The position numbers and the translations under genes are program-made. DNA of 41,530 nucleotides from Nitrospiraceae bacterium (GTDB lineage Bacteria > Nitrospirota > Thermodesulfovibrionia > Thermodesulfovibrionales > UBA1546). Positions 1 through 41,530 of this stretch are shown piece by piece; position 1 is the stretch's first letter; each line of letters starts with the position of its first letter. Location: contig QZJQ01000025.1 in the NCBI GenBank assembly GCA_003599795.1, positions 1 through 41,530 on the forward strand, written 5' to 3'. Below the pieces are notes generated by a model. It saw nothing but the letters and a program-made list of their open reading frames with translations. It was not told the origin of the DNA and made no database searches.

Positions 1-20
1 TCACGGGATAAAGAAATAAA

Positions 21-49
21 AAGGGCTTCTTTTATTCAAAGAAGCCCTT
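21..49 (-). terminator. Rho-independent terminator for the dsrMKJOP operon
   Basis: Perfect inverted repeat AAGGGCTTCTTT-TATTC-AAAGAAGCCCTT. Read on the minus strand it is followed by TTTTTATTT, just after the dsrP stop. Confidence 0.85.
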
Positions 50-75
50 AGATGAAATCATTACGAGGAGTCCTT

Positions 76-1248
76 TCAGTGTTCTATCTCAACTCCTGCT
101 GTTTCTTCCCTAACTGTTATTGCAATCTTGTAGAGTATTGTTAATACCAAAAATCCTACTGCCCATACCCCGATTGAAATCAGTGTCTCAGGAAGCGTCG
201 GCCAGTACTCTGTTACCTTCTCAAACATATTCGGAACAAATCCGCCGATGATTAAACCGAATCCCTTGTCAATCCACAGTGATATAAAGACCATGGCGCA
301 AGCTATTGCAAGGGTTGACTCATTCCTCCTCACCGCAGGGAATATAAGAAGAGCAATTGAGGCAATCGCCAGTATCACCGAGGTCCACATTAGCGGCACA
401 AGTTTGTTGTATTCCCCAATGCCTGCAAAGAGATACTGGAAGGGATGCATGTGCCCCGGTATATTGCTGTAGAACGCAGTGAAGAACTCAAGCCCTAAGA
501 AAAATACATTTGTTATCATAAAGTATGTGACAATCTTCCCGAGCGTTTGTATAGCTTCTTTTCCGGGATCAAATTTAGTTGTCTTCCTGATAATAAGGGC
601 CAGGATTATCAGCAGAGCCGGGCCTCCTGAAAATGCCGATGCAAGGAATCGGGCTGCCATAATTGCAGTCAGCCAGAAGTGCCTTCCCGGAATTCCCGCA
701 TAGAGAAATGCGGTGACTGTGTGGATTAAGGGCGCCCATGCAATTGAAAGGTATATAACAGGTTTAATCCATTTTGGAGGAGCGATGCCTTTCTTGTCCG
801 AGCCAAGCACAATCCATCCGATAAATATATTCAAGGCAAGATAACCGCTCAAAACCATTGCATCCCAGAACATGACAGAATTCGGAGTCGGATAAAGCAA
901 GACATTCATAACTCTCATCGGCTGGCCCATATCAACAAAAATGAACAGCATACACATTGTGACTGCTGATACAGCCAGAAACTCGCCGAGTATTGTTATT
1001 TTTGCGAACTGCTTGAAATTGTGCAGGTAGTATGGCAGAACAAGCATTACGCCTGATGCGGCTACGCCGACAAGGAATGTGAACTGCCCTATGTAGAGTC
1101 CCCATGAAACATCCCTGCTGAGCCCTGTTATTGTAAGGCCTGTCTGAAACTGCCTGAGATAGTTGACGGTTCCTATGCCTATGAAAACAAGCAGTATAAA
1201 AATCCATGTCCAGTATTTTTTGCTTCCGCTTAGAGCTTTTTCAAGCAT
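76..1248 (-). CDS. dsrP: DsrP, NrfD/PsrC-type integral membrane subunit of the Dsr complex
   Basis: Polytopic NrfD-like protein of 390 aa, directly downstream of dsrO in canonical M-K-J-O-P order. Confidence 0.92.
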   Translation of the reverse strand: MLEKALSGSKKYWTWIFILLVFIGIGTVNYLRQFQTGLTITGLSRDVSWGLYIGQFTFLVGVAASGVMLVLPYYLHNFKQFAKITILGEFLAVSAVTMCMLFIFVDMGQPMRVMNVLLYPTPNSVMFWDAMVLSGYLALNIFIGWIVLGSDKKGIAPPKWIKPVIYLSIAWAPLIHTVTAFLYAGIPGRHFWLTAIMAARFLASAFSGGPALLIILALIIRKTTKFDPGKEAIQTLGKIVTYFMITNVFFLGLEFFTAFYSNIPGHMHPFQYLFAGIGEYNKLVPLMWTSVILAIASIALLIFPAVRRNESTLAIACAMVFISLWIDKGFGLIIGGFVPNMFEKVTEYWPTLPETLISIGVWAVGFLVLTILYKIAITVREETAGVEIEH

Positions 1249-1284
1249 TATAAGTTACCTCCTATTGCGAACAGAGCTAAATGT

Positions 1285-2139
1285 TTATTTGATTTCAGGC
1301 ACAACAGCATAGTCGTTTCCTCCTATTATGTAGAAGATGTTCGGCTCTGTTCCGAGTTCAGGTTTGCGCCTGATGGTATGTTTTGAAGCGAGAATTTTTC
1401 TGATTTCTGATGCTGGATCATCGAGATCGCCGAATACCAGGGCTCCGTTAGATTCATCCACGCATGCAGGTTTTAGCCCTTTTGAAAGCCTCTCATAGCA
1501 GAAAGTACATTTTTCCACCACACCGATAGTCCTTGTCGGAAATTCAGGGTTCATGTATTCCTGAAGATTTTTGGCAAGCCTCGGGTCTTTGTAATTAAAG
1601 CTCCTTGCGCCAAACGGGCAGGCTGCCATGCAGAATCTGCATCCGATGCACCTGTGCATGTCCTGCATTACTATACCATCGCTTCTTTTGAATGTTGCCT
1701 TCGTAGGGCAGACCCTTACGCATGCAGGTTTGTCGCAGTGATTGCAGAGCAGCAGGAAAGGCTTGTGTTTCATATCCTCAGGCATGAATTTATGTTCCTG
1801 CCCGGGAAATGAATGCTCAAAGGTTTCAGTCCATATCCACTTTACCTCATCCTTTGTATTGCTGAAGTCCGGGACATTGTGAATGCGGTGGCAGGCTTCT
1901 GTAATTCTCTTGATGCTCTCATCTGATTTGAGTTTGCTCATATCAATAGCTATGCCCCATCTCTTGCCTGCGAGAGCCTCGGTATTAGGCGCGGTCTGAG
2001 CAGCCTCCAGCACGCCTTTCTTTAGACCGCTCGCAAGCGCTGTGCCTCCAATGCCGGCTGCTGTAGAAATCCCGGCTATCTTTAAAAAATCTCTTCTGTT
2101 CATGCTCATGACTTGTTCTCCTTTGGCGCGATATGGCAA
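1285..2139 (-). CDS. dsrO: DsrO, periplasmic ferredoxin-like Fe-S subunit
   Basis: N-terminal Tat-like signal (MNRRDFLKIAGISTAAGIGGTALA) and 4Fe-4S motifs such as CNHCDKPACVRVCP and CIGCRFCMAACP. Confidence 0.92.
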   Translation of the reverse strand: MPYRAKGEQVMSMNRRDFLKIAGISTAAGIGGTALASGLKKGVLEAAQTAPNTEALAGKRWGIAIDMSKLKSDESIKRITEACHRIHNVPDFSNTKDEVKWIWTETFEHSFPGQEHKFMPEDMKHKPFLLLCNHCDKPACVRVCPTKATFKRSDGIVMQDMHRCIGCRFCMAACPFGARSFNYKDPRLAKNLQEYMNPEFPTRTIGVVEKCTFCYERLSKGLKPACVDESNGALVFGDLDDPASEIRKILASKHTIRRKPELGTEPNIFYIIGGNDYAVVPEIK

Positions 2140-2510
2140 TCCCAGCAGTAGGGTTTTACAGCCACATAGTTATGACATTTATCACAGAAATCTTTTTTAT
2201 TAGAGTGGCATTTCATGCATCCGTTCTGAAGGCTCTTATCGTATTTCTGACCGCTGATGATTATCTGGTTCCTGTCTCCGTCGCGCACAACGGCATCTCT
2301 CCAGTTATTAAGCACCTGCATGTGTTCCGCTCTCATGAATTCCTTGGGTTCAACGCATTTCTTGTCCTTGAGTTTCTGGATTTCAGGCGTGTCAATCTTA
2401 AGTTCAGGTTTAGCGCTGACCTTGCCCATATTGAGATAGAACGGAGATGCAAAGAGGGCGGCAAAGACAATCAAGCCTAAAAGTATTTTTCCTCCGTTGT
2501 AGATCTTCAT
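2106..2510 (-). CDS. dsrJ: DsrJ, triheme cytochrome c subunit
   Basis: Three CxxCH motifs (CMKCH, CDKCH, CWDCH) after an N-terminal membrane anchor. Overlaps dsrO. Confidence 0.92.
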   Translation of the reverse strand: MKIYNGGKILLGLIVFAALFASPFYLNMGKVSAKPELKIDTPEIQKLKDKKCVEPKEFMRAEHMQVLNNWRDAVVRDGDRNQIIISGQKYDKSLQNGCMKCHSNKKDFCDKCHNYVAVKPYCWDCHIAPKENKS

Positions 2511-4126
2511 TACTCTGTTGCCTCCTTCCCGGGTAATGGTTCAAGACGCAAGTCCTGTGTCCTTTCCTTCTCACCTGTCATTACGAGCGCGTTTCCGACA
2601 AGCTCATGAAGGCCGCACACGCTTACATCAGGCGCCCAGTATTCCATTGATGCCTTCAGGGTTGCCCTGTCAATTGCGCAGATGTTTGCAAGCATGTTCA
2701 CGCCGTGATTATCGCGGACGTATTTAACGGCATTGGCTCTGGGGAATCCGCCTCTCATCCTGAGATCCATATTTTCAGATGCATTCAGTCCTGTGCCGCT
2801 GCCGCAGCAGAAGGTCTTTTCCCTGATGGTGTCTTCAGGCATTTCATGGAAGTGGTTGCATACGCTGCGAAGAACATGTCTCGGCTCCTCAAGAATCCCC
2901 ATTCCTCTTGCCGTATTGCACGAGTCGTGCCATGTGACTTTTAGATGGTCATTCCTGCCCGGATCCAGCTTTAACTTCCCGTTTTTGATAAGGTCAGCGG
3001 TGAATTCTGCTATATGAACCATCTTTGTAGCTCTTGCATTCTCAAATTTTGTGCCTGTTATAGGAGAAACAGGCTCCTCAAGGAAATCAGCAGGGCCGTT
3101 CCATGTGTCCATGTACTGATTTACAACCCTCCACATATGGCCGCACTCTCCCCCAATGATCCATTTTACGCCAAGCCTCTTTGCCTCCGCATAAATCTTT
3201 GCGTTGAGCCTCTTGGCCATCTCATTGGACGTAAATAATCCGAAGTTTCCTCCTTCTGATGCATATGTACTCCACGTGTAGTCAAGCCCGAGTTCATGAA
3301 AAAGCATGAGGTATCCCATTGCAGTATAAGTGCCGGGGTCGGCAAAGAGATCGCCGGACGGGGTTACAAACAGGATTTCAGCGCCTTTTCTGTTGAAGGT
3401 TGGTTTAACCCTTATTCCTGTTATTGTCTCTATATCGTCAAGAAAGAATTCCATGCTGCTTGTTATTGTGTGCGGCTCAAGGCCGAGGTGGTTGCCTTTC
3501 ATATAGCAGTTGGCAACAGGCCCTGAAATCCAGTCCGTGTTCAATCCAAGCAGGTTCGTAAGCTCTCTTCCCATCATAGTTATTTCAGCCTGGTCAATTC
3601 CGTACGGGCAGAAGACTGAACAGCGCCTGCATTCCGTGCACTGATAATAGTAATACCATATCTCTTTTAAGACATCTAATGTCAGTTCTCTGGCACCTGC
3701 AACTTTCCCGAGCATTTTGCCTGATGCCGTGAAATATTTCCTGTAAACAGACCTGAGAAGTTCTGCCCTGAGCACCGGCATATTCTTCGGGTCGCCTCCG
3801 CCTATGAAGAAATGACATTTGTCAGCACAGGCACCGCACCTTACGCATATGTCCATGAAAAGTTTGAAAGAACGGTATTTGCCTAATCTTTCCTTTATGC
3901 CTTCAAGGACAATCTCCTGCCAGTTTTCAGGCAGCTTCCAGTCTTCCTCCGCAGGAGACCAGTCGCGCGCATTCGGGAATTCGACTGCCGCGAGGTTTTT
4001 GCCTTTTGCGCCCCAGCAGAATGTGTGATCTTTGAATTCAACGGGGGTGTCCATCCACCCTTTTTTAGGCGGCTTGTAGTCTATCTTTGACAGCTCATCC
4101 GGTTTTGCAGTAAATTTTGTTGCCAT
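2510..4126 (-). CDS. dsrK: DsrK, HdrD-like Fe-S catalytic subunit
   Basis: 538 aa with CVRCGACADKCHF and CTECRRCSVFCPYG ferredoxin motifs and a C-terminal CCG-type domain (FCCGSGTGLN). Confidence 0.93.
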   Translation of the reverse strand: MATKFTAKPDELSKIDYKPPKKGWMDTPVEFKDHTFCWGAKGKNLAAVEFPNARDWSPAEEDWKLPENWQEIVLEGIKERLGKYRSFKLFMDICVRCGACADKCHFFIGGGDPKNMPVLRAELLRSVYRKYFTASGKMLGKVAGARELTLDVLKEIWYYYYQCTECRRCSVFCPYGIDQAEITMMGRELTNLLGLNTDWISGPVANCYMKGNHLGLEPHTITSSMEFFLDDIETITGIRVKPTFNRKGAEILFVTPSGDLFADPGTYTAMGYLMLFHELGLDYTWSTYASEGGNFGLFTSNEMAKRLNAKIYAEAKRLGVKWIIGGECGHMWRVVNQYMDTWNGPADFLEEPVSPITGTKFENARATKMVHIAEFTADLIKNGKLKLDPGRNDHLKVTWHDSCNTARGMGILEEPRHVLRSVCNHFHEMPEDTIREKTFCCGSGTGLNASENMDLRMRGGFPRANAVKYVRDNHGVNMLANICAIDRATLKASMEYWAPDVSVCGLHELVGNALVMTGEKERTQDLRLEPLPGKEATE

Positions 4127-4129
4127 GTG

Positions 4130-5119
4130 TTACTCCTTTTCTACGGGTATTCCGGCTTTTTTCATTTTTTCCCTGAAATCATTTTCATATTCCTCATATG
4201 TGTGGACATGCACCGGATAATTCCATGGATTTATATGCCTTGCCATACGGCTGTTGTTTGCCATGTTTCGTGTAGGGCTTAAGAATACTCCGCCCATGTG
4301 CATAAGCTTGCTCAACGGGAAATAGGCAAGCAGTACGCTTATCAAGAACAGATGGATGTAAAAAATAACGCCGATACCCTGCGGTATCACAGGGTTTAAG
4401 CTTACAAGCCCCATAGCGAGTTCTTTCACGCCCACGATATGCACCTTGTAGAAATATCTCATCAACACGCCTGATGCGGCTATGCCGAATATCAGAAAAA
4501 GCGGGAAATAATCGGCTGCAAGGGATATGTATTTTACCTGCGGTATGAAGACCCTTCTGAGAAACAGGTATGTTACGGCTGCGAGAAGAACAACATCTGT
4601 CATGTAAAGCAGGGGGACGCCCACCTGCAGAAAACTGTCAAGCCCCTCAATTATTTTCAAAAAAGACGGGGTATTCTCAAGGAACAACCTGAAGTGCCTG
4701 ACAAAAATAATCAGGAAGGACCAGTGAAACGCCAAACCTGCCAGCCAGAGCCACTTAGCCTCCCCATACACAAGCTTACCGTTATTAAGCTGTGTCTTTA
4801 AATTTCTGAAGAGCGAGCGGAACAGGAGCACTTCAAGCGCCATTCTGACGATGACGCCCGTGATGCCTGACGGGTTTTCAATCTTATTCTGTTTTATCCA
4901 TGGCAGGGATTCCTGCTGTCCGCATGTTGTAGGTATGCGGAACGGCACCGGGGAGTTTCCCCATTTCAGCACGCGGTAGATGAACCCCACAATAAATATT
5001 GCAACTGCAATATAGGGGATAGCAACTCCAAAAAGGAATTGAAGGTTTGCTATCTTCACTCCGGCGTATGCAGACACAACAAGAGCGATAACAGCAAAAA
5101 AGGAAAATAGGATTCTCAT
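4130..5119 (-). CDS. dsrM: DsrM, cytochrome b (NarI-like) membrane subunit
   Basis: 329 aa polytopic NarI-like protein immediately upstream of dsrK. Confidence 0.92.
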   Translation of the reverse strand: MRILFSFFAVIALVVSAYAGVKIANLQFLFGVAIPYIAVAIFIVGFIYRVLKWGNSPVPFRIPTTCGQQESLPWIKQNKIENPSGITGVIVRMALEVLLFRSLFRNLKTQLNNGKLVYGEAKWLWLAGLAFHWSFLIIFVRHFRLFLENTPSFLKIIEGLDSFLQVGVPLLYMTDVVLLAAVTYLFLRRVFIPQVKYISLAADYFPLFLIFGIAASGVLMRYFYKVHIVGVKELAMGLVSLNPVIPQGIGVIFYIHLFLISVLLAYFPLSKLMHMGGVFLSPTRNMANNSRMARHINPWNYPVHVHTYEEYENDFREKMKKAGIPVEKE

Positions 5120-5760
5120 TTCTTTACCTCTCCTCTTTTTATTTTAAGATTATTGTTTCCTTTGAGAGCAGGCTCAAGCCCTTCAGCGTCATTTATCAGA
5201 TTAGCCATTTGTAATAGCCTGAAGGTCATGCTTTTAACTTCATTGGCCTTTATCTCGTAAATCTTTTCCCGGCACTTCATGTAAATATCAAACGCTGAAA
5301 GTGCGAGATTGTCTATTGCAGATTCAAAAGCCAAAAGCTCATCTGACAACTCTTTTTCAGCTATTTCAACCCGGAGTTCTTCCCTGATAATTCCCTTCAG
5401 CGGGAAGATAAAAGAAACAGCCTGAGAGGCAGTGAAATCCTGAACAGCCCTTACTCTAACCATATTATCAAGAAACTCTGAAGTTTTTTCCTCTGCCCGG
5501 GGCAGACTGAGGTTTCTGAGAAGTTCATCAAAGATATCTTCAATCCCCTTGGATATGGTTGAACCTATCGGGTTAGCAAATCTGTTACTCTGCGTCTTTA
5601 AGAAACTTGAGGTGTCAGGAGGATACGTCTCTATTATTACGTCGAACCATTTCTCCAGAATGGAAGCCTTTTTGTCTGCTAAGAGGCTGTTCAGTCTCAT
5701 GTCCGGCTTTGTTCCCTCCCGGTAACTCTTTGGCTCGGTGGAGATTAAACTCTCGCACAA
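5116..5760 (-). CDS. RsbRD-like N-terminal domain protein of the dsr operon
   Basis: Helical protein (LLADKKASILEKWFDVIIETYPPDTSSFLKTQSNRFANPIG...) resembling the RsbRD-N proteins known next to dsrM in sulfate reducers. Overlaps dsrM by 4 nt. Confidence 0.75.
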   Translation of the reverse strand: MCESLISTEPKSYREGTKPDMRLNSLLADKKASILEKWFDVIIETYPPDTSSFLKTQSNRFANPIGSTISKGIEDIFDELLRNLSLPRAEEKTSEFLDNMVRVRAVQDFTASQAVSFIFPLKGIIREELRVEIAEKELSDELLAFESAIDNLALSAFDIYMKCREKIYEIKANEVKSMTFRLLQMANLINDAEGLEPALKGNNNLKIKRGEVKK

Positions 5761-5796
5761 ATATAACTATTAGTTTTCTTGAATAGATAAAAAAGA

Positions 5797-5825
5797 GAAG
5801 TAAGAGGCGGAAGACCTCTTACTTC
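5797..5825 (-). terminator. Terminator or attenuator downstream of dsrC
   Basis: 11-bp perfect stem GAAGTAAGAGG / CCTCTTACTTC with a 7-nt loop. On the minus strand it is followed by TCTTTTTTATC. Confidence 0.85.
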
Positions 5826-5834
5826 CTTAATTCC

Positions 5835-6170
5835 TTATACGCAGCCAGTTGGCTTTGGAAGCCCTGCATACTTACATGCCTGTTTTGCAGGCCCGCCCGG
5901 ATAAAGTTCGTAAAGGTACTTTGTGTTGCCTTTTTCAGGCCCCATAGCCTTTCCGATCTCTTTAACGAGAATCTTTATCATCGGAGCAATCTGATACTGC
6001 TTGTAGTAGTCTCTCAGGAAGTTAATGACTTCCCAGTGAGCATCCGACAGTGTAATGCCGTCCTGCGACGCCAGATGCACTGCAAGCTCCTTAGTCCAGT
6101 CGTCAAGATTAATAATATATCCGTCATCATCAACCTCAATCTGTTTCCCCTGAAAATCCATCATTGACAT
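5835..6170 (-). CDS. dsrC: DsrC sulfur carrier protein; translation start trimmed from the ORF track to MSMMDFQGK
   Basis: C-terminal arm CKYAGLPKPTGCV carries both conserved cysteines. GGAGG RBS just upstream of the ATG at 6168-6170. Confidence 0.93.
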   Translation of the reverse strand: MSMMDFQGKQIEVDDDGYIINLDDWTKELAVHLASQDGITLSDAHWEVINFLRDYYKQYQIAPMIKILVKEIGKAMGPEKGNTKYLYELYPGGPAKQACKYAGLPKPTGCV

Positions 6171-6375
6171 TTTTACGTCCTCCTTTTTTGTTGAAAATAG
6201 TTGATAATATAAGCAAGGGAGAAACCTCCCGCTCAATTCTATCTTAACCCTCAAAAAACCTTTCCTGCAAAACAAAGAAATTATTTGAAGGCAATCAGAT
6301 TGCAAATTGAACTATAAACAGTAAAATATCTTAACATATTCGGTCAAATAAAAAAAAATTATTTGCTAATTATAT

Positions 6376-6768
6376 TTATTTATCATTACCACCCGCTGAA
6401 TCCCTGCTGCCATGCGCTTTACCTGCAACTTTAATGAACAGGAGGTTTTCGCTTGTCCGTAAGCCTTTCTTGAGGCTTTCTATTAATTGATGGCTTCCAC
6501 TGTCATAGTGAAAAGATTCTATTTGATAGTCCACGTCAGGTGTCAGCGCCCATGCTGTTTCCCAGTCGCCGTTACAGGCGAATACGAGGGCGTCAACGTA
6601 AGCCTCACCGAGATTATGTCCTGAGCGGTCAAAGACGTATGCTGCTCCGCACTTACATTTTCCGCCGGTGAAAACATTTCCAAGCCCGGTCTTTATGTCC
6701 GCCGGCCTCTCAAAAGGTTCACTGCAGAATGGACACAATGGGTCTTTGGCCCTGCCGCTGATTCGCAT
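6376..6768 (-). CDS. Uncharacterised zinc-ribbon protein
   Basis: CPFC and CKCG motifs about 25 residues apart. 3 nt from the upstream gene on the same strand. Confidence 0.6.
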   Translation of the reverse strand: MRISGRAKDPLCPFCSEPFERPADIKTGLGNVFTGGKCKCGAAYVFDRSGHNLGEAYVDALVFACNGDWETAWALTPDVDYQIESFHYDSGSHQLIESLKKGLRTSENLLFIKVAGKAHGSRDSAGGNDK

Positions 6769-6771
6769 GGC

Positions 6772-7254
6772 TTACAGTTTATAACCAATCTTTCTTAAGA
6801 ATTCTTTTCTGTGCGCCTTGTCTTCCGGTGCCTCTATACCTTTAGGCGGGAAACCGTCCACAACTCCCACGATGCCGTTACCCTGAGATGCAACGGCTAA
6901 AATAACTTCAACCGGATTAGCAGTTGCGCAGAATACCCCGCACACCTCAGGGCAGCCTTTAATCTGGTTCAGGACATTTATGGGATAGGCCCCTCGCATC
7001 AGTATGCAGAAGACATGCCCTGCGCCCAGCGCCTGGAGATTTTTGGCACAGGCGTCTATGAGACTGCTGTCGTTACCCTCTGTCCTTATCAGGCACGGGC
7101 CCGACGCCTCGGTGAATGCGATTCCAAAATTTGCATGCGGGACTGTTGTCATCATAATTTCATAAAGGTCTTCCGCGGTTTTAATAAAATGCGTCTGTCC
7201 GAGTATGACGTTGCAGTTTTCAGGAACATCCATCTTTACGGCTTTGAATTCCAT
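6772..7254 (-). CDS. Adenosine-specific kinase family protein (PF04008-like)
   Basis: 160 aa; sequence MEFKAVKMDVPENCNVILGQTHFIKTAEDLYE...GVVDGFPPKGIE... is typical of this family by recall. Confidence 0.8.
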   Translation of the reverse strand: MEFKAVKMDVPENCNVILGQTHFIKTAEDLYEIMMTTVPHANFGIAFTEASGPCLIRTEGNDSSLIDACAKNLQALGAGHVFCILMRGAYPINVLNQIKGCPEVCGVFCATANPVEVILAVASQGNGIVGVVDGFPPKGIEAPEDKAHRKEFLRKIGYKL

Positions 7255-7269
7255 AAGTCCTCCTTGTAG

Positions 7270-7329
7270 AAGTTAAAAGTGTAAAGTTAAAAGTTTTTAA
7301 AACTCTCAACTCTTAACTTTCAACTCTAT
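7270..7329. repeat. AT-rich imperfect inverted repeat of the AGTTAAAAGT/ACTTTTAACT type
   Basis: agttaaaagtgtaaagttaaaagttttt...aaaactctcaactcttaactttcaact. Confidence 0.7.
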
Positions 7330-7347
7330 ACTCTCTATTATGCTATA

Positions 7348-7962
7348 ATGAAAATAAATTTTTTCAAGGGAGATGTCAAGTTTAAATTGAGAGGCAAGGG
7401 ATACATTTTTGCTTTTTGTTTTTTACTTTTTTGGGGTTGTTTGCTGCTTTTCCCTTTTATAACAAGGGCTGCCGAGATAATAGGGCCGGAAACGAAGATT
7501 ATAAACAACGAGATATATGTGACAACAGGGCTTGCATTTGATGAAAAACAAGTCCAGGATCTTAAAAACGGGATAGCAAAAGAGATTACGTTTTATATAG
7601 ACCTGTTTCGCACATGGAGCATGTGGCCGGATGAGTTTGTTCTGGGAAAGCATATAGTTAAAACGCTGCGGGTTGATCCTGTCAAGAAGGAGTATGTGGC
7701 GACATCATCGGATGGCATGACAATAATAGAAAAAAGATTTAATGAGCTTGATTCATTATTGAAATGGGCAGTAAGCATCAGAGATCTCAAGCTTGCAAAT
7801 ACAAGGGCGCTGGAGCCCGACAGTTATTTTATCAGGATAACAGTAGAGTCCAGGTTAAGGAAACTTCCTCCAGTTATAAGTTACTTGTTTTTCTTTGTGC
7901 CGGAAAAGGAATTCACCAAAGTCAAGGACTCTGCAAAATTCAGTGTGGGGCAGGGGAAATGA
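7348..7962 (+). CDS. DUF4390 domain-containing protein
   Basis: Signal peptide plus beta-rich domain, encoded directly upstream of an NtrY-like kinase. Overlaps its start (ATGA). Confidence 0.7.
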
Positions 7963-9998
7963 AAAATCTCAGAAATGGGCTGCTGTTCTTAAGTTTTTTT
8001 ATTTTTATCATTGCCGCTTCGGCTGTTGAACTTCATTACATCAGGCTTGAAACCGTATCCGTCTTGACAATAGTAATCCTTCTGGTCCTTCTGAACCTGA
8101 ATATAATTGCTCTTCTGACCCTGATATTTTTTGTCGGAAAGAATCTCGTAAAGCTTTACATAGAGAGAAAACAGAAAATTCTCGGTTATAAGTTCAAGAC
8201 AAAGATTGTCGTGATATTTGTAGTGCTTACTTCCATACCTGCAGCGCTCCTGTTTTTTGTGGCAAGCGGGCTTGTTACAAATTACATAGACAAGCTCCTG
8301 ACCCCTCAGTTCAGGCAGCCTCTTGCCGGTTCGCTTAATGTCGCTAAGGCAGTTTACGAGATGGAAAGGCAGAGGGCAATGGAATTTGCAAAGACAGTTG
8401 TGTCAGGCGAGAAATATGCGTCCGGTTACAGGGTAGTCCGCATGAACAAAAGCCCTGAAAATCCTACGGAGACGATTAAATCAGCATTTGACGGCAAAGA
8501 AGGGACAGAGGTTATTTCCGGTGAAAGCGGAGACATTATAAGGGCAGTTATCCCCGAATATTACAGAGAGAAAATGACAGGCATTGTAATTATTGAAACC
8601 ACCCTGCCCAAAGATATCACAGTCAATGTTGAAAAGGTAAAAAGCGCATACGAAGACTATTTGAACAGGGAGTCATGGAAAGCGCCCTTGAAAATGAATT
8701 ATCTCATGATACTTGCCTTCTTTACTTTGATTATTGTGTTCATGGCTCTCTGGGTGGCTCTCAGGATTGCAAGGGGCATTACTGAACCCATACAGAGCCT
8801 TGCGCAGGCCACAGAGGAAGTTGCATCAGGAAATCTTGATGTCCGCCTCAACCTCAGAAGGGAAGATGAGATAGGGTTGTTGATAAATTCGTTCAATCAT
8901 ATGGTGGCGGGATTGAGGGATGGGAAAGAAACACTGCAGAAGGCCTATGTGAAATCCGACAGGGAAAGGCTGTGGATGGAGAACATACTTGCGAATATTA
9001 ATTCGGGAGTTGTATTCCTTGATGTGCATGGCAAGATACTGACCATGAATATAGCTGCTTGTTCCATATTAAATGTGAAGGCTGAAGATGTTATTCATAA
9101 AAACTACAGGGAACTGACGGCAATAATCGCATCAGAAGAACTTAACGCCCTTATCAGCGGGATAATTATTAAAGACCTGAAAGGCATAGAGAAAGATGTG
9201 AGGGTGACGGTCGGAGACAAAAGGCTTATACTGAGAGTCTTTGTTACCACCCTCAGAGACAAGGCGTCAACACCAATAGGGCTGCTGGTAGTGTTTGACG
9301 ACCTTACCGAACTCATAAAAGCTCAGAAGGCAATTGCGTGGGAAGAGGTTGCAAGGAGAATAGCTCACGAGATAAAGAATCCGCTTACGCCCATAAAGCT
9401 TTCAACGGAAAGGATGCTGAAGAAATGGGAGCAGAAGGATAAGGATTTTGGCCAGATATTTGAACGCTCCACAAAGACAATAGTGAATGAGGTTGACAGT
9501 CTTAAAAGGCTTGTTGATGAATTCTCCAGGTTTGGAAAGATGCCTGAGATAAAAAAGATACCTACGGAGCTCGCGGCTGTGATAAAGGAAGTGCTGGAAC
9601 TCTATAAGGATTATAAAGGATTTAATGTAAAGGTCTTATTGCCTGATGATATGCCGCCTGTTGAAATAGACGGGGAGCAGTTCAAGCGTGTGCTGATTAA
9701 TATCTTTGACAATGCATTTCAGGCAATGGGCAATAGTGGTAATATAGAGCTTAAAGTGCATATGGATAAGGCGGCAAACAGGTTTTTTACGGATATTGCG
9801 GACGATGGTCCCGGAATGAAGGAAGAGGATAAAGATAAAATATTTCTTCCTTATTTCTCGACAAAAAAGGACGGCACAGGGTTGGGGCTGGCCATTGCAA
9901 ATAAAATTGTCATGGAACACAGGGGCTATATCAGGGTGAGGGATAATAACCCCAAGGGCACAATCTTTACAATAGAGCTGCCGATAAAAGATATTTAA
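7959..9998 (+). CDS. NtrY-like sensor histidine kinase (TM, HAMP, PAS, HisKA, HATPase); start trimmed to the ATG at 7959
   Basis: [16 protein letters not shown]..., HAMP region ([27 protein letters not shown]), H-box ([21 protein letters not shown]), G-box (DGTGLGLAI). Confidence 0.9.
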
Positions 9999-10014
9999 TT
10001 AGAAGGAGAAGCAA

Positions 10015-11361
10015 GTGGCAAAACCCGTAATACTTATAGTAGACGATGAGAAAGGCATAAGAGAAAGCCTGTCAGGCATACTGGAGGATGAAGGCTATGA
10101 TATTTTGACTGCCGCTTCCGGGGAAGAAGCTGTAAAGATACTTAGAGATGCTTCTCCGGATCTTGTTTTTCTGGATATATGGCTTACCGGCATGGATGGA
10201 ATTAGAACACTGCAAGAGATAAAGGCTATGAAGCCCGATGTGCCGGTGATAATGATATCAGGGCACGGGAGCATTGAACTTGCAGTTAAAGCCACACAGA
10301 CCGGCGCATATGATTTTCTTGAGAAACCGCTTTCACTTGAGAGAGTGTTGCTTGTTTCAAAGAGAGCACTTGAAAAAAGGACTCTTGAAATAGAGAATAT
10401 TGCGCTTAGGGAAAACCTTACGAAAAAATGGAGGCTTGTGGGCGAATCACAGAAGATACGGGATTTGCGTGAGCAGATGGAAATGGCAGCCAAGAGCAAC
10501 AGCCGTGTTCTGATATTCGGAGAGAGCGGCACCGGCAAAGAGGTAGTTGCAAGGCTGCTGCATGAAAAAAGCCTGAGAGCAGAGAAGCCCTTTATTGAGG
10601 TAAATTGTGCGGCTATTCCGCAGGAACTCATAGAGAGCGAGCTTTTCGGTCATGAGAAGGGATCTTTCACAGGCGCCTTTGAGAAGAAAAACGGGAAATT
10701 TGAACTCGCTGACAGCGGGACGTTGTTTCTTGATGAAATAGGCGACATGTCACTCCAGACGCAGGCAAAGGTCCTGCGCGTTATTGAGACTCAGGAATTT
10801 CAGAGGGTAGGAGGAAACAAGAATATAAATGTTGATGTCAGGATAATTGCAGCCACCAATAAAGACCTCAGGGATGAAGTAAAGAAAGGCAGCTTCAGGG
10901 AAGACCTTTTTTTCAGGCTGAATGTTATACCTTTGGTTATTCCGCCTTTGAAGGAGAGAAAAGAGGATATTCCTGCCCTTGTTGAATACTTTCTTGATTC
11001 CCTCGCAGCAGAATACGGCAAGCCTCAGAGGAAGATACTGCCCGAGGCCGTAAGACACCTGCAATCATACGACTGGCCCGGGAATGTAAGGGAACTGAAG
11101 AATGTGATAGAGCGTCTTGTCATAATGACGACTTCAAATACGATAGACGCAAAAAATCTCTTAATTCCTATGGTTGAACACGGCGGCTCCGACTATTTCA
11201 AATACAAGACCCTCAAGGACGCAAGAGATGCCTTTGAAAAAGATTATATTGCAAAGAAACTTGAAGAAAATAACTGGAATATATCAAGGACAGCAGAGAT
11301 TCTGGATGTGGAAAGAAGCAATCTTCACAGAAAGATTAAGGCTTATGGAATAAAAGTCTAA
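10015..11361 (+). CDS. NtrX-like sigma54 response regulator (REC, AAA+, HTH_8)
   Basis: REC (VDDEKGIRESL), GESGTGKE Walker A, GAFTGA loop (GSFTGAFEKK), Fis-type HTH at C-terminus; GTG start with AGAAGGAGA RBS. Confidence 0.92.
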   Translation: MAKPVILIVDDEKGIRESLSGILEDEGYDILTAASGEEAVKILRDASPDLVFLDIWLTGMDGIRTLQEIKAMKPDVPVIMISGHGSIELAVKATQTGAYDFLEKPLSLERVLLVSKRALEKRTLEIENIALRENLTKKWRLVGESQKIRDLREQMEMAAKSNSRVLIFGESGTGKEVVARLLHEKSLRAEKPFIEVNCAAIPQELIESELFGHEKGSFTGAFEKKNGKFELADSGTLFLDEIGDMSLQTQAKVLRVIETQEFQRVGGNKNINVDVRIIAATNKDLRDEVKKGSFREDLFFRLNVIPLVIPPLKERKEDIPALVEYFLDSLAAEYGKPQRKILPEAVRHLQSYDWPGNVRELKNVIERLVIMTTSNTIDAKNLLIPMVEHGGSDYFKYKTLKDARDAFEKDYIAKKLEENNWNISRTAEILDVERSNLHRKIKAYGIKV

Positions 11362-11376
11362 ACTACTACATCTAAA

Positions 11377-12417
11377 CTAAATCAAATACTTCTCCTCAAA
11401 CACAATCACGCTCTTAAGCGAGTCTTTTGCCTCTGCCGTCAATCTGAATGCCTCGGCAGTTTTTTCTATCGGGAATCTATGGGTGATGAGCTTCTCTGCT
11501 CTTATTGTTCCGCTTTCTATGAGTTCAAGCGCGTCTGCCGTGTCGGTAGGCCCGCAGGAGTAACTTGTAATAATATTTATATCTTTGAAATATAGTTCAT
11601 TCGGGTCAATTATAAGTTTTTCCTCGGGTTTTGCAGGCGTAAAGAATAAGACTTTGCCTCCTGCGCCAGCGCACTCTATGCCCTGCTTCATCGCATCAGC
11701 GCTGTTTGGCCCCACAATTACAACATCAGCCATTTCTCCTTTAGTTAATTCTTTGAGAGCATCAACGAGGTTGTCTTTTGAAACATCAATAACATTATCA
11801 GCGCCGAATTTTTTTGCCTTTTGCAGCCTGAATTGAACCATGTCGGCAGCAATGATTTTCCCTGCCCCGTATTTTTTTGCAAGGATAATATTTATCTGTC
11901 CCATAATCCCAAGCCCTATGATGAGGACAATATCTCCGCGTCTTATGCCAATCCTTTTCAGGGCTTTAACAACGCACGCAGCCGGCTCTATCAAAGTGCC
12001 GTCCTCATAACTCAGGCTCTGCGGAAGAGTGAGCGTGTCGTTTTCAAGATTTGTCTGGGGTATAAGGATGTATTCCGAAATTCCGCCGGGAATTATCCTT
12101 GTTTTTTTCCATGTCTCGCACTGAACATAATCTCCGCGCTTGCAGAACCTGCATGTGAAACACGGCGCATGATGATGCGTGAAAACCCTGTCTCCGGCTT
12201 TGAATGAACTCACGTCCTTGCCTGTTTCCACTATCTCGCCTGAAGGCTCATGTCCTATCACAAGCGGGGCTTTTTTTTCTATATACCACGGCATCACATC
12301 GCCTGAGCATATGCCGCAGGCATGTGTTTTTATGAGGGCGTCTCCGGGGCCAATTTCAGGGATTGGGATGTCTTCAATTCTTATATCGGTGAAATTATAG
12401 AGCCTGGCGACTTTCAT
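11377..12417 (-). CDS. Zinc-dependent alcohol/polyol dehydrogenase family protein (MDR)
   Basis: GHEPSGEIVETGKDV catalytic zinc motif, structural zinc CFTCRFCKRGDYVQC, Rossmann motif GLGIMG. Confidence 0.85.
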   Translation of the reverse strand: MKVARLYNFTDIRIEDIPIPEIGPGDALIKTHACGICSGDVMPWYIEKKAPLVIGHEPSGEIVETGKDVSSFKAGDRVFTHHHAPCFTCRFCKRGDYVQCETWKKTRIIPGGISEYILIPQTNLENDTLTLPQSLSYEDGTLIEPAACVVKALKRIGIRRGDIVLIIGLGIMGQINIILAKKYGAGKIIAADMVQFRLQKAKKFGADNVIDVSKDNLVDALKELTKGEMADVVIVGPNSADAMKQGIECAGAGGKVLFFTPAKPEEKLIIDPNELYFKDINIITSYSCGPTDTADALELIESGTIRAEKLITHRFPIEKTAEAFRLTAEAKDSLKSVIVFEEKYLI

Positions 12418-12429
12418 TAATTTATCGGA

Positions 12430-13446
12430 TTACGGGATAATCGCGTATTTTATGCCTTCGCCTTCCATGAGTTTCAGGAATGCCTTTTCAGTGTCATCCA
12501 GAAGGTATTTGCCTGAAATCAGTTTTGATACGGGAATCTTCCGTTTCCTAAGGAGATTAAAAGCCTCTTTCACATCAGCAGGCGTAAAGTGGAATACTCC
12601 TTTTAATGTTATCTCGTCATAGTGAAGCCTGCTCGTGTCATAAGTCACTGTCGTGCCTGTCTTGCATCCGCCGAAGAGAATAACAGTCCCGCCTCTTCTT
12701 ACATAATATACTGCCGACTGCCAAACGGCAGGCTGACCTGTGCATTCAAATACATAGTCCACGCCCAATCCTCCGGTGAATTTTTCTACATCGGATTCAA
12801 TGTTATCAGGCGTCACTGCTGCTGCGGCTCCGAGTTTTTTTGCAAGCGCAAGGCGCCTCTTCTCAAAGCCGGAAATTATCACGTCAGCGCCCTTATTTTT
12901 CAGTAAAAGAAGATGAAGAAGCCCAATAGGCCCTGAGCCTATTATCAACGCCCTGTCGCCCTTTTTTATAGGCAATCCCTGCATGCCGTGTATAACGCAT
13001 GAAAGCGGCTCGAGGAATGCGGCTTCTTCAAATGAAAGGTTTTTGGGTTTGCGGAATACATTCTGCTTTACGATATGCTCCGGAAGCAATATATACTCCG
13101 CGAACGCGCCAAGCACTTTTGTTTCCATTATATTTTCACAGATATTAAAAAGACCTCTCTTGCAGTATCTGCACTTAAGGCAGGGCGCGCTGTGGACTGC
13201 CATTATCTCATTGCCTTTTCTGAATTTTTTAACTCCTTTGCCTGTTTCAGCAATTATTCCGGAGAATTCATGCCCGAATACTCCCGGCATGGGGATTATG
13301 TGATGCCCTCTGCTGAAGGCCTTAAGGTCTGTTCCGCATGTGAGCGCTGCCTTGATCTTTACAAGGATCTCTCCGCGTGACGGCTTCGGAATATTTAACT
13401 CCCGGATCTCTATCTTGCGCGGGCTTATGAGGATATTGGCTTTCAT
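12430..13446 (-). CDS. Zinc-dependent alcohol/polyol dehydrogenase family protein (MDR), paralog of the neighbouring gene
   Basis: GHEFSGIIAETGKGV, structural zinc CLKCRYCKRGLFNIC, GSGPIG Rossmann motif. Confidence 0.85.
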   Translation of the reverse strand: MKANILISPRKIEIRELNIPKPSRGEILVKIKAALTCGTDLKAFSRGHHIIPMPGVFGHEFSGIIAETGKGVKKFRKGNEIMAVHSAPCLKCRYCKRGLFNICENIMETKVLGAFAEYILLPEHIVKQNVFRKPKNLSFEEAAFLEPLSCVIHGMQGLPIKKGDRALIIGSGPIGLLHLLLLKNKGADVIISGFEKRRLALAKKLGAAAAVTPDNIESDVEKFTGGLGVDYVFECTGQPAVWQSAVYYVRRGGTVILFGGCKTGTTVTYDTSRLHYDEITLKGVFHFTPADVKEAFNLLRKRKIPVSKLISGKYLLDDTEKAFLKLMEGEGIKYAIIP

Positions 13447-13697
13447 GATTTAAACTCCAGCTTTCCGCCCCAGATCTGGCCTATGACTGCCGCCAACACA
13501 AACAAGGGTATGTACATCATGTCAACATTGGATAGTATCCTCGCAAGCAGGACAAAAGGTATAGGCAGATGTATATAAAGAAACCATTTGAATGAAAATC
13601 TTTTTGCTTTTCCCCTGAGATAGCCGAAGGGCGTATTGAGCATGACTGTAAATGAAAAAATACCTATAATAATGCCAGATTTTATTAGCCAATCCAT
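13443..13697 (-). CDS. Small hypothetical membrane protein
   Basis: 84 aa, hydrophobic, start-stop overlap with the downstream dehydrogenase. Confidence 0.6.
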   Translation of the reverse strand: MDWLIKSGIIIGIFSFTVMLNTPFGYLRGKAKRFSFKWFLYIHLPIPFVLLARILSNVDMMYIPLFVLAAVIGQIWGGKLEFKS

Positions 13698-13805
13698 GCA
13701 AAAGGATAACCAAAAAAATACGTAAAGTCAAATGAACGCCTCTCTATGATAATTCAGAAACCGCAGGCTCTGCTCTACGGGATGTTTGACATATAAAATA
13801 TCTTC

Positions 13806-15119
13806 ATGATAGACTTTGAACACTTTCAGAAGATGAAAACCTATCGGAAATCTCAGAGATATTTTAATCAGGCAAAGGCTGTAATTCCCGGCGGCGTGAA
13901 CAGCCCTGTAAGGGCGTTTAAGGCTGTGGGCGGAAACCCGATTTTCATAGCAAAAGCAAAAGGCTCAAAGATATACGATGTTGACGGCAATTCATACATT
14001 GATTACGTGCTTTCATGGGGGCCTCTCATACTCGGCCATGCTCATCCGAAGGTTGTAAAAGCGCTCAAATCTGCAGCAGAAAAAGGCACGAGTTACGGCG
14101 CTCCAACCCCTCTTGAGATTGAGCTTGCAAACCTTGTTATTAAGGCTTATCCGTCAATGGATAAGGTCAGAATGGTGAATTCCGGAACAGAGGCTACGAT
14201 GAGCGCGATAAGAGTCGCAAGGGGATTTACCAAGAGGGATAAGATAATAAAATTTGAAGGCTGTTACCACGGCCATGCTGACGGGCTTCTTGTTAAGGCA
14301 GGCTCCGGAGCAATGACATTCGGAGTTCCCGACAGTCCCGGAGTTCCCGAATCCTACGCGCAAAACACGCTAACGCTTCCCTTTAATGACGCGGGCGCAT
14401 TGAAGTCGCTGCTTGAGAAAGAAGGCAGCTCAATAGCATGTGTGATAATAGAGCCTGTTGTCGGGAATATAGGCTGTGTTCTTCCGCATCCGGGATTTTT
14501 GGAAACCTTACGGGAATTGACCGCAAAATACGGAATAGTCCTGATATTTGACGAGGTCATGACAGGTTTCAGGGTCGCGTACGGCGGCGCTCAGGAATTT
14601 TACAAAATAAAGCCTGACATGACATGTCTTGGCAAGGTTATTGGAGGCGGGCTTCCTGTAGGCGCATACGGAGGCAAAAAGGAGATTATGTCCATGGTGT
14701 CGCCTGAAGGCCCTGTCTATCAGGCCGGCACGCTTTCAGGGAATCCATTGGCCATGACAGCGGGAATTGAGACCTTGAAGATACTTTCGCAGAAAGGGGC
14801 GTATAAAAAACTTGAAAAGCTCTGTGCAATGCTTGAAAAAGGGCTTATTGACGCGGCAAAGAAGACAGGAGTAAAAACCAAGTTCTACAGGGCAGGCGCA
14901 ATGTTCTGCACATATTTCACTGACAAAGATATTTTTGATTACAACACTGCAAAGACATCCGACACCGCAAGGTTTGCAAGGTTCTTTACAGGAATGCTTA
15001 AGAGAGGCGTCAATATTGCGCCGTCTCAGTTTGAAGCAGGCTTCATGTCGCTTGCGCATACCGAAAAAGATATAGAGCAGACAGTAAAAGCAGCTTACGA
15101 GTCATTTAGAAAAAGTTGA
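13806..15119 (+). CDS. hemL: Glutamate-1-semialdehyde 2,1-aminomutase (true start may be the internal Met at 13833)
   Basis: [44 protein letters not shown] lysine region ([16 protein letters not shown]). Confidence 0.95.
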
Positions 15120-15200
15120 AAGTTACAAGTGAAAAGTTAAAAGCTGACGGACTTAAAACTCTTAACTCATAACTTTAAACTCTTAACTTTCTTTTAACTT
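15113..15200. repeat. AT-rich imperfect inverted repeat abutting the atpZ start codon
   Basis: aaaagttgaaagttacaagtgaaaagttaaaagc...actcttaactcataactttaaactcttaactttcttttaactt, then ATG. Confidence 0.75.
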
Positions 15201-15440
15201 ATGGCAGACAAACCATTATTCAGGCAGCTACTTGAGGCAAGCACAATAGGGCTTAACCTTGTGCTTGCGACGTTTGTAGGGCTTGCCATGGGATACGGGC
15301 TTGATAAGCTCTTCAATACTTCTCCGTGGTTTACTATAATCTTCTTAATACTCGGGATAATTGCAGGTTTTCGCGAACTCATAAGAATGGCGAGGAGAAC
15401 ATACAATGGAGATGACGGAAATAGTAAGAAGGGTTTATAG
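15201..15440 (+). CDS. atpZ: AtpZ/AtpI family protein
   Basis: Two-TM protein, ASTIGLNLVLATFVGLAMGYGLDKLFNTSPWFTIIFLILGIIAGFRELIR. Confidence 0.8.
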   Translation: MADKPLFRQLLEASTIGLNLVLATFVGLAMGYGLDKLFNTSPWFTIIFLILGIIAGFRELIRMARRTYNGDDGNSKKGL

Positions 15441-15768
15441 GCAGTCTGCTTTTACGCTTATACCTTTTGCGATTATCTCTGCCCTGATTGAGTGGAAAAA
15501 ACTGCCTCTGAGCATACTGATAGGCGGTGTGCTTGCGCTTGCTAATCTCAAAGGGCTTGCATGGGGCATCGGGGGACTTGTTGGCGCCGGAGAGCAGGTA
15601 AGCGGAAAACTTGTCTTCTTCAGTCTTATAAGGCTTTTTATACTCTCAGCAATTCTGATCACACTTTTTTTGCTTGAAGTCATAAACATAACAGGGATTT
15701 TTATCGGTATTACCACAGTTCTGATAGTGCTTCTTAAAGAAGGTGTCAAGGCAGCGAAAAATGCCTGA
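15406..15768 (+). CDS. atpI: ATP synthase subunit I family protein
   Basis: 120-aa four-TM protein overlapping atpZ. Confidence 0.65.
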   Translation: MEMTEIVRRVYRQSAFTLIPFAIISALIEWKKLPLSILIGGVLALANLKGLAWGIGGLVGAGEQVSGKLVFFSLIRLFILSAILITLFLLEVINITGIFIGITTVLIVLLKEGVKAAKNA

Positions 15769-15783
15769 ATCTATGGAGGTCTT

Positions 15784-17121
15784 ATGCTTGAGCTTAATTT
15801 TTCAAATATGATGCAAGAGGTGATAGGCGAAAAGGGCATATCCGAAAAACAGATAGAAGGCCTGAAGACAAAAGTATATGACATTGATAAGCGGATAAAA
15901 GCAAAAGAAATTCCTGAACTTGCATTCATTGGGCTTCTTGAGCAGGACACGTCAGAGATTAAAAAAATCGCATCAGATGTCAGGAAAAAATTTGAGAGCT
16001 TCCTAATACTCGGCATCGGCGGCTCTGCGCTGGGGCCAAGGGCGATACTTGAGGCAATAAGCCCTTTTCACAATCTTGATAAAAAGCCGAGGGTGTTTAT
16101 TTATGATAATGTTGACCCGAGGACACTTCAGCGGATTTTATCTCTAACAGACCTTAAAAAAACAGCAGTAAATGTAATCACAAAATCAGGGAGCACTGCC
16201 GAGACAATGGCCTCATTCATGATTCTCTGGGATAAGATGAACAGCGCTGTTTCCGGTTCTTCAAAGAATTTTATTGCGACAACAGACCCGTCTGAAGGCA
16301 ATCTGCGAAAGATTGCGAATGAAAAAAAAATAACAACACTCTCCATTCCAAAGGGAGTTGTGGGAAGATATTCTGTCCTTAGCTCTGTAGGACTGCTTTG
16401 CGCCGAGGTTGCAGGCATTGATTCAAATGAAATTCTTAAAGGCGCAAAGGATGTCCATAAAAAATGCTCTGACGCTGAAATATGGAAAAACCCTGCCTAT
16501 CTTTTCGGGACTCTGCTTTATCTCATGGAAAGAGAAGACAAGAGAAGTATAAATGTTTTAATGCCTTATGCGGACGGACTGAAGCCGACTGCAGAATGGT
16601 TCAGCCAGTTATGGGCGGAGAGCCTCGGGAAATCAGGGTCAGGGCTTACGCCGTATCCGTCACTTGGCACAACAGACCAGCATTCACAGCTTCAGTTGTG
16701 GATGGAAGGGCCGGAGGATAAGGTTGTTGCATTTATAAAAGTTGATGATTATGAAGTTGACTTTAAAATACCAAAAGTTTTTAAGGATGTGGAAGGAACG
16801 GGCTATCTCGGAGGGCACACCCTCTCAGGGCTTATTAAGGCTGAACAGGAATCAACAGAGCTTGCTTTGTCAAAGATCAAAAGGCCGAATATGACAATAA
16901 GCATTCCAAAAATAGATGCTTACCACATGGGGCAGTTGTTTCATTTCTTTGAGATGGCGACAGCGTTCACAGGTTTTTTATACGGCTTGAATCCCTTTAA
17001 CCAGCCCGGTGTTGAGGAGGGCAAGAACTTCACTTACGGCATGATGGGGAAGAAGGGATACGAGGCCAAAAAAGAAGAGGTGGAGAAGGCGCGGGGGAAA
17101 AAAACGTGCCGGAGGGTGTAA
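15784..17121 (+). CDS. pgi: Glucose-6-phosphate isomerase
   Basis: ILGIGGSALGPRAI, VITKSGSTAETMASF, SLGTTDQHSQLQLWMEGP, NPFNQPGVEEGKN. Confidence 0.95.
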   Translation: MLELNFSNMMQEVIGEKGISEKQIEGLKTKVYDIDKRIKAKEIPELAFIGLLEQDTSEIKKIASDVRKKFESFLILGIGGSALGPRAILEAISPFHNLDKKPRVFIYDNVDPRTLQRILSLTDLKKTAVNVITKSGSTAETMASFMILWDKMNSAVSGSSKNFIATTDPSEGNLRKIANEKKITTLSIPKGVVGRYSVLSSVGLLCAEVAGIDSNEILKGAKDVHKKCSDAEIWKNPAYLFGTLLYLMEREDKRSINVLMPYADGLKPTAEWFSQLWAESLGKSGSGLTPYPSLGTTDQHSQLQLWMEGPEDKVVAFIKVDDYEVDFKIPKVFKDVEGTGYLGGHTLSGLIKAEQESTELALSKIKRPNMTISIPKIDAYHMGQLFHFFEMATAFTGFLYGLNPFNQPGVEEGKNFTYGMMGKKGYEAKKEEVEKARGKKTCRRV

Positions 17122-17130
17122 ATCAGTCAT

Positions 17131-17484
17131 ATGAGTAATGAATTGGAGGATATACTTGAACAGCTCTTAAAATTCCGCAAAGAGCGGGATTGGGAGCAAT
17201 TTCACCGCCCAAAGGAGCTTGCAATATCAATTGTCCTTGAGGCAGCGGAGCTTCTTGAAGAATTCCAGTGGAAGACGGATAAGGAGATAAGGAAATATCT
17301 TAAAGAAGGCGGGCTGGAGAATGTTAAGGACGAGGTTGCGGACATTGCGGTTTACATTCTGCTTTTATCCCATGACCTCGGCATTGACTTAACGGAGGCG
17401 ATTAAGAAAAAGCTCAGGAAGAACGAAAAAAAGTATCCTGTTGAAAAGGCCAAGGGAAGCGCTAAAAAGTATGATAAGCTTTAA
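17131..17484 (+). CDS. MazG-like/DCTPP1-type nucleotide pyrophosphohydrolase
   Basis: EDILEQLLKFRKERDWEQFHRPKELAISIVLEAAELLEEFQW...DEVADIAVYILLL: EExxE and ExxD motifs. Confidence 0.85.
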   Translation: MSNELEDILEQLLKFRKERDWEQFHRPKELAISIVLEAAELLEEFQWKTDKEIRKYLKEGGLENVKDEVADIAVYILLLSHDLGIDLTEAIKKKLRKNEKKYPVEKAKGSAKKYDKL

Positions 17485-17488
17485 GAAA

Positions 17489-17550
17489 GAGCTAAAAGTT
17501 AAAAGTGAGAAGTTAAAAGTTTTAAACTCTCAACTCTTAACTTTCAATTT
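17489..17550. repeat. AT-rich inverted repeat abutting the methionine adenosyltransferase start codon
   Basis: gctaaaagttaaaagtgagaagttaaaagtttt / aaactctcaactcttaactttcaattt, then ATG. Confidence 0.75.
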
Positions 17551-18753
17551 ATGATTCTTGTTGAAACTTATAAAGGAAAATCAATTATAGAGCACAGGGT
17601 TGAGATTGTTGAGAGAAAAGGCATCGGGCATCCTGATTATATGTGCGATTCCATGATGGATGCAATTTCTGTGGCCCTGTCCAAGGAATACGTCAAAGAG
17701 TTCGGCGCCATTCTTCATCACAACATAGACAAAGGCTTGCTTGCCGCAGGAATGGCTAAAAAGCATTTCGGCGGAGGAAAAGTCCTGAAGCCTATGGAAT
17801 TGATTATCGGGGACAGAGCAACTTTCAGCATAGGCAGAAAAAAAATCCCTGTTGCAGACATCGCGGTTGACGCCGCAAAGAAATGGATTAAAGATAACAT
17901 GAGATTTGTTGACCCTGAGAGGCATTTAAAATACCGCGTTGTGCTTGCGCCCGGTTCGGAAGAGCTTACTGACATTTTTTCAAGAAAAGGAAAAGTACGC
18001 TCTGCAAATGACACATCTGCCGCTGTGGGATACTATCCTTTAAGCCCTGCAGAAAAAACTGTCCTTGAGCTTGAACGGTTTCTTAATTCAAAAAAATTCA
18101 AACAAAAATATCCTGAGACAGGCGAGGATATAAAGGTAATGGGGCTGAGAATGGGGAATGTTCTGGATTTAACTGTTGCCATGCCTTTACTGGCAGGTTA
18201 CATAAAATCAGAGAAAGACTATTTTGAGAGAAAACAAGTCATACACGATGTGATGGAAAGTTTTCTTGAACGGTTTGAGGGATTCAAAAAAAGAAATGTG
18301 CATTTTAATACCCTTGATGAAGAGGGCAGGGAACTCGGCGGCGTTTATCTTAGTCTTACCGGAACATCGGCGGAGGACGCTGATTCTGGTCAGGTTGGAA
18401 GGGGCAATAGGGTGAACGGATTAATTTCTCTGAACAGGCCGTTAGGCACAGAGGCAGCAGCAGGAAAGAATCCTGTAAGCCATGTCGGAAAGATTTACAA
18501 TGTTCTTGCGTATAAGATTGCAAAGGAAATTTACGAACAGATAGACGGGATAAAAGAGGTCTATGTCCTTCTCCTCAGCAGGATAGGCACCCCCATAGAC
18601 GAACCACAGGTTGCTACTGCGCAAGTCCTGCTTAAGAGTGGAAGAAGGATTGGCGAAATAGCAAAGACGGCAGAGGAGATATTTGAGAGAGAATTTTCAG
18701 GGATAAATAAATTCTGTATGGATTTAAGCAGAGGAAAGTATCCTGTCTGTTAA
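17551..18753 (+). CDS. mat: Archaeal-type methionine adenosyltransferase (AdoMet synthetase)
   Basis: VERKGIGHPDYMCDSMMDAISVALSKEY...LHHNIDKGLLAAG; domain pattern of the PF01941-type family rather than bacterial MetK. Confidence 0.88.
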   Translation: MILVETYKGKSIIEHRVEIVERKGIGHPDYMCDSMMDAISVALSKEYVKEFGAILHHNIDKGLLAAGMAKKHFGGGKVLKPMELIIGDRATFSIGRKKIPVADIAVDAAKKWIKDNMRFVDPERHLKYRVVLAPGSEELTDIFSRKGKVRSANDTSAAVGYYPLSPAEKTVLELERFLNSKKFKQKYPETGEDIKVMGLRMGNVLDLTVAMPLLAGYIKSEKDYFERKQVIHDVMESFLERFEGFKKRNVHFNTLDEEGRELGGVYLSLTGTSAEDADSGQVGRGNRVNGLISLNRPLGTEAAAGKNPVSHVGKIYNVLAYKIAKEIYEQIDGIKEVYVLLLSRIGTPIDEPQVATAQVLLKSGRRIGEIAKTAEEIFEREFSGINKFCMDLSRGKYPVC

Positions 18754-18755
18754 TG

Positions 18756-20027
18756 TCACCTGTCCTCATGTTTTTCATACTTGGGAATAAAAAAAATGGT
18801 CAACATGCCGGGTATTGCTAAGATGCAGACGATGACAAAGAACATTCTGTATCCGACTGCCTGCTGAAGGTATCCGCTGATGAATCCGGGCAGCATCATG
18901 CCGAGAGCCATGATGCCTGTGGAAATTGCGAAGTGGGATGTTTTGTATCTGCCCTGCGCAGCATACATAAGATAGACCATGAATGCCGTGAACCCCAGCC
19001 CATAGCCGAATTGTTCCAAGGCAACGAGGACATAGGTGAGCGAAATCTCAGGCTGGGCATACGCCATATACACATAGAAAATATCAGGGAAGTGAAGGGT
19101 AATTGCCATAGGCCAGAGGCACTTCTTAAGCCCAAACCTGGATATGACCCATCCACCGAGGATTCCTCCCAAAACAAGACATATCATGCCAACTGTGCCG
19201 TATGCAAGCCCGACTTGTGACGTGGAAAGTCCCAGACCGCCCGCGCTTTTTGGGTCCAGTAAAAAAGGCGGGGCCAGCTTTAGAAGCATTGCTTCAGCGA
19301 AACGGTAAAGCAGAATAAAGGCAATGATTGCGCCTATTTTTTCCTGTTTAAAATAAGAACGAAATATTTCAAGAAAAGGAGCTTCATTCGCAGCGTCCCG
19401 TGGTGAAAATTTACTGTCTGTTGTTGGAAAGGGAAGCACGAACGTGTGATACAGCGGGACAAGAACGAATACAAAGCCTGCTGTACTGATAACAACTGTC
19501 CAGCTCAATGGAATGCTGCCTGTGACAACCTCTATCTTGCCTGCCATGTAGACAAGCAGTCCGGAGCCGAAGATCATGGCAAGCCTGTAGAATGTGGCGC
19601 GGATGCCTACGAACAGAGCTTGCTCATCCTTGTTTAGCGCCAGCATGTAAAACCCGTCTGTGGCAATGTCATGCGTTGCAGATACAAATGCGCCAACTGC
19701 AAAAGCTGAGAGAGAAAGAAAGAAATAGCCCTCTGTGTTCAGCGCATACGCTGTAACGAACAGGCAGACAGCCATAGCAAATTGCGTTGAAAGAATCCAC
19801 TTTCTCTTTGTTGAATAGATGTCCACAATGGGCCCCCAGAACATCTTGATGACCCACGGCAAATAGAGCCAGCTCGTCCAAAATGCAATGCTCGCATTAT
19901 CAATGCCCATCTTTTTATACAGAATGACCGAGACAGTGTTGATGATGATATAAGGCAGTCCTTCGGCAAAATAGAGCGTGGGAACGAATGCCCAAGGGTT
20001 ACGGGAAGTGACCGGTTGATGTCTCAT
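18756..20027 (-). CDS. MFS transporter, PAT/AmpG-like
   Basis: 12-TM protein, WAFVPTLYFAEGLPYIIINTVSVILYKKMG...SWLYLPWVIKMFWGPIVD, typical of AmpG-like permeases. Confidence 0.8.
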   Translation of the reverse strand: MRHQPVTSRNPWAFVPTLYFAEGLPYIIINTVSVILYKKMGIDNASIAFWTSWLYLPWVIKMFWGPIVDIYSTKRKWILSTQFAMAVCLFVTAYALNTEGYFFLSLSAFAVGAFVSATHDIATDGFYMLALNKDEQALFVGIRATFYRLAMIFGSGLLVYMAGKIEVVTGSIPLSWTVVISTAGFVFVLVPLYHTFVLPFPTTDSKFSPRDAANEAPFLEIFRSYFKQEKIGAIIAFILLYRFAEAMLLKLAPPFLLDPKSAGGLGLSTSQVGLAYGTVGMICLVLGGILGGWVISRFGLKKCLWPMAITLHFPDIFYVYMAYAQPEISLTYVLVALEQFGYGLGFTAFMVYLMYAAQGRYKTSHFAISTGIMALGMMLPGFISGYLQQAVGYRMFFVIVCILAIPGMLTIFFIPKYEKHEDR

Positions 20028-20089
20028 ATTGGAAAGACTACCAAATCAGCAGACAAACATTCCAGAAAAAAATATGACATCCGATTTCC

Positions 20090-20119
20090 TTGACATGTTT
20101 TCAGAGTATTCTTTATAAT
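20090..20119 (+). promoter_or_regulatory. Sigma70-type promoter for the yceD-rpmF-plsX-fabH operon
   Basis: TTGACA (20090-20095), 18-nt spacer, TATAAT (20114-20119); both hexamers match consensus exactly. Confidence 0.85.
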
Positions 20120-20179
20120 TAAATACTTTTCTTTAATGGTCTTTTCCCGAGCAGTTCGGGATGAGACAGGTCGGATAAA

Positions 20180-20695
20180 ATGAAGATATTGATTTCAGAG
20201 ATACCTGACGAGGGCCTGGAACTTACAATTGATGAGACGCTTGAGTCAGATGTTATAAAACTGGTTTCTCCTGTAAAAGGGCAGTTGAGCATAAGGAAGA
20301 TAATGCCCGAGGTTGTAATACAGGGTGAGATAACGGCAAGCGCGGAGCTTGAATGCAGCAGATGCCTGAAAAACTATACATCTGAAATAAGCGCTCCCTT
20401 TACCGTAACGTACCATCCGGTTGAAGAACTGGCGGCAGAGGGCAAACGCGAAATAAGGGAAGATGAACTGGAGACAGGATTTTATTCAGGGGATGAGCTT
20501 GATCTCAGGGAACTCCTGAAAGAGCAGATACTTTTAAATGTTTCCATGAAACCGCTTTGCAGTGAAACCTGCAAGGGAATATGCCCGAAATGCGGGACAG
20601 ACTTAAATATGAATAAATGCAGCTGCAATTTAGATAAAACAGACTCAAGACTTGAGGGACTGAAAGAATTAAAAGAATTGTTAAGAAGGGAGTAA
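20180..20695 (+). CDS. YceD/DUF177 family protein
   Basis: Position before rpmF, CSRCLKNY and CSETCKGICPKCGTDLNMNKCSC motifs. Confidence 0.88.
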   Translation: MKILISEIPDEGLELTIDETLESDVIKLVSPVKGQLSIRKIMPEVVIQGEITASAELECSRCLKNYTSEISAPFTVTYHPVEELAAEGKREIREDELETGFYSGDELDLRELLKEQILLNVSMKPLCSETCKGICPKCGTDLNMNKCSCNLDKTDSRLEGLKELKELLRRE

Positions 20696-20699
20696 AAAA

Positions 20700-20888
20700 A
20701 TGGCTAATCCGACGCATAGACATACAAGGACCAGAAGAGACAAGCGCAGGGCAAACTGGAAGGGACAGTCGCCCAATCTAAGCTCGTGCCCTGAATGCAA
20801 GGAATTAAAGCTGTCGCACAGGGCATGCCCAAGCTGCGGCTCGTACAACGGCAACAAGGTTCTTGAAACAGTTGAAAAGGAAGCATGA
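20700..20888 (+). CDS. rpmF: 50S ribosomal protein L32
   Basis: MANPTHRHTRTRRDKRRANWKG...CPECKELKLSHRACPSCGSYNG. Confidence 0.96.
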   Translation: MANPTHRHTRTRRDKRRANWKGQSPNLSSCPECKELKLSHRACPSCGSYNGNKVLETVEKEA

Positions 20889-21907
20889 GGATTGCCCTTG
20901 ATGCCATGGGGGGCGATTATGCCCCTGCTGTCACGGTAGAGGGCGCGGTTGAGAGTGTAAGCGAATACGACGACCTTGAGATTCTGCTTTTCGGGGATGA
21001 GGTACAGCTCAAAAAAGAACTGAAGGACAGGCGCTGCACATCCAGCCGCATTCAAATCAGGCACACATCTCAGGTCATTGGAATGCATGAGTCTCCTGTT
21101 ATTGCCCTCAGGAAAAAGAAGGATTCTTCTATCAGGTGCGCTGTTGATGCCGTGAAAAATAAAGAAGCTGACGCAGTGGTGAGCGCCGGCAATTCAGGCG
21201 TTGCAATGGCTTCAGCGCTCTTTGTTCTCGGGAAATCAAAAGGCGTTGACAGGCCTGCAATTGCAGCTACAATACCTACACTCAAAGGATTGTTTGTTCT
21301 GATAGATGCCGGCGCAAATGTGGACTGCAAGGCAGAGAATCTGCTTCAGTTCGGATTGATGGGCAGTTCATACTGCAAGGCGATTTTCGGCAAGCGCGAG
21401 CCAAAGGTGGCGCTTCTGAGCATAGGAGAGGAAGATGTGAAGGGCAATGAACTTACCAAAGAGGCCTTCAGGCTTCTTAAAGACACAAATCTGAATTTTA
21501 CAGGAAATATAGAGGGGAAAGATGTTTTTTCCGGCGATGCCGATGTGGTGGTCTGTGATGGGTTTATAGGCAATGTGTTTTTGAAAACCAGCGAAGGGCT
21601 TGCTGATATGATAATAAAAATGCTCAAAAGGGAGATAGCTGGAATGGCAACAGGAAGGGTCGGATATCTTTTTATGAAACCTGCTCTGAAAAACTTCAGA
21701 AAGAAAACAGACTATGCTGAATACGGAGGCGCGCCTCTGCTTGGAATAAACGGCACATGCATAATAAGCCACGGAAGATCTTCATCGCGCGCAGTGAGAA
21801 ATGCAATCAGGGTTGCATCAGAGTTTTCCAGAAAGAAAGTTCATGAGATTATCTCAGAGGAGATATTGAATCTTCGCGCAAAGGAGAAGGCTGTTGTTAA
21901 GGGCTAA
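20885..21907 (+). CDS. plsX: Phosphate acyltransferase PlsX
   Basis: MRIALDAMGGDYAPAVTVEGAV...SAGNSGVAMASALFVLG; rpmF-plsX-fabH order. Confidence 0.96.
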   Translation: MRIALDAMGGDYAPAVTVEGAVESVSEYDDLEILLFGDEVQLKKELKDRRCTSSRIQIRHTSQVIGMHESPVIALRKKKDSSIRCAVDAVKNKEADAVVSAGNSGVAMASALFVLGKSKGVDRPAIAATIPTLKGLFVLIDAGANVDCKAENLLQFGLMGSSYCKAIFGKREPKVALLSIGEEDVKGNELTKEAFRLLKDTNLNFTGNIEGKDVFSGDADVVVCDGFIGNVFLKTSEGLADMIIKMLKREIAGMATGRVGYLFMKPALKNFRKKTDYAEYGGAPLLGINGTCIISHGRSSSRAVRNAIRVASEFSRKKVHEIISEEILNLRAKEKAVVKG

Positions 21908-22874
21908 GATTATTGCAACAGGCTCTTATGTGCCGGAGCGTGTGCTAACCAATTTTGACCTTGAAAAGATGGTTGATACGTCTGATGAATGGATAAGAGA
22001 TAGGTCAGGCATCAGGGAGCGGAGAATTGCAAGTGAAAAAGAGGCGGCGTCGGACCTTGCGTATGAGGCGGCAAAGTCGGCCCTGAAAAAAGCGGATATA
22101 AAAGCAAAAGATATTGAATTAATAATTGTTGCTACGGTCACAGGAGACATGCCTATACCTGCAACAGCATGCCATCTTCAGCATAAGCTCGGCATAAAAA
22201 AAGCTGCTGCCTTTGATGTAAATGCCGCATGTTCGGGTTTTCTTTACGGGCTTTCTATGGCAAATAGTTTTATCAAGAGCGGAGCTTATAAAAGAATACT
22301 GCTTGTCGGCACGGAAGTACTCTCCAGATTTACCGATTGGGAAGACAGGACCACTTGCGTGCTTTTTGGCGACGGCGCCGGAGCTGCAATACTGGAAGCA
22401 ACTGATGAAGACAGGGGAATAGTCTCTGCACATTTGAGGTCTGACGGAGCGCTGTGGGAACTCCTGCACATGCCGGGCGGAGGTTCGGTTAATCCTCCTT
22501 CTAAAGAGTCACTGAAAAAGAAGATGCACTTTCTTAAGATGAAGGGCAACGAGACCTTTAAGGTTGCTGTACGGACACTGGAAAATCTGGTGTCAAGAAC
22601 CCTTGAAGAAAATAAGCTCAAGCCTTCACAGCTTTCCCTTTTAATACCGCATCAGGCAAATCTTAGAATAATACAGGCAACTGCCGAGAGGCTTAACCTT
22701 CCTGCGGAAAAGGTTTTTGTGAATATTGATAAATACGGGAATACATCTGCAGCATCCATACCAATTGCGCTTGATGAGGCTGTAAGGCAGGGCAGGGTAA
22801 GGGACGGAGATTATGTTCTTCTTGAGGCGTTCGGAGGCGGGCTTACATGGGCGTCGGTATTGATAAAATGGTGA
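21894..22874 (+). CDS. fabH: 3-oxoacyl-ACP synthase III (TTG start)
   Basis: DEWIRDRSGIRERRIA, AACSGFLYGLSMA, PHQANLRIIQA, GNTSAASIPIAL. Confidence 0.96.
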   Translation: MLRAKIIATGSYVPERVLTNFDLEKMVDTSDEWIRDRSGIRERRIASEKEAASDLAYEAAKSALKKADIKAKDIELIIVATVTGDMPIPATACHLQHKLGIKKAAAFDVNAACSGFLYGLSMANSFIKSGAYKRILLVGTEVLSRFTDWEDRTTCVLFGDGAGAAILEATDEDRGIVSAHLRSDGALWELLHMPGGGSVNPPSKESLKKKMHFLKMKGNETFKVAVRTLENLVSRTLEENKLKPSQLSLLIPHQANLRIIQATAERLNLPAEKVFVNIDKYGNTSAASIPIALDEAVRQGRVRDGDYVLLEAFGGGLTWASVLIKW

Positions 22875-22875
22875 T

Positions 22876-22983
22876 GTCTCTAAATCAAAATGCAAAATGA
22901 AAAATTCAAAATTACAATTCAAAAGCAAAAATGTTAAGAATGCTTAATTTTGCATTTTTAACTTCTAACTTTTAACTTTCTTG
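22876..22983. repeat. AT-rich imperfect inverted repeat upstream of gpsA
   Basis: aaatcaaaatgcaaaatgaaaaattcaaaattac...ttaattttgcatttttaacttctaacttttaactttc. Confidence 0.65.
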
Positions 22984-22986
22984 TAT

Positions 22987-23976
22987 ATGAGCTATATTGC
23001 AGTCATAGGCGCAGGAAGCTGGGGGACCACCCTTGCGTGTATCTTATCCGAGAAGGGTTATGACATTTCTCTATGGGTATATGAGGAATCTCTTGCTGAA
23101 GAGATAAGGAACACAAGAATAAACAGTACCTACCTGCCTGATATTACTATTCCGGACAACATAAGAATCACGCATAAATTGAATGAAGCCGTAAAACAAG
23201 CCAGATATGTTGTGAGCGTTATACCGACACAATATACAAGAGCAGTATTCGAAAAGGCGGATTTTTATATTCCTGATGAAGCTGTGATCATAAGCGCATC
23301 AAAGGGAATAGAGCGCGGAACTCTTCTGACAGTTTCTTCTATATTCAAAGAAATTACAGGGCATAAAATCGCCGTGCTTTCAGGCCCAAGCTTTGCAAAA
23401 GAGGCGATAATGAAAAAGCCGACAGTAGTAACTCTTGCAACAGAAGACACGGGCACAGGCTTGCTGCTTCAGGAAATTTTAAATACAAATCATTTCAGGG
23501 TTTATACGAACAATGACTTAATCGGCGTTGAACTTGGCGGGGCGCTGAAGAATGTTATGGCTATCGCATCAGGAATATCTGACGGCCTTGGATTAGGCAA
23601 TAATGCGCGCGCAGCGATGATAACAAGAGGGCTTGCGGAAATGAGAAGGCTGGGCCTTGCAATGGGCGCAAGAGAGGAGACTTTTTCAGGATTAAGCGGG
23701 CTTGGCGATCTTGTACTGACATGCACGAGCGTAGCCTCAAGGAATTACACAACAGGCATTAAGCTTGCCCAAGGTGTACGACTTGATGATATCCTCTCAC
23801 AGACAAAGGCGGTTGCCGAAGGGGTGGATACAACTGAATCAGCCTATCACCTTTCAAAAAAATATAATGTTGAAATGCCTATTGTTGAGCAGATATACAA
23901 AGTCCTCTACGAGGACAAAAATCCCGCAGAGGCTGTCAATGACCTCATGAACCGCGCATTAAAGTCTGAGTTTTAA
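22987..23976 (+). CDS. gpsA: Glycerol-3-phosphate dehydrogenase [NAD(P)+]
   Basis: IAVIGAGSWGTTLACILSEKGYDISLWV, LSGPSFAKEA, GLSGLGDLVLTCTS. Confidence 0.95.
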   Translation: MSYIAVIGAGSWGTTLACILSEKGYDISLWVYEESLAEEIRNTRINSTYLPDITIPDNIRITHKLNEAVKQARYVVSVIPTQYTRAVFEKADFYIPDEAVIISASKGIERGTLLTVSSIFKEITGHKIAVLSGPSFAKEAIMKKPTVVTLATEDTGTGLLLQEILNTNHFRVYTNNDLIGVELGGALKNVMAIASGISDGLGLGNNARAAMITRGLAEMRRLGLAMGAREETFSGLSGLGDLVLTCTSVASRNYTTGIKLAQGVRLDDILSQTKAVAEGVDTTESAYHLSKKYNVEMPIVEQIYKVLYEDKNPAEAVNDLMNRALKSEF

Positions 23977-23984
23977 TTTTAGGG

Positions 23985-24719
23985 ATGAATAACGATAAGA
24001 TAAAGAAGATTCTCTCATCTGTAAAAAACGGCAGTATCTCCGTTGAAGGCGCGGTAAAAAAACTTAAACATTTTCCATACGAAGACATATCATTTGCAAA
24101 GGTTGACCATCACAGGCATCTGAGGCAGGGAGTGCCGGAGGTTATCTTTGCGTCAGGAAAGACAAAAGGACAGGTCATTAACATTGCAAAGGCCATGTAT
24201 AAAAAAAGCAAAAGATTCCTAATCACCAAAGCCGCTAAAGATGTTCATAAGGCCCTTAAAATAAGGGGCGCTGTTTTTCACCCTGCATCAGGAATTATTT
24301 CAGTAGGCGGAGAAAAGAAAAAAACAGGAAATGTTCTTGTTCTTACAGCAGGCACATCAGACATTCCGGTTGCAGAGGAGGCAGCTGTCACAGCCTCGTT
24401 TCTTGGAAGCAAAGTAAACACAGTTTATGATGTTGGCGTGGCAGGGCTACACAGGCTTATGTCTAATTCAGAATACATAAAAAATGCGAGGATAATAATC
24501 GTTGTTGCAGGGATGGAGGGCGCGCTTCCATCAGTTGTCGGCGGCTTAACAGACAAGCCTATAATTGCCGTGCCCACATCAACAGGATACGGCACGAGCC
24601 TCGGCGGTTTGACAGCGCTTTTTGCAATGCTCAATTCATGCGTGCCGGGAATTGCCGTTATGAATGTGGATAATGGTTTTGGCGCTGGGTGCCTCGCGCA
24701 CAAGATAAATACGCTTTAA
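23985..24719 (+). CDS. larB: LarB, nickel-pincer cofactor biosynthesis (pyridinium biscarboxylate mononucleotide synthase)
   Basis: DHHRHLRQGVPEVIFASGKT, TAGTSDIPVAEEAAVTASFLG, VAGMEGALPSVVGGL. Confidence 0.88.
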   Translation: MNNDKIKKILSSVKNGSISVEGAVKKLKHFPYEDISFAKVDHHRHLRQGVPEVIFASGKTKGQVINIAKAMYKKSKRFLITKAAKDVHKALKIRGAVFHPASGIISVGGEKKKTGNVLVLTAGTSDIPVAEEAAVTASFLGSKVNTVYDVGVAGLHRLMSNSEYIKNARIIIVVAGMEGALPSVVGGLTDKPIIAVPTSTGYGTSLGGLTALFAMLNSCVPGIAVMNVDNGFGAGCLAHKINTL

Positions 24720-24741
24720 ATAGGGACCGTTGACCCTATTT
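24718..24741. repeat. Left inverted repeat of a candidate REP/MITE-like element
   Basis: AAATAGGGACCGTTGACCCTATTT; also self-complementary at its ends. Confidence 0.6.
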
Positions 24742-24804
24742 TCGATCGATACGAACTGCTGTGTGCAACCAAGTGATATGCTATAGGATCGGCAAGGAGG
24801 AATA

Positions 24805-25128
24805 ATGGATTATTCTGATGTCATTATGTTTTTTTATCTATGGAGTTACCGCTTGGCGATAATTGCACTAGCTTTCCTCACAGTAAAGCAGCTAAGAATA
24901 TCGCGGACACTCTCTTCGTGGATTATACTGTCAGGCCTCCTATCTATAATCGCAGCCTCTTTTGGTGAGATCATTGCGTTTCAACTTTATGTACGCAATA
25001 TTTTGGGCTATAGAACTTACGGTATATTTCAGCAATCAGCTTTGGTAATTTCAGGAGTGGGCTACATAATTTGTGTTTATGGACTTTATCGGAAAAACAG
25101 GGCAATAAATAGGGTCAGCGACCATTAA
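24805..25128 (+). CDS. Hypothetical multi-TM protein within the inverted-repeat-bounded segment
   Basis: 107 aa, three likely TM helices, RBS aaggagga before ATG. Confidence 0.55.
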   Translation: MDYSDVIMFFYLWSYRLAIIALAFLTVKQLRISRTLSSWIILSGLLSIIAASFGEIIAFQLYVRNILGYRTYGIFQQSALVISGVGYIICVYGLYRKNRAINRVSDH

Positions 25129-25130
25129 AT
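25107..25130. repeat. Right inverted repeat of the candidate REP/MITE-like element
   Basis: AAATAGGGTCAGCGACCATTAAAT; its reverse complement shares CGxTGACCCTATTT with the left copy. Confidence 0.6.
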
Positions 25131-25293
25131 AAAAATAAAGAAGCCTATTTGTTCAGCCGTTGCGGTAAAACTGCGTCAACGATTTTGTTGTTATTGATAG
25201 TCCGCTCGCCAATCCTCACTTGTCTTTAGAACCAATAAAAACTGATGACAGTAAGACCATCTGTGATGTATAATTCTGCAAGGAGGTGAGGGT

Positions 25294-25596
25294 ATGACAA
25301 GGCTGAAAGTAGAGGCTAAAGACAATAAAGGGGTGACCCATTTGATACAATCGGCTATTCAGGCTGAGATTAAGCGCATTGAAATAGGACTCAATAGCAC
25401 AAAAAAAATAATATCAGAGCTTGAAAAAAGATATGGCGTATCCTCTGAAAAGTTCGTAAAGGATTTTGCTGCCGAGGATTTGAAAGGCAAAGACGAAGAA
25501 TATGCTAAATGGACAGGCGAGCTTAAGCTTAAGAAAAGGATGGAAGCTGACCTCAAGAAGCTTAAGGAAGTAGAAATAGAGAATGTTGCTGCCTGA
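25294..25596 (+). CDS. Putative antitoxin partner (TumA-like position)
   Basis: 100-aa charged helical protein, AGGAGG RBS, overlaps the downstream TumE-like ORF by 14 nt. Confidence 0.5.
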   Translation: MTRLKVEAKDNKGVTHLIQSAIQAEIKRIEIGLNSTKKIISELEKRYGVSSEKFVKDFAAEDLKGKDEEYAKWTGELKLKKRMEADLKKLKEVEIENVAA

Positions 25597-25966
25597 TTAT
25601 TTTGCTGAGATTACTGCTGTAATAGCTGAATATTCAAAAACGGGGTTAATCATCTCATCTGACATCAATGTTGATTCCAGAACAGAAAAACTGGGCCTGA
25701 TAAAAGGAGCGCTTGTATTTATAGATTATTCAACCCTGTTTATTACGGAATATGTGGACGTAAGATACAAAATAGAAAAATTATCATATGCGTATCATTA
25801 TCAGGATAAGGAGAGTAGTCTGATTTTCAGGTATGACAATGCTGTGCATAAACCAAAACTTGACTTTATAGAGCACAAACATACTGGTGAAAAGACTATA
25901 TCTGCCAATGTTCCGGAAATTGCGGATATTATAGAGGAAATACTTTTAAGGATTAAACAGCTATGA
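25583..25966 (+). CDS. TumE/DUF6516-like toxin family protein
   Basis: Sequence DYFAEITAVIAEYSKTGLIISSDINVDSRTEKLGLIKGALVFIDYSTLFITEYVDV...KLSYAYHYQD...FRYDNAVHKPKL resembles TumE-family proteins by recall. Confidence 0.6.
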   Translation: MLLPDYFAEITAVIAEYSKTGLIISSDINVDSRTEKLGLIKGALVFIDYSTLFITEYVDVRYKIEKLSYAYHYQDKESSLIFRYDNAVHKPKLDFIEHKHTGEKTISANVPEIADIIEEILLRIKQL

Positions 25967-27060
25967 AAAGGATTGTTGTAAAGGTCGGCAGTAACATAGT
26001 TGCTGATGAGAAAGAGGGGCTTGATACAAGGCGCATTACGGCTATTGCCTCTGATATCAGGGATGCTCAGGACATGGGCTGTGAGGTCGTCCTTGTTTCT
26101 TCAGGCGCTGTTGCCGCAGGCATGAGAAAACTCGGGCTGAAGGAAAAGCCGAAAGACATACAGCTTAAACAGGCCGCTGCTGCCGTTGGGCAGAGCAGTC
26201 TGATGTGGGCTTACGAAAAGGGCTTCGGAGAATTCGGCAAAAAGGTTGCGCAGGTTCTTCTCACGCGCGAGGATTTTACCGACAGGAAGAGATACATCAA
26301 TTCCAAGAACACGCTTGACACTCTGCTTTCATACGGCGTTATCCCGATAATCAATGAAAATGACACAGTTGCAACTGATGAAATAAAGTTTGGCGATAAT
26401 GACAACCTTGCCTCGCTGGTCACAGGGCTTGTTGACGCTGAAAGGCTGATAATCCTCTCTGACGTTGAGGGACTTTTTTCCGCTGACCCCAAGAAAAGCC
26501 ATAAGTCAGACCTCATAAAAACAGTCAATGAGATTACAGCAGAGATTGAGGCAATGGCAGGGGGCGCGGGGAGCGCTGTCAGCACAGGAGGAATGTATTC
26601 AAAAATCCTTGCGGCAAAGAGGACTGTAAACAACGGAGTCACAGTAAATATAATAAGCGGCAAAAAGAGCGGCCTGCTTGTATCTCTTTTAAAGGGCAAT
26701 CAGCATGGAACGGAATTCAGGCCTGTCAGAGAGAGGCTTTCTTCGCGCAAGGGGTGGATAGTCTATGGAAGTCGCTCAAAGGGCAGCCTGCATTTAGACG
26801 AGGGCGCTGTCAAGGCGTTATTGCATGGGGGCAAGAGCCTCCTGCCTTCAGGGATTACTGCGGTTACAGGTGTTTTTGAGATAGGCGATGCCGTATATTG
26901 CGTTGATTTGGACAGGAAAAAGATTGCAAAGGGCATTACGAACTATTCCTCAACAGAGATAGAAAAAATAAAAGGCAGAAAGACATCTGATGTGGAAAAA
27001 GCGCTGGGATACAGATATTCCGACGAGGTGATTCACAGGGATAACCTTGTGGTTTTGTGA
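25963..27060 (+). CDS. proB: Glutamate 5-kinase (with PUA domain)
   Basis: RIVVKVGSNIVADEKEGLD, SSGAVAAGMRKLGL, INENDTVATDEIKFGDNDNLASLV; C-terminal PUA-like region. Confidence 0.95.
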   Translation: MKRIVVKVGSNIVADEKEGLDTRRITAIASDIRDAQDMGCEVVLVSSGAVAAGMRKLGLKEKPKDIQLKQAAAAVGQSSLMWAYEKGFGEFGKKVAQVLLTREDFTDRKRYINSKNTLDTLLSYGVIPIINENDTVATDEIKFGDNDNLASLVTGLVDAERLIILSDVEGLFSADPKKSHKSDLIKTVNEITAEIEAMAGGAGSAVSTGGMYSKILAAKRTVNNGVTVNIISGKKSGLLVSLLKGNQHGTEFRPVRERLSSRKGWIVYGSRSKGSLHLDEGAVKALLHGGKSLLPSGITAVTGVFEIGDAVYCVDLDRKKIAKGITNYSSTEIEKIKGRKTSDVEKALGYRYSDEVIHRDNLVVL

Positions 27061-27094
27061 AAAGTTTTTTTGACGGGACATAGCAGGTGCAGTT

Positions 27095-27619
27095 TTATAA
27101 TATGCGTTTCAACATTTCCCTTGCCTTCAAAAACATTTCAATGCAATTTTTCTCCTGATAGTCGGAATAGGTAAAGATGTTCGGCGCAAAGGTCTTGTCT
27201 TTTTCTCTATACAGCAGAGAGACCTCTCCGTAGATGCCTTTGCCAAGGTAAATTCTGTGCGAATATCCTTTTGTTGTTGCAAGGACTACATTTGCGTGCG
27301 TGAGGTATCCCGGGTCAAGGTTGACGTTTCTTTTTCCGTCTGATGAAAGCTCTGTCTCAATGTCATTGGTCCTGAATTTAATGTCAGCAATCTCAGCAGG
27401 ATTTATGAGAGCTTTAAAAAAAATAAATGTTCTCATTATAGGCGAGCCTAATTCTTTCTTGTAGTATTCTGAATGATCCCATCTAACCGGTGGCGTTTCC
27501 AGAAGTGCAGCCCCGAAGGCATTTAACAGAGACTCTTTTGCCTTTGATAAGTAAGATTTATCAGAATAAAGAATCCCCGTGAATAGAAGCGCAGGCTTAG
27601 GATTTGCAAGTTTGCCCAT
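27095..27619 (-). CDS. DUF4416 family protein
   Basis: MGKLANPKPALLFTGILYSDKSYLSKAKESLLNAFG...NLDPGYLTHANVVLATTKGYSHRIYLGKGIYGEVSL. Confidence 0.82.
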   Translation of the reverse strand: MGKLANPKPALLFTGILYSDKSYLSKAKESLLNAFGAALLETPPVRWDHSEYYKKELGSPIMRTFIFFKALINPAEIADIKFRTNDIETELSSDGKRNVNLDPGYLTHANVVLATTKGYSHRIYLGKGIYGEVSLLYREKDKTFAPNIFTYSDYQEKNCIEMFLKAREMLKRIL

Positions 27620-27647
27620 AGTTCAGTGAAGGTTATTCTTTTCCGCC

Positions 27648-28184
27648 TCAGCGGATCTCCGAGAGCAGCGACTCAATAAATGCAAGAACATCCGGAGAAT
27701 CCCATTCACTGGGCCCGATGACTTTCTTTCTGATGATGCCTTTTTTATCCACGATGTATGTTTCCGGAATTCCTCTCAGCCCGAAGTTTCTGGCTGCTTT
27801 TCCGTCCTTGTCAATTAAGGCCGGAAGATGGAATCCGTTCTCCTTTAAATAATTTGCGGCATCCTGCGGGCTGTCCCTATATATAATCGGGAGCATGACG
27901 AAATTCTGATTAGTTGAAAAATGTTTTGCAAGCCTGTTCATGGAAGGCATTTCTTCCCGGCACGGGCTGCACCACGAGGCCCAGAAATTAATAAATAAAA
28001 CTTTTCCTTTGAGTTCTGAGGACAATATTTTCTTTCCGCTTGCGGTATCCTCAACCTCAAATTCAGGCGCGTATAAGCTTTCAAGCGTCGCTTTTTCCTT
28101 CGTGTCGTGACGGCTTAAACTGAAGGTAATTAAAGAAACTCCGATAAGAAAGAGAGATAAGAGTATTAAAGATTTAGCTTTCAA
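27648..28184 (-). CDS. TlpA/ResA-like thiol-disulfide oxidoreductase
   Basis: N-terminal anchor and NFWASWCSPCREEMPSM active site. Confidence 0.9.
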   Translation of the reverse strand: MKAKSLILLSLFLIGVSLITFSLSRHDTKEKATLESLYAPEFEVEDTASGKKILSSELKGKVLFINFWASWCSPCREEMPSMNRLAKHFSTNQNFVMLPIIYRDSPQDAANYLKENGFHLPALIDKDGKAARNFGLRGIPETYIVDKKGIIRKKVIGPSEWDSPDVLAFIESLLSEIR

Positions 28185-28240
28185 TCAGCAATAAACTCCT
28201 TATTGATCCTTATTGGTAATTTTAAAGGGACTTCGTTAAG

Positions 28241-30685
28241 TCAATTTACCCCGGAAAGCACTTCAGCTTCTTCGGCCTCAACAAAGGTTGGTATTCCGGA
28301 TTCAAGCACAACTTTTATTTTGCAGCTGTTTTTGAATCTGCCTTTGAGCAGCTCTTCTGACAGCGGATCCTCTATTTCTTTCTGTACAGCCCTTCTCATG
28401 GGCCGCGCCCCGTAATTTGGCTGGTAGTAGTTTTTAACAAGCCACTCTTTAACTGCATGGTCTATTTCCACAACAATATCCTGTTCAAGCAGCTGCTTGT
28501 TGGTCTCGCTTATAAGCAGGTCAATAATTGAGAACAGCTGTTCTTTTTCAAGAGGGTGAAACACTACTATTTCATCAACACGGTTAAGAAATTCAGGGTT
28601 AAACGCCTTTTTGAGCTCAACAAGAACGTTATCCTTTATCTTCTGATAGACATCGTCCGATTGGGTTCTCTGGAAGCCCAGTGGAGTTGCTTTTTCAATA
28701 ATCCTCGCGCCTATGTTTGAGGTCATTATTATTACCGCATTTTTAAAATCAACCTTCCTGCCGAAACTGTCTGTCAGAACGCCTTCATCAAGCACCTGCA
28801 GAAGTATGTTAAATACGTCGGGATGAGCTTTTTCTATCTCATCAAACAGGATGACAGAATATGGTTTTTTTCTGATTTTTTCAGTAAGCTGTCCTCCCTC
28901 TTCATAGCCCACATATCCCGGAGGCGCGCCTGTTAGTTTGGAGACATTGAACCTCTCCATGTATTCCGACATGTCAACTTTAATGAGGGCATTCTCGTCA
29001 TTGAAGAGGAACTCTGCAAGCGCTTTTGCAAGTTCGGTTTTTCCAACCCCTGTCGGGCCTAAAAAGAAGAAAGAACCGATAGGTTTTTTCTTACTCTTTA
29101 GTCCTGCCCTTGACCTCCTGATGGCCCTTGAGACAGCTTTTATCGCCTCATCCTGAGAGATTATTCTGTTATGGATGACTTCTTCCATTCTCAGAAGTTT
29201 TTCAGATTCTTTTTCCTCAAGCCTCAGTAGCGGGATGCCTGTCATCTTTGCAACTGTGTAGGTGACATCATCTTCCGAAATGACCGGAATTTCTTTATTG
29301 AGGTTATCCTTCCACTGCTTCAGTATCTGGTCGTGAAGTTTTTTAAGCTTTTCTTCCTCGTTCCGTATGGATGCGGCTTTCTCAATGTCATGAAGTTTTA
29401 CATAAAGATTTTTTTCTCTTGTCAGCCTTGCTATGTCATGTTCCAGTTCTTTTATCTCACCTGGAGGCGTATATCTTTTAAGGTTGATCCTTGCGCCTGT
29501 TTCATCAATAACATCAATTGCCTTATCCGGCAGATGCCTGTCGGCTATATACCGGTCGGACAGCTTTGAGGCCGCTGTTATTGCGTCGTCGCTGATTTTT
29601 ACCCTGTGATGCGACTCGTATCTGCTTCTTAAACCTGTCAGGATATCAATTGTAGCGTCCACGGCAGGTGATTCAACATTGATAGGCTGGAATCTTCTCT
29701 CCAAGGCTCCGTCTTTTTCAATATATTTTCTGTATTCGTCAGGTGTTGTTGCGCCTATGCATTGAATCTCACCTCTGGACAGCGCAGGTTTTAGCATGCT
29801 GGATGCATCCACAGAGCCCTCGGCGGCGCCCGCGCCTATTAATGTATGGAGTTCATCAACGAAGAGAATCACGTTGTCAGTGTGGGTTATTTCCTTCATC
29901 ACGACTTTAAGCCTCTCTTCAAACTGGCCTCTGTATTTGGTCCCTGCTATGAGTGCGCCGAGATCCAGGGATACAATCCGTTTGCCAAAAAGATTTTCCG
30001 GCACATCACCCACTACGATTTTCTGCGCAAGGCCCTCAACAATGGCTGTTTTGCCTACACCGGGCTCGCCGATTATTACAGGATTATTTTTTATTCTCCT
30101 GCCGAGTATCTGAAGCACGCGCTCAATCTCATCCTCCCTGCCGATTACAGGGTCCAGCTTGCCTTCCCTTGCCATCTGCGTAAGATCCCTGCCGAATTCA
30201 TCAAGGGCAGGCGTTGTGCTGCGCCTTTCTCTTACAGTGTGCGCCTGCGGCCTCATTGAGAAATTTATTGCAAGCTGCCTTGCAGCCAGAAGGTTTGCTC
30301 CGAGGCTTCTGAGTGTTCTGCCCGCTATTCCCTCGTCTTCGCGTAAAAGGCCGAGCAGAAGGTGTTCGCTTCCGATGTAACTGTGGCCGATAAGCCTTGC
30401 TTCTTCCACTGCAAGCTCAAGGACTTTTTTTGCGCGCGGGGTAAACGGTATGTCGCCGAATGTAAGCACGTTAGTGCCGTAGGGGAGTTTCCGCTCTACT
30501 TCCATGCGCACCTCTTCAATTGAGATGCCCATTTTCTTGATTATTGCAGCGCTAATTCCCTCTTCTTCTCTCAGGAGTGCAAGCAGGAGATGCTCTGTCC
30601 CAAGGTAATCGTTCTGGCGCTTTTCAGCTTCTTCCCTTGCGTAGATTATAACTTTTCTGCCGCGCTCTGTGAACTTCTCAAACAT
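28241..30685 (-). CDS. clpC: ClpC-type AAA+ chaperone, ATP-dependent Clp protease ATP-binding subunit
   Basis: Clp-N repeats, two Walker A motifs ([17 protein letters not shown]), UVR-like middle region. Confidence 0.95.
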
Positions 30686-30764
30686 TGAATAACTCTCCTC
30701 TGCGAAGTTCTATGCTTATTAGTTAAATAATACTTTTTTTAGTTGTTAAAGTCAATAAACCCTT

Positions 30765-31505
30765 CTATTTTTCAGCAGTATAATTCATGAGATATTTGGC
30801 GGCCACTGCTTCAAGGGAAGTAGCGGAAGGCGCTCCTTTTTGCAGCAAACTGAGAGCATCAAGGTCAGATTTCCAAACAACATCACCCGGAGCAATAAGG
30901 CAAATACTGTCCGTTACGTGCTTTGTATGAAGCTTGCCGTTCTTAAAATAATAATGGTCTTCTGTGTTTATCTCTGTGGGGTACGAGCGCATAAACGGCG
31001 GAAAGTCGCCGGGTCTGAACCAGAGTTTGATTTCCCGTTCTGCCTCGTCATTAACAGCCGAAGCGTGGATGAGGTTATCCATTCTCTCGCCGATTTTGTT
31101 TCCTGCGGCATCTTTCAGGGGAACAACCGTGCCCAATGCGCGGATGCATCCCGGTTTTGTTTCGCGTGCAACATGAGGATTGGTGGGCCCGCAGATTTCC
31201 CGCATCTTTTTCACCGCATCAGGCCCCTGATAAACAAGGGCTATAACCCTGCGCCTTTCAGGATCGTCAGGATAATGAAGCAGCCCCATAATATATTCAA
31301 TCAAAGAAGGGTAAAACACCTTGCCCCGGTGTTCGGCATAGTGTTCCTCTGCGAGCATCCTGCTTACATGAACTATTTTTGCTCCTGCAAAACGTAAACC
31401 TGTATGGAATTCCGAGAGCTGGGAGAGCACATATCCTGTCAGTGAATTTTTCAGGGCATCCGGCTTGATTAATACAAGGGTCTGCTCGTTTTTTTCTTTA
31501 GTCAT
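30765..31505 (-). CDS. Nucleoside diphosphate kinase family protein with insertions and C-terminal extension
   Basis: TLVLIKPDALKNSLTGYVLSQL and NLIHASAVNDEAEREIKLWF resemble NDK; 246 aa, about 100 longer than standard Ndk. Confidence 0.82.
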   Translation of the reverse strand: MTKEKNEQTLVLIKPDALKNSLTGYVLSQLSEFHTGLRFAGAKIVHVSRMLAEEHYAEHRGKVFYPSLIEYIMGLLHYPDDPERRRVIALVYQGPDAVKKMREICGPTNPHVARETKPGCIRALGTVVPLKDAAGNKIGERMDNLIHASAVNDEAEREIKLWFRPGDFPPFMRSYPTEINTEDHYYFKNGKLHTKHVTDSICLIAPGDVVWKSDLDALSLLQKGAPSATSLEAVAAKYLMNYTAEK

Positions 31506-31533
31506 TTAAAGGTTCCTTCCTTAAGAGTTATAG

Positions 31534-32460
31534 TTATATTGAAAGTTTCTTAACCATTTTTTTAACGGTAGAGCATGATTCTCTGAGCTGGGCTTTTTCT
31601 TCCTTTGTGAGTTTTATCTCAACTATTTTTTCAACTCCGTCCCTGCCGAGAATAACCGGCACGCCAAGATACACATCTTTCATCCCGTATTCTCCGTTCA
31701 GGTACGCTGCGCAGGGAAGCATGCGCTTTTCATTGAATAAAATTGATTTGATCATCTGGACAACTGCGGCAGCTGGCGCATAGTACGCGCTTCCTGATTT
31801 AAGCAGGCTTACTATTTCAGCTCCTCCGTTTCTTGTCCTGTGCACCAGTGAATCAATTGTTTTTTTCTTCAGAAATTCCGTTACTGCTATGCCCTTTACA
31901 GTAGTGAACCTTGGAAGCGGAACCATCTGGTCTCCGTGCCCTCCAAGCACAATGGTTTCTATATCTTCAGACGATACATTCAGTTCCCATGAAAGAAAGG
32001 TCCTTAATCTGGCTGCATCAAGTATCCCGCCCATTCCTATTACCCTCTTGCATGAAAAGCCTGTTGTCTTCCATGCAAGCTGAGCCATCACATCCATAGG
32101 ATTTGTTACGACAATAACAATGGCGTTTGGAGAAGTTTTTGCAATTGCGGCTGAGACTTCCTTAATAACATCGGCATTTGCATGCAGAAGGTCGTCGCGC
32201 GACATATGGGGTTTTCTTGGGAATCCGGCGGTAATTACTATGATGTCTGAATTTTTAGTGTCTGCGTATTTGTTAGTCCCCTTCACGGAAACCGACGAAT
32301 TCCAGACAGGACAGGCCTCTGCAATATCAAGCGCTTTTCCCTGGGGAATTCCGTCCGCAACATCAAAAAGGACAACATCGGCAAGCGCTGCCTGAGCAAT
32401 CATCTGAGCTGCAGATGCGCCCACATTTCCTGCCCCGATTACGGATATTTTATCTCTCAT
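31534..32460 (-). CDS. mdh: Malate dehydrogenase (lactate/malate dehydrogenase family)
   Basis: ISVIGAGNVGASAAQMIA, TAGFPRKPHMSRDDLL, VTNPMDVMAQLAWK, GGHGDQMVPLPRFT. Confidence 0.93.
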   Translation of the reverse strand: MRDKISVIGAGNVGASAAQMIAQAALADVVLFDVADGIPQGKALDIAEACPVWNSSVSVKGTNKYADTKNSDIIVITAGFPRKPHMSRDDLLHANADVIKEVSAAIAKTSPNAIVIVVTNPMDVMAQLAWKTTGFSCKRVIGMGGILDAARLRTFLSWELNVSSEDIETIVLGGHGDQMVPLPRFTTVKGIAVTEFLKKKTIDSLVHRTRNGGAEIVSLLKSGSAYYAPAAAVVQMIKSILFNEKRMLPCAAYLNGEYGMKDVYLGVPVILGRDGVEKIVEIKLTKEEKAQLRESCSTVKKMVKKLSI

Positions 32461-32557
32461 ATCTTTCCCCTTAGAAATTTAATATGGATTAAGTATGGAA
32501 AGGGGCAAAGGATATGCAGACCCCTTACAATGACTGAAATTTCCTTAATACGCAGTT

Positions 32558-32764
32558 TTATTGTAATTTTACTACGTTAGCGGCTTTTGGGCCTCGCTCG
32601 CCTTCCACAATATCAAACTGTACTCTCTGACCCTCGGCAAGGGTCTTAAACCCGTCGTTTGAAATTGATGAATAATGGACAAATACATCCGTGCCATTGT
32701 CCTGCTGAATGAACCCGTAACCTTTTGTTTCGTTGAACCATTTTACTTTCCCTTCAAACGGCAT
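32558..32764 (-). CDS. Cold-shock domain protein
   Basis: [30 protein letters not shown]. Confidence 0.95.
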
Positions 32765-32901
32765 ACTGCTTAAATCCTCCTTTTCTCGTTGCGAGAAGAT
32801 AATTCGCCTGAAAAACAGGGTAAACTTTTATAGCATTTAGCGAAATTGTTGTCAAGAAAAAATCACGCCCGAAAAAAATGCCGGCGGCATGTGATTTTCC
32901 T

Positions 32902-32931
32902 TTGACATAATATCGTGAAATATGGTATTCA
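32902..32931 (+). promoter_or_regulatory. Putative sigma70-type promoter for the Ig-repeat/AMIN-like protein
   Basis: TTGACA - 18 nt - TATTCA upstream of the ATG at 32974. Confidence 0.45.
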
Positions 32932-32973
32932 TACATACGTGAAAAAAAGTCCTATTCTGATAGGAGAATAACG

Positions 32974-34887
32974 ATGAAAAACATTTTTAGATTGAAAACG
33001 TTGTTGTCATCAGTAGCTGCCGCTTTATTGGTATTTGTAGCATCAAACGTATCGCACAGCGGAAATATCATAGTGAAGCCCGGAGGTTTTGACCACTTTG
33101 CAGTGCAACTGCCGGAAAAAGTCAGGGCAGGCGAAGGAGTTATAGTTAAGCTGCAGGCCTACGACATGCATGACAACCTGATTACAAATTTTGCGGAGAC
33201 AGGCAAGGAGTTTAAGGTTTCAGTTTCAGGTTCAGCTCAGGTGCAGCCTTCAATTTTAAAAGCAGTGTCATTCATGGGAGGCAGCGCCGGTATTACCATA
33301 GCAGGCAATAAGGCAGAAATTGTTGTGCTGTCTATTTTTGAAGCCGGAGGGACGGTTCCTCTTGTGACAAAAGAAATAGCAATTCTGCCGAATAAGCTGG
33401 ATCACTTTTTTATTCAGTCTCCTCCTGCTGTTATGGCAGGGAATAAGTTTGACATAAAAGTTATTGCAAGGGACGCGTACAGCAATCCTGTTGCCGATAC
33501 TGATATAGAGACTAAAAATATTAAACTTGCGCTTGCGGGAACAGCAGGCTTAAAGATTGTAAACGCAGATATGGTATTCAGAAACGGCGTAAGCATTGCC
33601 ACGCTTATGGCTGAAAAGACCGGCGAATCAGCAATCGAGGTTCATGACACAGCAACAGGAAGCAGAGGCGCAAGCGCTGCTTTTAAAGTGATGTCAGCCG
33701 GATTAAGCTATTTTAAAATCCATGCGCCTAAAGAAGCGGTTGCAGGAGAGCAGTTTGAAGTAACCATAAGCACATTTGATGCTTTTGACAACCCTCTGGA
33801 CAATTATTCATCTTCAGGCAGAGGCGTGAATATCAGTTCTACCGGACAGGCAAAAGTATCCCCGTCTTTTATAGGGCAGTCAGAGTTTAAAAATGGACGG
33901 GCAGTTGTAAAGATGAGGTATGAAAAAGCCGAAGAAATAAGCATAGTCGCATCCGAGAGCGGTATGAGCCAGCAGGGCAAAAGCACGGCAGTGAGAATAA
34001 ATCCCGCTGCTCCTGAGAGATTTGTTGTTGTCACGCCTGATTCGGCTGTTGCAGGCCAGAAGTTCAGGATAAAGGTAGAGGTATATGACAAATTTAAAAA
34101 TATTGTTAGGAATTATAATCTTATCGGCAATGATGTTTATCTGAATGCCTCAGGCGCCGGCATGTTGTCTCCAAAGAGGGTGCATGCCTCGGAATTTGTT
34201 AATGGCGTTGCTTCCGTTGATGCTATGTATGACAAGGCAGAATCTTTTGCAGTTTCAGCTTCTATTGCTCCCAGAAAGGAAGAGAGGAAAATAACCGTTA
34301 AGGAAAAGAAAGAAGTCAGCGTTCCTGCGGCAGTTAAATCTCCGGATAAACCTGCCCCTCCGAAACCCAAGGCAATAGAAAAGCCAAAGGCGGAAAAACC
34401 CGCTGCAGTTGAAGGGAAGCCGTCAGTTAAGGCTGCTGAGAAACGCGAGAAAAAGAGCAAACAGATAACTGTGGCAAAAGAAGAGGGGAAACCCTCAGCC
34501 AAGGCTGCAGAGAAGAAGGAATCCGTAAAAGAAAAGAAGACATCAGAAAGGTTTTTTGAGATAAGCAAGGTTTCGCTTATAGAGGCAAAGAATAAAGCAA
34601 TGATAATAATGAATATGAATGCGCCGAAGGGTCATCTTGAATATAAAAACAGGACAGAAACCATTGACGGGAAAGAGTGGATAATTCTCAGCCTGAAGCC
34701 GGCTGTAAATAAAACAAAAAATCTCTGGAAATTCAAGTCTGCATTCATCAAGGAAATTCATATGGAAGATGACAAGGCGTCCGGCGCGCTGAATATAAGG
34801 ATTGAGACAATGGGGAAGCAGGTTACATTTGATATAAATAAGGTAAAAGACTCGCTTATCATAAGCATCTCGGCAATAAATTCCTAA
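32974..34887 (+). CDS. Secreted protein with four Ig-like repeats, Lys/Pro/Glu-rich linker and AMIN-like C-terminal domain
   Basis: Signal peptide; repeats starting DHFAVQLP, DHFFIQSP, SYFKIHAP, ERFVVVTP, each with an AYD/ARD/TFD/VYD..N(P/I) core; low-complexity linker; C-terminal beta-rich domain. Confidence 0.7.
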   Translation: MKNIFRLKTLLSSVAAALLVFVASNVSHSGNIIVKPGGFDHFAVQLPEKVRAGEGVIVKLQAYDMHDNLITNFAETGKEFKVSVSGSAQVQPSILKAVSFMGGSAGITIAGNKAEIVVLSIFEAGGTVPLVTKEIAILPNKLDHFFIQSPPAVMAGNKFDIKVIARDAYSNPVADTDIETKNIKLALAGTAGLKIVNADMVFRNGVSIATLMAEKTGESAIEVHDTATGSRGASAAFKVMSAGLSYFKIHAPKEAVAGEQFEVTISTFDAFDNPLDNYSSSGRGVNISSTGQAKVSPSFIGQSEFKNGRAVVKMRYEKAEEISIVASESGMSQQGKSTAVRINPAAPERFVVVTPDSAVAGQKFRIKVEVYDKFKNIVRNYNLIGNDVYLNASGAGMLSPKRVHASEFVNGVASVDAMYDKAESFAVSASIAPRKEERKITVKEKKEVSVPAAVKSPDKPAPPKPKAIEKPKAEKPAAVEGKPSVKAAEKREKKSKQITVAKEEGKPSAKAAEKKESVKEKKTSERFFEISKVSLIEAKNKAMIIMNMNAPKGHLEYKNRTETIDGKEWIILSLKPAVNKTKNLWKFKSAFIKEIHMEDDKASGALNIRIETMGKQVTFDINKVKDSLIISISAINS

Positions 34888-34907
34888 GCAGTAAGAAAGA
34901 CAAAACC

Positions 34908-35660
34908 TTGCGCAGACCATTCATTGCAGCCAATTGGAAAATGAACAAGACCATTCCTGAGACACGGGAATTCTTAAAGGAATTGGTGTCTCTTGTAAAG
35001 GATGCAAAAGACGTGGATATTATTGTAGCCCCGCCGTTTACCGCCCTTTCTGCTGCTGCAGAGAGCGTTGCGGGGGCTAATATAAAAATTGCTGCACAGG
35101 ATATTTTTTATGAGGAAAAAGGCGCGTTTACCGGCGAAATATCGCCGGCTATGATTTTGGACTCCGGGTGCACGCACGTTATCATCGGGCACTCTGAACG
35201 AAGGCAGTATTTTAATGAAACAGATGAGGTGATTAATAAGAAGGTCAAAGCGGCAAAGAAAAGCGGGCTTGGCGTTATTTTCTGCATAGGAGAATCCCTT
35301 GCGGAAAGAGAGTCAGGGAAGACGTTTGATGTGTTGAAAAGGGAAGTTGAGAAGGGGCTTGAAAATGTAGGCGGAGACAATGTTGTTGTGGCCTATGAAC
35401 CCGTATGGGCGATTGGCACCGGCAGGACAGCAGCGCCTTCACAGGCGCAGGAGGCGCATGCTTACATCAGGGAGAGGTTAAGGTTTTTATATGGAAATAA
35501 GGCTGATGAAAATCGTATAATATACGGAGGAAGCGTAACCCCTGAGAATGTGGATTCTCTGATGGCTTGTGAAGATGTGGATGGAGCGCTTGTTGGCGGA
35601 GCAAGCCTGAAGGTTGAAAGCTTTGTAAGGTTAGTTAAATTTAATACGGAGGCGAGATGA
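34908..35660 (+). CDS. tpiA: Triosephosphate isomerase (TTG start)
   Basis: RRPFIAANWKMNKT, VIIGHSERRQYFNE, VAYEPVWAIGTG, IIYGGSVTPEN. Confidence 0.96.
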   Translation: MRRPFIAANWKMNKTIPETREFLKELVSLVKDAKDVDIIVAPPFTALSAAAESVAGANIKIAAQDIFYEEKGAFTGEISPAMILDSGCTHVIIGHSERRQYFNETDEVINKKVKAAKKSGLGVIFCIGESLAERESGKTFDVLKREVEKGLENVGGDNVVVAYEPVWAIGTGRTAAPSQAQEAHAYIRERLRFLYGNKADENRIIYGGSVTPENVDSLMACEDVDGALVGGASLKVESFVRLVKFNTEAR

Positions 35661-36028
35661 TAACTCTTCTTTTGACGGTTCACGTTATCGTGGCATTATT
35701 TTTGATTTTTATCGTTCTTATACAGAGCGGCGGCAAAGGGGCGGAACTCGGCGCAGCATTTGGCGGTTCAAGCCAGACTCTTTTTGGAAGCCGGGGGGCG
35801 GCCACTTTTTTCAGCAAGCTTACCACAATAGCCGCGGTTGCTTTTATGGTTACGTCTTTGTCTCTCGCAATCGTTTCAACAAAGAGCGGGTCTGTTGTAA
35901 AGGAGACTCTTCCTGTTAAGGAGAAAGCTGATATACCGGCGTCGCAGGGCCCAATTTCCGGAGACGTTCAGCCGGCCCAACCGTCTCAGCCGCCTGTTCA
36001 AACACCAGCACAGCCTGCGAGGAAATAG
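35657..36028 (+). CDS. secG: Protein translocase subunit SecG
   Basis: Two TM helices with QSGGKGAELGAAFGGSSQTLFGSRGAATFFSKLT. Confidence 0.92.
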   Translation: MITLLLTVHVIVALFLIFIVLIQSGGKGAELGAAFGGSSQTLFGSRGAATFFSKLTTIAAVAFMVTSLSLAIVSTKSGSVVKETLPVKEKADIPASQGPISGDVQPAQPSQPPVQTPAQPARK

Positions 36029-36031
36029 GCA

Positions 36032-36214
36032 ATGAACGACCTGTTTTTAGTCTTAGGCATTCTGGCGGTGTGGATAATTCTTCAGGTTGTAGTATTTCCG
36101 CGTTTGGGTATTTCTACATGAGGTGTTCCCAAGGAGCCGGGCGCTCCAAAAAAGAAATGCTGAAAGTGCGGTAATTTTTTGCGTTTTCTGTCCTCATATC
36201 ATAATCTACAATAA
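36032..36214 (+). CDS. Candidate small membrane selenoprotein with in-frame TGA at 36119-36121 and 36161-36163 (absent from the ORF track)
   Basis: GAGG RBS 9 nt before ATG. Reading TGA as Sec gives MNDLFLVLGILAVWIILQVVVFPRLGISTUGVPKEPGAPKKKCUKCGNFLRFLSSYHNLQ. Stem GGAGC-CGGGC-GCTCC starts 11 nt after the first TGA, with the apical loop 16 nt after it. Confidence 0.5.
36133..36147 (+). promoter_or_regulatory. Candidate bacterial SECIS stem-loop
   Basis: GGAGC (36133-36137) loop CGGGC, GCTCC (36143-36147); 16 nt separate the TGA from the loop. Confidence 0.45.
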
Positions 36215-36259
36215 AGTCATTAACTTTACATTTTTGTCATATCTTATTAAACTTATCTT

Positions 36260-37792
36260 ATGAAACGCGATTACGATAAGGCTCTTGAAATCACGGCGCT
36301 TTACGAGATAAGCAAACTTCTGGGCTCTTCACTTAACCTGAAATCAAACCTCAGAGGTGTGATGCGGGTTCTCTCAGAATATCTGGATATGAAAAGGGGA
36401 AATGTCGCGCTCAGAAGCAACAGTGAGGTGTCTATTGTCGCTGCTTACGGAATGACTGAGGAGGAAATAAAAAAAGGCAGGTACACGCTTGGTGAGGGCA
36501 TTATCGGCAGGGTTGCAAAGCTCGGCTCTCCCATAGTGATTCCAAGCATCGGGGAAGAGCCGTTATTTTTGAATAAGACCGGAGCAAGAAAAATTATCAG
36601 GAAGGAAAATATTGCATTCTTATGTGTGCCGATAAAATTTAAGAATGAAACGCTTGGCGTGCTGAGCGTTGACAGGCTTTTCGGCTCTAAGGTCATATCT
36701 TTTGAGGAAGACCTGAGGCTGTTGAAGATTATTGCATCGCTGATTGCCCAGACCGTAAAGCTTCATATGGAGATTGAAAAAGAGAGAGAGGCATTTCTTG
36801 AGGAAAAGGAAAATCTCAGGCAGCAGCTTAAGGGCAAATACAGGCTGGAAAACATCATAGGCCAGTCGGACAGGATGCAGGAGGTCTTCGGCGCTGTTCA
36901 CAGCGTAGCTCCTTCAAGGGCCAATGTGCTTTTACGCGGGGAAAGCGGAACAGGCAAAGAGCTTATTGCAAAGGCGATACATTATATGAGCCCGAGGGCA
37001 AAGGGGCCGTTTATAAAATTCAACTGTGCGTCCATTCCTGAGGGGCTTCTTGAGTCAGAACTCTTTGGCCACGAAAAGGGCGCATTTACCGGCGCAATGG
37101 CGATGAGAAAAGGCAGGTTTGAACTTGCCGACAACGGGACCATATTTCTTGATGAGATAGGCGACCTTCCTTTAGCGCTCCAGCCTAAGATACTCAGGGT
37201 CTTGCAGGAAAAGGAATTTGAAAGGGTAGGCGGCGAAAAAACAACAAAAGTTGACGTAAGGCTTATTGCCGCTACAAGCAGAAATCTTGAGAATCTCGTT
37301 TCTGAAGGAAAGTTCAGGGAGGATCTTTATTACAGGCTGAACGTCGTTCCGGTATTCCTGCCTCCGTTAAGGGAAAAGATTGAGGATATACCTTTGCTTG
37401 TGGAATACTTTCTGAAAAAATATAATGAAGAAAATCACAAGTCTGTGTCCATAGCGCCTGATGCTTTAAATACCCTTGTAAATTATGACTGGCCCGGCAA
37501 TGTAAGAGAGCTTGAGAATACAATAGAGAGACTGGTAGTTATGTCGTGTCAGAAAAATATATCCCCCTCTGATTTGCCTTTTAATATCCGAGACCATACA
37601 CTCAGGGCCAAGTACGCATCTCAGATAAAGGATGCACTTCCCTCAACAATTGAAGATATTGAAAAGGCCAAGATACTTGATGCGATTAAGAGGACGGGAG
37701 GGATTCAGGCGAAGGCGGCAAGGCTTCTCGGCATTACCCCCCGCCAGATAGGCTATAAGATTAAGAAGTACGACCTCTCTGTGCTGAAATAG
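36260..37792 (+). CDS. NifA-like sigma54-dependent activator (GAF, AAA+, Fis-type HTH)
   Basis: GAF region, [28 protein letters not shown]-terminal [27 protein letters not shown] resembling NifA HTH. Confidence 0.9.
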
Positions 37793-37851
37793 CAACTCGT
37801 CCGTATCACTGCACTGTCTTAATTCTGTTTATATTTTTTTGATACTAAGCC

Positions 37852-37882
37852 TACAAAATTGTACTATGAATACAATTTTGTA
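37852..37882 (+). promoter_or_regulatory. Paired palindromic operator/enhancer TACAAAATTGTA-N7-TACAATTTTGTA
   Basis: Two 12-mers that are exact reverse complements of each other; centre 62 nt upstream of the -24 GG at 37929. Confidence 0.7.
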
Positions 37883-37926
37883 TTAAACCCCAATCTATTA
37901 ATCCTTGTAAATCAATAGGTTATATT

Positions 37927-37944
37927 TTGGCATGATTCTGGCAA
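37927..37944 (+). promoter_or_regulatory. Sigma54 (-24/-12) promoter for porin-amt
   Basis: TTGGCATGATTCTGGCAA; GG (37929) to GC (37941) spacing of 12. Confidence 0.85.
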
Positions 37945-37975
37945 TAACTTCTAATAAAAATTAGGAGGTGTTGTG

Positions 37976-38881
37976 ATGAAAGGGTTAAGGATTTTAGTTT
38001 TAGCAGTGGCTTTGGTGTTTGGATTTTCCATCACCGGTGTTTATGCGGAGGAAAAGAAGGTGGACGGAAAGACAGTCCATGAAGTGCCTACAGAAAAGGG
38101 AGCAACTCTTGCTCATACGGTAAAGCCGGAAACGTCTCCTGTCTCGGGCAGCGCGTCAATTGGAGTTTTCAACCGGTATATATTCAGGGGGTATGAGATA
38201 AACTCGAACAGTGTTGTAGTGCAGCCCGCTGTAAGCGTTTCTTACAAAGGGTTCTCAGCATCGCTCTGGAGCAACATTGACAGCAATGTTAACGGCACAC
38301 AGAGCGTAACCAATGCAAACTATCTTTCAAATCAGGGCAAGAAAGACCTTAATGAAACTGATTTAACGCTGAGCTATACTTATGTCATAGACAAGCTTAG
38401 CCTTACCGGCGGCTATATTTACTACGGCACGGATTATACCGCTGAGACGGAAGAGGTTTTCGTGACAATGGCGTATGACACTCTGTTAAAGCCCACGCTA
38501 TCAGTCTATCGGGACATAAACGAGTATGGCGGCATCTATTTCAATCTCTCAATAGCGCATTCATTTCCTGTGTATAAGGAAATAACACTTGATCTCGGCG
38601 CTTCGGCAGGTTATTTTGCGGGCAGCGATGATTACTGGAAGACATACCAATCTTCCACAGGCGCATACACAGGCAAGAAATACAGCGGACTGCATGACGG
38701 CATGTTAAAGGCTGGCTTTACCATACCGATAGCAAAGAATGTTTCAGTTCAGCCGCTTGTGCAATACTGGTTCCCGCTGTCAAGCAATGCTAAAAAGAGC
38801 GTGAGCGGAAATTCATATAACCCGAATGGCAAGCTTGATGAAACCCTTGTGACAGGCGTAAGTCTGACGCTCAGTTTTTAA
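37976..38881 (+). CDS. TorF-like (Gcw_chp) outer-membrane porin family protein
   Basis: Signal peptide, VSGSASIGVFNRYIFRGYEINSNSVVVQPAVSVSYKGFSASLWSNID, beta-barrel-like alternation and C-terminal SLTLSF. Confidence 0.7.
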   Translation: MKGLRILVLAVALVFGFSITGVYAEEKKVDGKTVHEVPTEKGATLAHTVKPETSPVSGSASIGVFNRYIFRGYEINSNSVVVQPAVSVSYKGFSASLWSNIDSNVNGTQSVTNANYLSNQGKKDLNETDLTLSYTYVIDKLSLTGGYIYYGTDYTAETEEVFVTMAYDTLLKPTLSVYRDINEYGGIYFNLSIAHSFPVYKEITLDLGASAGYFAGSDDYWKTYQSSTGAYTGKKYSGLHDGMLKAGFTIPIAKNVSVQPLVQYWFPLSSNAKKSVSGNSYNPNGKLDETLVTGVSLTLSF

Positions 38882-38905
38882 GAAAAATTATGACGGAGGT
38901 GTAAA

Positions 38906-40273
38906 ATGAAACGTTTAGTAAGTGTTCTGGTTTTAGTATGTGTTATGGCGTTAACAGGTTCTTTGCTTGCAGAGGAGGTAAAGAGTGAAGTCCCGGCTGC
39001 ACCGGTTGTTGCAGCCCAGCCTGTGCCGGCACCGGTTCCGGCGCCGCCAAAGGTTGATACCGGCGATACTGCATGGGTTTTGATTTCAACGGCGCTCGTT
39101 ATGCTCATGACTCCCGGCCTGGCTCTTTTTTACGGCGGTATGGTCAGGAGAAAAAATGTCCTCGGCACAATAATGCAGAGCTTTATATCTCTCGGGGTTA
39201 TAACCATATTGTGGGTGCTTTATGGCTACAGCCTTTCATTCGGGCCAGATAAATGGCACATAATAGGCGGCCTTGAATGGGTCGGGCTCAAAGGCGTAGG
39301 GCTTGATCCAAACCCTGACTATGCGGCAACTATACCGCATCAGGCATTCATGATATTTCAGATGATGTTTGCAGTGATTACGCCGGCGCTGATAACAGGC
39401 GCGTTTGCGGAGAGGTTTAAGTTTAAAGCATATCTTATCTTTCTTGTGCTGTGGGCAACTATTGTTTACTTCCCAATGGCGCACTGGGTATGGGGTGTCG
39501 GCGGATGGATGAGAGAGCTTGGCGCTCTTGATTTCGCAGGTGGCCTTGTTGTTCATATAAGTTCGGGAGTTTCAGCTCTGGCAGCGGCCATTGTTGTCGG
39601 AAGAAGAAGAGGGCACGGCATTGAAAACATGGCTCCTCATAATCTTACAATGACACTCCTCGGAGCTGCTCTACTCTGGTTCGGGTGGTTTGGTTTTAAC
39701 GGAGGAAGCGCTGTTGCATCCGGTTCGCTGGCAACATCAGCTTTTGTTGTAACACACATAGCAACCGCGGCAGCAGCGCTTTCATGGATGTTTGTTGAAT
39801 GGATGCACAGGAATAAACCGACTGTTTTGGGCGCGGCTTCAGGAGCAGTTGCAGGGCTTGTAGCGATAACACCCGCATCAGGTTTTGTAGGCCCGATGCC
39901 TGCAATTATCATAGGGCTTGTGGCGGGAGTATTATGCTATATGGCTGTTAATCTCAAGACCAAGCTTGGTTACGATGACTCTCTTGATGCAGTCGGAGTG
40001 CACGGCGTGGGCGGCACCTGGGGCGCGATAGCAACAGGTTTATTTGCGTCTAAATTGATAAACAGCGCAGGCAACGACGGGCTTTTTTACGGGAATGCAA
40101 CGCTTTTATTGAATCAGATAATAAGCGTCGGAGCTGCATGGATATATTCCTTTGTGGTTACTCTCGTAATTTTAAAGGTTATTGACTGGACTGTCGGCTT
40201 GCGTGTAAGTGAAGAAAATGAATCAGACGGTCTTGATCTCAGCCAGCATGGCGAGAGCGGATATACATTATAA
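38906..40273 (+). CDS. amt: Ammonium transporter with signal peptide and Pro/Ala-rich N-terminal linker
   Basis: DTAWVLISTALVMLMTPGLALFYGGMVRRKNVLGTIMQSF, VHISSGVSALAAAIVVGRRRG, GVHGVGGTWGAI. Confidence 0.95.
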   Translation: MKRLVSVLVLVCVMALTGSLLAEEVKSEVPAAPVVAAQPVPAPVPAPPKVDTGDTAWVLISTALVMLMTPGLALFYGGMVRRKNVLGTIMQSFISLGVITILWVLYGYSLSFGPDKWHIIGGLEWVGLKGVGLDPNPDYAATIPHQAFMIFQMMFAVITPALITGAFAERFKFKAYLIFLVLWATIVYFPMAHWVWGVGGWMRELGALDFAGGLVVHISSGVSALAAAIVVGRRRGHGIENMAPHNLTMTLLGAALLWFGWFGFNGGSAVASGSLATSAFVVTHIATAAAALSWMFVEWMHRNKPTVLGAASGAVAGLVAITPASGFVGPMPAIIIGLVAGVLCYMAVNLKTKLGYDDSLDAVGVHGVGGTWGAIATGLFASKLINSAGNDGLFYGNATLLLNQIISVGAAWIYSFVVTLVILKVIDWTVGLRVSEENESDGLDLSQHGESGYTL

Positions 40274-40276
40274 AAA

Positions 40277-40696
<420 letters not shown>

Positions 40697-40731
40697 AAAA
40701 GGTGAATTGGTAAACAGGTGAATGGGTAAAT

Positions 40732-40762
40732 AGGCTTGCCCGCTTTTTAGACGGGCAAGCCT
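40732..40762 (+). terminator. Stem-loop terminator downstream of glnK
   Basis: 11-bp perfect stem AGGCTTGCCCG / CGGGCAAGCCT, loop CTTTTTAGA. Confidence 0.65.
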
Positions 40763-40787
40763 CTAAAATTGAGTAGAAATTATTTCT

Positions 40788-40816
40788 TACAAAAATGTAG
40801 TCAGTACAAAATAGTA
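40788..40816 (+). promoter_or_regulatory. Two further TACA-N4-TGTA-like sites upstream of the second amt
   Basis: TACAAAAATGTA (40788-40799) and TACAAAATAGTA (40805-40816). Confidence 0.5.
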
Positions 40817-40862
40817 GGAAATCTGCAACTTATTGCGAACAAAGAGTAAAAGGCTGCTTAAA

Positions 40863-40898
40863 GCCATGGAATCCTACAAAATTGTAGGATTCTATGGC
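40863..40898 (+). promoter_or_regulatory. Long palindrome containing TACAAAATTGTA upstream of the second amt
   Basis: GCCATGGAATCCTACAAAATTGTAGGATTCTATGGC, 18-bp arms with one G.T position; centre 60.5 nt upstream of the -24 GG. Confidence 0.7.
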
Positions 40899-40938
40899 TA
40901 TTCATGCTTTTAAAATACTTTAAAAATCAAATAGTTAT

Positions 40939-40955
40939 CTGGCACACTTTTAGCT
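40939..40955 (+). promoter_or_regulatory. Sigma54 (-24/-12) promoter for the second amt
   Basis: CTGGCACACTTTTAGCT; GG (40941) to GC (40953) spacing of 12. Confidence 0.8.
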
Positions 40956-40994
40956 AATTATCCAAAAAATCTAATTTCAAGGAGTGCTTCCGAA

Positions 40995-41530
40995 ATGAAA
41001 AAGGGGATAACTTTAGCTATTTGCGCAATCTGTTTCTTCTTTATCACCACAACCAATGTTTTAGCTCAGGAATCGGGAAAGATTGACGCAGGAGATACCG
41101 CCTTTGTTCTTCTTTCAGCGTCGCTTGTAATGCTCATGACTCCGGGGCTTGCGCTTTTTTACGGCGGTATGGTAAGGCGTAAAAATGTCCTCGGAACAAT
41201 AATGCAAAGTTTTGTCGCAATCGCTATAGTTAGCGTCCAGTGGATCCTCTTCGGATACAGCCTCTCTTTTGGCCCTGACATCGGCGGGTTTATCGGAAGC
41301 CTTGATTGGGCTGGTTTAAATGGCGTGGGCAATACTCCCAATCCGGACTATGCTGCAACAATCCCGCATATCGCGTTCATGATATATCAGGCTATGTTTG
41401 CAGTGATAACGCCTGCATTGATTACCGGCGCTTTTGCCGAACGGATGAAATTTTCAGCTTTCTTTGTATTTACAATCCTGTGGTCAACAATTGTCTATGA
41501 CCCTGTTGCGCACTGGGTGTGGGGCACAGG
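40995..41530 (+). CDS. amt: Second ammonium transporter, truncated by the window end
   Basis: AAGGAG RBS; MKKGITLAICAICFFFITTTNVLAQESGKIDAGDTAFVLLSASLVMLMTPGLALFYGGMVRRKNVLG..., open to the last base. Confidence 0.93.
   Translation, partial: MKKGITLAICAICFFFITTTNVLAQESGKIDAGDTAFVLLSASLVMLMTPGLALFYGGMVRRKNVLGTIMQSFVAIAIVSVQWILFGYSLSFGPDIGGFIGSLDWAGLNGVGNTPNPDYAATIPHIAFMIYQAMFAVITPALITGAFAERMKFSAFFVFTILWSTIVYDPVAHWVWGT

Follow-up and report, generated by a model that had tools for sequence, protein, structure and literature searches.

The window analysed here, 41,530 nt of a contig from a Nitrospiraceae bacterium, an uncultured Thermodesulfovibrionales-like member of the Nitrospirota, carries two ammonium transporter genes downstream of two sigma-54-type promoters (P1 and P2), and copies of one 12-mer, TACAAAATTGTA, lie upstream of both. 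This raises the question of which protein reads the 12-mer and whether a single regulator serves the two promoters, as a first-pass annotation of the locus had proposed. The features are listed in Table 1. The host assembly amounts to 1.4 Mb and is 75% complete; no match to rpoN was obtained in this partial assembly, and rpoN was found in 7/7 genus-mates searched.

Table 1. Coordinates of the features discussed, in window positions except for the two stand-alone HTH genes, which are given in the coordinates of their own loci.
Feature	Position	Strand	Remarks
NifA-type sigma-54 activator gene	36260..37792	+	GAF, AAA+ with GESGTGKE and GAFTGA, HTH_8 (Pfam); adjoins P1 upstream
Operator P1a, TACAAAATTGTA	37852..37863	+	centre 71.5 bp before -24 GG
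Operator P1b, TACAAAATTGTA	37871..37882	-	centre 52.5 bp before -24 GG
P1 sigma-54-type -24/-12 element, TGGCATGATTCTGGCA	37928..37943	+	relatives have comparable elements at similar spacing
gcw-like outer-membrane-type protein gene	37973..38881	+	weak match to Gcw_chp; first gene 3' of P1
amt1, first ammonium transporter gene	38906..40273	+	
PII protein gene, glnB type	40358..40696	+	
Distal operator P2c, TACAAAAATGTA	40788..40799	+	147.5 bp before -24 GG; relatives' site at 146-153
Distal operator P2b, TACAAAATAGTA	40805..40816	+	130.5 bp before -24 GG; relatives' site at 129-136
Inverted repeat around P2a	40862..40899	.	outer arms lineage-specific
Proximal operator P2a, TACAAAATTGTA	40875..40886	+	60.5 bp before -24 GG
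P2 sigma-54-type -24/-12 element, TGGCACACTTTTAGCT	40940..40955	+	conserved in relatives
amt2, second ammonium transporter gene	40995..41528	+	truncated by contig end
Stand-alone HTH gene, locus L010	1617-1805	+	
Stand-alone HTH gene, locus L293	about 5800-5973	-	

P1 and P2 follow two different, related site plans and not the one geometry first attributed to them, the agreement being only approximate: P1, with its -24 GG at 37929-37930, has two sites (52.5/71.5 bp) that stand 19 bp apart with a midpoint 62 bp before the GG, whereas P2 combines a site at 60.5 bp with a distal pair at 130.5/147.5 bp. The distance originally given for P2 was reproduced, the palindrome centre at 40880.5 and the first G of the -24 GG of CTGGCACACTTTTAGCT at 40941 being 60.5 nt apart. 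The two upstream copies described as degenerate are present at 40788 and 40805, each with one mismatch to TACAAAATTGTA, but they are real parts of the promoter, since distal sites occur at fixed positions in relatives, and TACAAAAATGTA (40788-40799) is a perfect TACA-N4-TGTA, degenerate only in comparison with the 12-mer. Both TGGCACACTTTTAGCT and TGGCATGATTCTGGCA fit the sigma-54 promoter pattern GG-N10-GC with TGGCAY context. The P1 operator pair is retained in the gcw promoters of the same genus, and in relatives the two sites of the gcw promoter lie at about 54 and 72 bp. The UAS of Proteobacterial NifA has the consensus TGT-N10-ACA. This arrangement is absent at both promoters, the inner half-sites of P1 forming TGT-N9-ACA and P2a offering only ACA-N4-TGT.

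Exact TACAAAATTGTA occurs three times in the whole 1.4 Mb assembly, with all copies within the two amt-locus promoters, against an expectation of 0.37 per genome and about 0.0001 in 400 bp; the reversed-motif control gave no exact match over the same 1.4 Mb. The 12-mer was found 195 times in 149 genomes of the order, often in pairs 17-20 bp apart, and its reversed control 65 times. Matches with up to two mismatches within the window were unimpressive (11 versus 5.6 expected), and the relaxed pattern TACANNNNTGTA alone showed no enrichment in this genome (20 palindromic places versus 18 in the control), indicating that the signal is carried by the A/T-rich centre together with the promoter context.

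The motif was present upstream of 30/30 amt2 orthologues chosen by protein similarity alone. When 40 further orthologues were added for a survey of spacing, most amt2 promoters of families f1, f4, f12 and f13 showed a proximal site 60-64 bp before the -24 GG (median 63) and distal sites at 129-136 and 146-153 bp. In 32 aligned proximal sites, prefiltered to two or fewer mismatches to the 12-mer and to 58-66 bp from the GG, ACA....TGT was invariant (32/32), an invariance that is partly built in because sites were required to lie within two mismatches of the 12-mer; the central four bases were A/T in 31/32, and a preceding C and a following G were frequent. The unfiltered survey gave the same spacing values as the 58-66 bp filtered set. 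In family f10 (L094, L096, L099 and L109) the distal pair lay about 100 bp from the proximal site and not 70, or roughly three turns of the helix further. In families f2, f3 and f6 amt2 often occurred without the motif, and in some such genomes glnB-amt operons carried it. Conservation upstream of orthologous amt genes thus extends to the ACA-N4-TGT core but not to the sequence of the 36-nt palindrome in which that core was first noticed. A lack of such conservation had been named as a refuting condition, and the core passed this check. The occurrence in 30/30 orthologues at a spacing of 60-64 bp in several families strongly supports the proposal of one regulator acting on both promoters via one operator. 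The TACA-AAAT-TGTA element before amt2 is most likely a landing site, conserved order-wide, for a sigma-54 activator, with the NifA-type protein encoded in the neighbourhood as the candidate.

In relatives the same operator precedes other nitrogen genes. Specifically, among nifH promoters chosen by protein, ACAA-N2-TTGT ranked first (13/30 versus 0.5) and TTGT-N10-ACAA third (7/30 versus 0.25), and two operator copies 20 bp apart contain TTGT-N10-ACAA, that is, the NifA-type spacing. Other genes 3' of the motif, named by eye from their translations, include glnA, a nifB-like gene and genes for an NrtA-like binding protein, NrfH/NrfA-like cytochromes and a DUF294/CBS-like protein. The recurrence of the operator before nifH, glnA-like, glnB-amt and nifB-like genes makes it likely that these belong to one regulon for general nitrogen control. 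In two loci (L014 and L015, site 1501; genomes G073 and G064) the operator and a sigma-54-like site stand before a cNMP/CBS/DUF294 nucleotidyltransferase-like gene; G073 has a REC-type EBP gene just upstream.

The protein encoded at 36260-37792 has the domain order GAF-AAA+-HTH_8, as in NifA. It scored 596.7 bits against NCBIfam nifA TIGR01817, which passes the cut-off of 528.85, and fell below the ntrC cut-off (360 versus 558.6); the sigma-54 contact motif GAFTGA and a Walker A motif can both be read in the translation, and the best full-length solved relative was 9qq6, a Nif-specific regulatory protein. Relatives of this protein outside the order were found in Omnitrophota, Spirochaetes, Margulisbacteria/WOR-1, Desulfobacterota and others. 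All 4-mer half-sites at gaps of 0-14 were tried on the 250 bp in front of 56 nifA-like genes of other phyla, and TACA-N4-TGTA emerged as the top palindrome (15/56 versus 0.1 expected), with ACA-W4-TGT in 21/56 and none in the inverted control or inside genes. Many of these sites lay within about 80 bp of the gene start (starts being approximate, as projected from alignments) and no sigma-54 element followed them in these phyla, an arrangement more in keeping with self-control or self-repression than with another EBP activating the gene. In the near relatives within Nitrospirota the motif was rare upstream of nifA itself (1/21), so that a NifA self-regulatory site is generally absent there.

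Taken with the target genes, the make-up of this protein argues with good probability that it reads TACA-W4-TGTA as an enhancer-type site in a general nitrogen regulon. For the signal, the binding of NifA, the looping and the direction of control, we infer the following order of events: upon nitrogen limitation the NifA-type protein would occupy the two sites of P1 and the three of P2, the bound activator would assemble into a hexamer, and the hexamer would, by looping, reach the sigma-54 RNA polymerase poised at the -24/-12 elements, which would drive expression of gcw-amt1 (probably also glnB) and of amt2.

A second protein with a related DNA-binding domain has to be considered. Many relatives have, between the operator pair and gcw, a gene for a stand-alone NifA-type HTH_8 protein of about 60-75 aa. 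The gene was found in most genomes of the order; the window genome and G046 lack it. The protein is close to the NifA HTH, not to the HTHs of REC-type proteins, and its best PDB match was 2m8g, which we take to be a NifA-like homologue from Aquifex. At a guess, it may compete for NifA sites.

Co-occurrence of the motif with these two proteins was compared for amt2 promoters of families f1, f4 and f11-f13, where genomes with NifA or the stand-alone HTH carried the motif in about 39/39 cases (two or fewer mismatches, one marginal) versus 2/5 for genomes with neither, a difference (Fisher p about 0.0008) that is exploratory, the families having been picked post hoc, the genomes being related and the assemblies gapped. 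Simple presence or absence gives no clean proof of NifA as the reader, as G055 and G064, both 99% complete, keep the motif with neither a detectable NifA nor the stand-alone HTH.

These two genomes are among the points in favour of the main rival, in which a REC-AAA-HTH_8 response regulator of the NtrC/NtrX/GnfM type would read the operator and control amt, glnA, glnB, nifA and nifH, as NtrC does in Proteobacteria. Four of these genes (amt, glnA, glnB and nifA) are classical NtrC targets (see also PMC2607301), most other sigma-54 activators of this assembly have REC domains, and an NtrX-like REC-AAA-HTH regulator is encoded in the window itself (10015-11361, + strand), although this protein, the single REC-type EBP scored, remained below the cut-offs for NtrX (530.3 versus 600) and ntrC (442.7 versus 558.6). 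A REC-type reader nevertheless appears unlikely, given that the site close before nifA in other phyla, with no sigma-54 element after it, is ill-suited to NtrC activation and that the stand-alone HTH encoded after the operator resembles the NifA HTH and not a REC-type one. Considerably less probable is that the stand-alone HTH is itself the main reader in relatives, as a repressor or competitor, and that the motif is kept for this protein. Its gene directly follows operator pairs in many genomes, and G049, G065, G083 and G144 have the HTH protein and keep the motif with no NifA orthologue detected; on the other side, the operators are kept in the window genome and G046, where the protein is missing, the enhancer-like spacing to the -24/-12 elements is maintained, and a protein without an AAA+ domain cannot itself activate sigma-54. 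Least probable by far, and largely refuted by the footprint, is that the palindrome of P2 acts as a hairpin in a transcript (for example at the glnB 3' end) or is a mobile palindromic repeat, with the motif incidental, for, although long arms form a stem in about 9/30 relatives, their sequences differ (L208-L237, L299-L338), the invariant core keeps its distance to the -24 GG with or without a stem, the same core stands before other nitrogen genes with reversed-motif controls empty or low, and the long repeat has no other copy through its core in this assembly.

The arms of the long repeat, 40862-40879 and 40882-40899, are 18 nt each and 94% complementary across a 2-nt gap, and their pairing exceeds that of cross-genome shuffles (0/2000 reached the observed value). 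As a functional unit the long palindrome was rejected, because the arms are lineage-specific and only the core is conserved; one possibility is that the stem acts as a hairpin at the 3' end of the transcript of glnB, the gene upstream. At 40739-40768, 3' of glnB, a further inverted repeat rich in GC, GGCTTGCCCG ... CGGGCAAGCC, was seen by eye and could be a glnB terminator.

The history of the locus can be followed in a genome of the same genus, G026 (L293), in which the order is nifA-nifH-nifD-nifK-nifEN-nifX-PII-PII-radical SAM (nifB-like)-ThiF-stand-alone HTH-gcw-amt1-glnB-amt2. There nifEN is fused, the nif genes lie exactly between nifA and the stand-alone HTH-gcw-amt segment (L293 5700-16000), and the cluster is preceded by genes that match tpiA and secG of the window in size. 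In the window gcw directly follows nifA, the nif cluster being absent at 37793-37972, and nifH was not found in this 75% complete assembly. The presence of the cluster between nifA and gcw in G026 and its absence here point to loss of nif with ammonium control by NifA kept; this genome has probably lost both nif and the small HTH gene while keeping NifA and the ammonium operators. In genus g14 the nifH matches (L253, L258 and L268) contain one in-frame TAA, a lesion or an assembly error.

Proteobacterial NtrC binds a GCAC-N5-type dyad. The Proteobacterial NtrC regulon (glnA, glnK-amtB, nifA) is similar in target genes and sigma-54 logic, whereas the candidate here is a one-component protein with GAF and not REC, and the operator differs. 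With Proteobacterial NifA and its UAS the locus shares a NifA-family activator, sigma-54 promoters and sites upstream of nifH; in contrast, the unit here is ACA-W4-TGT, which stands singly or, more usually, with a second copy 17-20 bp away, with amt, glnB and glnA-like genes as the main targets, including in genomes where nifH was not found. A variant of the NifA UAS, TGT-N10-TCA, is printed in PMC3916325. The nearest described system in the papers searched is the predicted nitrogen regulon of DVU1949 of Desulfovibrio vulgaris (PMC4641369), a predicted one-component EBP that is self-regulated and whose operons include DVU1231-DVU1233 under "nitrogen metabolism and transport"; the likeness lies in the one-component EBP, the self-regulation and the targets. 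The Aquifex NifA-like homologues (Studholme 2000, as cited in PMC12316311) are likewise NifA-like sigma-54 activators outside Proteobacteria. No description of the operator was found in a literature search that left subscription papers mostly outside, so that its novelty is provisional, and searches for the exact 12-mer and for GnfM returned nothing relevant.

NifA is usually regarded as a switch for nif genes specifically. Throughout this order the uptake and assimilation of ammonium appear to be run by a NifA-type protein through a defined operator of non-canonical form, including in genomes in which nif was not found. The operator probably marks one switch common to the uptake of ammonium, the synthesis of glutamine and the fixation of nitrogen in these little-studied bacteria, and it offers a clue to the relation between TGT-N10-ACA and ACA-N4-TGT dyads that occur in pairs. 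The control of nitrogen metabolism in uncultured Nitrospirota becomes directly testable in this way, and the regulon can be looked for in other phyla with a defined pattern. A wider reading, put forward tentatively and with more doubt than the assignment at this locus, is that in Nitrospirota and several other phyla (Margulisbacteria/WOR-1, Spirochaetota, Desulfobacterota) NifA-type proteins may have a general role in nitrogen regulation, in which they would bind TACA-W4-TGTA, control amt/glnA/glnB together with nif, limit their own synthesis and outlast the loss of nif, joined in Nitrospirota by a stand-alone HTH that feeds back on the same operators.
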